Source of the DNA: Actinomycetota bacterium
GTDB taxonomy: Bacteria > Actinomycetota > Actinomycetes > S36-B12
Length of the DNA: 55,892 nt
Direction: 5' to 3'
Assembly: GCA_017857875.1 (NCBI GenBank)
Contig: JAFMCH010000002.1
Span: 1 to 55,892, forward strand
The translations under genes were made by a program, and so were the position numbers. Below, in pieces: positions 1 to 55,892 of this stretch; within the stretch, counting starts at the first letter, position 1; each line of letters opens with the position of its first letter. A model generated the notes under the pieces. That model did not search any database, was not told where the DNA came from, and saw only the letters and a program-made list of their open reading frames with translations.

Positions 1-778
1 CGGCTGCGTGCTGCTCTACGGCAGCAACGCCGACGACAGCAACCCCGGCAGCGACGGTCAAGACTGCGGCAATGAGCGCCCACCAGCGCACTGCCCGCAC
101 GGGTACACCACTCGCATACGCTGCGCGGTCACCCAACGACAAAGCATCGAGTTTGCCAGACAGCGCACCGGCAATTACCAGACCCACGGCGATGAACGGC
201 AATGTCGCGACAACACCGGGCCAAGTAGCTAGAGCGAAGCTGCCCGTTGTCCAAAAGGTTGTGGAGCGCGTGCCCGCGGAATCAGAGGTCGCCACGACGA
301 TGCTCAACACGGCAGCCGCGAACGCCGTGATGGCTACCCCGGCAAGGATGAGGGTGACGACTTCGGTACGCCCTGGCGTCTTAGCGATCCACATCACGCT
401 GGCCATGGCGGCAATGCCACCGATAACGCCACCCATTGCTGCCAGCCAGGAACCGTAGGCCGCGCCGACCGCCACGATGAGCACCGTGCCCAGCGCTGCA
501 CCGGCACTCACGCCGACTAATCCTGGATCGGCCAGTGGGTTTCGGAATGCTCCTTGCAGCAAGGCTCCGGATACACCGAGACCGGCACCGATGCTGAGCG
601 CGAGGATGACTCGAGGGGCACGAATATCGGTAATGATTTGCGTCGTGGAGTCGGCGGCACCGATAAACAGTGCCGCAGTCGCCAGAGCAGCTGTGCAGAC
701 CGTCAGCGCGCCCAGCACAACCAGAAGCCGCCGTGGCTGCGGCAGTTTTCGGCGTGGGGTCAACTTGGTCGTGGTCAT
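1..778 (-). CDS. hmuU: FecCD-family heme/iron ABC transporter permease (3' truncated by window edge)
   Basis: Inner-membrane permease of an iron-siderophore/heme ABC importer. About 259 residues are visible of a family length near 340. A basic N-terminus is followed by many hydrophobic helices. The family hallmark is clear around residues 50-85: R-APRVILAL, GVSGALLQGAFRNPLADP and GVSAGAALG. The ATG at 778 lies 6 nt after the stop of the binding-protein gene, so the two form an operon; the ATPase is presumably beyond the edge. Oddity: the last roughly 9 codons at the window edge read VAAVEQHAA where FecCD proteins nearly always have a GFVGLVVPH-like motif. This may be real divergence or a sequence/assembly error at the end. 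The heme rather than siderophore assignment rests on the HmuT-like partner. Confidence 0.85.
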   Translation of the reverse strand, partial: MTTTKLTPRRKLPQPRRLLVVLGALTVCTAALATAALFIGAADSTTQIITDIRAPRVILALSIGAGLGVSGALLQGAFRNPLADPGLVGVSAGAALGTVLIVAVGAAYGSWLAAMGGVIGGIAAMASVMWIAKTPGRTEVVTLILAGVAITAFAAAVLSIVVATSDSAGTRSTTFWTTGSFALATWPGVVATLPFIAVGLVIAGALSGKLDALSLGDRAAYASGVPVRAVRWWALIAAVLTVAAGVAVVGVAAVEQHAA

Positions 779-784
779 GATGAA

Positions 785-1741
785 TCAGTTCATGACCGTA
801 GACAGGGCCTCACGTAGTTGGTCAACCAGGGCGGGTGTGCGTGGTCCAAACGACAACAGCACCTCATCATCAACAACGATGACGCGGCTGTTCTTGCCAG
901 CGTTGGTTTGTGCCACCCCGGGTAAGGCCAACAGGCCGTCTAGGCCATTGACCGAGGCCAACCCTTTCGTCATGACCAGCAAGATGTCGGGATTGAGCGT
1001 GACCAGACTTTCCGCCGTAAGCGGCACGAAGGGATCAAAGTCTTCCTCGGCGCCCACGTCGACGCCACCGGCTGCGGTGATGAGTGCATCGGCACCCGAC
1101 CCTGCGCCACCGAGCAGATAGATACCCGAGGTGCCACGCAAGTAGACGAAGGCAACGCGCGGTTGTGGCTGGGCGGAGTCTGGATCGCTTGTGGATGGCA
1201 ATGAACGAATCAGTTCATCGGGGTCGACATCAACTGCTGCAGCAACTGCTGAAATACGCGGACCCATGTCAGCCAATGTCCACGCCTCGGGCACTTCGAC
1301 AACCTCTACACCGGCCCCGGCGATCTGCGCAAGGGCCTCAACGGGTGCGGTCGCGGCATCAACGAGCACCAGATCGGGGGACAGGTCAAGGACGCGCTCG
1401 GCTGAAACGCTGTGAGCTTTGGTCACGACGGGTGCATCAGTGATGCCTGCAACGTCGGAGGTTTCATCGCGACCGACCACTCGATCGGCCACGCCGAGCG
1501 CGGCGAGTGTTTCCCCGACACCGTTAGCCAGACTTACTATGCGCATCGGAGCATTGGGGCCCGGTTGGGCGGTGATCGGCTCTACTTCGGGGAGGGAATC
1601 AGCTGTGATGAACACAACGGGCTCCGTGACGGCGTTAGCCGAATCTATGGTCGGGGTCGAGCCTGCGCCTTGATCACTCGCGCATGCGGCGGCCACCAGC
1701 ATTGTGGTGGCGACGAGCGCGATAAGGCCTGACCTACGCAT
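785..1741 (-). CDS. hmuT: Heme/iron ABC transporter substrate-binding lipoprotein (HmuT-like)
   Basis: Extracellular solute-binding lipoprotein that delivers heme or a related iron ligand to the adjacent permease. The 318-residue product starts with a lipoprotein signal (MRRSG, a hydrophobic stretch, then the lipobox LVAAAC with Cys at about residue 20). The rest is a TroA/periplasmic-binding-protein type III fold: a first lobe from about 67 (RIVSLANGVGETLAALGVADRVVG), a segment around LSPDLVLVD, and a C-terminal lobe with TAAGGVDV and LNPDILLVMTKG. The order binding protein then permease is that of hmuTU(V) operons. A CACACT hexamer sits exactly 6 nt before the ATG, so the mRNA may be leaderless. 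Fe(III)-siderophore binding is the main alternative. Confidence 0.85.
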   Translation of the reverse strand: MRRSGLIALVATTMLVAAACASDQGAGSTPTIDSANAVTEPVVFITADSLPEVEPITAQPGPNAPMRIVSLANGVGETLAALGVADRVVGRDETSDVAGITDAPVVTKAHSVSAERVLDLSPDLVLVDAATAPVEALAQIAGAGVEVVEVPEAWTLADMGPRISAVAAAVDVDPDELIRSLPSTSDPDSAQPQPRVAFVYLRGTSGIYLLGGAGSGADALITAAGGVDVGAEEDFDPFVPLTAESLVTLNPDILLVMTKGLASVNGLDGLLALPGVAQTNAGKNSRVIVVDDEVLLSFGPRTPALVDQLREALSTVMN

Positions 1742-1777
1742 AGCTCAAGTGTGCGCTATCGGTATGCCGGATGAATT

Positions 1778-1833
1778 GACGCGGTGTCGGCAAAGTTACC
1801 GACGCGGTGTCGGCATGATGCCGACGCAGCGTC
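1778..1833. promoter_or_regulatory. Triple repeat and palindrome between divergent hmuT and secreted-protein genes (putative operator)
   Basis: The 15-mer GACGCGGTGTCGGCA occurs at 1778-1792 and again at 1801-1815 (23-bp phase, about two helical turns). A third, inverted copy (13 of 15 matches) lies at 1819-1833. The second and third copies form a perfect palindrome, GTCGGCAT-G-ATGCCGAC, at 1809-1825. The array sits between the hmuT start (1741) and the 1869 gene, upstream of both. This arrangement suits a regulator binding cooperatively to control both directions. The regulator is not identified; iron or heme response is inference from the neighbours only. Confidence 0.55.
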
Positions 1834-1868
1834 AAGCGACCGCCCCGCTGACTTTCTAATGTGTCGTC

Positions 1869-2450
1869 ATGTTCAAGATTCCCGTGGTGTTGCTGAGTTC
1901 GGCTGCCCTCGCGATCAGTGCGCTGCCGACCGCTGCCGTCGCCATCGCCGCCCCGGGGTTTCCGTCACCAGTAGTCCTTGCGTCGAGCGGCACCGATGTG
2001 TTGACAACCGCAGCCAGTAATCGAAATGCACGGAAGGTAGCCAAAGGTCCGCGTGGCAATAAAATTCGGGTAAGCCGCATCAGCAATTTGGCACCGGGCG
2101 GCACGTTCATTACCGTCAAGGGAGCAGGTTTTTCTGAAACGGTCGGCGTGTATGTCGCCCTATGTAAAAAGAAACGCGCCGGCCTCAAGCCCGGACCATG
2201 CGGCGGTGGTGCGGACCTCGACGGCAGTAGTCAAGCCTCGGCATGGGTCTCGTCGAATCCACCTCCTTACGGCCGGACACTGGCGACGCCCTATGCCCGT
2301 GGCGGAAAGTTCCAGGTGCGCATCAAGGTGTCGGCCAGGATCGGCACCTACAACTGCAGGCCATCTCGATGCGCGATTGTCGTGCGTGCCGATCATCTCA
2401 ATGGCAGCGACCGACGTTGGGATTTGTCCGTGCCGGTGAGGTTCCGCTAG
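1869..2450 (+). CDS. Secreted neocarzinostatin-like domain protein
   Basis: Predicted exported protein of 193 residues with a signal peptide at about 1-28 (hydrophobic core VVLLSSAALAISAL, Ala-rich end). The mature part is a single beta-rich domain, about 65-193, with ISNLAPGGTFITVKGAGF, GVYVALC, GPCGGG, SAWVSSNPPPYG and IGTYNCRPSRCAIVVRADH. The paired cysteines and the GVYVALC / YNC-R--CAIVVRADH pattern match the neocarzinostatin-like domains found in actinobacterial cell-surface proteins, often next to HtaA/heme-uptake genes. A TCTAAT box lies 8 nt before the ATG, so the transcript is probably leaderless. A role as a surface heme-handling partner of hmuTU is inference. Confidence 0.7.
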   Translation: MFKIPVVLLSSAALAISALPTAAVAIAAPGFPSPVVLASSGTDVLTTAASNRNARKVAKGPRGNKIRVSRISNLAPGGTFITVKGAGFSETVGVYVALCKKKRAGLKPGPCGGGADLDGSSQASAWVSSNPPPYGRTLATPYARGGKFQVRIKVSARIGTYNCRPSRCAIVVRADHLNGSDRRWDLSVPVRFR

Positions 2451-2513
2451 CACCCAGGCCAAACAGCGAATTGCTACAGCATTGCCGAATTGTTCCCCCT
2501 TGAAAGGACACAC

Positions 2514-3296
2514 ATGAGCATCAAGATGACAGCCTTCGTAGCCGCCGGATCGTTGAGTTTGGGCGCAGCACTACTTGCGGGCACCGCTCAGGCAGCGGGA
2601 GAATTCGACGCCACCGTGGATGGAGAGTCCAATAATGGTGTGCTCGCTGATCTTCCGCCGTCGAGTGAGCTCCCCCTTCAGGTGCTCAATCTCCCTGCGG
2701 GAACGGGGCTTTACGCAATTCATTGCGCGGTGCCGGTTGACCCACGATCTGCCCCGACACGCTGCGACAGCGCTGAGGGCACCGCAATTTTCATCGTCCC
2801 CGCGGGAGAACCGCGAGCGCAGATCGATCGATCCATCGTCGTGACCGCTGAGTTCATCGGCTCCAACCCCAACCGCGCATCCGGCGATCAGGGCACTGAT
2901 CCGATCGATTGCCGCGAACAGGCCTGCGGGGTTTATACCCTCGGTTCGGGCCAAGAGTTCGTCAATCCGACCTACCTACGGTTTTTCAAGACCGAGTTTG
3001 CTGCGGTAGGGCCCCGCCAAGATGACGTCATGAAGATTCGCGTGCGCAACAAGCCGGTTGCAGAGAACGCGGTGCCGCGTTTGCGCTATGGCGCGGATGT
3101 TCGTTTCACCATGCGAATGGTCTCTGGTCTGACACCGACAGTGCAGAGCACGAACTGCCGTGTTGACCTGGAAGCCAAGACGATTCGCGCCCTGGTGCGC
3201 AAGGGAACCTGCACCATCACCATCACCACGACCGGTGATACGGCGTACAACGCATTTGTCGGCGAACAGACGTTCAAGATTCGCAATCGTAAGTAG
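2514..3296 (+). CDS. Secreted protein, neocarzinostatin-like N-terminal region plus C-terminal beta domain
   Basis: Exported protein of 260 residues. The ATG at 2514 is chosen over an in-frame one at 2490 because AAAGGA (2503-2508) is a good ribosome-binding site and a clean signal peptide follows (MSIKMTAFVAAGSL to AQA, about residues 1-28). The mature N-terminal part has LNLPAGTGLYAIHC and CREQACGVYTLG, the same Cys-bracketed GxYxxxC pattern as the upstream protein. The last 60 residues form a separate beta-rich piece (SGLTPTVQSTNC to FKIRN) of a kind seen in actinobacterial secreted proteins. It lies 63 bp downstream of the 1869 gene and ends at a strong terminator, so the two are likely co-transcribed. 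No precise function can be given. Confidence 0.7.
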   Translation: MSIKMTAFVAAGSLSLGAALLAGTAQAAGEFDATVDGESNNGVLADLPPSSELPLQVLNLPAGTGLYAIHCAVPVDPRSAPTRCDSAEGTAIFIVPAGEPRAQIDRSIVVTAEFIGSNPNRASGDQGTDPIDCREQACGVYTLGSGQEFVNPTYLRFFKTEFAAVGPRQDDVMKIRVRNKPVAENAVPRLRYGADVRFTMRMVSGLTPTVQSTNCRVDLEAKTIRALVRKGTCTITITTTGDTAYNAFVGEQTFKIRNRK

Positions 3297-3301
3297 TTGG
3301 G

Positions 3302-3332
3302 GTGGGCGCAGCCCTAGTGAGGCTGCGCCCAC
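3302..3332. terminator. Bidirectional hairpin terminator between convergent genes
   Basis: A perfect 12-bp stem (GTGGGCGCAGCC / GGCTGCGCCCAC) with a 7-nt loop lies between the stop of the secreted protein (3296) and the stop of the TetR gene, which it touches at 3332. There is no long T run, as is usual in GC-rich actinobacteria. Confidence 0.8.
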
Positions 3333-3913
3333 TACAGCGAGGTGATAATGCCGGCCAAGACGAAGGCAGTAACGGCATCGACTTCGTCAACTCGAGCTCG
3401 TCCGCCCTCGATCCGGCGAGTGGCCGCATCGACGAGCGACCAGATAAATGCGGTGGTTCGCTCCGGGGCGGCTACGTTGAGTTCGGTGAGGGCAACGGTC
3501 AGGGGTTGCGCCAACTGCCGGTGCAGGGCATGCACCTGGGCCTGACGAACCGGAGGCAGCGTGGCGTCGGCTGCGGCTCGAACGATCGCATGACGGCCGT
3601 CACTGACATAGCCAAGAGCGGATCGGATCCACGCCTCAATACGGGCCTGTGGATCTTCGATGGTGCGAGTGGCATCGTCAAGGTAGTCACACCACGCGTG
3701 CATCTCGTCGACGATCACGTCGGCCACGATGTCTCCGGCGGAGTTGTAATACTCGTAGACCGCCGTCCGGGACAGCCCGGCGCGCTTGGCGACACTGGCC
3801 ATGGTGACGGCCCTGCAACCTGACTCGATCATGATCTCAGCGGTGATGTGGACCAGAGTGTCGCGTCGCCGCTCACGATGCTCGGCCACAGTGGGGGCGT
3901 CGATTGCGGGCAT
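3332..3913 (-). CDS. TetR/AcrR-family transcriptional regulator
   Basis: Cytoplasmic one-component repressor of 193 residues. The N-terminal HTH (about 10-60) is recognisable as ITAEIMIESGCRAVTMASVA followed by KRAGLSRTAVYEYYNSAGDI. The C-terminal ligand-binding half is divergent, as is normal. The ATG at 3913 is chosen because longer reading would run into the pirin gene and because CACAAT lies 6 nt upstream, suggesting a leaderless mRNA. It follows the pirin genes on the same strand (71 bp after the first). Its target and ligand cannot be read from the sequence; the pirins are the obvious candidates by position. Confidence 0.85.
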   Translation of the reverse strand: MPAIDAPTVAEHRERRRDTLVHITAEIMIESGCRAVTMASVAKRAGLSRTAVYEYYNSAGDIVADVIVDEMHAWCDYLDDATRTIEDPQARIEAWIRSALGYVSDGRHAIVRAAADATLPPVRQAQVHALHRQLAQPLTVALTELNVAAPERTTAFIWSLVDAATRRIEGGRARVDEVDAVTAFVLAGIITSL

Positions 3914-3984
3914 CTTTGCATTGTGCCATTGGTTGGGGCGCGACGCAGTCCTAGGGCAGAGCCCATCTGAAGGCAGGGCCCAAC

Positions 3985-4866
3985 TCAAGGCAGGGCCGGA
4001 GCAGGGATGGACGGCAGATCTGTCTCCACCCGCCCAAACCTGGTGTCGTCTCCGTGGTTGCGGAAATTTTCCCAATCTGCGAGGGCCTGAGCTACTTCTG
4101 CCCGTGATCGACCAACGAAGTTCCACCACATAAACAGTGCCTCGGCTAGGGGAGCGCCACCGAGGACAACCAGCCGCGCGGCCTGCTGTGTGGTGAACGT
4201 CACCTCGCTTAACCCGGTGGCCACCGGAACTAACTCGCCAGCGCTAGCACCGGTGTGCAGGTGAGCCCCGTTGACCGTGACCTCTCCGGACACCACATAG
4301 ACCGCGTACTCCCAGTCCGGACGAATAGGCAGGACTGCCGTGCCGGCGCCGAGTTCAAGGTCCATCCCCAAGAGGTCTTCAGCGACATCGGCGGGGCTGA
4401 GCGCGCCACCAAATTCGCCGATGAAGACTGTTGCCTGCCCGATGTGAAGATCAATCTGGGGCAGGTTCGAATGGTGGGCGAAGGTCGCTGCACCATGTCG
4501 GGTCGCATCGTGCTGCGCTATCCACAGTTGCAGACCGTGCAGGGCGCTCCCGGGAATTCGGTCGGCCTGTTCGGCATGAACCACACCGTTGCCCGCCGTC
4601 ATCAAATTGAGCTGGCCTGGCCTGATCAGTTGATCGCTGCCAAGGGAGTCGCGGTGCGTGACCGCACCGTCAAGGAGCCAGGTCACCGTGTGCAACCCGA
4701 TGTGCGGGTGTGGCCCTACATCGAGGCCGCGTTCGGGGGTGATCACCTCAGGCCCAAAGTGATCAGCGAAGCACCACGGGCCCACGGTTCGTAGACCGCG
4801 CTGAGGAAACGCCCGCCGAATGGTCAGTCCGCCCACCTCGGCGATTCGTGCCGGTAGGGCCTCCAT
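3985..4866 (-). CDS. Pirin-family protein (first of a tandem pair)
   Basis: Cytoplasmic bicupin protein of 293 residues. The metal-binding histidines of pirins are visible in GPHPHIGLHTVTWLLDG (about 51-67) and in GVVHAE (about 95-100), giving the His-His-His-Glu site used by pirin-type quercetin dioxygenases. The C-terminal cupin is degenerate and ends with the pirin-like PLAEALFMWWNFVGRSR segment. It is separated from the next pirin by only 9 bp and is transcribed with it. Enzymatic substrate (flavonol-like compounds or another electrophile) is unknown. Confidence 0.9.
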   Translation of the reverse strand: MEALPARIAEVGGLTIRRAFPQRGLRTVGPWCFADHFGPEVITPERGLDVGPHPHIGLHTVTWLLDGAVTHRDSLGSDQLIRPGQLNLMTAGNGVVHAEQADRIPGSALHGLQLWIAQHDATRHGAATFAHHSNLPQIDLHIGQATVFIGEFGGALSPADVAEDLLGMDLELGAGTAVLPIRPDWEYAVYVVSGEVTVNGAHLHTGASAGELVPVATGLSEVTFTTQQAARLVVLGGAPLAEALFMWWNFVGRSRAEVAQALADWENFRNHGDDTRFGRVETDLPSIPAPALP

Positions 4867-4875
4867 GCGCAGTGG

Positions 4876-5850
4876 CTACGCCGACGCTTCTGGATGACCG
4901 GCAGGAATGGAGCCCAGCCGACCGGCCTGGTAGTCGTCAAAGGCCTGCATGAGTTCGGCCTTGGTGTTCATGACGAATGGGCCGTAGGCGGCGACAGGTT
5001 CGCGAATCGGCTCGCCACCGAGGATGAAGACGTCGAAGCCGTCCACACGCGATTCCTGTTGGGCATTGGCAGTCACGGTGATGGTTTGTCCGGCACCAAG
5101 GACTGCCAGTTGCCCAGAGTTGAGAGGCCTGCGGGCATCGCTTGATCCGACGGTGCCGTTCCCGGAGATGCCGTAGACGAGCGCGTTGAAGTCTGACCGC
5201 CAGGGCAGTGTGAGCTCAGCGCCTGGGGCGATGGTGGCATGCACCAGGGTGATGGGTGTGTGGGTTGACCCTGGCCCGGAGTGCCCGGCAACCTCACCGG
5301 CGATGATGCGAACAAGTGCACCGCCATCGGCCGATGAGAGTAGGGACACCTGTCCTGATCGAAGATCCTGGTAGCGGGGCGTGGCCATTTTGAGCGTCTT
5401 GGGCAGGTTGACCCATAGTTGAATGCCGTGAAAGAGGCCGCCGCTCATCACGAGTGACTCCGGTGGTTTTTCGATGTGCAAAATGCCAGCACCGGCAGTC
5501 ATCCATTGGGTGTCTCCGTTGGTGATGGTGCCACCGCCGCCGAAGGAGTCGGAGTGCTCAAAGATGCCGTCGATCATGTAGGTGACCGTTTCGAAACCCC
5601 GGTGCGGGTGCCAGGGTGTGCCTTTAGGTTCGCCCGGAGCATATTCGACCTCGCCCATTTGATCCATGTGGATGAAGGGATCGAGTGCTTTGAGATCAAC
5701 GCCGGCAAAGGCGCGACGGACCGGAAAGCCCTCGCCCTCAAAGCCGGTGGGTGCCGTGGTCAACGACACGACCGCGCGGTCTAGATGGCCCGGGTCGGCC
5801 TCAGGGATGCGGGGCAGCAGCATGAGATTGTCGACGGTGACGGCGGGCAT
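4876..5850 (-). CDS. Pirin-family protein (second of a tandem pair)
   Basis: Bicupin pirin homologue of 324 residues. Metal ligands are seen in PWHPHRGFETVTYMIDG (about 80-97) and AGAGILHIEKPP (about 124-135). The C-terminal pirin domain ends with LGGEPIREPVAAYGPFVMNT, a highly conserved pirin signature. It is longer than, and clearly different from, the pirin downstream, so the pair is not a recent duplication. The ATG at 5850 has GGGAG 5 nt upstream. An inverted repeat (5905-5924) in its promoter suggests its own control. Confidence 0.92.
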   Translation of the reverse strand: MPAVTVDNLMLLPRIPEADPGHLDRAVVSLTTAPTGFEGEGFPVRRAFAGVDLKALDPFIHMDQMGEVEYAPGEPKGTPWHPHRGFETVTYMIDGIFEHSDSFGGGGTITNGDTQWMTAGAGILHIEKPPESLVMSGGLFHGIQLWVNLPKTLKMATPRYQDLRSGQVSLLSSADGGALVRIIAGEVAGHSGPGSTHTPITLVHATIAPGAELTLPWRSDFNALVYGISGNGTVGSSDARRPLNSGQLAVLGAGQTITVTANAQQESRVDGFDVFILGGEPIREPVAAYGPFVMNTKAELMQAFDDYQAGRLGSIPAGHPEASA

Positions 5851-5904
5851 GGAAGTCTCCCATTCGCGTAAGGGCCGATCGAAGGCATTGAGCCCTGCGG
5901 CAAT

Positions 5905-5924
5905 TTAGTTGATTGTTAAACTAA
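5905..5924. promoter_or_regulatory. AT-rich inverted repeat upstream of pirin genes (putative operator/promoter)
   Basis: TTAGTT (5905-5910) and AACTAA (5919-5924) form a 6-bp inverted repeat with an 8-bp centre, in an AT-rich island 55-75 bp upstream of the pirin start codon and just after the stop of the wHTH-PAS gene. The TAGTT-n-AACTA layout is like many MarR-family operators, but no MarR gene is present here. Binding partner unknown. Confidence 0.4.
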
Positions 5925-5935
5925 GAATGCCTGAA

Positions 5936-6622
5936 CTACTGGTATCCGTCAACCTGGTGCCACGGGGCCACTACACCGCAGAGTTGACCATTTTCATGGG
6001 TCAGTCCGGTCAGTTCAGCACCGACCTGTTGGGTGCCTTGCTCGTTAGTGAGGGCTCGCACGCAAATTTCAACGGTGTCGCCCCTGAGTGCGGTATTCCA
6101 GTGCTGGGTCCACCGCTCAGCGTCACCGGGCGCGATAAACGTCATTAAATAGTTACCCACCACCTGATCGCGTGGTCTATCTAGAACGAGCTCAATCAGA
6201 TCATTTGCCCACATCACCCGCTGCGTCGTATCGGTGACCGTCACGGCCCCCACTGCGGTGAAAAAAGGAGCGGTTGCAGCACTCTGGAAGCGGTACCCGA
6301 TTCCCCGAACGGTCCGAATGAAGGAGGCATCGAGTGCAGTTTCGCCGAGCTTTCGCCTGAGGCGACTCACGTGTACTTCCACAACGTGGTCGCTGCCGAA
6401 CCAATGCCCTCCCCACACCTGTTCGTAGATGTGACGTGTACTAAGCACTGAGCCGTTCGAAGCCATGAACAATGACAGCAGGTCGAACTCGGTTCGGGTC
6501 AATTCAATAACCTGGTTATCAAGTCGCACGATACGACCTGCGCGATCGATAAGAATCTTGGGCGTGTCTATTATTCCCCCCAGGGATCTAGAGCGGGCGG
6601 GGCTCGTCGGCAATAGACGCAA
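5936..6622 (-). CDS. OmpR/PhoB-type winged-helix regulator with C-terminal PAS-like domain and no receiver
   Basis: Predicted transcription factor of 228 residues. Residues about 20-112 are a classical OmpR winged helix: IELTRTEFDLLSLF, STRHIYEQVWGG, VEVHVSRLRRKLG and IRTVRGIGYRF are all typical. Normally this domain follows a phospho-receiver; here no receiver precedes it. Residues about 118-220 instead look like a PAS sensor fold (GAVTVTDTTQRVMWAND, a loop, VGNYLMTFI, later VRALTNEQG). The start codon is uncertain: TTG at 6622 has no obvious ribosome site or promoter, and GTG at 6526 would cut into the DNA-binding domain. It lies 63 bp after the glycosidase gene. Confidence 0.8.
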   Translation of the reverse strand: MRLLPTSPARSRSLGGIIDTPKILIDRAGRIVRLDNQVIELTRTEFDLLSLFMASNGSVLSTRHIYEQVWGGHWFGSDHVVEVHVSRLRRKLGETALDASFIRTVRGIGYRFQSAATAPFFTAVGAVTVTDTTQRVMWANDLIELVLDRPRDQVVGNYLMTFIAPGDAERWTQHWNTALRGDTVEICVRALTNEQGTQQVGAELTGLTHENGQLCGVVAPWHQVDGYQ

Positions 6623-6685
6623 GTATCGAAGGCGACGGGAGCGGTCATTGATACACGAGTCGCGCGCCGAGTTTGCAATTGCCTC

Positions 6686-9376
6686 TCACTTTGGTGACCG
6701 AGGATCGCCGAAGCACTGAATGAGCAGCGCAACCGTGGCGGTCCAACCGGTTTGATGGCTGGCGCCGAGCCCTTGGCCGGTGTCGCCGTGAAAATATTCA
6801 TGGAAGGGAATGAGGTCGCGCCAGAAAGGGTCTGTTGCCATGTAGTCGTTGCTACCAAACACCGGACGTCGACCGTGCTCGTCTTGTTGGAAGATGGCCA
6901 CCATGCGTGCACTGAGGTCGATGGCCACCTCTCCTAGGGTTTTCATCTCCGCGCTGCCCACCGGGTGCTCGATCATCAACTCGTCACCATAGAACCTGTC
7001 AAAGGCCCACAGCGACTGAATCAGCATGAGGTTCATTGGAAACCACACCGGCCCGCGCCAGTTGGAGTTCCCACCGAACATTCTGTCCTGTGATTCGCCC
7101 GGCCAATAGTTCACCGAGTAGGACTTATCATCGACGTCAAAGTGAAAAGGATTGGCCCCGTAGGCCTTGCTCATGGAGCGCACGCCGTGATCGCTAAGCA
7201 ATTGATCGGGATCACTTACTCGCTGCATGATCCGAACCAACCGCTCCACTCCCACTACGCCGAAAAGTCTGTGAGTGCCATCACCGCCCAGACGTTCGAG
7301 AATGGGTGCGAGCCAGGGGTAATCGGTGATGAATTCGGCCACTACTTCCCGCAAGGCCAATGATTGGGGATTGTCAGAGCGTCGGATACTGGTTGAGGCG
7401 AACAGCGGCACCAGCCCTTCAACAGACACCACGTCAAGAGGAACGCTATCGGAGTCGGTGCGGATCACATCGCGGTAGAAGCCCAAATCTTCACTCCACA
7501 GCGAAGCATCTGCAGTGCCCTCTTCTAAGGAGTGCGCGATCATTGCAAAGTCCAGAAGTAGACGCTGCACGTGGGCTAGAAGTCTCGGCTCGGTCAACGA
7601 CAGGTAAGCAATAATCTCCAGGACATGCAGTGTGGTGGCGGCCATCCACGCTGTGCCATCAACCTGAATCAGGCGACCGCCGGTGGGCAGCGGTGAGTCG
7701 CGATTAAACACGCCGATGTTGTCAAGCCCGAGAAAACCACCACCGAATACACCTGCACCATCGGGGTCTTTTGTGTTGAACCAGAACAGCAGTTGCTCTA
7801 TGTGTGAAGGAAGCATTTCGGCAAGGAAGTCATTGTGCGGTTGGTGATGTAGGTGCTCATCAATCACATGAATCATCCAGGTAGCCCAGGATTGAACCGG
7901 CGGATTCGAATCCGAGAAGTCCCATTCGTATGCGGGTACTTGACCATGGGGGTGCTGATATCGCACCGAGGTCATCAACCGCATTTGGTCTTTTGCGAAC
8001 TCAGAGTCAATCAGTGCCATGGTCGCGTTGTGAAAGCCCCAGTCCCACGCTGCGTACCAGGGGTATTCCCAAGCATCCGGCATCAACACGATGTCGCGGT
8101 TGACGATGTGTTGCCAGGTGTGGTTGCGACCTGCCCATCGTTCGTTGGGAGGAGCAGGTTGATTCGGATCGCCGGTGAGCCATCGATGAACGTCATAGTG
8201 GTAGTACTGCTTGCACCACAAAAGACCTGCCAGCGCTTGTCGTTGGATCAGTGCGTTCTCAGCGCCGGCCATAATGGGGTTGAGAGCGGAGTAAAACTCA
8301 TCTGCCTCATCCGCACGGGTGGTGAACAACTGTGCAATGTTGGCAAAGGGTTCGGGGTTTGGCTCTTGAAGCATCACCCAGGTGACTGTTTCGGTAGCCC
8401 CCGCGGCGAGAGTCAACTCGTGAATAGAGGCAACTTTGGTTCCCTCGCTCCTGTTGATTGCCTGCTCGTCTCCGTGCACGACAAATCGCTCCACGCCGTC
8501 CTTGGCGAAGGCGGATTCATTGGTGCTTGAGAAGAGTTGTTCGTTATTAGTCTCGTTTTCACAAAAGACGAAACTGCTATCAGACGACGATCTCGCTGTG
8601 TCGGTCGAATACCAATATTTTCGTTCAAGGGTGGGATGCTCAATGAGAACGTTTGCGTTGGCTCCCATAGTCATTCGCGGTTTGGTTGTTGTGTCTCCCC
8701 AACTCCAGGTGTTGCGAAACCATGCCTGCGGAAGAACGTGTAGGTGTGCGGTTTCCGCTGATCGATTGGTGACGGTGATTCGGCACGCGACCTCTTCAGC
8801 ACTCATTTTTGCGTACTCGACTTGTACGTCGACATATCGGTTGGCACGCCATTCAGATTCGAGGGCGTCGAAGAGTTCGAACTCCGGCTCCTGGGCAGAC
8901 CGTTGCGCGTTGGTGTCCACTAAGTCGGCATACGGAAACGCCGCGAGCGGGTACTTATAAACCATGGACGCATAGGCGTGACTGGGCACATTGTCGGTGT
9001 AGAACCAGTAGTCCTTAGCGTCTTCACCGTGGTTGCCCTGCGCATTGGTCAGGCCGAAAGGCCGTTCCTTAAGTCGGTCGTCGGCGCCATTCCATAACGC
9101 GAGGCCGAAGCACAGTCGCTGCTGGCTATCGCACCAACCCGCGAGACCGTCCTCATTCCAACGGTAGGTTCGGTGGGCTGCATGGTCGAAAGGAAAGTAC
9201 GACCAAGCATCGCCGTCGGCGGAGTAGTCCTCACGCACGGTTCCCCAGGCGCGTTCGGAGAGGTACGTGCCCCAGTTGCGCCACGCTGGGTCAACAAGTC
9301 GTGTCTGCTCAACCGTGCCTCGGCGGGGAACCCCTGGCGTTGGCAGCGGCGAAGCTGCGGCGTCTTCTGGCGTCAT
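6686..9376 (-). CDS. Large GH63-type glycoside hydrolase (MGH1-like glucosidase)
   Basis: Cytoplasmic protein of 896 residues with no signal peptide. The N-terminal half is a beta-sandwich region (WGTYLSERAWGTVREDYS, WFYTDNVPSHAYASMVYKYP). The C-terminal half is an (alpha/alpha)6 barrel with the family motifs WDWGFHNATMALID (about 443-456), NWRGPVWFPMN (about 783-793) and FHEYFHGDTGQG near the end. These match GH63 enzymes acting on glucosylglycerate, mannosylglycerate or alpha-glucosides. A CACACT hexamer sits 6 nt before the ATG. Likely role: turnover of a compatible-solute glycoside or storage glucan. The exact substrate cannot be assigned. Confidence 0.85.
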   Translation of the reverse strand: MTPEDAAASPLPTPGVPRRGTVEQTRLVDPAWRNWGTYLSERAWGTVREDYSADGDAWSYFPFDHAAHRTYRWNEDGLAGWCDSQQRLCFGLALWNGADDRLKERPFGLTNAQGNHGEDAKDYWFYTDNVPSHAYASMVYKYPLAAFPYADLVDTNAQRSAQEPEFELFDALESEWRANRYVDVQVEYAKMSAEEVACRITVTNRSAETAHLHVLPQAWFRNTWSWGDTTTKPRMTMGANANVLIEHPTLERKYWYSTDTARSSSDSSFVFCENETNNEQLFSSTNESAFAKDGVERFVVHGDEQAINRSEGTKVASIHELTLAAGATETVTWVMLQEPNPEPFANIAQLFTTRADEADEFYSALNPIMAGAENALIQRQALAGLLWCKQYYHYDVHRWLTGDPNQPAPPNERWAGRNHTWQHIVNRDIVLMPDAWEYPWYAAWDWGFHNATMALIDSEFAKDQMRLMTSVRYQHPHGQVPAYEWDFSDSNPPVQSWATWMIHVIDEHLHHQPHNDFLAEMLPSHIEQLLFWFNTKDPDGAGVFGGGFLGLDNIGVFNRDSPLPTGGRLIQVDGTAWMAATTLHVLEIIAYLSLTEPRLLAHVQRLLLDFAMIAHSLEEGTADASLWSEDLGFYRDVIRTDSDSVPLDVVSVEGLVPLFASTSIRRSDNPQSLALREVVAEFITDYPWLAPILERLGGDGTHRLFGVVGVERLVRIMQRVSDPDQLLSDHGVRSMSKAYGANPFHFDVDDKSYSVNYWPGESQDRMFGGNSNWRGPVWFPMNLMLIQSLWAFDRFYGDELMIEHPVGSAEMKTLGEVAIDLSARMVAIFQQDEHGRRPVFGSNDYMATDPFWRDLIPFHEYFHGDTGQGLGASHQTGWTATVALLIQCFGDPRSPK

Positions 9377-9394
9377 GTGTCCAGTGTGCCGCTC

Positions 9395-11371
9395 CTACAG
9401 GATGCGATCGAGTAAGACACCAGCAAACCAGTCCTCTGCCTCGTCAGCGATGTGCACTCCGTCGGGTCTGATCACTGTGCCGTCCCGCTCCGCAGTTGCA
9501 CACGGCGGACCGCCAGGGCAGAGAGCGTCATTGACGGTCACGATTCTTACGCGGTTCGATGCTGCAGCGACATTCCGCAGGGTGGCGTTCAACCATGCAA
9601 AACTCTGCAGCTGGTCAAGATCGTGGCTGCAGCCGCTGGCTTCATGATTGATGGAGCACGCACCGGCGGTTTCTTCAGCTTTGGGCACCGGTTCCACAAT
9701 TACGAGTTCGTTTCCGCCTGACGTCAGTCGGTCTCGAGTCTCTGCGATAGCTGCTACGACTTCGCTCGCGTGCTCTTCACTCCCTGCGAGCAAGACGTCG
9801 CCGTTGTCGGTGCGAATGCCAAAGCGTTCTCTATTTGAATACCAAACAACGATGTCTGGCTGGTAGTTCGCAATGGCCTGTTCTTGAAGGTCGACGACAT
9901 CGGTGCACCGGCGGGACCAGGAGAACGCATTGCCCTGGTCGTCGACCTGAAATAGACCGACTGCTGAGCATCCACCGAAAGCCAATGGCACGAGTTGAAT
10001 ATTGCGAAGATCGGCTTGATCGGCGAGGGCTGACATGAGTTCATTAGGAACAGAGTCGCCCACGACCAAGATCACCTTGTTCACGCCGACCTGTGAGCCC
10101 AAAATGTGATCGGGTAAGGCGACCGCGTCGTTGGTCGCGGCCTGAGTTTGTGATGCAGCGGCGCCTGTTGATACCAATAGTGATGTCAACACGAGGCCGA
10201 CCGCCACGGGCAACGCGCGCCACCATGCGCGCGTATTGATGGGTAGGAACTCCCAGCCGCCGCGGCGGATCGGCACCTCCAGCAGATAAAACGAGGCTGT
10301 GGCCAAAGCGAAGGCTGCCGCAATGCGAATCGCATCGAGGGTGAGACCACCCCACGGAGTGCTTGCGGGGGTAAGCCAGAGGATGATCGGCCAGTGCCAT
10401 AGATATAGGCCGTAGGAGATGCCACCCACCCAGCGAAGGATTCGGCTGCGCAGCAGGGGTCCACCTGGAGGGCGCCACAAGACCAACAGCACGATCAAAC
10501 TGAGCGAGGCGATACTGAAGATGATTGAGCCGCCGCGATAGTAAGCCGTAGCCGTGGGGGTCAGCGTTGCCATCGCCCATGCCATGACTGCCGCCGAGGC
10601 AACGATCCCACCTGTCACAAGCCATCGCGGGGGAATAGCAGATGCCGCGCGACGTCTGCTGCGCGTGGACAGGTGGGCGACGGCGAAGGCGCCAAGGCAT
10701 CCGATCAGGATTTCGTGAATGCGACTGAAGGTGCCCAGATAGGCGGTATTCATGTCTCCGGCCGCGGCCCACATGGCCATCGTGATGGCTGAACCGACTG
10801 CGAGCAGCGTCGTAAATAGGACCACCCAGCGCGCGCGCACGCGACGCACGACACACATTCCGATGAGGAAGGGCCAGAGTAGATAAAACTGCTCCTCAAT
10901 GGCCAACGACCAGGTGTGCTGCAACACCGATGGATCACTCGCAGCTGACTCGTACGTGACTCCCTCTGCGATGAACACCCAGTTAGCGACCGAAAATAGA
11001 CTGCCGATGCTCTGAGCACGCAGGTGTGCGATGTGATCCGGGTCGGCAAACCAAGCAGCCCAGGCCGAAACCGTGATGAGTAGCAGTAACAGAGCAGGTA
11101 GCAGACGCCGAGACCTTCGCGTAAAGAACTCAGCTACAGCGATCCGCAGGGGTCTCTCGACGGGAATGGCCAGGAGCAGGGTGGTAATCAAGAACCCTGA
11201 CAGCACAAAGAACAGGTCGACTCCCAAGAACCCACCGGGTATCCAGAACCAGTCAAGGTGGTAGGCAAACACGGCCAGCACAGCAACGCCGCGAAGGGCG
11301 TCCAGGGCCGGAATCCGGGGGATGGGCCGCGCTGCAAGCGACGAGGATTGATGAGCGAACTGAACAGCCAT
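9395..11371 (-). CDS. Acyltransferase-3 / SGNH fusion (OafA/YrhL-like polysaccharide O-acetyltransferase)
   Basis: Membrane protein of about 658 residues. The N-terminal part (about 15-400) is an acyltransferase-3 domain with RIPALDALRGVAVLAVFAYH, GGFLGVDLFFVLSGFLIT and about ten transmembrane helices. The C-terminal part (about 435-650) is an extracytoplasmic SGNH hydrolase-like domain with block I VVGDSV and the catalytic Asp-x-x-His in RPDGVHIAD. Such fusions transfer acetyl groups onto cell-surface glycans. The ATG at 11371 is chosen because it starts just before the conserved RIPALDALRG. The longer reading frame would run under the alkB ribosome site. Confidence 0.88.
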   Translation of the reverse strand: MAVQFAHQSSSLAARPIPRIPALDALRGVAVLAVFAYHLDWFWIPGGFLGVDLFFVLSGFLITTLLLAIPVERPLRIAVAEFFTRRSRRLLPALLLLLITVSAWAAWFADPDHIAHLRAQSIGSLFSVANWVFIAEGVTYESAASDPSVLQHTWSLAIEEQFYLLWPFLIGMCVVRRVRARWVVLFTTLLAVGSAITMAMWAAAGDMNTAYLGTFSRIHEILIGCLGAFAVAHLSTRSRRRAASAIPPRWLVTGGIVASAAVMAWAMATLTPTATAYYRGGSIIFSIASLSLIVLLVLWRPPGGPLLRSRILRWVGGISYGLYLWHWPIILWLTPASTPWGGLTLDAIRIAAAFALATASFYLLEVPIRRGGWEFLPINTRAWWRALPVAVGLVLTSLLVSTGAAASQTQAATNDAVALPDHILGSQVGVNKVILVVGDSVPNELMSALADQADLRNIQLVPLAFGGCSAVGLFQVDDQGNAFSWSRRCTDVVDLQEQAIANYQPDIVVWYSNRERFGIRTDNGDVLLAGSEEHASEVVAAIAETRDRLTSGGNELVIVEPVPKAEETAGACSINHEASGCSHDLDQLQSFAWLNATLRNVAAASNRVRIVTVNDALCPGGPPCATAERDGTVIRPDGVHIADEAEDWFAGVLLDRIL

Positions 11372-11483
11372 CCCTTGGACCCTAACCCCGCTTTGGTGGT
11401 CTAAGGCAAGGCGACAAGCCGTGGGCAAACGGTCAAATGACCGCGGAATGGGGCTTGCCTGGCCGTCAAGTTGCGTCAATTCG

Positions 11484-11512
11484 TTGACGGATGCCGTTAC
11501 GGGGGCAAAAAT
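11484..11512 (+). promoter_or_regulatory. Putative sigma-70-type promoter of alkB
   Basis: TTGACG (11484-11489), a 17-bp spacer and AAAAAT (11507-11512) lie 30 bp before the GTG start of alkB. The resulting short leader would carry the strong ribosome-binding site GGGGAAGGAG (about 11526-11534). Confidence 0.4.
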
Positions 11513-11541
11513 GGGGTCCGACGTGGGGGAAGGAGTCAGAA

Positions 11542-12969
11542 GTGGCAAAGGAGACAGCAGGATCCCCGGCTGCGGGCGCCGAGAGGTGGCGCGATCATAA
11601 GCGTTACCTGTGGGTGGTGGCTTTGGTCATGCCGTTGCTTCCATTCTTCGCGATTGGGCTCCATCAGTGGACTGGCCTTGGTGTGTGGTTGTGGCTGGGG
11701 CCGCTGGTCATTTTGGGCGTCGTGCCGATTGTTGACTGGACCGTTGGTCGTGATTCGGCCAGCGTGCCCGACGACATGATTGCAGCGCTGGAAGGTGACC
11801 GTTATTACCGGTGGCTGACCTATGCATTTTTGCCGCTTCAATACGCTGGCTTCATTGCCGGCATGTTCTACATCGCTCAAGGTGGCTTGAGCACCTGGGA
11901 AAGTATCGGCATGGCAGTCACGCTCGGCTTCATCGGCGGCCTTGGCATCAACACCGCGCATGAACTCGGGCACAAGCGCGATGATCACGAGCGATGGTTG
12001 AGCAAAATTGCACTGGCACAGTGCGCCTATGGTCATTTCTTCATTGAGCACAACCGTGGACATCATGTACGCGTTGCTACGCCCGAAGATCCGGCAAGTA
12101 GTCGCCTGGGTGAGAGTTTCTACCGCTATTGGCCTCGTACCGTTGGCGGGTCCCTCGCTAGTGCCTGGCGATTAGAACGTCAACGCCTCACGCGTCGAAA
12201 GGGCCACGCCTGGCGCCTGCGCAATGACGTGCTTAATGCGTGGCTGATGACCATCGTGCTGTGGGCGGCGATCATCGTGTTGCTGGGTCCATCCATGATT
12301 GGTTATCTACTCCTGCAGGCATTTATTGGTATCACATTGCTAGAGGCGGTTAACTACCTTGAGCACTACGGCCTGCTTCGGCAAGTGGTCAAGCATGGTG
12401 ACCGCGAGCGCTATGAGCGTGTTGAGCCCCGGCATAGTTGGAATTCCAATAATGTGGCCACCAATGTGCTGCTGTATCACTTGCAAAGGCATAGTGATCA
12501 TCACGCGCACCCCACTCGGCGATATCAAGCGCTGCAAGATGATGCTCAGGCACCGGTGCTCCCGACGGGCTATTCCGGCATGATTTTGTTGGCGCTAGTG
12601 CCGCCGCTGTGGCGTCGAGTGATGGATCCGCGCGTGATCGCCCACTATGACGGCGACGCATCGCTTGCCAATATCGCTCCGAAGAAAAGGCAGTCGATCA
12701 TGACGCGCTATGCGCATACGGCTCCTTCGTCATCGGTGAAGCCAGCGATAACTGATGCGGGCGACTCGCAGGTGCGGCCAATGATGATTTGCTCCGTCAA
12801 ATCAGCACAGTGCCCTGAGTGTGGCTACGTGTATGACTCGGCTGCGGGCGCAGTACGCGAAGGTTTCGCACCTGGGACACCGTGGAGTGAGGTGCCCGAT
12901 ACGTGGATCTGTCCAGACTGTGGTGTGCGCGACAAGTCCGACTTTCGCCCCGTTGCAGCCCGAAATTGA
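11542..12969 (+). CDS. alkB: Alkane 1-monooxygenase fused to rubredoxin (AlkB-Rd)
   Basis: Integral-membrane diiron hydroxylase converting n-alkanes to 1-alcohols, with its electron carrier on the same chain (475 residues). The histidine boxes are HELGHK (from about 140), EHNRGHH (from about 169) and LQRHSDHH (from about 314), with NYLEHYGL between the second and third. After a linker, a rubredoxin domain carries CPECGY (Cys at about 424) and CPDCG (Cys at about 457). The GTG at 11542 is chosen for the ribosome site GGGGAAGGAG 7 nt upstream; an in-frame upstream ATG lacks one. The alcohol dehydrogenase 400 bp downstream could take the product. AlkB-rubredoxin fusions are known in actinobacteria such as Dietzia and Nocardioides. 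Confidence 0.96.
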   Translation: MAKETAGSPAAGAERWRDHKRYLWVVALVMPLLPFFAIGLHQWTGLGVWLWLGPLVILGVVPIVDWTVGRDSASVPDDMIAALEGDRYYRWLTYAFLPLQYAGFIAGMFYIAQGGLSTWESIGMAVTLGFIGGLGINTAHELGHKRDDHERWLSKIALAQCAYGHFFIEHNRGHHVRVATPEDPASSRLGESFYRYWPRTVGGSLASAWRLERQRLTRRKGHAWRLRNDVLNAWLMTIVLWAAIIVLLGPSMIGYLLLQAFIGITLLEAVNYLEHYGLLRQVVKHGDRERYERVEPRHSWNSNNVATNVLLYHLQRHSDHHAHPTRRYQALQDDAQAPVLPTGYSGMILLALVPPLWRRVMDPRVIAHYDGDASLANIAPKKRQSIMTRYAHTAPSSSVKPAITDAGDSQVRPMMICSVKSAQCPECGYVYDSAAGAVREGFAPGTPWSEVPDTWICPDCGVRDKSDFRPVAARN

Positions 12970-13320
12970 CTAACGGGCCAGTTGTAGAACGGCTGTAACT
13001 ACCGACAGAACGAATAGGCCGGCGGGTGGGACGTAGGTTGCCCCGGGGGTCTTAGCGCGAGCATGCGCAATGATGGCGCCAGCGAAGTACAACACGAAAG
13101 CGATCGCTGCTGCCTGGCCGAGAAATGGCACCCAAATACCGATGAGCAAGCCCAGCGCCCCGAGCACCTGAAGCACGCCCAGTTGAGAGGTTTGCTGTTT
13201 GGATAGGACGACGCTGTCCATGATTTCGGTGACCTGGTCGACCCTCTGTAGTTTCCCGAGACCGGAGGCAACATTGATGAGGCCCAAGAGAGTGGACATG
13301 ATGATGAGGGCGATGGTCAT
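12970..13320 (-). CDS. DoxX-like small membrane protein
   Basis: Predicted four-helix membrane protein of 116 residues. The pattern of an N-terminal helix (IALIIMSTLLGLINVASGLGKL), a central LGVLQVLGALGLLIGIW and C-terminal helices matches the DoxX/DoxX-like family, whose members are linked to redox or thiol homeostasis. Its stop codon starts at the base immediately after the alkB stop, with no gap between the convergent genes. The function here is unknown. Confidence 0.75.
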   Translation of the reverse strand: MTIALIIMSTLLGLINVASGLGKLQRVDQVTEIMDSVVLSKQQTSQLGVLQVLGALGLLIGIWVPFLGQAAAIAFVLYFAGAIIAHARAKTPGATYVPPAGLFVLSVVTAVLQLAR

Positions 13321-13374
13321 GCCGTGTCCCTAGGTCATCACGTAAGAAACTCAATCGGCCGGTAGGGTCCGCTT

Positions 13375-14421
13375 GTGCGTGCGGTCGTGTACGAATCCTT
13401 TGGTGGTCCCCTCACCGTTGAGACGGTTGCAGATCCAATCTCGCCACCGGGTGGAGTGGTGATTCAGGTCGCAGCTACCGGACTGTGCCACAGCGATTGG
13501 CACGGCTGGCAAGGCCATGATGAAGACATCACAGTGTTTCCCCATGTGCCTGGGCACGAACTAACCGGCGTGGTCGTTGACGTCAGCTCAGCCGTCACGC
13601 GTTGGCGGCCTGGAGACCGCGTCACATCGCCATTCGTTCTTGGCTGTGGACGTTGCCTCACGTGTGAATCGGGCGACCATCACGTGTGTCCTGATCAATG
13701 GCAGCCGGGTTTTCACGGGTGGGGTAGTTACGCGCAGTTCGTTGCATTGCCGTTCGCTGACACCAACCTCGTGCGCGTACCGCCCGCAATGAGTGACGCG
13801 ACGGCGGCGAGTCTTGGGTGCCGCACCGCGACCGCGTACCGGGCGGTCGTGCACATTGCCAAGGTTCAGCCTGGTGAACAGGTGGTTGTGCACGGATGCG
13901 GTGGCGTGGGTTTGGCGGCGGTGATGGTTGCCCGTTCGTGTGGTGCGCGCGTGACAGCTATTGATCCGTCGCCGGTCGCGCAGCGTCTCGCACTCGACGC
14001 TGGTGCTGCCCTGGCGCTGGCGCCAGGGCCAACGACGGTGGCTGAAGTCGTGGAGGCCACCGATGGCGGCGCCCATGTGTCTATCGATGCGATTGGTGAT
14101 CCGCAAGTGGCCCGCGACAGCATTCTGGGCCTTCGGCGTCGGGGTCGACATGTGCAGGCTGGGTTGTTACCCGGTGGTGCCGACATCCCGATGGGCCGAG
14201 TAATCGCATGGGAATTAGCAGTATTGGGTACCCACGGTCTCGCTGCACACGATTATCCGGAATTACTCAGTGACGTAGATGCGGGGAAACTTCGGCCGGA
14301 TCTCTTCGTCACCCGTTCGCTGAGTCTCGATGAAACGCCACGTGCTCTGGCTGCAATGAACTCCGCGGAACACCCAAGCGGTGTCAGCATTATTTGGCCG
14401 AACGGATCGCCAAGGTTGTAG
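13375..14421 (+). CDS. Zinc-dependent alcohol dehydrogenase
   Basis: Medium-chain dehydrogenase of 348 residues, oxidising an alcohol with NAD(P). Visible features: GLCHSDWHGW (catalytic zinc Cys), PHVPGHELTGVV (the GHE signature), a structural-zinc cluster GCGRC---C-------C, and the Rossmann motif GCGGVGLAAV (about 180-189). The GTG start has TAGGGT placed 6 nt upstream, so the mRNA should be leaderless and independent of alkB. Position next to alkB suggests oxidation of fatty alcohols, but this is inference; other substrates are possible. Confidence 0.92.
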   Translation: MRAVVYESFGGPLTVETVADPISPPGGVVIQVAATGLCHSDWHGWQGHDEDITVFPHVPGHELTGVVVDVSSAVTRWRPGDRVTSPFVLGCGRCLTCESGDHHVCPDQWQPGFHGWGSYAQFVALPFADTNLVRVPPAMSDATAASLGCRTATAYRAVVHIAKVQPGEQVVVHGCGGVGLAAVMVARSCGARVTAIDPSPVAQRLALDAGAALALAPGPTTVAEVVEATDGGAHVSIDAIGDPQVARDSILGLRRRGRHVQAGLLPGGADIPMGRVIAWELAVLGTHGLAAHDYPELLSDVDAGKLRPDLFVTRSLSLDETPRALAAMNSAEHPSGVSIIWPNGSPRL

Positions 14422-14432
14422 CCACGATCGAT

Positions 14433-15872
14433 CTACTCGTTGGGCCAATCTTCGAGGGTCGAGAGAAACATGGCGCGCACCTTGTCGACCTGCTTGGTCA
14501 GGTTGGCTTGAGTCCATTTTTTCGTTGACACCGGTGGCAGTACGGCCACCTGCAAGGTGCCGGATTCGAGTAGTGGCACATGAGCCGGCATGAGTTCACC
14601 GGCATTGCGAATAACTACCGGCACCATCGGAACATCAGCCTGCATCGCAACGTGAAAGGCGCCCTTTTTGAAAGCGCCAAGCCGCGGTGTGGCCGAGCGC
14701 GTGCCCTCCGGTGCCATGGCTAGGGAGCGCCCTTGCTTGAGCGCGGCAACAGCGGGAGCTAGAGCCTTCTTTGCTTTATCCGTGTTGGCGCGATCAACGT
14801 AGGCGACGTCGGCCAACCAGCCCAGCGGTGCAAACAGCGGATCAGTCCGTAGTTCTTTCTTGGCGACGCCGGTAAAGTCCTGGCGTAGCAGCGCTCCCAT
14901 GATGAGCACGTCAAGTTGGCTTTGATGATTAAAAACAAAGACAGCTGGGCGTTGGCGCCAAAGGTTATCCTGCCCCGCAACATCAAGCGTGATTCCTGCT
15001 GCAGCGAAAGCAAGTTCGGAGCCTATTGATGCGGTGAGTTCGAGTGCTGTGCGTCGGTTTCGATTAAGCAAACCCATGCCGACGCCAACGGCAACACCGG
15101 TTCCAGCGGCTGCCAACGCAGCCGTGGTGCGCAGCACTGAGGTCGGTGTAGGTCGGACTGGTCGTTGTAGTCGAGCGATCGGCCAGTTGCGCTCCTGTGC
15201 AGTCTTGATCAAGTCTCCATCGGGATTGAGTGGGCGTGGGTGCCCGACCGTAGCTAGGTAGTAGACATCTTCCCCACCGTTGCCGTAGGCAAAGGATTGC
15301 GAGAGGTCTACGTCGTTCTTCTCGGCGAACCCCTCCACGGCAGCCGCCTTGTTGACCCCCCACAGGATCGGGCCTAGGACGCGGCCGGTCAAGGCGCCAT
15401 CAACCACCTCAACCTGCGTGCACAGAACATTGTCGATGCCGAAATCTTCTGCTGCGGATGCCACTTGAAAACTTGTTGCCGACGATGCCATCACGATCGT
15501 GTGGCCGCGGCGCCGGTGTGCGGCGATGAGGGCACGAGCCTCGGGGAAAACCGTAGATGCGATGGCTGACTTGAAGACACGCTCACCCATGGCCAGAACC
15601 GCTTGTTCATCCTGGCCCGCCAATGAGCCAACACCCAGGTTCATCAGGCGATCCACATCTTGCCCGCGGGCCTCTACGTTGACCGTTTGGACCACAGCAT
15701 CGAGGAGTTGCCGTGCATTGACCTCTCGTCGTCGAAGACGATCTTTGAAGAAAGCCACCGCCGAGTAGCCATCGATCAGCGTGCCGTCGAAGTCGAAGAA
15801 TGCGCCAATGTGAGGCCCAGCCGGTGAGTCGTCCACCTCAGCGATGAGTGCCGTGATGTCGTCAATGTGCAC
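14433..15872 (-). CDS. plsC: HAD-IB phosphatase / 1-acylglycerol-3-phosphate acyltransferase fusion
   Basis: Bifunctional protein of 479 residues. The N-terminal HAD phosphatase domain (about 20-225) has FFDFDGTLIDG, the serine motif MASSAT and a later GNGGEDV acidic motif, like SerB-type enzymes. The C-terminal acyltransferase (about 290-475) has the catalytic FNHQSQLDVL (HX4D) and APEGTRS boxes of PlsC. This is the same architecture as M. tuberculosis Rv2483c. It makes phosphatidic acid from lysophosphatidic acid; the phosphatase substrate is not settled. GTG start with GGAGG about 10 nt upstream. It follows the plsB-like gene by 50 bp, placing two consecutive steps together. Confidence 0.92.
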   Translation of the reverse strand: MHIDDITALIAEVDDSPAGPHIGAFFDFDGTLIDGYSAVAFFKDRLRRREVNARQLLDAVVQTVNVEARGQDVDRLMNLGVGSLAGQDEQAVLAMGERVFKSAIASTVFPEARALIAAHRRRGHTIVMASSATSFQVASAAEDFGIDNVLCTQVEVVDGALTGRVLGPILWGVNKAAAVEGFAEKNDVDLSQSFAYGNGGEDVYYLATVGHPRPLNPDGDLIKTAQERNWPIARLQRPVRPTPTSVLRTTAALAAAGTGVAVGVGMGLLNRNRRTALELTASIGSELAFAAAGITLDVAGQDNLWRQRPAVFVFNHQSQLDVLIMGALLRQDFTGVAKKELRTDPLFAPLGWLADVAYVDRANTDKAKKALAPAVAALKQGRSLAMAPEGTRSATPRLGAFKKGAFHVAMQADVPMVPVVIRNAGELMPAHVPLLESGTLQVAVLPPVSTKKWTQANLTKQVDKVRAMFLSTLEDWPNE

Positions 15873-15922
15873 TTGGGTTCGAACCTCCGCGCGTAGATGT
15901 TTCGTGGTGAGCGCTGATCACA

Positions 15923-17791
15923 TCAGCGCATCTGGATCAGGTCGGCAAAGTCAGCATCATCATCTCCTAGTTGCGCCAAGGCGGCCTTGCGAACCAGCGC
16001 AATGCGTCGAACGATGCGCGAGAGGTCGGTCGCAAGGGACTTGCGCTGGGCTTGCAGCTCTTCGGCGCCAACGCCCAGGAGGCCCCGGTTGTCGGCGAGT
16101 TTGAGTGCGCCTTGCATCAAATCGCGCGAAATGGACTCCGGGGAATGCAACCGATGCTGGAGCCAATCCTGGTGAGCGATGCCCAGACAGTCGGCCACGA
16201 CCACGTCTTCATCGATGGGTTCGGCGGGGTCGCAGTTTGCCAGGTACTCGGCAACGACCGCATAGCCTTCAAGGATCGGGCCGATGACTCGGTGTGACAG
16301 GAAAAGTGAGGTGCTGTCCAACGACCTGATCACCTGGTGCACATCGAGAGCTTCGTCTTGCCATCCCGGTCGGGCAATGTCGATTTCGTGACGAATTCGT
16401 TCAGCGAAGTCGCGCTTCCGAGGAAAAAAGAATTCAAATTTGAGCAGGTCTCGAAGGTCGAGAGCATATTGCCAGGAAGCGTCAACGACGTCATCTACTG
16501 GATCGGCTGCAGCGGCTAGCAGTGCGTTCTCAGCGATCGCTCGATAGACAAACCAGTGGGCCACAGTATTTCGATAAAAGGCAGCTTCATGTTGACGGCC
16601 GCGAGCTACCGAATACACCACTTCGGGCCCCCCGGCATAGGCCTCCACGACCCCTTCGCGCTGCAATGTGGCCAGGGCCCCCTGCAGTTGGTCTGGAGTA
16701 GCGAGATCGATGTCAGTGGTGAGCGGCAATTGACGCATACGGATATACACCAACAGTGGTTCAACGACGCCCAGTAGTTCCGCGAGCGAAAGTGCTCGAC
16801 CCTCGTTGTCGAGCAGCGCGAAGGTAACGAGGGCGGCCGGTGTAATGGGTGTCGCGTCGTTGATGCGATGAGCGATCTCGAAGGCAACGCGGGGTACGAC
16901 TGAGGTGGAAGTATGTGTGCCCGCGCGCTCGTGAGCATCGTCGAGGGCATCAGAAAGTCGCAGTGGTTCGCCGAAGCGAAGATGGGCCTGACCGCGGCGC
17001 CGGGATTGAGCGCGCGCGAAACTCACGAGCCACCGCAAGCTCTCCGGCGTCTTTGCCCCACCGCCATCCTCGCTGGAAATTGCGCCGACCTCATGTTGCT
17101 GGTCATAGACGATAGAAACGGGCACTAGGTAGACGTCACTCGCAGGAGTAGATGTGTCCTGGAGCGTGTCAATGTTGTCTCGATAGGCATCGACGTTTTC
17201 TCGATATGCATCGATCAGATACTTCAACACCCCCATGCGTGGTGGACGCAATTTTCCGGTGCGGGTGCGCCCACCTTCGAAGTACCACTCAAGATTGGCC
17301 CGGTCGTGAATCAAGAACCCGAGGAATAGCCGCAACATCGCCGGATACACCGGGTCTTCGCGGGTGTTACGTCGAATGAAGATGAGCCCAGAGCGCTTGG
17401 CGATGAGTGTGGCCGGCCACATGGCTAGGTTGATTCCACCCAAGATGTAATTGTTGGGCAGGCCGCCTTGCTCCAGTACGCGCCGCAACACCAGCGGGTC
17501 AAGATAGGAGCGGTGATTAGGCAGGAACACCAGCGTGTGATGTTCGCTGAGCGCTCGGAGTTTGGGAAGGTATTCGGTGGCGCCGTCAACCGTGTAAGAG
17601 CGTGACATCCACTTTCCGAATGCATCCCAGATGCGAATCGGCTGGGTTTGCATGGTGGCGATCATCTCGTTGAGCGCGTTGATCGCTTCAGCTTCGATGT
17701 CAGGTAGTGGCCGTCCGGTGTCGCGAGCGAGGGTCGCCACCTGCGAAGCGAATCGCGCTGAGGAGGCAATGGTGTCGATGTTGACTGCCAC
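15923..17791 (-). CDS. plsB: Glycerol-3-phosphate 1-O-acyltransferase (PlsB-type)
   Basis: Enzyme of about 622 residues catalysing the first acylation of glycerol-3-phosphate. The acyltransferase blocks are in order: PNHRSYLDPL (HX4D), IFIRRNT, FEGGRTRTGK and VPVSIVYDQ, within about residues 80-240. A long C-terminal helical region follows, as in PlsB. GTG at 17791 is chosen because GGGAGG stands 5 nt before it; an in-frame ATG at 17827 has no such site. The PlsB-PlsC order is as in Rv2482c/Rv2483c. It is shorter than E. coli PlsB (about 800 residues). Confidence 0.92.
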   Translation of the reverse strand: MAVNIDTIASSARFASQVATLARDTGRPLPDIEAEAINALNEMIATMQTQPIRIWDAFGKWMSRSYTVDGATEYLPKLRALSEHHTLVFLPNHRSYLDPLVLRRVLEQGGLPNNYILGGINLAMWPATLIAKRSGLIFIRRNTREDPVYPAMLRLFLGFLIHDRANLEWYFEGGRTRTGKLRPPRMGVLKYLIDAYRENVDAYRDNIDTLQDTSTPASDVYLVPVSIVYDQQHEVGAISSEDGGGAKTPESLRWLVSFARAQSRRRGQAHLRFGEPLRLSDALDDAHERAGTHTSTSVVPRVAFEIAHRINDATPITPAALVTFALLDNEGRALSLAELLGVVEPLLVYIRMRQLPLTTDIDLATPDQLQGALATLQREGVVEAYAGGPEVVYSVARGRQHEAAFYRNTVAHWFVYRAIAENALLAAAADPVDDVVDASWQYALDLRDLLKFEFFFPRKRDFAERIRHEIDIARPGWQDEALDVHQVIRSLDSTSLFLSHRVIGPILEGYAVVAEYLANCDPAEPIDEDVVVADCLGIAHQDWLQHRLHSPESISRDLMQGALKLADNRGLLGVGAEELQAQRKSLATDLSRIVRRIALVRKAALAQLGDDDADFADLIQMR

Positions 17792-17905
17792 GATGACCTC
17801 CCTGAGTCCTTTGAACGGCCCCACCATGTGCGGCCCTCACATGGTTCACCCTAGGTGGCTGCGGGGTGACCGGGGGGTGAAATGGAGTGCTCTAACCTGA
17901 TCGTG

Positions 17906-18598
17906 ATGCCAACCTCGCCCCATTACCTCAGTCACCCTGCCTACCTGCCCACCACTAAACGTCGTCGCGGGCGGGTGACCCGACGCCAGGCCTCAGCCTT
18001 GATGGCCGGATCGGACTACCTGGTTGGCCTGGATGCGTGGGCTGATCTCAACGCGCGGATCGAGCAGCTAACCGGCTCTGCCCGCGGCTACATCGTCGAC
18101 GTTGGCTTCGGATCTGCTGATCCTGTGCTGGACATGGCACGGCACAACCCAGCACAGGTTGTCGTCGCCGTTGACGTGCACACACCCGGTGTTGGCGACC
18201 TTATCGCCGGCATTTCAGAAGGCGATGTTTCGAATGTCGTCGTGATCGAATCCGACGTGCGGGAGGTGCTGACGCGGCTTCATGTCGGTTCGTTGGCGGG
18301 GGTACGCACTTTCTATCCGGACCCGTGGCCGAAGAAAAAGCATGAGTCTCGTCGCCTCGTGACCGAAGCCTTCGCTCGTGAGTTGGCCGCAAAAGTGGAG
18401 CCAGATGGTTGGTGGCATTTGGCCACCGATTGGTTGCCCTATGCGGAGCACATGAAGGCTCAGATCGTAGCCTCTGGTTGTTGGCAGGGCGGCGTCGTGG
18501 ATCGACCGGAATGGCGGCCGGTAACCAGGTATGAACGGCACGCTATCGCTGCAGGGCGTGACTCAATAGATTTGTGGTTTGTGCGGGATCAATCGTGA
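17906..18598 (+). CDS. trmB: tRNA (guanine-46-N7)-methyltransferase
   Basis: SAM-dependent methyltransferase of 230 residues forming m7G46 in tRNA. It has a basic N-terminus (KRRRGRVTRRQ), the SAM motif VDVGFGSADPVLDMA (about 70-84) and the catalytic signature FYPDPWPKKKH (about 136-146), followed by RYERHA near the C-terminus. The SAM loop has Asp-Pro where most TrmB have Gly-Glu. ATG 17906 is preferred over an in-frame ATG at 17882 because TAACCT lies 7 nt upstream, implying a leaderless start. It overlaps the next gene by 4 nt (GTGA). Confidence 0.93.
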   Translation: MPTSPHYLSHPAYLPTTKRRRGRVTRRQASALMAGSDYLVGLDAWADLNARIEQLTGSARGYIVDVGFGSADPVLDMARHNPAQVVVAVDVHTPGVGDLIAGISEGDVSNVVVIESDVREVLTRLHVGSLAGVRTFYPDPWPKKKHESRRLVTEAFARELAAKVEPDGWWHLATDWLPYAEHMKAQIVASGCWQGGVVDRPEWRPVTRYERHAIAAGRDSIDLWFVRDQS

Positions 18599-19830
18599 AA
18601 TTTCAACCAGGGGAGCAGCCGGCGCGTTTGAAGCGAGGCGATGTGATCGACCTGGAAGTGACCGCCGTTGCCCACGGTGGGCTGTGTGTGGGGCGATTCT
18701 CCGGACAGGTTGTGTTCGTTCGACACACTATTCCCGGTGAACGGGTGCGGGCTCGAGTTGGCGATGCACCCAGTCATGGACGTTTTGTTCGCGCAGATAC
18801 CGAGGCAGTTTTGCGTTCATCGCCGGACAGAGTGTCACCACCGTGTCCGTATGCGGGAGTGTGCGGGGGGTGTGATTGGCAGCATGTGTCTTTGGCGGCA
18901 CAGCGCCAACTCAAGGCATCCGTTGTGCGCGAACAGCTTGCCCGGGTGGGTCAGGAGGATCCGACACGGTGGCTAGACCTCGTTGTCGAGCCCGTGCCTG
19001 GCGATGATGAAGGACTCGGGTGGCGCACGCGCATGCGTTATGCGGTTGATGCGCGAGGACGCGCTGGACTGCGTGGCTATCGTGCCAACGACGTTGTTCC
19101 GATTGATACCTGTCTCATTGCTGCGCCAGGAGTGCGCGACTTACAGATAACGCGGCGAGATTGGGTAGGACGCAAGGAGGTGACGGCGGTGGCACCTTCG
19201 GCCAGCACGGCCGTGGCCATTCCCGACGCGAGACCTGGCGTGGCGAAGGTGCGAGAGGTCGCCGCAGATCGGGTATGGCGGATGGATGCAACAGCTTTTT
19301 GGCAGGTGCATCCGGGTGCCGCCGACACGTTAGTAGGCGCGGTACGTGAGGTGCTGAACCCGCGCGGAGGTGATCATCTGCTCGATTTGTACTCCGGCGT
19401 GGGTCTCTTTGCGGGAGCACTCGCCGATGATGTGGGTGAGATGGGCCAAGTGGATGCAGTGGAGTCAGATGCTGTGGCTGTACGCAGTGCGCGTCGGAAT
19501 CTGCACGATGTGCCTCAGGTGCGAATCCATGGCGAATCGGTCGACCGATGGCTTGGCCGCGGGGGTGTTCAGCACTGTGATCTCATCGTGCTAGATCCGC
19601 CGAGGTCGGGGGCCGGCAAGCGAGTGATGGCGAGTATTTTGCAGTTACGGCCGCGAGCGATTGCTTATGTGGCGTGTGATCCGGCCTCGTTGGCACGAGA
19701 TATTGCCACCGCGAAACGAGTGGGGTGGCGGTTGTCATCACTTCGTGCCTTTGACGTTTTTCCGATGACCCACCACGTGGAGTGTGTGGCCCTGCTGGAA
19801 CCTCAGGCTCCAGCAGGGCACCTGACCTAG
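18595..19830 (+). CDS. TRAM-domain RNA m5U methyltransferase (TrmA/RumA family)
   Basis: RNA uracil-C5 methyltransferase of 411 residues. An N-terminal TRAM beta-barrel (about 1-65) is followed by the iron-sulfur motif CPYAGVCGGCDWQH. The C-terminal Rossmann domain has LDLYSGVGLFAGAL, VLDPPRSGAGK and YVACDPASLARD, the last holding the catalytic Cys. The GTG start overlaps the trmB stop by 4 nt, so translation is coupled. Whether it acts on rRNA or tRNA cannot be told from sequence; actinobacterial members are usually annotated generically. Confidence 0.93.
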   Translation: MKFQPGEQPARLKRGDVIDLEVTAVAHGGLCVGRFSGQVVFVRHTIPGERVRARVGDAPSHGRFVRADTEAVLRSSPDRVSPPCPYAGVCGGCDWQHVSLAAQRQLKASVVREQLARVGQEDPTRWLDLVVEPVPGDDEGLGWRTRMRYAVDARGRAGLRGYRANDVVPIDTCLIAAPGVRDLQITRRDWVGRKEVTAVAPSASTAVAIPDARPGVAKVREVAADRVWRMDATAFWQVHPGAADTLVGAVREVLNPRGGDHLLDLYSGVGLFAGALADDVGEMGQVDAVESDAVAVRSARRNLHDVPQVRIHGESVDRWLGRGGVQHCDLIVLDPPRSGAGKRVMASILQLRPRAIAYVACDPASLARDIATAKRVGWRLSSLRAFDVFPMTHHVECVALLEPQAPAGHLT

Positions 19831-20213
19831 ATGGTGGCGATGGCTTCGATCTCCAGCATGAGGCCTGGCAGTGCGAGTGCCGTGACTTCAACGGTGCTGT
19901 CGGCTGGGTAGGGAGCGGTGAAGTACCGGTCGCGGCACTCGAGAATGTGGCCGAAGTGTGAAGTGTCAGTCATAAAGATGGTGACCTTGGCGACCTTGGC
20001 GAGGCTGCTCCCCGCGGCTTCAAGCACCTTGGCCAGATTGTCGAATACGCAAGCTGCTTGCGCCTGGAAGTCGCCCTCGCCGACAACCTGGCCGTCGGTG
20101 CCTACGGCGGCTTGGCCAGACACAAAGATTAAATCGCCAACCCGAGTAGCCTGGGAGTACTTGAAGTCTGCATCCCAGGTGTACGGGCTGGGGATTCCAA
20201 CGACGTCGGTCAT
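19827..20213 (-). CDS. RidA-family reactive-intermediate deaminase
   Basis: Small cytoplasmic protein of 128 residues in the YjgF/YER057c/UK114 family, which hydrolyses reactive enamine/imine intermediates. The conserved core is seen in GDLIFVSGQAAVG, VFDNLAKVLEAAGSSLA and CRDRYFTAPYPADSTVEV, ending with LPGLMLEIEAIA. The arginine in CRDRYF is the usual substrate-binding Arg. Ribosome site AAAGGA precedes the ATG. Its 3' end overlaps the convergent methyltransferase gene by 4 nt. Confidence 0.93.
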   Translation of the reverse strand: MTDVVGIPSPYTWDADFKYSQATRVGDLIFVSGQAAVGTDGQVVGEGDFQAQAACVFDNLAKVLEAAGSSLAKVAKVTIFMTDTSHFGHILECRDRYFTAPYPADSTVEVTALALPGLMLEIEAIATI

Positions 20214-20248
20214 AGGGGGTCCTTTCGAGGGTGGGTAGCGTGGTGGTC

Positions 20249-20452
20249 ATGTCCGCCGAAGACTCGCTACGACGTCAACTTAAGTTCTCCTTCGTGCTTC
20301 AGGTTATCGGAGCCGTGCTGTTCGCGGTTGCTTTCGTGATTCGCGCCTTGATCTATGGGCTGGAACTCACGACGTGGTTGTTCGCGCTTGGTTGTATCGG
20401 CATCTCAGCTATTGCGGTGTGGACCCGAAAACGACTCCAAGAATTGGATTGA
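20249..20452 (+). CDS. Small two-helix membrane protein
   Basis: Hypothetical protein of 67 residues with two transmembrane segments (FVLQVIGAVLFAVAFVIRALIYG and TTWLFALGCIGISAIAVWT) and a charged C-terminus (RKRLQELD). ATG 20249 is supported by TAGCGT placed 7 nt upstream (leaderless). No family recognised. Confidence 0.6.
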   Translation: MSAEDSLRRQLKFSFVLQVIGAVLFAVAFVIRALIYGLELTTWLFALGCIGISAIAVWTRKRLQELD

Positions 20453-20470
20453 CTGGAAAACAGGCACCTG

Positions 20471-21157
20471 CTAACTGCTCGTGATGATGCCGATGGCGCC
20501 GCTAGCCAGAAACCATGCGCCGATAACGAGACACATGCCGCCCACAATCTTGAATTGATGATCGACGGTGAACCGGTAAGCGCGCTTGAGTGTGGGAACG
20601 ACGCGGTGACCAAAGACCAGCCGCAACAGGATCGGCCCCAACACCGGCAGTAGCGCAAGGGAATACAGCAGCACGAAAACAAGTGCGCGCCCGACGATGT
20701 TGGCTGGCGATGTCGCGATGTCATGCAATGCGGGAATAAGGACCGCGAATGACGAGACGTCCTTAATGCTGAGCGCGAAGGCCACGACGAAGAAGACCCA
20801 GATGCGCGCATCGGTGACGTAATGCTGAACCCGCACCTCCATACGCTTTTGCAGATCCAGGTGGGGACGCAGCAGCCAGGCACTACCGAGCAGTAATGCG
20901 AGGCCAATTCCGATACGAAGGGCATACCCGATGGGGGAGTCGCCAAGGCTGTTGTCGACGGGCAATTGAGAGAATCCGGCGAGGACCAAGATGCCGATGC
21001 CAAGAAAGGCGGTTGCTCCCCCGAGGGCTACCGCGACGGCACGCATGCGCCATGGGTCTTGTGCAACGGTGAGTATCTGCAACGCAGCGAGCATGGGTGT
21101 CAATGCAGCGGCAAGCCCAAGTGGGATCGCCTCGAGCGCTAGCCGCAGCAGGTCCAC
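20471..21157 (-). CDS. GAP-family (Sap-like) integral membrane protein
   Basis: Predicted six-helix membrane protein of 228 residues. The start IPLGLAAALTPMLAALQIL and the central FALSIKDVSSFAVLIPAL are typical of the GAP/Sap family (sulfolipid-1-addressing protein of mycobacteria), relatives of LysE-type exporters. Mycobacterial members help move glycolipids to the cell surface. The cargo here is unknown. GTG start. Confidence 0.75.
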   Translation of the reverse strand: MDLLRLALEAIPLGLAAALTPMLAALQILTVAQDPWRMRAVAVALGGATAFLGIGILVLAGFSQLPVDNSLGDSPIGYALRIGIGLALLLGSAWLLRPHLDLQKRMEVRVQHYVTDARIWVFFVVAFALSIKDVSSFAVLIPALHDIATSPANIVGRALVFVLLYSLALLPVLGPILLRLVFGHRVVPTLKRAYRFTVDHQFKIVGGMCLVIGAWFLASGAIGIITSS

Positions 21158-21254
21158 ACCGGCTATTCAACCGTGCAGGCCTGCCGACGCGTGTGCTGGT
21201 GGGCATGTGGGGTGGAACTCCCCCAGATCGATGCGGTTAGGGCATCATTAACAG

Positions 21255-23186
21255 ATGCGTGTCCCCCCAAAATTGCGCACCGTCGTGTGCGCCCTGCTTA
21301 TCTGTGCGGTGCCGTCGTCGGTGGGTGCTATTGCCACCGGCTCAACCGCTGCCGGAGCGGAATTAAGCGCTGCGGCCGCATCAACCAGCGCCTATGCGGT
21401 AATCGGTTCACTTGCCGTCGGAGGAAATGCTGACCTGGTTTATATTTCCGGCGGCAATACGGCGTCGACCGCTGACGATTCGATCTACGTCGCCTTTGAT
21501 GACACGCTCGTGACCTATCCACCGCTTGCTACATCCGCCAGCCCATCTACGACCTTGGGATTTGGCGCCGCCGTGACAGCAGTGGCGGTGACGGATGACT
21601 CGCTATACGTCGGTGTTGCCGAACTGTACGTCGGTGGTGCGTTGATTTCGTCGGCTCAGATCCAGTTGTTTGCGGTAGGTGCGCAGGATCCCGCTGTACC
21701 CACCGCATTAGCCAACCTGTCTTCGTCTGCCTCGTCCATCGCGGTGGGTGGCCAGGGCACGTCGAGTCTCCTCGATGACACCGTCTACCTGGTGGCCTAT
21801 AACGGCATTAACGGCATTAGCCAGTTGACGCCCACTCTTGATGACTCGTCGAGCGTCCTGTTCTCCTCGGATAATGTGCAGCCAGGAACCGTGCTCGTGT
21901 CGGGCTCAGGCACCACATCGACATCCGACGACACCGTCTATGTTCGAGGGAATGGCTTTGGGAGCGGAGCACTCATCGCGCTGCCGCCAGCTCTTGACGA
22001 TTCGGTCTGGCGAGATCCGTTGGGTGCTGGGGGTAGCGATCTCACCCTGTGGGATGACTCTTTGATCGCGGGCAGTTACAACGGCATGCGCATCATTAAT
22101 GCTCTCGATTTGGATGACAGTGTTCGGGCTCCGCTAGCCGGTATGGAAAGCGCGGTTAACTCCTCAAACGTGATCGCAACGATTACCTACGGGGGTGGTT
22201 ACGTTCCCCGGAAGGTGGGCATTATTGATGGGACTGACTTGAGCCTCGTGACCCAACTTGACCTTGGGTATTCAAATTCGGGGAGCGGCTCGATTGCCGC
22301 CGCTGCCGATGGCAGTTTCTATGTTGCCGGTGACACACCTGTGGTCAGTATCGTGGATTCTGTCACCGCCGGATCAATGTCTCCAAGCAGTGGAGCCTCC
22401 ACCACGCAGGTCGTCCTACCCCTCGTGACGGCCAGTGGTCGGCTGATGGATGACAGCACGGTGACTTCGGTGAATTGGGGGAATAGTGCCGTCGCGTTCA
22501 CCCGGGTGCCCGGGCAAAATGCGGTGCAGGTGAGTGCGCCGGCAATCTTTGGATCGGTTGCTGTGAGCGTGGTTCTCAACGGTGGAGATGAACTCGCTAT
22601 GGGCACGTTCACGTCAACGGATGTTCCAGCCCGACCAGCTTCGTCGCCGCTTGATGTCGTCGCGGTAGCTGGTGAGCAGCAGGTTGATGTGTCATGGTCG
22701 GTGCCAGCAGATTCAGGCACATTCCCGATCACGAATTATCAGGTGTCCTCCACGTCAGGCAATGAGGGTTGTTTAGCATCCGCTCCGGCAGTGACATGTG
22801 TGGTGTCCGGGTTGGCTGATGGTACGTCGTATTCGTTTCAGGTGCGGGCGTTGAATGGCGCCGGTTGGGGGCCGTGGTCTGCTACTTCTGATCCGGTGAC
22901 GCCTCCGGGGGTGACGATCCTGATTACGGGTTCTCGGGGTGACGTGCGTGGGAAGCCAGGTGTGGTTGTCACGGGCACGTCGACCGGTTTGGGCATGGGT
23001 GCAGTGTTGCGGCCAAAGGTGAAATTAGCGGGCGAGGCTTCCTACACCCAGGGCACCGCGTCGATCCTGGTTGACGAGGATGGCGCCTTCACGTGGCAGC
23101 GTCGCACCGGTAAGAAGGTCTATGTCTATGTGCAGACCGAAGACCGCACGGCACGGTCCAACCGGGTGGCCATTTCGGCCGGGTGA
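21255..23186 (+). CDS. Secreted repeat protein with fibronectin type III domain
   Basis: Exported protein of 643 residues; signal peptide about 1-30 (LLICAVPSSVGAIA). Residues about 45-360 contain at least eight short units built on a DDS/DDT-[ILV]-Y-V motif (for example ADDSIYVAF, TDDSLYVGV, LDDTVYLVA, SDDTVYVRG), suggesting a beta-propeller-like array. A fibronectin type III domain follows (about 460-550; VDVSWSVPADSG, YSFQVRALNGAGWGPWS). The last 90 residues resemble a C-terminal module common in actinobacterial surface proteins (TSTGLGMGAVLRPKVKL, FTWQRRTGKKVYVYV). No wall-sorting signal seen. Likely an envelope or adhesion protein. Confidence 0.8.
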   Translation: MRVPPKLRTVVCALLICAVPSSVGAIATGSTAAGAELSAAAASTSAYAVIGSLAVGGNADLVYISGGNTASTADDSIYVAFDDTLVTYPPLATSASPSTTLGFGAAVTAVAVTDDSLYVGVAELYVGGALISSAQIQLFAVGAQDPAVPTALANLSSSASSIAVGGQGTSSLLDDTVYLVAYNGINGISQLTPTLDDSSSVLFSSDNVQPGTVLVSGSGTTSTSDDTVYVRGNGFGSGALIALPPALDDSVWRDPLGAGGSDLTLWDDSLIAGSYNGMRIINALDLDDSVRAPLAGMESAVNSSNVIATITYGGGYVPRKVGIIDGTDLSLVTQLDLGYSNSGSGSIAAAADGSFYVAGDTPVVSIVDSVTAGSMSPSSGASTTQVVLPLVTASGRLMDDSTVTSVNWGNSAVAFTRVPGQNAVQVSAPAIFGSVAVSVVLNGGDELAMGTFTSTDVPARPASSPLDVVAVAGEQQVDVSWSVPADSGTFPITNYQVSSTSGNEGCLASAPAVTCVVSGLADGTSYSFQVRALNGAGWGPWSATSDPVTPPGVTILITGSRGDVRGKPGVVVTGTSTGLGMGAVLRPKVKLAGEASYTQGTASILVDEDGAFTWQRRTGKKVYVYVQTEDRTARSNRVAISAG

Positions 23187-23252
23187 TTGTGTTGAAGTGG
23201 CCCTGAGCGTCATTGCAGTGAAAAATTCGCAGACGCTGCGCACATTCGTTGT

Positions 23253-23798
23253 TTACTGACGAGGTTGCAAGTCGACCATGTCGATGATCAGTTGCGTATC
23301 AACGTGCCAGTCAACGGGCACTTGCACGGTTTTCTTGTTCACCTTGTAGCCAATCAGGCGGTGCTCGAGTTGTTGGAGGACCTCGGTGTCAAATGGAGCA
23401 ATCAGCAGGTGCCGTGCACTAGCCGACACACCAAAGACGTAACTGCCACCTAGAGTGAACATTGGGTTGTTCCACGCAAGTTTCCAGTAACCCGATGGAT
23501 ATTTAGTCGCGAGGACGCGCATGATGGCGCGTACCGTGTCCTGCTTGATCTCATCAAGTGACGCGAGGTAACCCTCGATGCTGTCAAAGCGATGGGCACT
23601 GAGCGAGCCGCGCGAGTACAACACCAGGGCATTCGCGTGCGCACGACTGAAGCCGTGGTTTTCTTGGAGGCACGCCATCTGCTCCGGATACTTCTGACCC
23701 TTCAGTTCGGCCATAACGCCAAACCAGTACGCCATGGGTTGCCCATGCTTCTTCTCGATCGCCGGGAAGTATGACGTGCGATCAGGATTAGTCGCCAC
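23253..23798 (-). CDS. DUF4287 - DUF1801 (YdhG-like) two-domain protein
   Basis: Cytoplasmic protein of 181 residues. The N-terminal part (about 8-70; FPAIEKKHGQPMAYWF, MACLQENHGFSRAHANALV) is the DUF4287 helical domain. The remainder (about 72-178; EGYLASLDEIKQDTVRAIM, FGVSASARHLLIAPF) is a DUF1801/YdhG-like fold. GTG 23798 is chosen because TACTCT lies exactly 6 nt upstream, fitting the leaderless rule seen throughout the window. A longer frame would overlap the divergent patatin gene. Biochemical role unknown. Confidence 0.75.
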   Translation of the reverse strand: MATNPDRTSYFPAIEKKHGQPMAYWFGVMAELKGQKYPEQMACLQENHGFSRAHANALVLYSRGSLSAHRFDSIEGYLASLDEIKQDTVRAIMRVLATKYPSGYWKLAWNNPMFTLGGSYVFGVSASARHLLIAPFDTEVLQQLEHRLIGYKVNKKTVQVPVDWHVDTQLIIDMVDLQPRQ

Positions 23799-23845
23799 GG
23801 CGACAGAGTAACTGCCAGGTGTGCGCGTCACCCCATAATGGACGC

Positions 23846-24775
23846 GTGACTCAATCCAGCGACGACCTCCATTGGCCCATCTCATTTACCGCCCGATATG
23901 GGAGCGGCCTTGACCGAACCATCAGTTTTGGCGGAGGCGGTGTGTTTTTCGTCGCATGGCAAATTGGCTACTTGAAGGGGTTGTCCGATGCTTCGGTGAC
24001 GCTGCAAGGAGCCGAACGCGTGGTCGGCACATCGGCGGGTTCCGTTGTTGCGACATTGTTTTCAGCGGGGAAAGCCGCCTCGTTTTTTGATGAGTTACAC
24101 CTGCTGGCGAAGGTGCCGCAGTTGGTCGCGGCTCTCGCACCAGCCGGCGACCTACACGACAGTCAACTGCGAGCGATTCAGACGTTTGAAAGCGCCACAT
24201 CCGCAGAGGCGGCCACAGTTCGTGAAATCGGACGAGCGGCGCTCGCAGCTCATACTCCGTCTCCAGAGTCCATGCAGCGCAACATCATGCTTGTTGTTCG
24301 CAAAAAGCATTGGCCGTCTGACATTTTGCACGTAAGTACGGTTGATACGTATACGGGTGATCGATGCATCATTACGGGTAGCGCTGATGTATCGGTATCG
24401 GCGGCGCTAGCTGCCAGTACTGCTATCCCGGGAGTCTTCGCTCCCCAGCAGATCAAGGACCGAAAATGTATGGACGGTGGAACCAGCGGGACAGGTACTC
24501 AACTGGATTTACTGGCCGGCTCAACTCGGGCCCTTGTGCTGTCCTTGCGGAACCCCGAGACGAAAACCCAAAGCGGCATGACGCAATCACCGACTGCCAG
24601 TAAGGAAGAGATGCGCGCCCTTCAGGCCAGTGGCACTCGCGTGTTTACTGCCTCACCCACGACGTTCACCCCAGAGGATCTCATGGCACCAACCGCGGTT
24701 GGCAAGGCATTGACGATGGGTCGCGAGCAGGGCCAGGCAGACTCCGAACGAGTCGGTAAGTTCTGGTCTGCCTAG
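23846..24775 (+). CDS. Patatin-like phospholipase
   Basis: Serine acyl-hydrolase of 309 residues with a Ser-Asp dyad. The oxyanion motif is TISFGGGGVFFVAW (about 25-38), the nucleophile lies in VGTSAGSV (GXSXG, about 60-67) and the catalytic Asp in MDGGTSGTG (about 210-218). No signal peptide, so probably cytoplasmic or membrane-associated. The GTG start has CATAAT 6 nt upstream (leaderless). It ends 10 bp from the convergent giant secreted protein gene. Confidence 0.9.
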   Translation: MTQSSDDLHWPISFTARYGSGLDRTISFGGGGVFFVAWQIGYLKGLSDASVTLQGAERVVGTSAGSVVATLFSAGKAASFFDELHLLAKVPQLVAALAPAGDLHDSQLRAIQTFESATSAEAATVREIGRAALAAHTPSPESMQRNIMLVVRKKHWPSDILHVSTVDTYTGDRCIITGSADVSVSAALAASTAIPGVFAPQQIKDRKCMDGGTSGTGTQLDLLAGSTRALVLSLRNPETKTQSGMTQSPTASKEEMRALQASGTRVFTASPTTFTPEDLMAPTAVGKALTMGREQGQADSERVGKFWSA

Positions 24776-24785
24776 CCGCTGCCTC

Positions 24786-27700
24786 CTACCAAGATGCCTT
24801 GTATTCGTGACCGCCGCCGGCATTGATCTGCACGTCGATACTGCACTCATCGTCGGCCCAATCGGTGCCCGAACCTGCGTTGATTGTGCAGGTCAGAGAG
24901 CCGCTGCCACCGGACACACTCACGGTGCCACTCAAGGTGGCATCAAGGGTGCTCGCAGGCTTGTTCACATTCATCGAGTATTCCAGCGACACATTGAAGT
25001 AGGGGTGCCGATTGAACTTGTGGAACCAGAACTTCCACGAAGTGCTTCGTTCGAACGTGAAGGTCACCCCACCGGCCAAAATATCCGTCGATGAGTCGTA
25101 GTCGAGATCGAAGGTTTGGGTGATGGCCCCGTGGCTGTAGTCGTACTCGAAATGCAAAGTATCGAGATCGCCACAATTGATGGAGATATCACCGACAAAG
25201 CTCAACGAGGTCTTCGACGCCATCGACATCAATCCGCTGGTGTCTGATGTGAAGGTTCCGCACTCACCCGCACCAAAGGGAACATCCATCACGATGTCGA
25301 AGTCGAATTCCTCAAGATCGAATCCGCCACCAGCCCACGACCAGTCCGAGAGTGAAGCAGATCCGTCGAGCCGCAACTCGTCTTCGTTGACCAACAGGTC
25401 GAAGGAGCCGTCGAAGTTACCCGCCGAGATCGCCATGTCGCCAACAAACGTAATTGAGTCATCGGTGGTCGACTGATAGATGCTCAGTTCCATATCCTGG
25501 AAGTCGATGCCGCCAACAGTGATGTCGGCGATGCTGAGATCTTCACTGAAGACCGGACCGTCTGCATCTTCAGTGATCATCAGATCGAAACTCAGTGAAC
25601 CGTCGCCCAATTCGCCATCGAAGGACACCGAAGCGCCCTGTGCCAGCGTGTACGAGCCAACCTGGCAGCCCTGAGCAGCAAAACTGATGGCAAAGTCATT
25701 GGCTGTGAAGACGCCTTCGCCAAGGGACACACCCGAGTCACCTGTCGTTGAAAAATCAAAGAGGAAACAAGGATCATCTTCACTGAAGTTGATTGCCATG
25801 TCGCCCTTGATCCAGTCGGTGCCGGTCATGACCTGTGACATCTTGGTCGGATCTTGGTACAACGTTGCACTGACGCCAAGACCGGGCACGCCATCGCTGA
25901 AGTCGACTTGAGCGCTTGCCGCCCACAGGTGAGCGCCGGGAATACCGAATGCCTCATCCCACAGGTAGACGTAGCCAGAGTCCGGGTGGGGTAAAGCAGT
26001 GGTGATGCCGTCGGGTGCGGGCGTGCCATCAGAGATGGTGATCGAGTCCACATCCAATGGCACCGATGACCCTGAGACAAACAATTGCACCCGCAGTGAA
26101 GTCAGATCGGTGGAGCCGACCGTGTAGGACACGGACACTGGCGTCCAAGCATCGCCGACACTGAACGACGAGAGGGTGGGTGTACCGGCTGGATCACCCA
26201 GACCCACCTGGCCCGTTACTAGATCGGTGCTTGAACTAGAACGGACATAGGCCGTGGCAATCCAGGTGGTGCCGGCTGAGTAGACACCGCCAATATCGTC
26301 GCTGGCGGCCATGTCGTAGTAGGTCGAGCCGGACCCCGAACCGACGTAGTCCAATTCCAGATAGCTGGAGCCTGACTGCGCGGACGCGCCGTCATAAACA
26401 ATCGTCTGCGTGACGGCAGGACTTGATGCAATCCACATGTTCGACTGCATCGTGACGTCATCGAGGTAAAGCATGACCCCGGGTGTTTTGGAGACCACCG
26501 CCACGGTGAAACCGGTGTGGCCCGCCTGGGCGATGGTCATTGGAATGCTCACGCTCTGCCAGGTGTCATCGGCGGTGAAGTTCTGCGCCCATTGTTCCTG
26601 GGTGCCACCGATGGTCGAGACCTGAACTGTCCCCTTGATCTGCGTGGTTGGCGATGATGATCGAACCCATGCGTTGACGCTGTACTGATCGCCAACGTTC
26701 GAGGCCTGATCGACGGTTTGCTTGACTCCGGTGCTGCTGGAGCTGGAGGTCGTCGTGAATTTCATCAGGCCATAGCTGCCGTCATGTGCATTCGCCGGAT
26801 CATCGACAACCTGCCACGTCACGCCGCTGCCAGCAGCTGTCCAGGGGTCGCTTTGGTTGATGATCAGGGGAGTGATCGTCAGTGCATCAACATCGAGTTG
26901 ACCGCTGCCGTTGAGAGTGATCTGCGGTGTCAACGAGGTAGCGTCTGACTGTGCTTGCAAGGTCACCTGCACCTTGGTCCAGTCTGCCGTTGCCGTAAAG
27001 CCGACGCCGGTCCCCTCGCCTGCACTCGTGCCTAAAGCGATCCTCCCGGGCAGATTGATTCCGGTTGTCGAACGTACGTAGGCCGTGAGTTCATACGAGG
27101 ATCCGGCCGCCACATCAATGGCATCACCATCGGTGTCTGCGGTGATCGTGTCGGTGACGCCGCCGCCCTGAGCGGAGGTGTTGAAACGCAGGTAGTTCAT
27201 TCCGTCAACGGCGTCTGAGACCCCATCGATGATCGTGATTGATGCACGACCACTACTGGGTTGGAGCGCAGACCAGGAATCCACGTCGCGGCTTTCCACG
27301 TCGTCGATTGCCAAAGTCGCTCCACGAGGAAGGCTGATTTGGGTGCGGAGGGACACCGCGGTGGTCTTTTTGATGGGAAGGCTGATGTACACCTGTTGCC
27401 ACGAGCTGGTGGCAGCGAAGCTGACCGAATAGGTATCCAGCGATGCGCCGTTGGCATCGTAGGTAGTCAACGCTGCCGAGCCATTAACCGTGCCGGCGGG
27501 CGCAAGTACCCAGAATGACATCTCATGTGCCGTACCCGAAACCGGTGTGTAGGAGTCGTCATCGAGATAGATCGATGAGCTGCCCGACCCGTTGTTGACC
27601 ACGGATAGATAGTTGTTGCCGCTGTGCGCGGCATTGGCGTCGTCTATGGCAATGATGCTGACCGGGCCACTCGAGCTGGGGAAGGTCCAGTCGTCGACGG

Positions 27701-30700
27701 GACTGAGACCGGACTCAATGACGGATACGTTGTCGACATACGCAACCTTCGTACCCTTCGTATTGGTATTGCTGATGGCAATCTGGATTAGTCCTGCTGT
27801 TGTCGTGATGGGAAGGGTCAACAGCACCTGCTGGTAGGCCGTTGTCATGGCAACCGTCGTCGAAGTGCTGTTCGCGCCACTACTTAAGGTGATGGTCACG
27901 TAGTTGCCCGTCGTACTTCCAGCGACATACACGCTTGATTTCCAAGTCGAACCCAAAGCCGGCGTGACCGTACTGGCGTAGCTGGCGGTTGTCGTGCAGT
28001 TTTCGACTGGTGCGAGGAGCAAAGAACCGATCGAGCGGTAGGCGACCGACGGATCACTGGACACAACCGCGCTGTCATCTGTTACCGAGGAGCAGTCAGA
28101 CTCCATGACCCAACCAATCGGTGCGGGGGGCGCGCCGACATCACCGGTTTGGGTGGAGGTAGTGCCCTGCACTGTCACGGTGACGTCATCGACATAGATC
28201 GGGGCGGCTTGACCGCCATCGATATTGACGGCGATGTAGAGGTTCTCGGTCCCTCCTTGCAGCGTGCGGGTGACAGAAACCTGTTGCCAAGTGGCCGTTG
28301 CGGTGAAGTCATCCTTACTCCACCCGGAGGCCTCGCCGATGCGTAGGTCGCCCGATACTGCCTTGCCGGGGGTCATCACCCAGCCGGTGATGGTGGCCGT
28401 AGATCCGGCAGCGGGTGGCTCATCGAAGGTGTACACCGCCTGGGATCCTTGGCTGTAATTGATAATCGCCAATGAATCCGTGCCCGAGTACGCCTCATTG
28501 TCAGAGACCGCAACCGTGGTTGACCCCACCGGATTCCAGGGCACTTCCTGGAGTACCTGGTCGTCAAGGTAGAGCTGATTGGCGCTCGTTGAGGTGATGG
28601 TGAGTCCAGGACGAAGATCGCTGTGATCATCGTCAGCCACCGTCAAGCTCACGGCAACCTGGGTCCATGTTGTACCCACGGAATAGGTGGTCGACACGCT
28701 TTCATCAGCGTCATCAGCATCGGCACCAGCGGCATCCAGGGTGAGTGTGCCTGACACGGTGCCGCTGGAAGCGCGCATCCAGGTGGAGTAGGTGTAGGTC
28801 GCACCCTGGGTGGGTGTCTCACCGGTCGAGTACTGGAAGGGGGCGCCCGAAACGCTGTTTGCTGACAGGATGGCGTAGCCCGAGCCCTCGTAAGCGAGGC
28901 CGTCGCCCCACTTGACCTCGTTGGGTGTAGATGTCGTGGACTGTTGGCCGGTTTGGTTCGCTAGAGAGTAGATGCTGACGTCGTCCCAGATGAATCCGTT
29001 GTCCTGATTATTACCGCTGCCCACTTGGCCGAAGACGCCGCCGGGCGGGGAGGTGACCTGGATGGATACGGAGTTGACGTATTCGTTGGAGTCCGCTTCG
29101 GTCACGTAGGCGGTGACGTAGCCATCAACTGCGGTGAGGCGTACCTGATACCACGTGCCACGGTCTACCTTTCCGATTGTTGCGAGCTTCGTCGAATTGC
29201 TCTTGCAGTTCTTGTAGAAACCGCCATTGCCGTCATTGGTGTGTAGGGAGAAGCAGTATCCGGTCATGGTGGAGTAGTTGCCATCGAGCCAGAATCCAAA
29301 GTTGGCATCTTGCGAGTTGTTGCCACTGGCGCCTTGGAAACGTACCTTGTAAGAAATATCGAAGTCACCGGGTGTGTAGCCGGTGTCGAGCCCGTACAAC
29401 ATCCAGTTGTAATCGTTGTTGGATTGGAGTTGGCTCGGGTAGGAAGAGTTGATTTTCAGGCCGCTGGAGTACCCCGATATGAAGGGGGTGCTGGACAGGC
29501 TGTCAAACGTCGCCACCACGTTAGGCCGCCATACCGTCGGCAAGCTGGCTGCAGACGTGGTGGTGGTGATGGAGAATTCGACCGCATCGATTTGTACCGA
29601 CGTGCCGGAATTTTTGGGCACCAGAGTGACCTGTAGTGAGTCACACCCAGAGTTGTTTCCTGGAGTGGTCATCGATGCCGTTGCCTCAACCCAGGTTCCG
29701 CTCGTCGCCGTGACCGTGGCTCCTTGCGTGGCTGTCACCGTTGAGGTGCAGTTGGAAGGCGTCAAAGAGATGAGGAAGGGTGCTGAACTCGAGGTATTCG
29801 ATGTCACCCACGCCGACACACTGATTCCGTAGGAAGCAAGACGCATGGGAATGATTTGGGTAAGTCCTTGAGTGGTGTTGTTGCTGACAGAGTTATTGGA
29901 AAGCACAGCCAGGGTGCTGCCTTGATCTGTCGGCCCTACCGCCGTGCCCTCAGTCGTAGTGGCGGTGAAGGAACTGGAACTTGTTTGCCAGCCGAGCAGG
30001 CTGCCGTCATTGTCTTCGAAGTCACCGTTCACCAGCAGTTGTGTTGACTCGAAGTCACCGTTGGCCAGAATGTTTCCTGAGGAGCCGTCTTCGAAGTCAC
30101 CGTCGGTCAACACGTTGAGGTTCATGCCGTCTTCGAAGTTACCATTGCCGACCAGAGCGCCAGGTGTGCTGGAACGTTCAAAACCGCCATCGGTGGCGAT
30201 GTTCGCCGGCATAGTGCCGTCAAAGCTCCCGTCTACGATGCTCGCGTTGGTCGGCTCGAAGTTGCCCGTAGGAATGAGGGTGATGAAGTCCATCGTTCCC
30301 TCAGACTGCGTACTTTCAGTGCCCGTTGCGGTGAGCCCGACCGTGATGGTTTCAGAGTCAGAACTTTCATATCCGATGTAAACATCCAGCGGGAAGTAGT
30401 TGCCCTCGAGGTTGACCGTGGCGTCGGCATCAAGCCTCAAGTCAAACACGTCGCCGTTCTTGCTGATCGTGATCAAGATCTCTTTCAACGCGAAGCCTGA
30501 CCCGGATAGGTTGACCGGGATGGTGCCATCGAGTTCGAAATTGCCGGCGGTGTCGAACCAACCCGTAGTTGAGATGGTGGTGTCAACTGAGACGCCTGAC
30601 CCGAGGTCGTTCATGACATTTCCAGCTACGACGACGTCACCGGTGAGGTAGTTCTCGCCGGTCTGCATGACGATCTCGTCACCATTGAGGTACACCGTTT

Positions 30701-33137
30701 GCTCGTCATCAATGCCGTTGTAGGCGTATCCGGTGACTGTTGTGGAGACCATGGTGATGTCGTTGTAGGCACCGGTAATGACTGCTCCAGCAGTATCCAC
30801 CTGTCCAATGACGACATCGGTGGGCGAGCCGCCCCATTCGACACAGCCGTAGGTGTTCACCGTGCTGATATCGGGAATATCAACGGTGAAATCGGAGCAA
30901 AACTCTAGGCCGAATCCGTTGGGGTTGAGGGACGATAGGTCTGGCAGCACGAGATCGGGGTTGGTGTCGCTGCGCTCACCCTTCCAAATCGTCACATCGG
31001 GGTCGGACAACGCGATATCGGTCCCGCCGCCGCTTTGATCGGTTGCGACAAAGGTGATTTCTTCGGTAGCGACCGCATCCCATCGGGCCCAGGTGAGATC
31101 TGTAGTGAAGGCACCGGTGGCGTAGATGGTCGGCATCGAGGAATCAGTAAAGACGAGGTTCGACTGGCCGCCGAGATAGATGGCGCTGTCGTCGCTGGGG
31201 CATTCATCGGCCGCAAGTGGGCAGGTGTTGGAAATGGTGAAGGCTCCCTGATACTCGACACCGTTGGCAAAGTCCTGCCATTCCTGCATGGCGATCGAGA
31301 CGTCCCACGTTTGCGCGCCAGCCACGTCAGTGACCGTTCCGGAGAAGTCAGTCTCGGGAATCTCCAGGCCGTCGTAGGGATTGTAAAGATTGCTGGGTGT
31401 CGTCGCGTTGACCGTTGCCGTCCAGTTGTTGGGATCGGTGTAGGAGTAAGTGATCGGCAGGTAGAACGTGTCGTCATCGCTGTCGCTGAGTTGAATCGTC
31501 GATGTGCCCGTGACGGTGACCTCGGAGGAATCAGCTGCCGACACGGTCGGAGCCAGTTGCGTGGCCTTCGCTGATCCCCGGGCCGAAATCGTGTCGACCG
31601 GTTGAGCGCCGGGTCCGTCGAAGACGAAGACACCACCGACCATGCCGGCGCCACCATCAAGGTCGATTCGACCACCTTGGGCCTGATCGACAAAGGCCGC
31701 GAGGGCCCAGATAGGGGTGGACCCATCGGTGAAACTGCTGCGCTCGTAATAGCCGCGCACGGGAACCAGCGAGCCAGAAATCTCGATAGCGCCTGAGCCA
31801 ACAAGGTCAACGCCACCGTCGACAACAGGGCCGGTGAGGCGAATCGTTCCTTGCCCTGCTGACATCGTGTGGGTGAGACCTGCAGTGAAGTCCCAGCCTT
31901 GCCCCTCAATGGGCAAGACGGCGTATGCGGTGCGACCTGACCACGCATCGGGCACCGGCAGTAGCAGGTCACCGCCGGTAACGACGGTGAGTGCTCCGGT
32001 GATGCCACGGGGACTGATGTCGAGTGTGGATGGTGCGCCCGCGAACAGGCTGCTGCCGGGAATTCCGAGAATCGAGCCGATGGCGGCGGTGGCGCGCACC
32101 GAGTAATTCAGCGGTCCGGTGAACCCGACGCTGGTCAGGTAGTCCAGCGAATCTATCGATACCTTCCCGGGGGCGGCCAGTGACCAAACCGGCTTACCCG
32201 CACGCATACCGATCGAACCAGACAGTCTCGATGTGTTGACGGTCAGTCCGTCGGTTTCGGGTACGACCCACGAACGACGATCAGATTTCGTTACTGTCGC
32301 CGACCACGTATTGGCCCCGGCGACCTCCAACACTGCGGGAGCGGCGAGCGTAGGTGCACTCAGGCGAAGAGTGCCTGAGCCCTTGACCAAGGACTCGGCT
32401 TGCGTCATGGCCAGGCGAACGTTGGTGATGCGGGCGCCAGGGATTCGAACGTCCTCGCGAGCGTTTCCGGTGATTCGCCAGGTTGGCTTAGTTGTTGACG
32501 TCGCAGACCGAAACCACCCGGTAACGGGTACGCGCGCTTTGGCAATCTTGACCGTGCCTGAACCTCGCAATTGATAGGTGCCATCGGTGGCCAGTGGGCC
32601 ACGCAGATCGAGCGAAGCGCCAACGCCGGTTGCCTTCAGACTCACCGCGCTTGACCAGGCGCAACCAGACGGCTGGGCGTTGACCGTGACCGACTGCGTC
32701 CAAGTGCGCGACACCTTGACGTGGCCAGGCAGGTTGATGGTGACGGCGCCGGTCATTTGCCCGTTGCGCCAGGTCAACTCCCCGGAAACGTCTTTTGCGC
32801 GAATCCGAGTGTCGCCGATGCGTCCGGAGCCAACCACGATGGTGAGCAGTCGGCTCTCGCCGCTCTGGCGCACACGGGCGACCAGGTTTGTACCCGATGG
32901 GCCCGCAAACCGGACCAGCCCTAGCGGCACAGTGGCAGCGCATAACCCACCCTGGAGCGTGATTACCCTCTGACCGCGCCGCTCGCTCAGCATGGCCGCC
33001 GGTGGGTCCACGGCGAGACTTGCCCCCTCAGCGCCTGGCTGCTGTGGATCGGCCTGCGCCATCGGCGCGACCGCCAGGCTCAAACTGGATGCGACGAGGG
33101 CAACGAGGGCTGCGGCAGTGATCAGGCGATTGCGCAT
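24786..33137 (-). CDS. Giant secreted multi-module protein with CBM-like jelly rolls
   Basis: Exported protein of about 2,783 residues; ATG 33137 (or 33146) gives a signal peptide MRNRLITAAALVALVASS to AQA. Residues about 40-540 are repetitive beta-rich segments; about 540-960 are further beta-rich units. At 961-1041 there is a run of seven short NGDFE-type motifs. A first CBM4_9-like module follows, then a LamG/concanavalin-like domain (about 1210-1390), then seven or so more jelly-roll modules to about 2375, each ending in a [LV]-Y-[LV]-D-D-V-type strand. The last 400 residues are Asp/Ser-rich beta repeats with few cysteines. No LPXTG or transmembrane anchor is visible. Probable extracellular polysaccharide-binding or matrix protein; no catalytic domain was recognised. 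Confidence 0.85.
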   Translation of the reverse strand: MRNRLITAAALVALVASSLSLAVAPMAQADPQQPGAEGASLAVDPPAAMLSERRGQRVITLQGGLCAATVPLGLVRFAGPSGTNLVARVRQSGESRLLTIVVGSGRIGDTRIRAKDVSGELTWRNGQMTGAVTINLPGHVKVSRTWTQSVTVNAQPSGCAWSSAVSLKATGVGASLDLRGPLATDGTYQLRGSGTVKIAKARVPVTGWFRSATSTTKPTWRITGNAREDVRIPGARITNVRLAMTQAESLVKGSGTLRLSAPTLAAPAVLEVAGANTWSATVTKSDRRSWVVPETDGLTVNTSRLSGSIGMRAGKPVWSLAAPGKVSIDSLDYLTSVGFTGPLNYSVRATAAIGSILGIPGSSLFAGAPSTLDISPRGITGALTVVTGGDLLLPVPDAWSGRTAYAVLPIEGQGWDFTAGLTHTMSAGQGTIRLTGPVVDGGVDLVGSGAIEISGSLVPVRGYYERSSFTDGSTPIWALAAFVDQAQGGRIDLDGGAGMVGGVFVFDGPGAQPVDTISARGSAKATQLAPTVSAADSSEVTVTGTSTIQLSDSDDDTFYLPITYSYTDPNNWTATVNATTPSNLYNPYDGLEIPETDFSGTVTDVAGAQTWDVSIAMQEWQDFANGVEYQGAFTISNTCPLAADECPSDDSAIYLGGQSNLVFTDSSMPTIYATGAFTTDLTWARWDAVATEEITFVATDQSGGGTDIALSDPDVTIWKGERSDTNPDLVLPDLSSLNPNGFGLEFCSDFTVDIPDISTVNTYGCVEWGGSPTDVVIGQVDTAGAVITGAYNDITMVSTTVTGYAYNGIDDEQTVYLNGDEIVMQTGENYLTGDVVVAGNVMNDLGSGVSVDTTISTTGWFDTAGNFELDGTIPVNLSGSGFALKEILITISKNGDVFDLRLDADATVNLEGNYFPLDVYIGYESSDSETITVGLTATGTESTQSEGTMDFITLIPTGNFEPTNASIVDGSFDGTMPANIATDGGFERSSTPGALVGNGNFEDGMNLNVLTDGDFEDGSSGNILANGDFESTQLLVNGDFEDNDGSLLGWQTSSSSFTATTTEGTAVGPTDQGSTLAVLSNNSVSNNTTQGLTQIIPMRLASYGISVSAWVTSNTSSSAPFLISLTPSNCTSTVTATQGATVTATSGTWVEATASMTTPGNNSGCDSLQVTLVPKNSGTSVQIDAVEFSITTTTSAASLPTVWRPNVVATFDSLSSTPFISGYSSGLKINSSYPSQLQSNNDYNWMLYGLDTGYTPGDFDISYKVRFQGASGNNSQDANFGFWLDGNYSTMTGYCFSLHTNDGNGGFYKNCKSNSTKLATIGKVDRGTWYQVRLTAVDGYVTAYVTEADSNEYVNSVSIQVTSPPGGVFGQVGSGNNQDNGFIWDDVSIYSLANQTGQQSTTSTPNEVKWGDGLAYEGSGYAILSANSVSGAPFQYSTGETPTQGATYTYSTWMRASSGTVSGTLTLDAAGADADDADESVSTTYSVGTTWTQVAVSLTVADDDHSDLRPGLTITSTSANQLYLDDQVLQEVPWNPVGSTTVAVSDNEAYSGTDSLAIINYSQGSQAVYTFDEPPAAGSTATITGWVMTPGKAVSGDLRIGEASGWSKDDFTATATWQQVSVTRTLQGGTENLYIAVNIDGGQAAPIYVDDVTVTVQGTTSTQTGDVGAPPAPIGWVMESDCSSVTDDSAVVSSDPSVAYRSIGSLLLAPVENCTTTASYASTVTPALGSTWKSSVYVAGSTTGNYVTITLSSGANSTSTTVAMTTAYQQVLLTLPITTTAGLIQIAISNTNTKGTKVAYVDNVSVIESGLSPVDDWTFPSSSGPVSIIAIDDANAAHSGNNYLSVVNNGSGSSSIYLDDDSYTPVSGTAHEMSFWVLAPAGTVNGSAALTTYDANGASLDTYSVSFAATSSWQQVYISLPIKKTTAVSLRTQISLPRGATLAIDDVESRDVDSWSALQPSSGRASITIIDGVSDAVDGMNYLRFNTSAQGGGVTDTITADTDGDAIDVAAGSSYELTAYVRSTTGINLPGRIALGTSAGEGTGVGFTATADWTKVQVTLQAQSDATSLTPQITLNGSGQLDVDALTITPLIINQSDPWTAAGSGVTWQVVDDPANAHDGSYGLMKFTTTSSSSSTGVKQTVDQASNVGDQYSVNAWVRSSSPTTQIKGTVQVSTIGGTQEQWAQNFTADDTWQSVSIPMTIAQAGHTGFTVAVVSKTPGVMLYLDDVTMQSNMWIASSPAVTQTIVYDGASAQSGSSYLELDYVGSGSGSTYYDMAASDDIGGVYSAGTTWIATAYVRSSSSTDLVTGQVGLGDPAGTPTLSSFSVGDAWTPVSVSYTVGSTDLTSLRVQLFVSGSSVPLDVDSITISDGTPAPDGITTALPHPDSGYVYLWDEAFGIPGAHLWAASAQVDFSDGVPGLGVSATLYQDPTKMSQVMTGTDWIKGDMAINFSEDDPCFLFDFSTTGDSGVSLGEGVFTANDFAISFAAQGCQVGSYTLAQGASVSFDGELGDGSLSFDLMITEDADGPVFSEDLSIADITVGGIDFQDMELSIYQSTTDDSITFVGDMAISAGNFDGSFDLLVNEDELRLDGSASLSDWSWAGGGFDLEEFDFDIVMDVPFGAGECGTFTSDTSGLMSMASKTSLSFVGDISINCGDLDTLHFEYDYSHGAITQTFDLDYDSSTDILAGGVTFTFERSTSWKFWFHKFNRHPYFNVSLEYSMNVNKPASTLDATLSGTVSVSGGSGSLTCTINAGSGTDWADDECSIDVQINAGGGHEYKASW
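30010..30275 (-). repeat. Run of seven NGDFE-type motifs at 33-45 bp spacing inside the giant gene
   Basis: The Phe-Glu/Asp codon pairs lie at 30015-30020, 30048-30053, 30090-30095, 30132-30137, 30177-30182, 30219-30224 and 30255-30260. Spacing is 33, 42, 42, 45, 42 and 36 bp, always in frame. Each copy reads like the first strand of a CBM4_9-type module (NGDFEDG, TDGDFED, GNGNFED, TDGGFER, VDGSFDG), but only the last is followed by a full module. Confidence 0.85.
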
Positions 33138-33505
33138 TTTGACCATTCTGTTGAGAGGGAAAGTCAAGAACAAACTAGGCGGTCGTAACGATCATGGTGC
33201 CGGAGTTCACAACTGTGAATTATGAGGAAGTGAGGAAGGAATCACGGGGGCCATTACTGCCCGGAGTGGGTCTTAGCGTCGTCTGGTGGCTCACTGCCCA
33301 GGCAGGCGGTAAGGAGCGGCGCGGAGAAGGCCAACTCAATCAGCATATGCACGGGTTCAGGTTAGGCGCTGGCGGTATCGGAGGCCGAATGAGTGATGGT
33401 GGGCGTGATGCGAGGGGTTTCCCGCGTTGGTGGCCGAGCATCGCGTACGGGAGTAATGCATAGTGAGAGGTGCGTCATTCCCCGAGGATTAAGAGGATCT
33501 TCCCT
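33138..33505. other. Divergent intergenic region between two secreted-protein genes
   Basis: About 370 bp without a supported gene. A reading frame at 33194-33463 has no ribosome site and unlikely composition. The region should hold promoters for the giant protein and for the 33506 gene. The only clear structure is the inverted repeat at 33206-33219. Confidence 0.5.
33206..33219. promoter_or_regulatory. TTCACA-AC-TGTGAA inverted repeat upstream of the giant gene
   Basis: A perfect 6+2+6 inverted repeat lies about 70 bp upstream of the giant protein's start, in the divergent intergenic region. It is compact enough for a dimeric HTH repressor or activator; half-sites are in inside-out order relative to a CRP site. 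Regulator unknown. Confidence 0.4.
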
Positions 33506-34468
33506 ATGTCTTTGCCCACGACACATCCGCGTGAGCGTAAATTGCGCCGCGCACCCAAACTGATTGCCAGCGCCGCAGCCCTATCAATGCTTGCGGTTCC
33601 CCTCACGCAGATGCAGGTCGCGTCGGCGGCGCCTGCCCCTAACTCCGGCTTCTCCCAGCCATTTGCGGGTACAACTCAATACCAGAGTTTCGCGCCCAAG
33701 GAGGCGAAGCGGGCTCGGCAGATCAATAAGCCCATGGGTCGAAAGACTGCTGACAGGATCGCTCGCAAGCTCGGGCTGACGAAAGCCGATGTGCTCACCA
33801 CGGAGCAGTACCGCCAGTTCATTTCCGGTGGAGGAGTCGGGGGCAAGGTCGCCCCAGCCAAGCTCGTAGACCAGGCCGTGCGTTTGCTGATCAACACCAC
33901 GGGAACTCCCCTGTACACACAGGTAGATGGGGTGCGCACGCCCGTTGTTCTGGGCAGCTACGGCCTAGTCATCGACCGGAACGGCATGCTCCAGAGCCCG
34001 GCGAATACGGCCATGCCTACTCGCCAGGTGAACTGGGTCTTGGCGCCGGATGTGGTGTGCAGGTTCCCCGGCATTCAACCGCCTCCAGGTATTCCTGACG
34101 GCGTCCCCTGTGGCTACATGGGCAAGTGGATGCGCGATAACGGAGCGAGGAACACCCTCGAAACGCTCTATTCGTCGGCCTATCCTGGTGAAGTGGTGTA
34201 CGGAAACCGCTCGCAGGAGACCTCCGGTGTGGCCCAACTGGTCTCAAACACGAAGCTCGATGTCACCACCACGGTGGGCATGTCGATGGTTCCGTCGATC
34301 TGGTTGGTCAACTTCATGTTGATCTATACGTTGAACCCCAAGAAGGCTGCCAAGATGCCTTTCCACTGGGAGCCGATTCCGACCGAGGTCGTCGACGCGA
34401 TCAAGGCGAGCCCGACAGGTCAGGTGCCCTACGTGGATTACATGGATTACTTCCGCAAGACCAGGTGA
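33506..34468 (+). CDS. Secreted protein of unknown function
   Basis: Exported protein of 320 residues. ATG 33506 is chosen because AGAGGA stands about 9 nt upstream. The basic N-region (RERKLRRAPK) and hydrophobic core (LIASAAALSMLAVPL) form a signal peptide ending near VASAAPA. The mature part holds a small helical segment (RKTADRIARKLGLTKADVL), a Cys pair flanking a proline-rich loop (VCRFPGIQPPPG and VPCGYM) and a C-terminal region with LETLYSSAYPGEV and VGMSMVPSIWLVNFMLIYTLNP. No recognised domain. It ends at a strong terminator. Confidence 0.7.
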   Translation: MSLPTTHPRERKLRRAPKLIASAAALSMLAVPLTQMQVASAAPAPNSGFSQPFAGTTQYQSFAPKEAKRARQINKPMGRKTADRIARKLGLTKADVLTTEQYRQFISGGGVGGKVAPAKLVDQAVRLLINTTGTPLYTQVDGVRTPVVLGSYGLVIDRNGMLQSPANTAMPTRQVNWVLAPDVVCRFPGIQPPPGIPDGVPCGYMGKWMRDNGARNTLETLYSSAYPGEVVYGNRSQETSGVAQLVSNTKLDVTTTVGMSMVPSIWLVNFMLIYTLNPKKAAKMPFHWEPIPTEVVDAIKASPTGQVPYVDYMDYFRKTR

Positions 34469-34483
34469 TCGCCAGCCTTAAGT

Positions 34484-34528
34484 GACACGAGCAGGGACTT
34501 TCGCAGATGGAGAGTTCCTGCTCGTGTC
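34484..34528. terminator. Bidirectional 15-bp hairpin between convergent genes
   Basis: GACACGAGCAGGGAC (34484-34498) pairs with GTTCCTGCTCGTGTC (34514-34528), with one G-U pair and a 15-nt loop. It lies between the stops of the 33506 gene and the MFS transporter gene (34541). Confidence 0.8.
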
Positions 34529-34540
34529 GTTGAGCGCGGC

Positions 34541-35851
34541 TTAGTGTTCCTGATCCATTTCCGCCAAGGTGATGCCCTTGGTCTCCCTGAGTCGCAGTAA
34601 CAGTGGAATTGCGATCAAGGATGCAACGACAAGAAGTCCGGCGGGGGCAACTGGAGTGTCGAACACGCTGATCAGCCAGGCGGCGACGAGGGGTGCAAAC
34701 CCGCCCAACACCGCTGTACCGAGGTTGTATCCGGTGGCGAGCGCCGAGTAACGAGCGCGCGAAGGAAATTGTTCGCCGATGGCGGCTACGACGGGGCCGC
34801 CGTAAAGCATGAGGAGTGTTAACAAGCCCAGCCCGGCCAGAATCACTACCCACACAGGTTCGGTGGTCATCAGCCACAGCAGGGGCACGCTCAAGACGAC
34901 GAAACCGATCGCGGCACCTATGAGTGTTGGTTTGCGCCCGACGCGATCAGAAAGCATGCCGAAAAATGGTGTTGCCACGGCGTAAACGATCGCCATTCCG
35001 GTAGTCACCCACAGCGCGGTGTCGCTTTGGATTTCTGAGTAGGTGTCCAAGATAGTCGGGACGAAGCCAAGCACGACGTAATACAAGATGCCGCCGAAAC
35101 CGGCAAGAAAAGCCGCCATGAGGACCGGGCCTGGCAGATGCCGCAGGGCGTAGCGCAACGGTTTCGCCGGGACATCACCGTCGGCCTCCTCGGCCTTGAA
35201 TGCCTCTGTCTCGTCCATCCGACGCCGCATAATGAGGGCGAACAACCCGAGTGCTCCGCCGACCAAATAACATGCGCGCCAGCCATAGTCGCTCATTGCC
35301 TGCTCTGACAACACGGTGGTGAGCCCGGCAACCAACGCCGAAGCCAACAACACACCGATGCCTGAGGTGAAGACGGCAGTTGACGCGATGAATCCTCGGC
35401 GCCGGGCGGGTGCTTGCTCAACGAGTTGAACGACGGTTCCGGAGTATTCACCGCCGGCGGAGAATCCCTGGAGCATCCGCATAGCGGTGAAAATCAGTGT
35501 TGCGGCGATGCCAATATCTGCGTAGGTGGGCAAGAACGCGGTCAATGCCATCGGCACGGTCATCATCAGGATGCTTAAAACGAGGGCCTTCTTGCGGCCC
35601 AGTCGATCGCCGATGCTGCCGAAGAAGGCGCCACCGGCGATGCGCAGCAGCGAGCCGGCGGCGAAGACACCCAGGCTGGCAATGATGGCAGTCAGTTGGT
35701 TGTCGGTCGGGAAAATAAGTGGGGCGACGATCGGGACGAGGTAGAGATAAAGGCCGTAATCGAACCACTCGACCACCGTGCCGGCAGAGCCGTAGACGAC
35801 AGCATTGCGACTGCGGCGACGCTCAGCAGCAGTGGTGGCGGGAGCGGTCAT
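34541..35851 (-). CDS. MFS transporter, metabolite:H+ symporter (MHS) family
   Basis: Twelve-helix proton symporter of 436 residues. Characteristic motifs of the MHS (ProP/ShiA-like) branch are GTVVEWFDYGLYLYL (about 24-38), GGAFFGSIGDRLGRKKAL (about 73-90) and MLQGFSAGGEYSG (about 126-138). Substrates of this branch are organic acids, betaines or proline; none can be assigned. Position 35853-35865 just before the ATG is a 13-bp palindrome (GGACGA-C-TCGTCC). Confidence 0.9.
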   Translation of the reverse strand: MTAPATTAAERRRSRNAVVYGSAGTVVEWFDYGLYLYLVPIVAPLIFPTDNQLTAIIASLGVFAAGSLLRIAGGAFFGSIGDRLGRKKALVLSILMMTVPMALTAFLPTYADIGIAATLIFTAMRMLQGFSAGGEYSGTVVQLVEQAPARRRGFIASTAVFTSGIGVLLASALVAGLTTVLSEQAMSDYGWRACYLVGGALGLFALIMRRRMDETEAFKAEEADGDVPAKPLRYALRHLPGPVLMAAFLAGFGGILYYVVLGFVPTILDTYSEIQSDTALWVTTGMAIVYAVATPFFGMLSDRVGRKPTLIGAAIGFVVLSVPLLWLMTTEPVWVVILAGLGLLTLLMLYGGPVVAAIGEQFPSRARYSALATGYNLGTAVLGGFAPLVAAWLISVFDTPVAPAGLLVVASLIAIPLLLRLRETKGITLAEMDQEH

Positions 35852-35949
35852 CGGACGACTCGTCCATTCAGGCCGAAACGCACGAACGTAAACCTTCCAT
35901 AGCCACCGTGTCTTCGCAACAGCCTTGCCAGCGCTTTAGGCTGATGCTC

Positions 35950-36777
35950 GTGGCCCAACACCTGAACATTCGACTATCTGATTCGCTGTACGCGGCGGTC
36001 ATTGAGCGATCGCAAAAAAGTGGGCAGAGCGTGGATCACCTCGTTCAGGCGGCGTTAGCCGAGGCCCTCGACGTCGACCATCACTCAATTTTTCAGGTGT
36101 CCACATCAGGCGCTCTCGTTCAGGGTCTGTACCAAGGGTGTGTCACGGTTGCCGATCTTCGTCGGCACGGCGACCTAGGTCTGGGCACCTTCGAAGACCT
36201 CGACGGTGAGATGATCCTTGTTGATGGTCATTGTTTTCAGGCGCTATCCGATGGACGTGTTCTCGAAGCACCAGATGATGCACTGACCCCGTTCGCCGCT
36301 GTAGTGAACTTCGCCAGTGACCTAGAAACGTCGTGGACGGACGTACAGAATTTTGCTGACTTGACCAACCGCTTGGATCAGTTGCGGGTGTCGGAAAACG
36401 CTATTGCCGCTTTTCGAATTGAGGGTGAGTTTTCAGTGCTCGAATTGAGGGCAGCATGCCGCCATGAGTCAGGTACAGGTCTCGTGGACGCTGTGGCCGA
36501 TCAAGGACTCTTCGATCTGCGGGAGATTTCGGGAACGCTCGTGGGTTTTTGGAGCCCGGAATACACCCGCGCCATCAGTATCGCCGGCTACCACCTGCAC
36601 TTCCTCAGCCATGATCACGCTCATGGCGGGCACGTTCTTGATCTTGCGGCTAAGCAACTGACCGCGCAGGTGCATCGGGTGAGCGATGTGCACCTGGCCA
36701 TCCCTGAGACTGAGGCATTTCTCGCCGCAGACCTCAGCGGCGACACACGTGCTGCGCTAGATATCGCCGAACACTAA
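35950..36777 (+). CDS. budA: Alpha-acetolactate decarboxylase with N-terminal ribbon-helix-helix-like segment
   Basis: Enzyme of 275 residues converting acetolactate to acetoin. Residues about 50-270 are the decarboxylase: GALVQGLYQG, GTFEDLDGEM and the zinc ligands His215, His217 (GYHLHF) and His228 (GGHVLD), with the spacing 2 and 11 known for the family. Residues 1-45 (LNIRLSDSLYAAVIERSQKS and SVDHLVQAALAEAL) look like a CopG/Arc ribbon-helix-helix. GTG 35950 is preferred to ATG 35944, because TAGGCT (35937-35942) sits 7 nt before the GTG but only 1 nt before the ATG. No acetolactate synthase or butanediol dehydrogenase is nearby. Confidence 0.92.
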   Translation: MAQHLNIRLSDSLYAAVIERSQKSGQSVDHLVQAALAEALDVDHHSIFQVSTSGALVQGLYQGCVTVADLRRHGDLGLGTFEDLDGEMILVDGHCFQALSDGRVLEAPDDALTPFAAVVNFASDLETSWTDVQNFADLTNRLDQLRVSENAIAAFRIEGEFSVLELRAACRHESGTGLVDAVADQGLFDLREISGTLVGFWSPEYTRAISIAGYHLHFLSHDHAHGGHVLDLAAKQLTAQVHRVSDVHLAIPETEAFLAADLSGDTRAALDIAEH

Positions 36778-36930
36778 GGCCTCGAACCGCTCGCGGTTGC
36801 CCTGGTTTAGCTGCAACCGTGGGAAATTTGCCCGAACAATCGTCATCTGGTGTTTGGAATCTTGAGCCCGCCACGGCATTGTGTACTCGTGCGGCTAACC
36901 CGCTGCGCTACCACCTAGTTAAGGAAACAA

Positions 36931-37305
36931 ATGGAATTCGGTCAGTTCTTGTGGAGTTTGCTCATTATTTTCTTCATGATCATGTACTTCATGATCCTGT
37001 TCTCGGTGATCATCGATCTGTTCCGTCGTCACGATATGAATGGGTGGATCAAAGCCGTCTGGATTATCGCTTTGCTCGCGATTCCGTTCATTTCACTGCT
37101 CATCTACGTCATCGTTTACGGCCAGTCGATGGGTAAGCGTCAGGTGACTGCCGCCATGGAAGCGCGGAGCGAAACTGATCAATACATTCGTTCCGTCGCC
37201 GGGGCAACCCCAGCCGACCAGATTGCTCAGGCGCACAAGCTGCTGGATTCAGGCGCCATTTCGCAGGCTGAGTTCGACAAGATCAAGCAAAAGGCACTCG
37301 CCTAA
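36931..37305 (+). CDS. PLDc_N / SHOCT-domain membrane protein
   Basis: Membrane protein of 124 residues. Two transmembrane helices with the PLD-nuclease N-terminal pattern (LFSVIIDLFRRHDMNGWIKAVW, IPFISLLIYVIVYG) are followed by a linker and a SHOCT motif (about 95-124; IAQAHKLLDSGAISQAEF). SHOCT motifs are short oligomerisation segments. Ribosome site AAGGAA precedes the ATG. Function unknown. Confidence 0.85.
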   Translation: MEFGQFLWSLLIIFFMIMYFMILFSVIIDLFRRHDMNGWIKAVWIIALLAIPFISLLIYVIVYGQSMGKRQVTAAMEARSETDQYIRSVAGATPADQIAQAHKLLDSGAISQAEFDKIKQKALA

Positions 37306-37318
37306 GTCTTGATTTTCT

Positions 37319-37371
37319 CGTGCGACGGGCGTGCATTCAACATTTCGGTGTTGATGCGCGCCCGTCGCACG
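37319..37371. terminator. Long bidirectional hairpin terminator
   Basis: A stem of about 23 bp with one mismatch and one bulged base (CGTGCGACGGGCG paired with CGCCCGTCGCACG, extended by GCAT/ATGC and CAACA/TGTTG) and a 6-nt loop (TTTCGG). It lies between the SHOCT gene and the convergent 37383 gene. Confidence 0.85.
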
Positions 37372-37382
37372 ATCATCGGATA

Positions 37383-38072
37383 TTAATTGAGAGAGTTCCA
37401 ACCGGGTGTCGTGACGAGTACGACAACACCCGCAATCATCATCAGCCCGCCGAGCGAAATGATTCCGATCTGGATCCCCCGGCGTTGAAGCAACGTAGCA
37501 ATACCCGCGAGGAACAAGACCACGGCAAAGAAGACGTTCGCGAGATCAAACCTGTCGCTGTTTGCGTCGGCCTCCTCTGCGAGAGATCGCCGTTCATCGG
37601 CCTCATCGAGAATCGCAAGACCTTCTTCAGTAAGTAGCTGACTACCAAGTAGTGCGAATTCGGGATTGTCTTCTACGAAGGGGCTTAGCGGGCGAGTCTC
37701 ATCTGGTTCGTCCAGCCACCACGAAATCGCCAGGTAGAGATCTTCATCCATGGATCGGATGAGGTAATCTTCAACATCAAGGTTGCCCTCGGCAGATGCA
37801 ATAGCGAACTGCAGGAAGTACTGACGTTCAATAGATGCTAATTGGTCCGCCTGGGCGAAGACATCATTGGCCTGAGAGATCAGCGCCTGCTGCTCGGCGT
37901 AATTCTTGAGTACTCCATCAGAGGTCAGGCTCTCGCGATAGGAACTCCACGCGGTCAAGATCGCCGCCAAGCCAAGGACTATCGCAGCGATAATGGCGAT
38001 GATGAAGGTGCTGTCGATACCACGACGGTCTGAGGTCAGTTCCTCACCGGCAGGGGGTGTTTGAGTGGCCAC
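37383..38072 (-). CDS. Membrane protein of unknown function, DUF4337-like layout
   Basis: Protein of 229 residues: one N-terminal transmembrane helix (TFIIAIIAAIVLGLAAILTAW), a roughly 120-residue acidic helical region, then two C-terminal helices (NVFFAVVLFLAGIATLL and IISLGGLMMIAGVVVLV). This layout is like DUF4337-type proteins but the match is by shape only. GTG start with TAACTT 6 nt upstream (leaderless). Confidence 0.6.
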   Translation of the reverse strand: MATQTPPAGEELTSDRRGIDSTFIIAIIAAIVLGLAAILTAWSSYRESLTSDGVLKNYAEQQALISQANDVFAQADQLASIERQYFLQFAIASAEGNLDVEDYLIRSMDEDLYLAISWWLDEPDETRPLSPFVEDNPEFALLGSQLLTEEGLAILDEADERRSLAEEADANSDRFDLANVFFAVVLFLAGIATLLQRRGIQIGIISLGGLMMIAGVVVLVTTPGWNSLN

Positions 38073-38167
38073 GGCCGGAAGTTAACACCGCGGCGACACA
38101 AGTACTAGGGGCCTAAACCCCCGTTTAATGAAAGCGCGGGCGTCGAGTTCGCTCGAACAGGGCCTAG

Positions 38168-39133
38168 CTACTCCTTCGGTGGCTTGGACGAAGAATTGTT
38201 ATCGGGTATCGGTTCATCGAAGTCGGCAATCGCCACCTGTGTCGGTCGCCTAATTAGCCAGGTGAACGCTGCGACTATGGCGACTCCGCCAACAATCACC
38301 TCAATTAATTGCAGAGTTCCACCTTGGGCAAATTCGATGATGGTTGAACCCACCTGCTGGCTGAGAATAAACACGGCCATCACGAGCACAAACCAGCCAA
38401 ACCCTGCGCGCAATTTATCAGGATGAATCATGCCAACGATGCGGCTGCCAATGAGTGCTCCGATGACGGCCATACCTGTGACAAGCAGCGTGATGGGCCA
38501 TTCGATTTGAGTCTCGGTGTTCCAGCTCACGACCGTGTCGCCACCGAAGGCTAGTGCGTAGCCAAAGAATCCGGCAGTTGATTTCATGGCGACCACTAAC
38601 AGTGATGTGGCCACCGCGTTCGGCATCGCGAGACCACCGAGGAGTGCGAGTGCTGGGACGACGAGGAAGCCACCGCCAGCTCCGACGAGCCCGGTAACCA
38701 GACCAACAATGAGCCCGTCGAGCAGAATCCGAAAGATGGGTAACCCCGAGTGCGCCTTGGTCGCGATCTTTTTGCGGCCGCGGATCATTGCCACGGCAGT
38801 GACAGCCATCATCACGGAAAAGGCTGCGAGGAGGAGGGCTCCCGGTAGGAGCGCGCCAATCTGTCCTCCGATGAAGGCACCGACCATGCCGGCTGCGCCA
38901 AACAGTAGGCCGGTCTTCCACATCACTCGACCGGCGCGTGCGTGACTGATCAGTCCGAAGAGAGACGTAACAGCGACAACGAAAAGGCTTGCGGTTATTG
39001 CTTGTTTTGCATCAAAACCAACCACGTATACGAGCAAGGGCGTGGTAAGAATCGACCCACCTCCACCGAGCAACCCGACGGCAACACCGATGAAGATGGA
39101 CAAGAACGCGGCCAGCAAGGCGATTAGTCCCAT
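38168..39133 (-). CDS. TauE/SafE-family sulfite/organosulfonate exporter
   Basis: Membrane permease of 321 residues with about eight helices and the two TauE/SafE halves. Motifs: GVAVGLLGGGGSILTTPLLV (about 17-36) and its repeat VGLVTGLVGAGGGFLVVPAL (about 148-167). The ATG overlaps the stop of the gntR gene by one base (TAATG) and is preceded by GAAAGGAAA, so the two are translationally linked. Family members export sulfite, sulfoacetate or related anions; substrate inferred only. Confidence 0.9.
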   Translation of the reverse strand: MGLIALLAAFLSIFIGVAVGLLGGGGSILTTPLLVYVVGFDAKQAITASLFVVAVTSLFGLISHARAGRVMWKTGLLFGAAGMVGAFIGGQIGALLPGALLLAAFSVMMAVTAVAMIRGRKKIATKAHSGLPIFRILLDGLIVGLVTGLVGAGGGFLVVPALALLGGLAMPNAVATSLLVVAMKSTAGFFGYALAFGGDTVVSWNTETQIEWPITLLVTGMAVIGALIGSRIVGMIHPDKLRAGFGWFVLVMAVFILSQQVGSTIIEFAQGGTLQLIEVIVGGVAIVAAFTWLIRRPTQVAIADFDEPIPDNNSSSKPPKE

Positions 39134-39903
39134 TATTTTTCCTTTCGTCGTGCCGTGTGCGCGGGTCGCCAGGTGGACTCAAGGCTGAACCGATCGCCGC
39201 GGATGTAGGTCTCGCGCCACTCAACCGGGATGCCGTTGGCGCACGCCAAACGCTCCATCATCAGGATCGGACCGTTGGCCGCCACCTGGAGTTGTTCGCT
39301 CAGGTGCCGGGGTGCACTGATTGCTGTTGCCCGCTCGGTGCCTGACTCCACGACGATCCCACACAGGTTGGCTAGTTGCGCGTAGAGGCCTGCGGAGGCA
39401 AAGTCCACCGCCAATAGGGGCTCGGCTATGCCTGCAGGTAGCCAAGACGTGTCGATGGCTAGGGGTTCACCATCGGCAAAGCGAAGCCGCTCGAGCACAA
39501 TTAGTTCGGTGTCAACCGGGGCCTTTAGCCGGTCGGCAACGACGCCGTTGACCGTGCGTGCCAATCGCAGAACGTCGCTGTATTGGGCAACACCCTGGGC
39601 GGTCATCGAGTCGAAGAGTGAATACAAGGTGCCAAGGTTTTGGTGGTAGCGGGGCGGCGCCACAGTCGTGCCTCGCCCTCTCTCCCGTTGAATGAGGCCC
39701 TCCTCAGTAAGCACTCGCATCGCCTCACGGATGGTGTGTCGACTGACCTCGTAGACCTCGGTCAGGGTGAGTTCGCCGGGAAATCCGGCATCGAATTCAC
39801 CGGCCAGGAGCCGCTCGCGCAGGTCGCGGTGCACCTGGGCCCACAGCGGCATCGGGTTGTCGCGATCGGGGGGGACGACATCAAGAAGGGAAGAGTGAGG
39901 CAC
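39133..39903 (-). CDS. GntR-family regulator with UTRA domain
   Basis: Transcription factor of 256 residues. The winged-helix domain (about 18-85) has LWAQVHRDLRERLLAGEF, VSRHTIREAMRVLTEEGLI and ERGRGTTV. The UTRA effector domain (about 100-245) has ERLRFADGEPLAIDTSWLP and a C-terminal WRETYIRGDRFSLE, as in HutC-type GntR proteins. GTG 39903 is chosen because TACATT (as -10) lies 6 nt upstream and TAGACA (as -35) 17 bp further, so translation starts at the first base of the mRNA. It is co-transcribed with the TauE exporter, probably its target. Confidence 0.88.
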   Translation of the reverse strand: MPHSSLLDVVPPDRDNPMPLWAQVHRDLRERLLAGEFDAGFPGELTLTEVYEVSRHTIREAMRVLTEEGLIQRERGRGTTVAPPRYHQNLGTLYSLFDSMTAQGVAQYSDVLRLARTVNGVVADRLKAPVDTELIVLERLRFADGEPLAIDTSWLPAGIAEPLLAVDFASAGLYAQLANLCGIVVESGTERATAISAPRHLSEQLQVAANGPILMMERLACANGIPVEWRETYIRGDRFSLESTWRPAHTARRKEK

Positions 39904-39909
39904 AGGGTA

Positions 39910-39938
39910 AATGTACGGACATACGGACAACTTGTCTA
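39910..39938 (-). promoter_or_regulatory. gntR-tauE promoter with overlapping operator
   Basis: On the minus strand: -35 TAGACA (39933-39938), 17-bp spacer and -10 TACATT (39910-39915). The spacer contains two tandem TACGGACA units (39914-39921 and 39922-39929, plus strand) and the -35 side a palindrome GACAA-C-TTGTC (39926-39936). Such a site would let GntR repress its own operon. It lies 50 bp from the divergent sulfotransferase start. Confidence 0.6.
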
Positions 39939-39987
39939 GTGCTACTCGGATTCTCTGTCGGTCAGGAAGCGTCGGTAGGCTACATCC

Positions 39988-40857
39988 GTGGAACTTGTGT
40001 GGCGCGATGCGCCCCGGCAGCCCATTTTTGTGGGCGGCACAGGTCGCAGCGGCACCACGATCGGCGGGCATCTGCTGGGCCATCATGCCCACGTTGGATC
40101 GACCAATCCGCGCGAGTTGAGATTCATCGCCGCCGCCGGTGGCCTGGCAGATGCTTATGCCGGCCGGTGCACCCCTGACCAGGTGATCAACAATCTGCGG
40201 GCCCATTGGTATCAGCGCACTAAGCCATCCGGGGCTCAATCGGGCCTGTATCGCCGGATCAATATCGATGAGCTCAACGAGCTTGCAGCTTTCTACGTGT
40301 CTGAGTTTCCCCGTGACCCCTTCGGTGCCTCGCGCAGATTCGCCGAGACGATTATTTCCTCACGAACTCGCCGAGATCCGCTGAGTCGGTGGGTAGACAC
40401 CACTCCGGCGAATGCTCGGGCGGCTGATCGGGTACTCGAGTTATTTCCCGACGGCAAGGTCGTCCACATGATGCGCGACGGCCGAGACGTGGCCGCTTCA
40501 TTCGTGTCAAAGACTTTTGGCCCAAGTCAAGTGATGGAAGGTCTGGATGCATGGCGAGATCGGATGATTGAGGCGCATGAAGCCGAGCTTCGTGCGCCGG
40601 TGGGCCGCGTGCTGCGGGTCGACCTGACCGATCTTGCAGCCCGGCAGCGTGACACCACCCTGGCACGCCTACTTGAGTTTTTGGAGTTAGAGCCAGATGC
40701 GCGAGTACAGGAATGGTTTGACGCGAAGGTCTTGGCGGCGCACGTGCATGAAGGTCGTTGGCGCCGAGATTATGACGTCGACACGGCCGCGATGATTGAT
40801 GCCAAGTATGCCGAAATTCTCACCCAACTCGACACCCAAGGAGTTGCCCACCCGTGA
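39988..40857 (+). CDS. PAPS-dependent sulfotransferase family protein
   Basis: Protein of 289 residues. The 5'-phosphosulfate loop is FVGGTGRSGTTI (about 14-25) and the 3'-phosphate site is HMMRDGRDVAASFVS (about 157-171), both hallmarks of the sulfotransferase fold. GTG start with TAGGCT 6 nt upstream (leaderless). Its stop overlaps the next gene by 4 nt (GTGA). The acceptor molecule is unknown. Confidence 0.88.
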   Translation: MELVWRDAPRQPIFVGGTGRSGTTIGGHLLGHHAHVGSTNPRELRFIAAAGGLADAYAGRCTPDQVINNLRAHWYQRTKPSGAQSGLYRRINIDELNELAAFYVSEFPRDPFGASRRFAETIISSRTRRDPLSRWVDTTPANARAADRVLELFPDGKVVHMMRDGRDVAASFVSKTFGPSQVMEGLDAWRDRMIEAHEAELRAPVGRVLRVDLTDLAARQRDTTLARLLEFLELEPDARVQEWFDAKVLAAHVHEGRWRRDYDVDTAAMIDAKYAEILTQLDTQGVAHP

Positions 40858-42314
40858 TTCGCGTGCAAGCCGTTCACAACAGTGCAGGTGCAGCAGCATT
40901 GACCGCGGCCGCGCGCATGGCCGTAGAACACCTTGGCGGAGATGGTGACGGGTGCGGGCTGATTGTGCGCTTATTGCTCCAAGATGTGCGGGATCGGATT
41001 CAACCGGGCGTGGATAGCAGCGAAGTAGAACTTTCGGTTAGGCCCGAGGGAACTGAGGTGGTGCTCGAGCTACGGGATCGCGGCGAACCCATCAGCGGAG
41101 AACCGGTTGCGTTACACCCGCTGGTTGCGATGGGATTGGTCACGCAAACTCAAACCGGCACTGATGGCCATAGCAATGTGACCACGATTCGCATGGCATT
41201 GCAGGCACATCACGCTGTTGAAGATCTCGATTCGGTTGAGATTCTCAACGAGCAGGTGCCGGTGAGCACTGATGAGTTTTCCGTGCGTGAGCTGACGCCC
41301 GTAGACACTCCTGCGCTCACTCGACTGCTATACCGTTGTTACGGATGGAGTTACCCGCATCCTGATTTGTATTACCCCGAACGAGTAAGTGCTGCCCTCG
41401 TTGATGGTTCGCGGATCGGACTCGTTGCGGTCACTGAATCGGGTGAAGTAGTGGGTCACTGGGGTGCCGTGTACCGCGGCGCACATGTGGTCGAAACAGG
41501 AAGTACCGTCACTGATCCGCGTTTTCGTCATCGAGGCATTGCTCGACTCTTGGGCGAGCAGCTATTGGACCAGCTTCGAGATCGGCAGGTGAAAGGTCGG
41601 TTTAGAGAACCTGTGTTGACGCACACGGCGACCCAAGAGATGGCGCTCAAAGAGGGCGCGGTTATCGTTGGTATACGGGCTAATCGGGGTCAGGCCCTTC
41701 AGCAGGTGGGTATAACCCAAGGCATCCTCGATCATCGAAGCAGTGTGACTGTCGCCTTCGGAGCCCTGCTGCCACTCGAGTCGGCATCAGTGTTTGTTCC
41801 CGCAGACTACGCAGACATCCTCCGTGTCGTACTGAGTCACAGCGACTGGCCGCGACACATCGATGCACGGCCCGACTTCACACTGGCTGACGTGCCCAGC
41901 ACGACGGAGTCGACTAGCAGCTACGATGCCGCGAATCAGAGTGCCGTTATCGACGTCTCCATTATCGGAAACGATCTGATAGACAATGTTGATAGCGCCC
42001 TCGACCGTGCCCGACGTGGTGGCGCGGAGTTCATTGAGGTGCATTTGCCAACAGCTCAGCCGTGGTTGACGGCTGTAGGTGCGGGTCTTATTGATCTAGG
42101 TTTGGCCTACGCGGCATATATTCCGGTGCTGCATGAGGATTCGGACGTGTTGGTGCTGCAATGGCTGGACGACAGTGAGGTTGATACTTCTGATTGGCAA
42201 TACGCCACGCCCCACGTTGAGGCACTAGCTCAAGCGGTAGTCGCGCAGATTCATGATGCAGCGCAACGGGCTGTCAAGGTACGACGGGAGGCAGCCCGCC
42301 GCCACGCCGGTTAG
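40854..42314 (+). CDS. Histidine-kinase-like ATPase / GNAT acetyltransferase fusion
   Basis: Protein of 486 residues. Residues about 5-120 resemble a divergent anti-sigma/histidine-kinase ATPase fold (helical start, VELSVRPEGTEVVLELRDRGEPI, then GLVTQ and a final strand VTTIRMAL); the nucleotide-binding glycine box is weak. Residues about 140-290 form a GNAT domain with VTESGEVVGHWGAVYRG and the acetyl-CoA motif FRHRGIARLL. The last 180 residues look like a second, degenerate GNAT-like half (AEFIEVHLPTAQPWLTAVGAG). The GTG start overlaps the sulfotransferase stop, so the two are coupled. Domain calls are by eye. Confidence 0.7.
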   Translation: MIRVQAVHNSAGAAALTAAARMAVEHLGGDGDGCGLIVRLLLQDVRDRIQPGVDSSEVELSVRPEGTEVVLELRDRGEPISGEPVALHPLVAMGLVTQTQTGTDGHSNVTTIRMALQAHHAVEDLDSVEILNEQVPVSTDEFSVRELTPVDTPALTRLLYRCYGWSYPHPDLYYPERVSAALVDGSRIGLVAVTESGEVVGHWGAVYRGAHVVETGSTVTDPRFRHRGIARLLGEQLLDQLRDRQVKGRFREPVLTHTATQEMALKEGAVIVGIRANRGQALQQVGITQGILDHRSSVTVAFGALLPLESASVFVPADYADILRVVLSHSDWPRHIDARPDFTLADVPSTTESTSSYDAANQSAVIDVSIIGNDLIDNVDSALDRARRGGAEFIEVHLPTAQPWLTAVGAGLIDLGLAYAAYIPVLHEDSDVLVLQWLDDSEVDTSDWQYATPHVEALAQAVVAQIHDAAQRAVKVRREAARRHAG

Positions 42315-42729
42315 TTTCGTCCCGCCGAAGTAGCACGAATGACGCCCCGGCGAGCACGGTAATGAGCAGGGCGAAGAACCAGCCCCATTCGACCTGCCGT
42401 AGACCAAGAGCGGCTAGCAGGCCCCCAATGGCATAGACCACGGCTACGGTACGTGCAGCAGCCCGACGATTGGGCATCCGCATAGAAACTGGTCGTGTGA
42501 GAGCCAGGATGACGATAAACGCAAGGGTAAGAATCGCGGCGATCGGACCAAAGAAGAACACGGCTGATCGGAGTGTCTCAATGCCTTCATTCTCGTCTTC
42601 GAATTGCGCGCCGGAGACGAACGTGGCGAGGACAAAGGCAACGGCTAGAAGCGCAGCCACCGTCGCCGCCAGACGTAGAAGCCCAACGGCAAGGGCTTGT
42701 GAACTCACCGGGCCCCGCTGCCCTACCAC
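42274..42729 (-). CDS. Four-helix membrane protein of unknown function
   Basis: Protein of 151 residues with four hydrophobic helices (LLRLAATVAALLAVAFVLATF, VFFFGPIAAILTLAFIVILAL, TVAVVYAIGGLLAALGL, FFALLITVLAGASFVLL). It overlaps the convergent GNAT-fusion gene by 41 bp and the stop of the upstream gene by 7 bp. GTG start. No family recognised. Confidence 0.6.
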   Translation of the reverse strand: MVGQRGPVSSQALAVGLLRLAATVAALLAVAFVLATFVSGAQFEDENEGIETLRSAVFFFGPIAAILTLAFIVILALTRPVSMRMPNRRAAARTVAVVYAIGGLLAALGLRQVEWGWFFALLITVLAGASFVLLRRDETNRRGGGLPPVVP

Positions 42730-43586
42730 GCGCAGGTGTCCATTGATTGTTCAAGCTGTGTGATGAGTCGATTGCGAAGCTCACTGGCCTGAGTTGCGAT
42801 ATCACGCTGGTAACCAACGTATTCAGCGCGACCTTCAGGACTTTCGATACGAATTGGGGGGTACCCCAGATCGTCAAGATCATAGGGAGAAGCCCGCATG
42901 TCAATGGCGCGCACGTGTTGGGCCAACTCGAATGCGTCTGCCACTAAATCGGCGCCCACCACCGGGTATGCACGATAAGACCATTTGTATAGATCCATTG
43001 CCGCGTGCAGGCATCCGGGTTGTTCGAGATCTGGTTGGTTGGCGCGCGTAGGTGTCAACACGTTGAGCGGACGCGCTTCTTTGGTGTAGAAGCGAAATGC
43101 ATCAAAATGAGTACATCGAAGTGGGCTTGACTCGACAACGGCATCAATCTCAGTCGCACTCACTCGCAATGACCGGCTTGAGTGTCGAACGCTATCTTGA
43201 TTCTGCCGATACACCATGGCCCATTCATGACGACCGAAACAGCCGAACGCAGGTTCGTTGTCGCGTGTGCTCATCAGCAGATGAAGCGATTGGCGTATCG
43301 CCGAGGTCTTGAATGATTCGAGGTCGACGAAGGCGCCGGCATCGGTGACCGTGTAGCCGCGAACATGCTGCCACTGACTGACGTCGCCGGTGAGCATGAC
43401 TCCGAGTCCTGGGTGCCAGGCTCGCAATTTCGCCGGGCTCAAGGTGTAGTAGTCGAACAAGAAGTCTTGTACCGGATGGGTTATGCCGCGACGTCGACGG
43501 TCTAGGTGAGGAGTCGTCCAGGAGTCGATGCGCTGCTCGTGCAGGCGCTGAGAGTGACGCCAACTGGCATCTGACTGGGTGATCAT
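42723..43586 (-). CDS. Conserved actinobacterial protein, often labelled 3-methyladenine DNA glycosylase
   Basis: Cytoplasmic protein of 287 residues. The pattern RRRRGITHPVQDFLFDYYTLSPAKL near the N-terminus and PGCLHAAMDLYKWSYRAYPVVG in the middle matches a family widespread in actinobacteria. The glycosylase label used for it in databases is, to my knowledge, not well supported; no helix-hairpin-helix motif is visible. It starts with an ATGA overlap with the upstream dehydrogenase gene. Confidence 0.65.
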   Translation of the reverse strand: MITQSDASWRHSQRLHEQRIDSWTTPHLDRRRRGITHPVQDFLFDYYTLSPAKLRAWHPGLGVMLTGDVSQWQHVRGYTVTDAGAFVDLESFKTSAIRQSLHLLMSTRDNEPAFGCFGRHEWAMVYRQNQDSVRHSSRSLRVSATEIDAVVESSPLRCTHFDAFRFYTKEARPLNVLTPTRANQPDLEQPGCLHAAMDLYKWSYRAYPVVGADLVADAFELAQHVRAIDMRASPYDLDDLGYPPIRIESPEGRAEYVGYQRDIATQASELRNRLITQLEQSMDTCAW

Positions 43587-44710
43587 GTGACAGCGATCAG
43601 CCCCATGTCAGCACATCCGCGTTCGAGGTGTTCGAGTCCGAAGGCAGCGACGGGACCGTGGCATCCGGCAGTGACATTGTGGGTGGCCAGTGTCACGGCA
43701 CCCCAGGCCAGCAGTTCAGCGGTGAGGTCATAGGGAGATGGTCCGACCAACCGCACTGAGCCGACTGAGCGACCGACGGCATCGGTGGCATCAGCGACAA
43801 CGATGGTGCGGGCCTTGGCTCGAGCGGCGGCATCTGGACCGGTACCGGTGTTCTTGCTCGCACGTTTGCCGAGCGCACCGAGGACCGATGTGGCGCCGGG
43901 TATAGACGCGAGACCACCGGCGACCTGCCCGGCCACCGCAGCTGCCGGCGTCCACCGGCCGGCCCACCCCAGCCAAACGCCAACGTCGGTGATGTGTTCG
44001 TCAATCTCGGGCAGACCAAAGTGTTCACTGCCAGAAACCGGCATTCCTTTCCACTTGCGGTCGCGTCCGATGTTGAAGGCTCGAGTACGCCCAGAACCTG
44101 TGCCGTTGCCAATGACTCCGTTGTGGAAGGAGAACGAAGGAGAGAGCATGACCCCGGCCGCGCTGGCTCGTGTGCCCGAAGACATCCCGAAAGCACCATC
44201 AACGAAGTAGCCGACATCAACGCGCGCGGGGTGGTGGCCCGCGGCGCGAGCGCGTGACAGCACGATGGCGCCGGCAAGGTTGCCGGGCACGTAGTCGTAT
44301 CCGAAAGCAGGCAGCAAGCGGGCTCCGGAGTCTTTAGCCCGGGGACCCCAGTGCTCAAAGGCATCGCGAATGAAGGGTGGTTCACCGGTGGAGTCCAGAT
44401 ATCCGGCGCCGGCTTGAACAGCGGCGGTGATCGCGGCCTGACCGAGTGTCATGAACGGACCGACCGTGGACACTAAGACGTCGTCACTGGAGACAATCAG
44501 TTGCCGAACGCTGGACACGTCGGTGACATCAGCCACCGCGATGGTTGGTTCCGCCGCTGTCGATGGCGCCAGTGGCGCCAAACGATCGGCCAATCTCGCA
44601 ACGGCATCGTGTCGACGTGAGGCGAGCACGGGAGCTAGTCCAGCCCGCACCATTGCTTCGGCCGTGAGGCGTCCGGTATAACCGGTGGCGCCAAGGAGAA
44701 CGATTCGCAT
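43583..44710 (-). CDS. Saccharopine-dehydrogenase-like / trans-acting enoyl reductase family NAD(P)-binding protein
   Basis: Protein of 375 residues with an N-terminal Rossmann domain (MRIVLLGATGYTGRLTAEAM; GPFMTLGQAAITAAVQAGAGYLDSTGEP). The family includes the mycobacterial trans-acting enoyl reductase of lipid synthesis and many orphan enzymes. ATG 44710 is chosen over 44719 because TAGCGT lies 7 nt upstream, forming a leaderless promoter overlapping that of the small 44734 gene. Next gene starts with a 4-nt overlap. Substrate unknown. Confidence 0.8.
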   Translation of the reverse strand: MRIVLLGATGYTGRLTAEAMVRAGLAPVLASRRHDAVARLADRLAPLAPSTAAEPTIAVADVTDVSSVRQLIVSSDDVLVSTVGPFMTLGQAAITAAVQAGAGYLDSTGEPPFIRDAFEHWGPRAKDSGARLLPAFGYDYVPGNLAGAIVLSRARAAGHHPARVDVGYFVDGAFGMSSGTRASAAGVMLSPSFSFHNGVIGNGTGSGRTRAFNIGRDRKWKGMPVSGSEHFGLPEIDEHITDVGVWLGWAGRWTPAAAVAGQVAGGLASIPGATSVLGALGKRASKNTGTGPDAAARAKARTIVVADATDAVGRSVGSVRLVGPSPYDLTAELLAWGAVTLATHNVTAGCHGPVAAFGLEHLERGCADMGLIAVT

Positions 44711-44733
44711 AGGCCCCACGCTAGCCTGTAGTG
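44711..44733. promoter_or_regulatory. Overlapping divergent leaderless promoters
   Basis: Only 23 bp separate two divergent start codons. Plus-strand -10 TAGCCT (44722-44727) is 6 nt before ATG 44734; minus-strand -10 TAGCGT (44718-44723) is 7 nt before ATG 44710. The two boxes share 2 bp, so RNA polymerase cannot use both at once. Confidence 0.6.
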
Positions 44734-44868
44734 ATGTCGCCGACGTCGCCTTCTACGCCCGAAGCAACACCTGAGCCACCGTTGCTTCCCGACATCACCT
44801 CCGACGAGGCCGTGGACCCGCTCGATGATGAGCACTATCTGCGCGAGATCCCCCCGCACCACGGCTAG
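44734..44868 (+). CDS. Small acidic Pro-rich protein (44 residues)
   Basis: A 44-residue reading frame rich in Pro, Asp and Glu with a C-terminal segment DDEHYLREIPPHHG. It has no membrane segment. Support comes from the perfect TAGCCT-N6-ATG leaderless promoter and from the fact that it fills the gap between two divergent/convergent genes without overlap. I recall similar short proteins ending in PPHH-G in actinobacteria but cannot verify this. Function unknown. Confidence 0.55.
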   Translation: MSPTSPSTPEATPEPPLLPDITSDEAVDPLDDEHYLREIPPHHG

Positions 44869-44879
44869 CTGGATCGCGG

Positions 44880-45269
44880 TTACTCGGCGCGGTGCTGACC
44901 GGCCAGCAAGTCTCGGATCTCTCGAAGGAGTTGTTCTTCCACGCTAGGTTCTGGTGGTTGTTCTGCAAGTTGCGTCTGCTGTTTACGACGCCACGTGTTC
45001 ATGGGCACGACGAAGGCGAAATAGATCACCGCGAGGGTAATCACGAAGGTAATGAGGGCGTTGACCATGAGTGAGAAATCAATGACCTGGTCGTTGATCA
45101 CCCATTTGCCAGCATCAAGTCCGCCGCCCAAGACGAGATTAACGAGCGGAGTGATGAAGGCTTCGGTAAAGGCTGCCACCAAAGCTGAGAAGGCGGCCCC
45201 AATAACGACGGCAACGGCAAGGTCGACCACATTGCCGCGCATGACAAATTCGCGAAATCCCTTGATCAT
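44880..45269 (-). CDS. mscL: Large-conductance mechanosensitive channel
   Basis: Pentameric inner-membrane safety valve of 129 residues. N-terminal IKGFREFVMRGNVVDLAVAVVIGAAF is the conserved first helix and gate; a second helix (LITFVITLAVIYFAFVV) and a charged C-terminal helix follow. TACAGT lies 6 nt before the ATG (leaderless). It sits beside the SAF protein and ruc gene, as in mycobacteria. Confidence 0.97.
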   Translation of the reverse strand: MIKGFREFVMRGNVVDLAVAVVIGAAFSALVAAFTEAFITPLVNLVLGGGLDAGKWVINDQVIDFSLMVNALITFVITLAVIYFAFVVPMNTWRRKQQTQLAEQPPEPSVEEQLLREIRDLLAGQHRAE

Positions 45270-45273
45270 GTGA

Positions 45274-45900
45274 TCACTGTAAGACGGCGGTCAAGGCACG
45301 TTGAGCGGATGAGGCGGCCAACTCGATGGCTTCGTTGCCAGAGACAGAGAGCAAGACCAGCGATCCGGCCTGGGTGCTGAACCCCGCTGGTGGGATGGGT
45401 CGAGTGACCACACGTGCATTGTGCGCGATTACGCGCGCTTGGCCATCGACAGTGGCGGCGATGACATTAACGATGTCGCCGGGAGCAAGGAGACCGGCAG
45501 CGCCGGCATCGGCTAGGCGCACTGGCACAAGCACTTCTCCGGCACGGGCCTGAGGTCGAGAGCCGACAAGTCGATTGATGGTGACCAACTCCATGGCTGC
45601 GACCGGAGTGGTGGTGATCTTCCCGACGACTTGATCGGTGTCAGTGTGCGATCCGGCGGGAACGAGTTCGGCGGGGATATTGATCGTTGTCAGGTCAGCG
45701 TTGGTGAGGCTGGCTCCGGCCAGAATATCCTGTTTGGCAACAACAATAGGCGTTGTTGGATTGGCTTCGGTGCGTCCGATCATGATGAAGAGGACAGCGA
45801 GTGCGGCAAGGCTCGCGGCCATGATTCGGCGATGGCGGCGAATCCACCGGATCATCGTGCGGCGCGAAGGCGATGCATCAAGTGAGAGCGAAAATAACAC
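45274..45900 (-). CDS. SAF-domain protein (CpaB-like)
   Basis: Membrane-anchored protein of 208 residues: basic N-terminus (RRTMIRWIRRHRR), one transmembrane helix (IMAASLAALAVLFIMIG), then a SAF domain (about 50-115; VAKQDILAGASLTNADL, LVTINRLVG) and a C-terminal region resembling CpaB/RcpC (LLAPGDIVNVIAA). These proteins often act in Flp pilus assembly, but no pilus genes are here. GTG start with TAGCCT 7 nt upstream. Confidence 0.8.
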   Translation of the reverse strand: MLFSLSLDASPSRRTMIRWIRRHRRIMAASLAALAVLFIMIGRTEANPTTPIVVAKQDILAGASLTNADLTTINIPAELVPAGSHTDTDQVVGKITTTPVAAMELVTINRLVGSRPQARAGEVLVPVRLADAGAAGLLAPGDIVNVIAATVDGQARVIAHNARVVTRPIPPAGFSTQAGSLVLLSVSGNEAIELAASSAQRALTAVLQ

Positions 45901-45963
45901 CTGCGTCAGGCTAGCCGCGGTGGAGCGTGTTCACTGTTCCTTATCCACAGCCCCGCTGTGAAC

Positions 45964-46320
45964 TCAGGATGCTTTAGGTGCTGGTGCTGGTTTCGAACCG
46001 GCCTCAGACTTCTTGGCTGGACTTGGCGATGAGTCACCGGTCGAGCTGCTCGAAGATGTGCTGCCAGACCCGGAAGCGGCTGCTGCGGTCGTGGTATCGG
46101 CGGTCTTTTTGGCCGAGTCACCTGGTGAGCTCGAATCAGGCTTAGCTCGGGCATCGTTGCGGTAGAAACCTGATCCCTTGAAGACGACACCGACGTTGTT
46201 GAACAGTTTGCGCAGGTGCCCACCGCAGGTGGGGCACACGGTCAACGTGGGGTCAGACATGGATTGAACGATGTCTTGATTTACCCCGCAGTCCTTGCAG
46301 GTATATGAGTACGTGGGCAC
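45964..46320 (-). CDS. ruc: FmdB-type zinc-ribbon chaperone (Ruc homologue)
   Basis: Protein of 118 residues: an N-terminal zinc ribbon with Cys8, Cys11, Cys29 and Cys32 (CKDC and CPTC), GVVFKGSGFYRND, then a Ser/Pro/Ala-rich tail of about 60 residues that looks disordered. This matches M. tuberculosis Rv0991c (Ruc), a redox-regulated chaperone with an unstructured C-terminus that works with DnaK. Position before the cyclo-ligase/galU block also matches. A perfect CIRCE element overlaps its promoter (-10 TAATCT, 6 nt before GTG), so heat-shock control by HrcA is expected. Confidence 0.85.
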   Translation of the reverse strand: MPTYSYTCKDCGVNQDIVQSMSDPTLTVCPTCGGHLRKLFNNVGVVFKGSGFYRNDARAKPDSSSPGDSAKKTADTTTAAAASGSGSTSSSSSTGDSSPSPAKKSEAGSKPAPAPKAS

Positions 46321-46329
46321 AGTTCCAGA

Positions 46330-46356
46330 TTAGCACTCCAGGTGTAGGAGTGCTAA
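46330..46356. promoter_or_regulatory. CIRCE element (HrcA operator), perfect
   Basis: TTAGCACTC, 9 nt, GAGTGCTAA: an exact match to the consensus HrcA operator. On the minus strand its last bases overlap the -10 box TAATCT (46327-46332) of the ruc gene. HrcA bound here would block the leaderless ruc promoter. It is about 68 bp from the divergent ABC transporter start, so effect on that gene is possible but less certain. Confidence 0.95.
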
Positions 46357-46423
46357 GTGCCAGCGACTCGCAGGCTTGTGGACGAATGCGAATACAGCCT
46401 GTCTGCGGCGTTAGGGTCGGCCT

Positions 46424-47353
46424 ATGTCTGTCGATGTAAAGGGACTAAATAAGTCCTTCGGGACGGTTCGAGCCGTCAATGACCTGAGCTTTAGCGTTCC
46501 CGATGGTGTGGTCACCGGATTCCTGGGCCCCAACGGCGCGGGGAAGTCCACCGCAATGCGGCTGATGCTGGGGCTTGACCACGGCGAGGGACTAACGCTG
46601 TTCAATGGCAAACCTCTCGCTGAGCACCCCCATTGCAGCACCGTGGTGGGTACGCACCTCGATGCGCGACCTTTCTTGCCGGGTCGTACCGCACGAGACC
46701 ACCTGCGCATGCTGGCCACCGATGCGCGGTTACCCGATTCGCGCATCAACGAGGTGCTCGAATTAGTCGGCTTGACCGAGGTGGCCAATAAGCGTCCCAA
46801 GAGCTTCTCGCTGGGGATGGCTCAGCGCCTTGGCTTGGCCGGTGCGGTGTTGGCTGACCCGGATACCTTGATGTTGGATGAACCAGCAAACGGACTCGAC
46901 CCACAGTCGATTCAGTGGCTGCGTCAATTTTTGAAGCACTATGCCGGCATGGGCAAGGCTGTCCTGGTGTCAAGTCACCTGCTCACTGAGATGCAGCTGA
47001 TGGCCGATCAAGTCATTGTGATTGCCAAGGGCACGCTGGTCGCCTCGGGAACCGTAGAGGAACTTCTGGATCGTCGAAGCGACGTCTTGATTAGATGCTC
47101 AGATCCGGCTCGGCTACGGGCGAGCCTGGGCGATGCGGACGCCACCATCGAAGGCGCTGACGGGTTGGCTGTCGTCGGCCTCACCACCGATGAAGTAGGA
47201 CAGGCAGCATTCAATGCCGGGCTCGTGGTGCACGAGTTGGCCGTGCGTCGAGCCAGCCTCGAGGACATGTTCTTCTCCCTGACCGGTGATGAGCAACAGT
47301 TCGCTTTCAAGTCAGTAGAAAATGAGACACCGACCGCGGGAGGTGCCGCGTGA
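46424..47353 (+). CDS. ABC transporter ATP-binding protein
   Basis: ATPase of 309 residues for an ABC-2-type exporter. Walker A GPNGAGKST (about 36-44), signature SLGMAQRLGLAGAV and Walker B LMLDEPANGLD are intact; the C-terminal 80 residues form the usual extension of this class (ASLEDMFFSLTG). TAGGGT sits 6 nt before the ATG (leaderless). The stop overlaps the permease start by 4 nt. Confidence 0.93.
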   Translation: MSVDVKGLNKSFGTVRAVNDLSFSVPDGVVTGFLGPNGAGKSTAMRLMLGLDHGEGLTLFNGKPLAEHPHCSTVVGTHLDARPFLPGRTARDHLRMLATDARLPDSRINEVLELVGLTEVANKRPKSFSLGMAQRLGLAGAVLADPDTLMLDEPANGLDPQSIQWLRQFLKHYAGMGKAVLVSSHLLTEMQLMADQVIVIAKGTLVASGTVEELLDRRSDVLIRCSDPARLRASLGDADATIEGADGLAVVGLTTDEVGQAAFNAGLVVHELAVRRASLEDMFFSLTGDEQQFAFKSVENETPTAGGAA

Positions 47354-48126
47354 GTGCCGTGTTGCGCTACGAGTGGTTGCGCGTCGTCACTGTCCGTTCC
47401 ACCTGGGTCTTGGTGGCATTAGGGATTGCGTTGCCGGGAGTCCTGGCGTTTTTCCTTGCCTGGGCTGGTGCAGCTTTCATCAACAGTGGCAATGATGGGG
47501 GTCAGGGTGGCCCCCCCGATGGTGAAATTCTCGCGCCACTGGGTCTATCTCCGGCGACGGTGCTGTTGTTGGCCTCACTGCTGGTGACCATCGGTGCCGT
47601 CGCGTTTGGCCAGGAGTACCGCCATGGATTGATCCGCATCACACTGGCGTTGTTTCCAAGACGTACCACCGTTTTTTTCGGCAAGACGATCATGGTGATC
47701 CTGGTGGTTGTTGCCACTTCAATCGTCGCCATCACGTCGGTCATTGTCGGCAACCGATTCGGCCTGGCCGTCGGTGACGGAACCCTAGAGGTCGAGATCA
47801 GTACAGCGCTGTTGCTCATTGCTCGAGTAATCGTTGTCATCACCGTGTTCACGCTGATTGCCTTTGCCGTTACTGCCTTATCGCGGAATCAACCCCTTGG
47901 GATCCTCGTGCCGATTGTGGGCGCGGCGGTGGTGGAGCCGATCATCCAGGCAATCGCGCTAATTCAAGATTGGACCTGGATTGTCTGGGTGCTGCCGTTC
48001 ACCGGCGGTATCGAGGCCGTTGAAACCACCGGCGCCGAAGCGTGGGGTCATCTGGCCGTCTTTGTCGCGTGGATGTTGGCGCTACTCATTCCTTCGTGGG
48101 TTTTGTTCGTTCGGCGTGACGCCTGA
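47350..48126 (+). CDS. ABC-2-type exporter permease
   Basis: Membrane protein of 258 residues with about six helices and the ABC-2 pattern RYEWLRVVTVRSTW at the N-terminus, a cytoplasmic EYRHGLIRITLALFPRR segment after helix 2, and a final helix ending VLFVRRDA. GTG start overlapping the ATPase gene. Cargo unknown (drug, lipid or peptide). Confidence 0.88.
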   Translation: MSAVLRYEWLRVVTVRSTWVLVALGIALPGVLAFFLAWAGAAFINSGNDGGQGGPPDGEILAPLGLSPATVLLLASLLVTIGAVAFGQEYRHGLIRITLALFPRRTTVFFGKTIMVILVVVATSIVAITSVIVGNRFGLAVGDGTLEVEISTALLLIARVIVVITVFTLIAFAVTALSRNQPLGILVPIVGAAVVEPIIQAIALIQDWTWIVWVLPFTGGIEAVETTGAEAWGHLAVFVAWMLALLIPSWVLFVRRDA

Positions 48127-48547
48127 GTCAGTGACGGGAGCACCGCCGGCCACCGTGACCTTTTTGATCGTCGGCGCAGGCGGTGCGCTCGGAGCGATCG
48201 CGCGTTGGCTTGCAGAAGGTGGCGGACAACCCGCGCCGGGTGACGATGTGTGGCGCACCATGGTCATAAACGTGGTGGGATGCCTGGCTATCGGAGTTTT
48301 GAGCGGTTGGTTATCGATGCGCACCGCCGATAGCAAGCGGGCTATCGACCATCAACTACGGGCCTTTGTGGGAGTCGGCTTCCTGGGTGGGTTTACGACG
48401 TTTTCTGCCTATGCGGGAGATGCGGTGCTGTTGATCGGTGAGGGATCCTGGGCGCTTGCGTTGGGATACATCACCGGCACCGTTGCCTGTTGTTTGGTTG
48501 CGGTCATCATCGGGAGTCGTGCGATTCGAAGTCTGGTTCGAGCATGA
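48116..48547 (+). CDS. crcB: Fluoride channel subunit (Fluc/CrcB), first
   Basis: Fluoride efflux channel subunit of about 143 residues. Family motifs: VGAGGALGAIARW near the N-terminus, MVINVVGCLAIGVLSG, and GFLGGFTTFSAYA, where the Phe/Thr/Ser residues line the pore. Start is uncertain: GTG 48116 overlaps the permease gene; GTG 48131 is equally possible. It overlaps the second crcB by 4 nt. Confidence 0.9.
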   Translation: MTPESVTGAPPATVTFLIVGAGGALGAIARWLAEGGGQPAPGDDVWRTMVINVVGCLAIGVLSGWLSMRTADSKRAIDHQLRAFVGVGFLGGFTTFSAYAGDAVLLIGEGSWALALGYITGTVACCLVAVIIGSRAIRSLVRA

Positions 48548-48939
48548 CTGACGTGGGCATCTGGGGATTGCTGTTGGTGGGGGTCGGTGGCGCCCTCGGC
48601 GCGATGCTTCGATTCGGACTTGATCGGTTAGCTGTGGGCGCTGTGGGCGCTCGCCACTGGATGTTGGGGCTTCCCGTAGGTATCGCCACGGCAAACGTGC
48701 TCGCCTCGTTTGTCTTGGGCATCGTGACGCCCGTGGTGGCCGGCCCGTGGGCGCTGTTTCTCGCGGTCGGATTTACCGGTTCATTGAGCACTTTTTCATC
48801 GTTTGCGCTTGATACCGTGTCATTGGCGGGGGGTCGGCGCTACGTCTTGGCGTCGATCAATGTGGTGGCCACCGTGATTCTTGGCCTCGGTGCATTGACG
48901 CTTGGATTGTGGCTGGGGGAGACGCTCACGGCAGGGTGA
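48544..48939 (+). CDS. crcB: Fluoride channel subunit (Fluc/CrcB), second
   Basis: Second subunit of 131 residues with VGVGGALGAMLRFGLD, TANVLASFVLGI and the pore motif GFTGSLSTFSSFA. ATGA overlap with the first crcB. In many Gram-positive bacteria two CrcB proteins are made as a pair; the two here differ clearly from each other, so a heterodimer is possible. Its end overlaps the convergent cyclo-ligase gene by 14 bp. Confidence 0.93.
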   Translation: MTDVGIWGLLLVGVGGALGAMLRFGLDRLAVGAVGARHWMLGLPVGIATANVLASFVLGIVTPVVAGPWALFLAVGFTGSLSTFSSFALDTVSLAGGRRYVLASINVVATVILGLGALTLGLWLGETLTAG

Positions 48940-49531
48940 GTACCACGTCTAGACGTTGATCATGGGGTTCGACCAGCCAATCTGGTGAATCGACGAGCTC
49001 GTGGGCGAAGACCAGGCCAACGCGCAGTGGACCGCCATCGTGATGACCGGGCACGTGCTGAAGGGCGCGGTCATAGAAACCCCCACCCTGCCCCAATCGA
49101 TCACCGCTGACGGAGGCCCTCAGCGCCGGAATGACCATCAGCGCAACACCGCTGAGGCCTTGATCTGCACCGTGGGGAGACCACAGGCCGCGTGAATCAG
49201 TCGTGCCGGTTGACCCTGGTATCACTGATTCCCGATCCATCGTGACCCAGTCCAGAGTTCGATGATCTGACCTCACTCGGGGCACCCGAACCTCCCAGTC
49301 GCGGGCCACCAAACTCTCGATCAGGGCGCTGGTGGACGGCTCCGTGTCGGTGCTGATGTAGGCGGCCACACATGTGGGGGACGCTTTATCGCTGAGCAAC
49401 TCAAGCACGCTTCGCTCAAGCGCTGCCTCAGCGGTCAATGCCGGCTCGTGCTGGGTGCGGGAAGCACCTTTGTGGGCGCGACGACGCGAGCGGGCGGCGG
49501 CTCTAGCCATGGTTTTGGTGCGAACGTCCAC
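48926..49531 (-). CDS. 5-formyltetrahydrofolate cyclo-ligase
   Basis: Folate enzyme of 201 residues turning 5-formyl-THF into 5,10-methenyl-THF with ATP. The active-site signature is DRLGQGGGFYDR (about 152-163), close to the usual LGYGGGYYDR. N-terminus is very basic (ARAAARSRRRAHKG). GTG 49531 is chosen for the GGAGGA ribosome site just upstream; ATG 49549 is an alternative. Lies head-to-head with galU, as in M. tuberculosis (Rv0992c/Rv0993). Confidence 0.9.
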   Translation of the reverse strand: MDVRTKTMARAAARSRRRAHKGASRTQHEPALTAEAALERSVLELLSDKASPTCVAAYISTDTEPSTSALIESLVARDWEVRVPRVRSDHRTLDWVTMDRESVIPGSTGTTDSRGLWSPHGADQGLSGVALMVIPALRASVSGDRLGQGGGFYDRALQHVPGHHDGGPLRVGLVFAHELVDSPDWLVEPHDQRLDVVLTLP

Positions 49532-49599
49532 GCTTCCTCCGATCGCCACGCCGGTTCAAGCGATGTCAGCCGACTTGCTCGGGCCTCTAGGGTGAACCT

Positions 49600-50508
49600 A
49601 TGCAGGTGGCTAAATCTATGCGGGTGACCAAAGCGGTGGTGCCCGTCGCTGGATTGGGTACGCGATTTCTGCCTGCGACCAAGGCGATTCCCAAAGAGAT
49701 GCTGCCCGTTGTCGACCGGCCCGCCATCCAGTACGTCGTCGAAGAGGCCGTGGCGGCTGGGCTCGACGACGTGTTATTCGTAACGGGTCGGCACAAGACC
49801 CCTCTGGAAGATCACTTCGATCGTAATGTTGAACTCGAGCAGGCGTTATCAAGCAAGGGCGATGATGAGAAACTTGCCGCGGTAAGGGCGTCAGATGGTC
49901 TGGCTCGCGTTCATTATGTGCGGCAGGGTGCTCCCCGAGGATTGGGTCACGCCGTGCTCATGGCGCAGCAGCACGTCGGGCATGAAGCATTTGCTGTGTT
50001 GCTCGGCGATGATCTGATCGATCCGCGTGATCAGGTCCTCGAGGAAATGATCGCTCTACGTCAGGAGCACGGTGGATCGGTCGTGTGTCTGATGGAGGTA
50101 CCCGCCGAGCAGATTTCCCTTTATGGCTGCGCTGCGGCGACTGTCGTTGATGGACATGTGCGCGTGACCGACCTAATCGAGAAGCCGCCGGTGGATCAGG
50201 CGCCAAGCAACCTCGCGGTCATCGGCCGTTATGTCCTCGATCCGGTTGTTTTCGATGTGCTGGAGCGCACTCAGCCTGGACGCGGTGGCGAGATTCAATT
50301 GACCGACGCTCTGCGTGAATTGGCCCAAATGCCAGCCGAGATTGGCGGCGGGGTGCGAGGCGTGGTGTTTCGCGGCAGGCGCTATGACACCGGTGATCGG
50401 TTGTCATACTTGCAGGCAGTGATTCAACTTGCCCTCGAACGCGATGACCTCGGACCGCCCCTGAAACAGTGGCTGATGTCTCGTCTGGTTGATGGAGAGG
50501 GGAAATAA
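49600..50508 (+). CDS. galU: UTP-glucose-1-phosphate uridylyltransferase
   Basis: Makes UDP-glucose for cell-envelope glycans (302 residues). Nucleotidyltransferase motif VVPVAGLGTRFLPATKAIPK near the N-terminus, then MLPVVDRPAIQYVV, and RYVLDPVVF / GGEIQLTDAL later. TAGGGT lies exactly 6 nt before the ATG (leaderless). The moeA-like gene starts 2 nt after its stop. Confidence 0.96.
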   Translation: MQVAKSMRVTKAVVPVAGLGTRFLPATKAIPKEMLPVVDRPAIQYVVEEAVAAGLDDVLFVTGRHKTPLEDHFDRNVELEQALSSKGDDEKLAAVRASDGLARVHYVRQGAPRGLGHAVLMAQQHVGHEAFAVLLGDDLIDPRDQVLEEMIALRQEHGGSVVCLMEVPAEQISLYGCAAATVVDGHVRVTDLIEKPPVDQAPSNLAVIGRYVLDPVVFDVLERTQPGRGGEIQLTDALRELAQMPAEIGGGVRGVVFRGRRYDTGDRLSYLQAVIQLALERDDLGPPLKQWLMSRLVDGEGK

Positions 50509-50509
50509 C

Positions 50510-51754
50510 GTGGTCTTGCGACCGGTCGAACAGCAACAGGCCCATGTTCTCGAGGGCGTACAGCCGTTGGAGTCCCTAGATATTCCGCTGCTGGACGCCC
50601 AAGGTTGCGTACTTGCAAGAGATGTGACCGCCCAGTGGCCGCTGCCATCTTTCGACAACACGTCGATGGATGGTTACGCGGTCGTCGCCGCAGATGTGGC
50701 GAGTGCATCTGTTGATAGTGCCGTTACCTTGACCGTAATCGACGATGTGCCCGCCGGATACCGCGCCACGGAAAGCGTTACGCGGGGAACAGCAATCCGA
50801 ATCATGACGGGCGCGCCCCTTCCTGATGGCGCGGATGCCATTGTTCCGGTCGAAAGTACAGACGGTGGCACCGAGAAGGTGTCTGTGCGGCAGGGATTTC
50901 CAGCTGGTCAGTTTATTCGCCGAGCCGGTGAGGACGTGCACACCGGTGAGGTGGTGCTTCGGGCGGGTCAGCAGATTGGGGCGCGCGAGATCGCAATCTT
51001 GGCGGCCGCCGGACACGGGACTGCCCCCGTGCATCCGCGTCCTCGTGTCGTGGTGATGTCGACCGGTAATGAACTCGTCGAGCCTGGCACGCCACTGAAG
51101 TATGGCCTGATTGCTGATTCGAATTCGGTAATGCTGGTTGCTGCCGCGCGCGATTGCGGCGCGGAGGCGTTTCGCGCGGGCCCGGTTCCTGACGATGAAC
51201 AGCGGTTGATCGACACGCTGGACGATCAGCTGGTTCGAGCCGACCTCTTGGTGACGTCGGGCGGGGTCAGCATGGGGGCCTATGACACGGTCAAAGCCGT
51301 TTTGTCTCGCCTTGGCACGGTTGAGTTCGTCAAGGTGGCGATGCAACCGGGCATGCCGCAGGGGTTCGGTGCGATTGGCGACGAAAACGTACCAATCGTC
51401 ACGCTGCCCGGAAACCCGGTCAGTTCGTATGTGTCATTCGAGGTTTTCGTGCGCCCCCTTATCCGTCGACTTATGGGCTTCAGCGAGGTTCACCGGCCCC
51501 GAGTGCTGGCGAGGTTTACCTCCACCATGTCCTCACCCGGAGGTAAGACTCAGTTTGCGCGCGTTTCCCTTACTGTCCGCGATGGTCATTACGTTGCCTC
51601 GCCGGTGGGGGCTCAGGGCTCGCACATCCTCGGTGGACTTGCGCAGGCCAACGGCCTAGCAGTTATCGCTCCCGAGGTAACCGAGGTCAGCGAGGGCGAC
51701 GTTGTGACCGTGATGGACCTGCGGCACAGCCACATTGCGCAGGAACCAGCATGA
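50510..51754 (+). CDS. moeA: MoeA-family protein (molybdopterin molybdotransferase / Glp)
   Basis: Protein of 414 residues with all MoeA domains: FDNTSMDGYAVVA (about 54-66), GTAIRIMTGAPLPDGADAIV, VVMSTGNELVEPG and TSGGVSMGAYD, plus PGNPVSSYV in the C-terminal part. GTG 50510 is chosen for GGAGAGGGG 7 nt upstream. In the same gene order, the corynebacterial homologue Glp acts in cell division with a membrane receptor GlpR. Here moaC follows by ATGA overlap, which supports a cofactor role; both roles are possible. Confidence 0.92.
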   Translation: MVLRPVEQQQAHVLEGVQPLESLDIPLLDAQGCVLARDVTAQWPLPSFDNTSMDGYAVVAADVASASVDSAVTLTVIDDVPAGYRATESVTRGTAIRIMTGAPLPDGADAIVPVESTDGGTEKVSVRQGFPAGQFIRRAGEDVHTGEVVLRAGQQIGAREIAILAAAGHGTAPVHPRPRVVVMSTGNELVEPGTPLKYGLIADSNSVMLVAAARDCGAEAFRAGPVPDDEQRLIDTLDDQLVRADLLVTSGGVSMGAYDTVKAVLSRLGTVEFVKVAMQPGMPQGFGAIGDENVPIVTLPGNPVSSYVSFEVFVRPLIRRLMGFSEVHRPRVLARFTSTMSSPGGKTQFARVSLTVRDGHYVASPVGAQGSHILGGLAQANGLAVIAPEVTEVSEGDVVTVMDLRHSHIAQEPA

Positions 51755-52248
51755 GTGAGCCCTCGAACGTTGATCGCTTCACTCACATTGATGACCACGG
51801 TGCTGCCCGGATGGTGGATGTCAGCGCGAAGGATGTCACTGTCCGAACCGCTACTGCAACCGGCATTGTTCGGGTGACTGAGGCGGTCATTTCGTTGCTC
51901 CGAGACGGGACCGTTCCTAAGGGAGACGCGCTAGGCGTTGCGCGCATTGCTGGTATTGCTGCAGCGAAGAAAACGTCAGATCTGATTCCTCTTTGCCACC
52001 CACTTGCCATCCATGCCGTGAGCGTTGACCTGGCGGTTCACGACACCTATGTGTCGATCTCGGCGACTGTTCGCACGGCAGACCGAACGGGCGTCGAGAT
52101 GGAGGCATTAACGAGCGTGAGCGTGGCGGCTCTTGCGTTGGTCGACATGGTGAAGGCTGTTGATCCCGGCGCCGTCATTTCAGATATTGCTCTGCAGGAG
52201 AAGACCGGTGGTCGCAGGGGGCATTGGCAGCGAGGGGTGGCGCGATGA
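51751..52248 (+). CDS. moaC: Cyclic pyranopterin monophosphate synthase
   Basis: Molybdenum-cofactor enzyme of 165 residues. Signature motifs: ARMVDVSAKDVTVRTA near the N-terminus, KKTSDLIPLCHPLAI (about 72-86) and GVEMEALTSVSVAAL (about 112-126), ending near LQEKTGGRRG. ATGA overlaps on both sides tie it to moeA and rimJ. Confidence 0.96.
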   Translation: MSEPSNVDRFTHIDDHGAARMVDVSAKDVTVRTATATGIVRVTEAVISLLRDGTVPKGDALGVARIAGIAAAKKTSDLIPLCHPLAIHAVSVDLAVHDTYVSISATVRTADRTGVEMEALTSVSVAALALVDMVKAVDPGAVISDIALQEKTGGRRGHWQRGVAR

Positions 52249-52859
52249 CGCGCGCGTGGCCGGTCACGCTGCGCGATGGGTCCGTCGGGCTTCGACCGAT
52301 CCGGCTGCGCGATGCAGCGGCGTGGCGCGAGGTGCGCCGTCACAACACCGATTGGCTACGTCCGTGGGAGGCGACATTGCCGCTCGGCGAACACGATGCC
52401 CCCACGAGTTTCGCCGGGATGGTTCGCCGTCTCCGCGCTGAGGGCCGCGAGGGCCGAACGCTGCCCTGGGTGGTTTTGGCCGATCAGCAACTCGTGGGCC
52501 AATTGACTGTAGGTGGAATTGCGCGGGGTTCATTGTTGAGCGCATACATCGGTTACTGGGTTGATCGTCGGGTCGCGGGTCAAGGCATCATGCCTACGGC
52601 CGTGGCCATGGCCACTGATCATTGCTTTGACAAGCTTGGCCTGCATCGAGTTGAAATCAACATTCGCCCGGAAAATTCCGCCTCTTTACGTGTCGTGGAG
52701 AAGCTCGGATTTCGTTCTGAAGGGCTGCGCGAGCGTTACCTACACATCGACGGCGACTGGCGTGACCACTACACATTTGCGTTGACCGCCGGAGAAATTC
52801 ACCCGGGTGTGCTGGCGCAATGGCGCGACACGAAAACCATCACTCGCGCGGGTCCGTGA
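52245..52859 (+). CDS. rimJ: GNAT N-acetyltransferase, RimJ/RimL type
   Basis: Acetyltransferase of 204 residues: LRDGSVGLRPIRLRDAAAW at the start, IGYWVDRRVAGQGIMPTAVA as the acetyl-CoA site (R-x-x-G-x-G/A) and LHRVEINIRPENSASLRVVE (the typical RimJ C-terminal motif). ATGA overlap with moaC. RimJ-type enzymes acetylate ribosomal protein N-termini, but related enzymes have other targets. Confidence 0.9.
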   Translation: MTRAWPVTLRDGSVGLRPIRLRDAAAWREVRRHNTDWLRPWEATLPLGEHDAPTSFAGMVRRLRAEGREGRTLPWVVLADQQLVGQLTVGGIARGSLLSAYIGYWVDRRVAGQGIMPTAVAMATDHCFDKLGLHRVEINIRPENSASLRVVEKLGFRSEGLRERYLHIDGDWRDHYTFALTAGEIHPGVLAQWRDTKTITRAGP

Positions 52860-52890
52860 TTCGTACGCTTCATCGGCATAACGTGAGGCC

Positions 52891-53478
52891 ATGACCGGCC
52901 TTATCTACGTTGCAATCGTGGGATTGTGGGCCGCTGTTCTGATTCCCATGTGGCTCAGCCGACATGATGCCGATGAGGCCCATCGACGAGAGCGTCACGA
53001 GACTGCCCTGGGCACGTTAGCCCGGTTCCGTTCGACAAGTTCAACACCGACAACCGCTACGCAGCGTGCTATCCGGCGCAGGCGAGTCATTGGGGTGACG
53101 CTTGCGGCCCTATGTGCTTCAGGGGCGGCGGCTTGGGCCCTCGGATTGGCCGGGGTGTGGGTGCTGGTGTTGCCATTGGTGCTCCTGGGGTTGTTTGTCG
53201 TGGTTGCCGTGATGGCCGCGGGCGCGAGTCGACGTCAGCAGGACGCGCGTGTGCAGTCTGCTGAGCGTCGCCGCGAGTCTCGGGAACGCCAGTCCGACCA
53301 GCGCGAGGTTGCCCGTACGACCCGAGCGACGCGAGCAGCCCCGGCGCCCGGTCAAGTGCCCGCCCAGCCGCGTCCTCGACGTGAGGTCGCTCGTGCGCAG
53401 GTCAAGCGTCCACATACCCGGCCGGTCGCCCCGACTACGGCATCGACTTTCGAAGACCTCTTCGACCAAACAGCCTGA
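52891..53478 (+). CDS. sepX: Membrane protein, SepX/GlpR-like divisome component
   Basis: Protein of 195 residues: an N-terminal transmembrane helix (GLIYVAIVGLWAAVLIPMWL), a short basic stretch, two further helices (about 68-112), then an Arg/Gln-rich, probably disordered region and an acidic end STFEDLFDQ. N-terminal sequence and position after galU-moeA-moaC-rimJ match SepX of Streptomyces and GlpR of Corynebacterium, which act in cell division and polar growth. TAACGT lies 6 nt before the ATG. Assignment by synteny and layout. Confidence 0.75.
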   Translation: MTGLIYVAIVGLWAAVLIPMWLSRHDADEAHRRERHETALGTLARFRSTSSTPTTATQRAIRRRRVIGVTLAALCASGAAAWALGLAGVWVLVLPLVLLGLFVVVAVMAAGASRRQQDARVQSAERRRESRERQSDQREVARTTRATRAAPAPGQVPAQPRPRREVARAQVKRPHTRPVAPTTASTFEDLFDQTA

Positions 53479-53550
53479 TCGGGGGCCGTGGCAGGACTCT
53501 CCGGTCGTGGCTTGCTAGCCTCGGGGGCCCCGGGGTCGACCAACCTCGTC

Positions 53551-53624
53551 GGGGCTGTAGCGCAGTCCGGTAGCGCACCTCGTTCGCATCGAGGGGGTCA
53601 GGGGTTCGAATCCCCTCAGCTCCA
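53551..53624 (+). tRNA. tRNA-Ala (anticodon CGC)
   Basis: 74-nt cloverleaf: acceptor GGGGCTG / CAGCTCC with one G-U pair, D-stem GCGC, anticodon stem CCTCG/CGAGG with loop TTCGCAT (anticodon CGC at 53585-53587, reading GCG alanine codons), T-arm with GTTCGAATC and discriminator A at 53624. The CCA end is not encoded. A possible -10 TAGCCT lies at 53516-53521. Confidence 0.97.
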
Positions 53625-53625
53625 C

Positions 53626-54153
53626 ATGACAGTTACACAGCAAGTTGGGCAGCAGGGTGGCGAAGGGGCCGGTCGCCGCATCATCGCGATGGCCGCATGC
53701 GCTTCGCTGGCCGCAGGTGGCCTGTGGGCTGCGGGGTTGGCGTCGGCATCCCCGGCCGGTGCGGTGCGCCCGATCGTGGGCTGCGGTTGGATTCAAGACG
53801 GTGAGGACAACCGCGATAACACGCTGACGTGCACCCAGCCGGGTCGCTCCTACACCATCGTGGTGGAAAAGGATTGCTGGAAGTACGCCCCGCCGGAAAA
53901 TACAGTGGTGCTCGAACGGGTTGGCAACAAATGGCGTAAGACTGACAACGCCACGCTGCTGGTTCGTAAGGGTGCGGCCTACTGTGATGAAGACTACCCG
54001 TACATGACGCGCGTGACGATGTCGACCGAGGGATTAAAGCCCTACGAGACGCGTCGGTTCCGGTTGGTGCAGCCAGAGGGAGAGCGGGCCAGATCAACAC
54101 TGGCCATGTTCGTGTGCCTCATGCGCGATGGTCGTAATAAAGACTGCCCCTGA
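53626..54153 (+). CDS. Secreted protein of unknown function directly after the tRNA
   Basis: Predicted exported protein of 175 residues. The ATG lies 1 nt after the tRNA discriminator base. Signal peptide core IIAMAACASLAAGGLWAAG, cleavage near ASASPAGA. The mature part has six cysteines (for example IVGCGWIQ, TLTCTQPG, VEKDCWK, AAYCDEDYP, FVCLM, KDCP), suggesting disulfides. An upstream reading frame through the tRNA is not coding. No recognised domain. Confidence 0.7.
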   Translation: MTVTQQVGQQGGEGAGRRIIAMAACASLAAGGLWAAGLASASPAGAVRPIVGCGWIQDGEDNRDNTLTCTQPGRSYTIVVEKDCWKYAPPENTVVLERVGNKWRKTDNATLLVRKGAAYCDEDYPYMTRVTMSTEGLKPYETRRFRLVQPEGERARSTLAMFVCLMRDGRNKDCP

Positions 54154-54178
54154 TCGAAAGTGCTAGCCATGCGAAGGA

Positions 54179-55717
54179 CTAGATCCAACTAGGCATCCAC
54201 ATGCGCAAGGTCCACTGCTCGTATGGAATCGGCACAATTGTCCATACCGGATAGAACCACCAGGCGGCGACAACCGCGAGCAACACTGCCCCACCAGCAG
54301 CAATGGCTCCCCATCTACGCCGCGTTGGACTGTTATCGGCGGATCCGAGAACGGCACCGAGCGTCATCGCCAAAGCCATCGCGATAAACGGCACGAAGAC
54401 AACGGTGTAGAAGGTGAAGATCGTACGGTCCAGGTAAAGCAGCCATGGCGCCCAGCCTGCGACAACCCCCGCCAGTACCGCCCCAAAACGCCAGTCACGA
54501 CGAGCAACCCAGCGCCAGATCGAGTAGATCAGCGCCAAGCTGCCCAGCCACCACACCACCGGATTGCCAAGCGCGGTCACAGCAGCCGAGCACTGCTGGG
54601 CACCGCAGGTGCCAGCGACTTCATCACCTTCATAGAAGAACGAAGTGGGCCTGGTTTGTAGGAACCAACTGAGTGGATTCGATTGATAGGAGTGATCAGA
54701 ATCGAGATTGACGTGAAAGTTCCATGCGGTGGAGTGGTAGTGCCATAGGGAGCGCAGCCAGTCGGGAACAATCGAGGGCTCCTGCCCGGCAGCCCACTGG
54801 CGATTCCACCCGGCATCGGTGAAGATCCACCCCGACCAGGTGACCAGGTAGACACCGATCGCTGTTATCACGATCGCGATAAATGCCGGTGGTGCGCTGC
54901 GCAGCAGGGTCGCCGACCAGGGCCGCCCCACCCCCAGTCGTCGTCGCAGACCGACGTCCCAGATGACGGTCATCAGCCCAAACACCGCGATGAACCACAG
55001 GCCCGACCACTTCACACTGCAGGCCAGGCCCAGGGTGATGCCGGCGGCCCATCGCCACGGCCTGGGGCCCAGGCGTCCGCCCCACTCGGTCATCATTGCC
55101 GCTGCACGCGGTGATCCCGCGGCGTGAACCCATCGTCGGCGTACTTGGTCTCGATCAATCAGTAAGAACCCAAATGAGGCCAGCACCCAAAATGAGATCA
55201 CCATGTCCAGCACAGCGGTGCGACTCATGACGATGTGAATGCCGTCAAGGGCGAGTAGTAAGCCGGCGGTAACGCCGATGAGATCAGAACGGGTGAGGCG
55301 TCGGGCGATACGTACGGTGAGTAAAACCGACAATGTGCCCAGCAGGGCGACGGCAAAGCGCCACCCGAAAGGGGTCATCCCAAACAGCCACTCACCGATC
55401 GCGATGACCCATTTGCCGCCGGGCGGATGCACGACGTAGGAGGGATCCCCGGTGAAGATGTCGAGGGTTCGCCAGTTGCCGTCTGAGGCCAAGATCGTGT
55501 CATCGGCTCCCTCGACGAAGGATTGCTCCGAGCCGTATCTCAGCAGAGCGAGCGCATCTTTGGCGTAGTAGGTCTCGTCAAAGACAATGTCGTCTGGGCG
55601 GCCGAGGCTGGTGAATCTGATGATTCCGGCAACGGCAGTGACGCTCAGGGCACCGGCCCAGCCCCGCCACGCCAACGCTTGAGGCTTCCTGTCTGCCTCG
55701 GTGCCAGCGACGGTCAT
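54179..55717 (-). CDS. pmt: Dolichyl-phosphate-mannose-type protein O-mannosyltransferase
   Basis: Membrane glycosyltransferase of 512 residues that mannosylates secreted proteins. Contains the catalytic loop motif DIVFDETYYAKDA (about 38-50), HPPGGKW, GIHIVMSRTAVLDMVISFW and about ten helices, ending with PYEQWTLRMWMPSW. ATG 55717 is chosen because TACGAT lies 6 nt upstream (leaderless); upstream frame is shadow of rsmI. Divergent pmt/rsmI is as in M. tuberculosis (Rv1002c/Rv1003). Confidence 0.93.
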   Translation of the reverse strand: MTVAGTEADRKPQALAWRGWAGALSVTAVAGIIRFTSLGRPDDIVFDETYYAKDALALLRYGSEQSFVEGADDTILASDGNWRTLDIFTGDPSYVVHPPGGKWVIAIGEWLFGMTPFGWRFAVALLGTLSVLLTVRIARRLTRSDLIGVTAGLLLALDGIHIVMSRTAVLDMVISFWVLASFGFLLIDRDQVRRRWVHAAGSPRAAAMMTEWGGRLGPRPWRWAAGITLGLACSVKWSGLWFIAVFGLMTVIWDVGLRRRLGVGRPWSATLLRSAPPAFIAIVITAIGVYLVTWSGWIFTDAGWNRQWAAGQEPSIVPDWLRSLWHYHSTAWNFHVNLDSDHSYQSNPLSWFLQTRPTSFFYEGDEVAGTCGAQQCSAAVTALGNPVVWWLGSLALIYSIWRWVARRDWRFGAVLAGVVAGWAPWLLYLDRTIFTFYTVVFVPFIAMALAMTLGAVLGSADNSPTRRRWGAIAAGGAVLLAVVAAWWFYPVWTIVPIPYEQWTLRMWMPSWI

Positions 55718-55790
55718 CTGATTATCGTAAGTGAGCGGGGGGTTGATCGGTCGTGGCGTGGCCGGGCGACGCTGCTGGCAGGATGCAGTC

Positions 55791-55892
55791 ATGAACACTG
55801 TGGGTCGCGGCCGTTTGATTCTGGCCGCGACGCCACTGGGTAATTCCGGCGATGCCACCGATCGCCTCAAGACGGCATTGGAATCGAGCGAC
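55791..55892 (+). CDS. rsmI: 16S rRNA (cytidine-1402-2'-O)-methyltransferase, start only
   Basis: First 34 codons only, cut by the window end. GRLILAATPLGNSGDATDRL matches the conserved N-terminus of RsmI (GxLyLVATPIGNLgDit-R). CAGGAT lies 6 nt before the ATG, a weak leaderless promoter. Divergent from pmt. Confidence 0.88.
   Translation, partial: MNTVGRGRLILAATPLGNSGDATDRLKTALESSD

Follow-up and report, generated by a model that had tools for sequence, protein, structure and literature searches.

Results

Organization of the locus

The window analysed here is the whole stretch of 55,892 nucleotides (contig JAFMCH010000002.1, assembly GCA_017857875.1) from an Actinomycetota bacterium whose genome is a draft in 117 contigs. 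It carries on its reverse strand a single large ORF, whose product of 2795 aa contains, between two halves of a scaffold, a string of short segments (starts, S0 to S7) followed by a series of jelly-roll domains (bodies, B1 to B8) and a lectin-like domain (Table 1). Along the chain, the order of these elements is S0 S1 S2 S3 S4 S5 S6 S7-B1 [lectin-like] B2 B3 B4 B5 B6 B7 B8. The N-terminus of the protein resembles a Sec signal peptide, on which basis it is probably exported. The genes adjoining the ORF encode a patatin-like phospholipase, an MFS transporter and an acetolactate decarboxylase, and these neighbours give no clue to the function of the giant protein. A neighbouring ORF of 643 aa (window 21255-23186, forward strand) has an FN3 domain, a type that homologues of the giant protein also carry as an insertion. 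The C-termini of the window protein (window 24789-24800) and of two related proteins, L106 and L109, read -ASW or -AKW, and in a by-eye check of these three C-termini no sorting signal or membrane segment was evident.

Table 1. Position, strand and supporting basis of the features of the giant protein gene, listed in the order of the protein chain.
Feature	Window position	Strand	Basis and remarks
Gene of the giant, probably secreted protein, 2795 aa	24786..33173	-	ORF
N-terminal scaffold half, ~aa 46-955	30309..33038	-	No Pfam match; continuous with the C-terminal half in L107
S0, degenerate start strand EGTMD, aa 958-962	30288..30302	-	Alignment with homologues; proposed partner B8
S1, start LIPTGNFE, aa 966-973	30255..30278	-	Motif and alignment; S1 before B7 extends the CBM_4_9 match to profile 4-131; proposed partner B7
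S2, start IVDGSFD, aa 979-985	30219..30239	-	Motif, alignment, start-adding test; proposed partner B6
S3, start IATDGGFE, aa 992-999	30177..30200	-	Motif, alignment; proposed partner B5
S4, start LVGNGNFE, aa 1007-1014	30132..30155	-	Motif, alignment; proposed partner B4
S5, start VLTDGDFE, aa 1021-1028	30090..30113	-	Motif, alignment, start-adding test; proposed partner B3
S6, start ILANGDFE, aa 1035-1042	30048..30071	-	Motif, alignment, start-adding test; proposed partner B2
S7, start LLVNGDFE, aa 1046-1053	30015..30038	-	Contiguous with its own body B1; profile match, model 2, structural alignment
B1 body, aa 1054-1203, proposed tip of the stack	29565..30014	-	Profiles, model 2, structural matches
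ConA-like lectin-fold domain, ~aa 1210-1404, between B1 and B2	28962..29546	-	Structural match of the model
B2 body without start, aa 1418-1543	28545..28922	-	PF02018 and body profile
B3 body without start, aa 1544-1670	28164..28544	-	PF02018 and body profile
B4 body without start, aa 1684-1821	27711..28124	-	Body profile; alone no Pfam match
B5 body without start, aa 1826-1963	27285..27698	-	Body profile; structural alignment to CBM4-2
B6 body without start, aa 1964-2103	26865..27284	-	PF02018 and body profile
B7 body without start, aa 2108-2244	26442..26852	-	PF02018 and body profile
B8 body without start, aa 2245-2383, proposed base of the stack	26025..26441	-	PF02018 and body profile
C-terminal scaffold half, aa 2384-2795	24789..26024	-	Homologue comparison, L107

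The string of starts

Seven in-frame motifs of the form [NDTG]G-x-F-[ED], starting at aa 969, 981, 995, 1010, 1024, 1038 and 1049, follow each other in steps of 12, 14, 15, 14, 14 and 11 residues, and the string that they form spans aa 966-1053. Since composition shuffles of the whole protein (n=2000) gave a maximum of two such motifs per 100 aa, the seven NGDFE-like copies every 11-15 residues reported in the first-pass annotation are well founded. At the DNA level the units have diverged, with 10-21 of 27 bases in common, and Tandem Repeats Finder detected no array at the string; they are therefore old and not the result of a recent expansion. An eighth, degenerate start (S0) lies 11 residues upstream of the first motif. 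It is a clear GSFD, GTFD or GGFD in four homologues; the window protein and the homologue nearest to it have the degenerate form.

The last unit, S7, and the body that follows it constitute a single CBM_4_9 match (aa 1045-1177, profile 2-125), and in the AlphaFold model described below (model 2) S7+B1 aligns with solved CBM4, CBM16 and CBM22 structures from the first residues onward, with CBM4-2 from residue 1. Both results indicate that the starts correspond to the N-terminal ~14 positions of a module with the jelly-roll fold. In agreement with this, the units fill positions 1-14 of the profile, so that the earlier proposal that they are starts of CBM_4_9 modules was right. It was also correct that only the last copy runs into a full module, but that reading had overlooked S0 and the seven start-less bodies located downstream.

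The jelly-roll bodies

With training on the remaining homologues, a body profile detected exactly eight bodies within aa 1061-2381 of the window protein; its reciprocal counterpart likewise gave eight in L106, a full-length homologue in which an inserted domain interrupts B6. Separated starts and start-less bodies, eight of each in two full-length proteins, show the sequence layout of nested domain insertion (A1-B1-C-B2-A2 type, PMC13114784), in which a host domain occurs as two segments on either side of an inserted one. In both proteins the linkers between bodies are mostly of 0-4 aa, which leaves no space for a start between most of them; the longer gaps are a 13-residue B3-B4 linker in the window protein, a 12-residue B1-B2 linker in L106, and those filled by the lectin-like domain.

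Against PF02018 the whole protein scored 75.6 bits over seven stretches (curated cut-off, 25.9); the cut-off was passed individually by B2, B7 and S7+B1, and by B3 with its start. Only S7+B1 is a continuous module including the N-terminal start (profile 1-5), the other matched bodies beginning at position 15 or later. Without an added start, the matches of B1, B3 and B7 begin at profile position 15-16 and those of B2, B6 and B8 further on. When the proposed partner start was put in front, the matches began at 1-4 and the scores rose from 14.5 to 28.6 bits for B1, 26.6 to 32.7 for B2, 23.6 to 31.4 for B3, 19.6 to 22.1 for B6 and 29.1 to 33.6 for B7, a gain that leaves open which start belongs to which body. 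S0 in front of B8 produced almost no gain in PF02018 score, B4 and B5 did not match CBM_4_9 whether or not a start was added, and a PDB sequence search with the S1+B7 join found no match. The control was the set of CBM_4_9 matches that lie outside the arrays in our order and phylum samples of Actinomycetota, and all 29 of them begin at profile position 1-5 (the count leaves out one further match cut by a contig end). The array bodies of the homologues enter the profile at 12, 13, 15 and 39. Furthermore, B5 aligns to residues 13-167 of the solved CBM4-2, of which residues 1-12 remain unmatched.

In the AlphaFold model of aa 948-2106, built on eight alignment rows, most bodies reached pLDDT values of 70-90 and S0-S6 were unplaced. 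In the model of aa 1016-1543 (model 2, 29 rows) the bodies fold and S7 is placed at pLDDT ~81-85. It should be noted that the pLDDT of S7 was low with 5-8 rows and rose to 81-85 once 24 contiguous ordinary modules joined the alignment; S0-S6, for which there were only 5-8 rows, stayed at ~25-40 and showed no confident placement on any body. Residues 218-392 of the model match legume lectins, ERGIC-53 and galactocerebrosidase, with Z ~15. Two alignments were discarded: a first mixed multi-module alignment, in which MAFFT scattered the modules over B1 and B2, and the untrimmed alignment to 8iq9 from model residue 29 (within the starts), which consisted of low-confidence stray residues.

Homologues carrying the string

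The search for the same string in related genomes, recommended in the first-pass annotation, was fruitful: five homologous genes carry all eight starts, namely L004, L006 and L108 in genome G066, L007 in G090 and L064/L106 in G109. Those of G066 and G090 were found by whole-protein and profile searches, and that of G109 by a pattern scan of all genome contigs. The starts keep the same order, with 39-67% identity to the window protein over the string, and each position keeps its own flavour, e.g. 'LLPTGDFEP' for S1 and 'IVDGSFDG' for S2. The F-to-F spacing (11, 12, 14, 15, 14, 14 and 11) is identical in the window protein, L004 and L007; L106 departs from it by one residue, and L006 and L108 around S5 only. 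This conservation of order and spacing excludes an assembly collapse and makes it unlikely that the units are relics. As regards L004 (G066:C51), the search reported one in-frame TAG, close to where the match begins on the N-terminal side.

S5 is aberrant in two homologues, L006 and L108, and these also have the poorest B3 (38.8 and 47.3 bits, vs 67-78 in the other four proteins). This covariation of S5 and B3 is suggestive of the pairing that nesting would predict, with only two homologues (n=2) involved and B2 separating them similarly but more weakly.

Concerning the distribution of the string, a scan of 85,000 genomes with a pattern of strict motifs, which looser strings would escape, gave 88 stretches. 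Only L064 reads as a string of CBM starts, and all the others were other repeats or out-of-frame chance matches. A profile of the string matched in 3 of 166 genomes of the order; in 396 genomes of the phylum there was none besides the window's own, and none was found in viral contigs or plasmids.

The scaffold and its insertions

In a paralogue, L107 (G109:C90, ORF 1-2832, reverse strand), the array is absent and both scaffold halves are joined by a short linker, indicating that the whole array is a single-block insertion in the scaffold. The N-terminus of L107 is membrane-anchor-like. In addition, whole domains have entered the bodies of related proteins. In the fragment L117 (G066:C16, about 1492-1977), a CBM_4_9 module that is complete and includes a start of its own lies within B8, directly after the first W, and FN3 domains occupy the corresponding loop in two other bodies, B4 of L004 and B6 of L117. 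Thus, the loop behind the start accepts whole domains, and the CBM_4_9 within B8 of L117 is a candidate intermediate of nesting, as judged from its sequence. The lectin-like domain follows B1 in most of these proteins and B3 in L106. By sequence resemblance, L106 was assigned two lectin-like domains, at about aa 1701-1911 of the ORF (after B3) and 2229-2402 (inside B6).

Discussion

A run of eight starts and then eight bodies, all but the first without a start attached, is the sequence signature of recursive insertion. We consider it highly probable that the array is a nested stack, in which the last start belongs to the first body, the next-to-last to the second, and so on. The pairs would then close like parentheses, S7-B1, S6-B2, S5-B3, S4-B4, S3-B5, S2-B6, S1-B7 and S0-B8. 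A stack of this kind suits the insertion of the array as a single block, given that its two ends emerge at one place.

From such pairing we infer a rod, or side arm, in which eight discontinuous jelly rolls are stacked: the starts would ascend one side and the bodies return, the end with B1 and the lectin-like domain would form the tip, and both chain ends would converge on the scaffold at the base. Folding would then proceed last-in, first-out, with S0-S6 emerging early and waiting for their own bodies. The array probably grew as whole modules entered existing ones at the loop that separates the start from the remainder, and the CBM and FN3 domains found in that loop in related proteins make such a step plausible. 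Taken as a whole, an eight-level stack of a single fold, i.e. deeper than the six levels named in the published survey, which folds last-in, first-out while seven starts stay unpaired, projects from the scaffold as a branch-like arm with both ends on it, and grows by whole-module insertion in one permissive loop, appears likely to us, with less assurance than the nesting itself. As for its role, the CBM-type folds and the lectin-like domain suggest that the protein is probably glycan-binding or adhesive, and the array would be a likely arm for this purpose at the cell surface.

Other explanations of the array were considered. The starts could complete the bodies of neighbouring molecules by strand exchange in trans, in a donor-strand style, which would lead to a surface polymer. 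The equal number of starts and start-less bodies would fit such an exchange equally well, and the protein looks secreted; however, S7 and B1 are contiguous and intramolecular, the conserved spacing of the starts together with the reverse order is simply explained by an intramolecular stack, and the single-block insertion accords with an arm whose two ends share a base. We regard the exchange as improbable. A slightly lower probability is given to the idea, already raised in the first-pass annotation, that the starts are relics left over from recombination between modules, the bodies folding without them. Most starts do not adjoin a body, and AlphaFold gave high pLDDT to most bodies without any placed start, as this idea would have it. 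Nevertheless, decay and a variable number of units would be expected of relics, whereas each of the eight starts holds its position, with near-invariant spacing, across six divergent proteins, and the relic reading is not upheld.

A purposely spaced short acidic repeat, serving in calcium binding or as a flexible linker and unrelated to the bodies, had also been suggested. The regular steps of 11-15 residues with D/E-rich turns agree with it, and the spacing is indeed kept in the homologues. However, the units occupy positions 1-14 of the CBM_4_9 profile and complete several bodies, and the remainder of each module is present downstream, one body per start; an independent repeat would leave seven start-less bodies unexplained, and we judge it the least probable of these three. 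Finally, the earlier worry about an assembly collapse of full tandem modules, understandable in a draft genome, has a negligible probability in view of the five homologous genes from separate assemblies, with diverged DNA and the same order and spacing.

Nested insertion of domains is already known, and what would be new in the nested stack proposed here is the presence of eight levels of one fold. In a survey of 2.7 million classified domains, the deepest nesting named was the six-level case of the cyanobacterial RNA polymerase (PMC13114784), in whose Si3 arm SBHM-2 to -5 include elements that come from far-off parts of the chain (PMC10802570). Like Si3, the array would be a long arm in which small beta domains are repeated, inserted in a host protein; unlike it, with its unrelated SBHM fold and six levels in an intracellular enzyme, the array would have eight levels of a CBM_4_9-type jelly roll, with the starts strung together on their own in what looks like a secreted protein. 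Si3 serves as an analogue only and no membership is claimed; the domains described here match CBM_4_9-type jelly rolls. In the GH10 xylanase Pm25 and its relatives, CBM4s are inserted in the catalytic domain (PMC7848910); the likeness is that modules of the CBM4 type enter another domain as a block, and the difference is that the xylanases have one level with two CBM4s in tandem, as against the eight nested levels proposed here. The archaeal S-layer protein SlpA of Sulfolobus islandicus, with an Ig domain nested in an Ig domain (PMC10120038), shares the nesting of a same fold in a surface protein, but at a single level and with an Ig-like fold, compared with eight proposed levels of the CBM_4_9 type. 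In fold and sequence, S7+B1 and most bodies are like CBM_4_9 (PF02018) and the solved CBM4, CBM16 and CBM22; however, ordinary CBM_4_9 modules are continuous and start at profile 1-5, and seven of the eight are split here. None of the known cases of nesting compared here reaches eight levels, keeps to one fold all through or shows such a string of starts, and in a literature search with most subscription papers outside its scope we found no description of nested CBMs.

Architectures of this kind are overlooked by domain annotation, as Pfam lists ordinary CBM modules that seem truncated and has no match in most of the string. If the nested stack is true, it would be recursive domain insertion carried to an extreme in nature, readable from the sequence alone as a string of starts and then an equal number of start-less bodies. 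It would also offer a testable system for the folding of deeply discontinuous domains during or after export, and for the course of recursive insertion, of which the relatives carry candidate intermediates.
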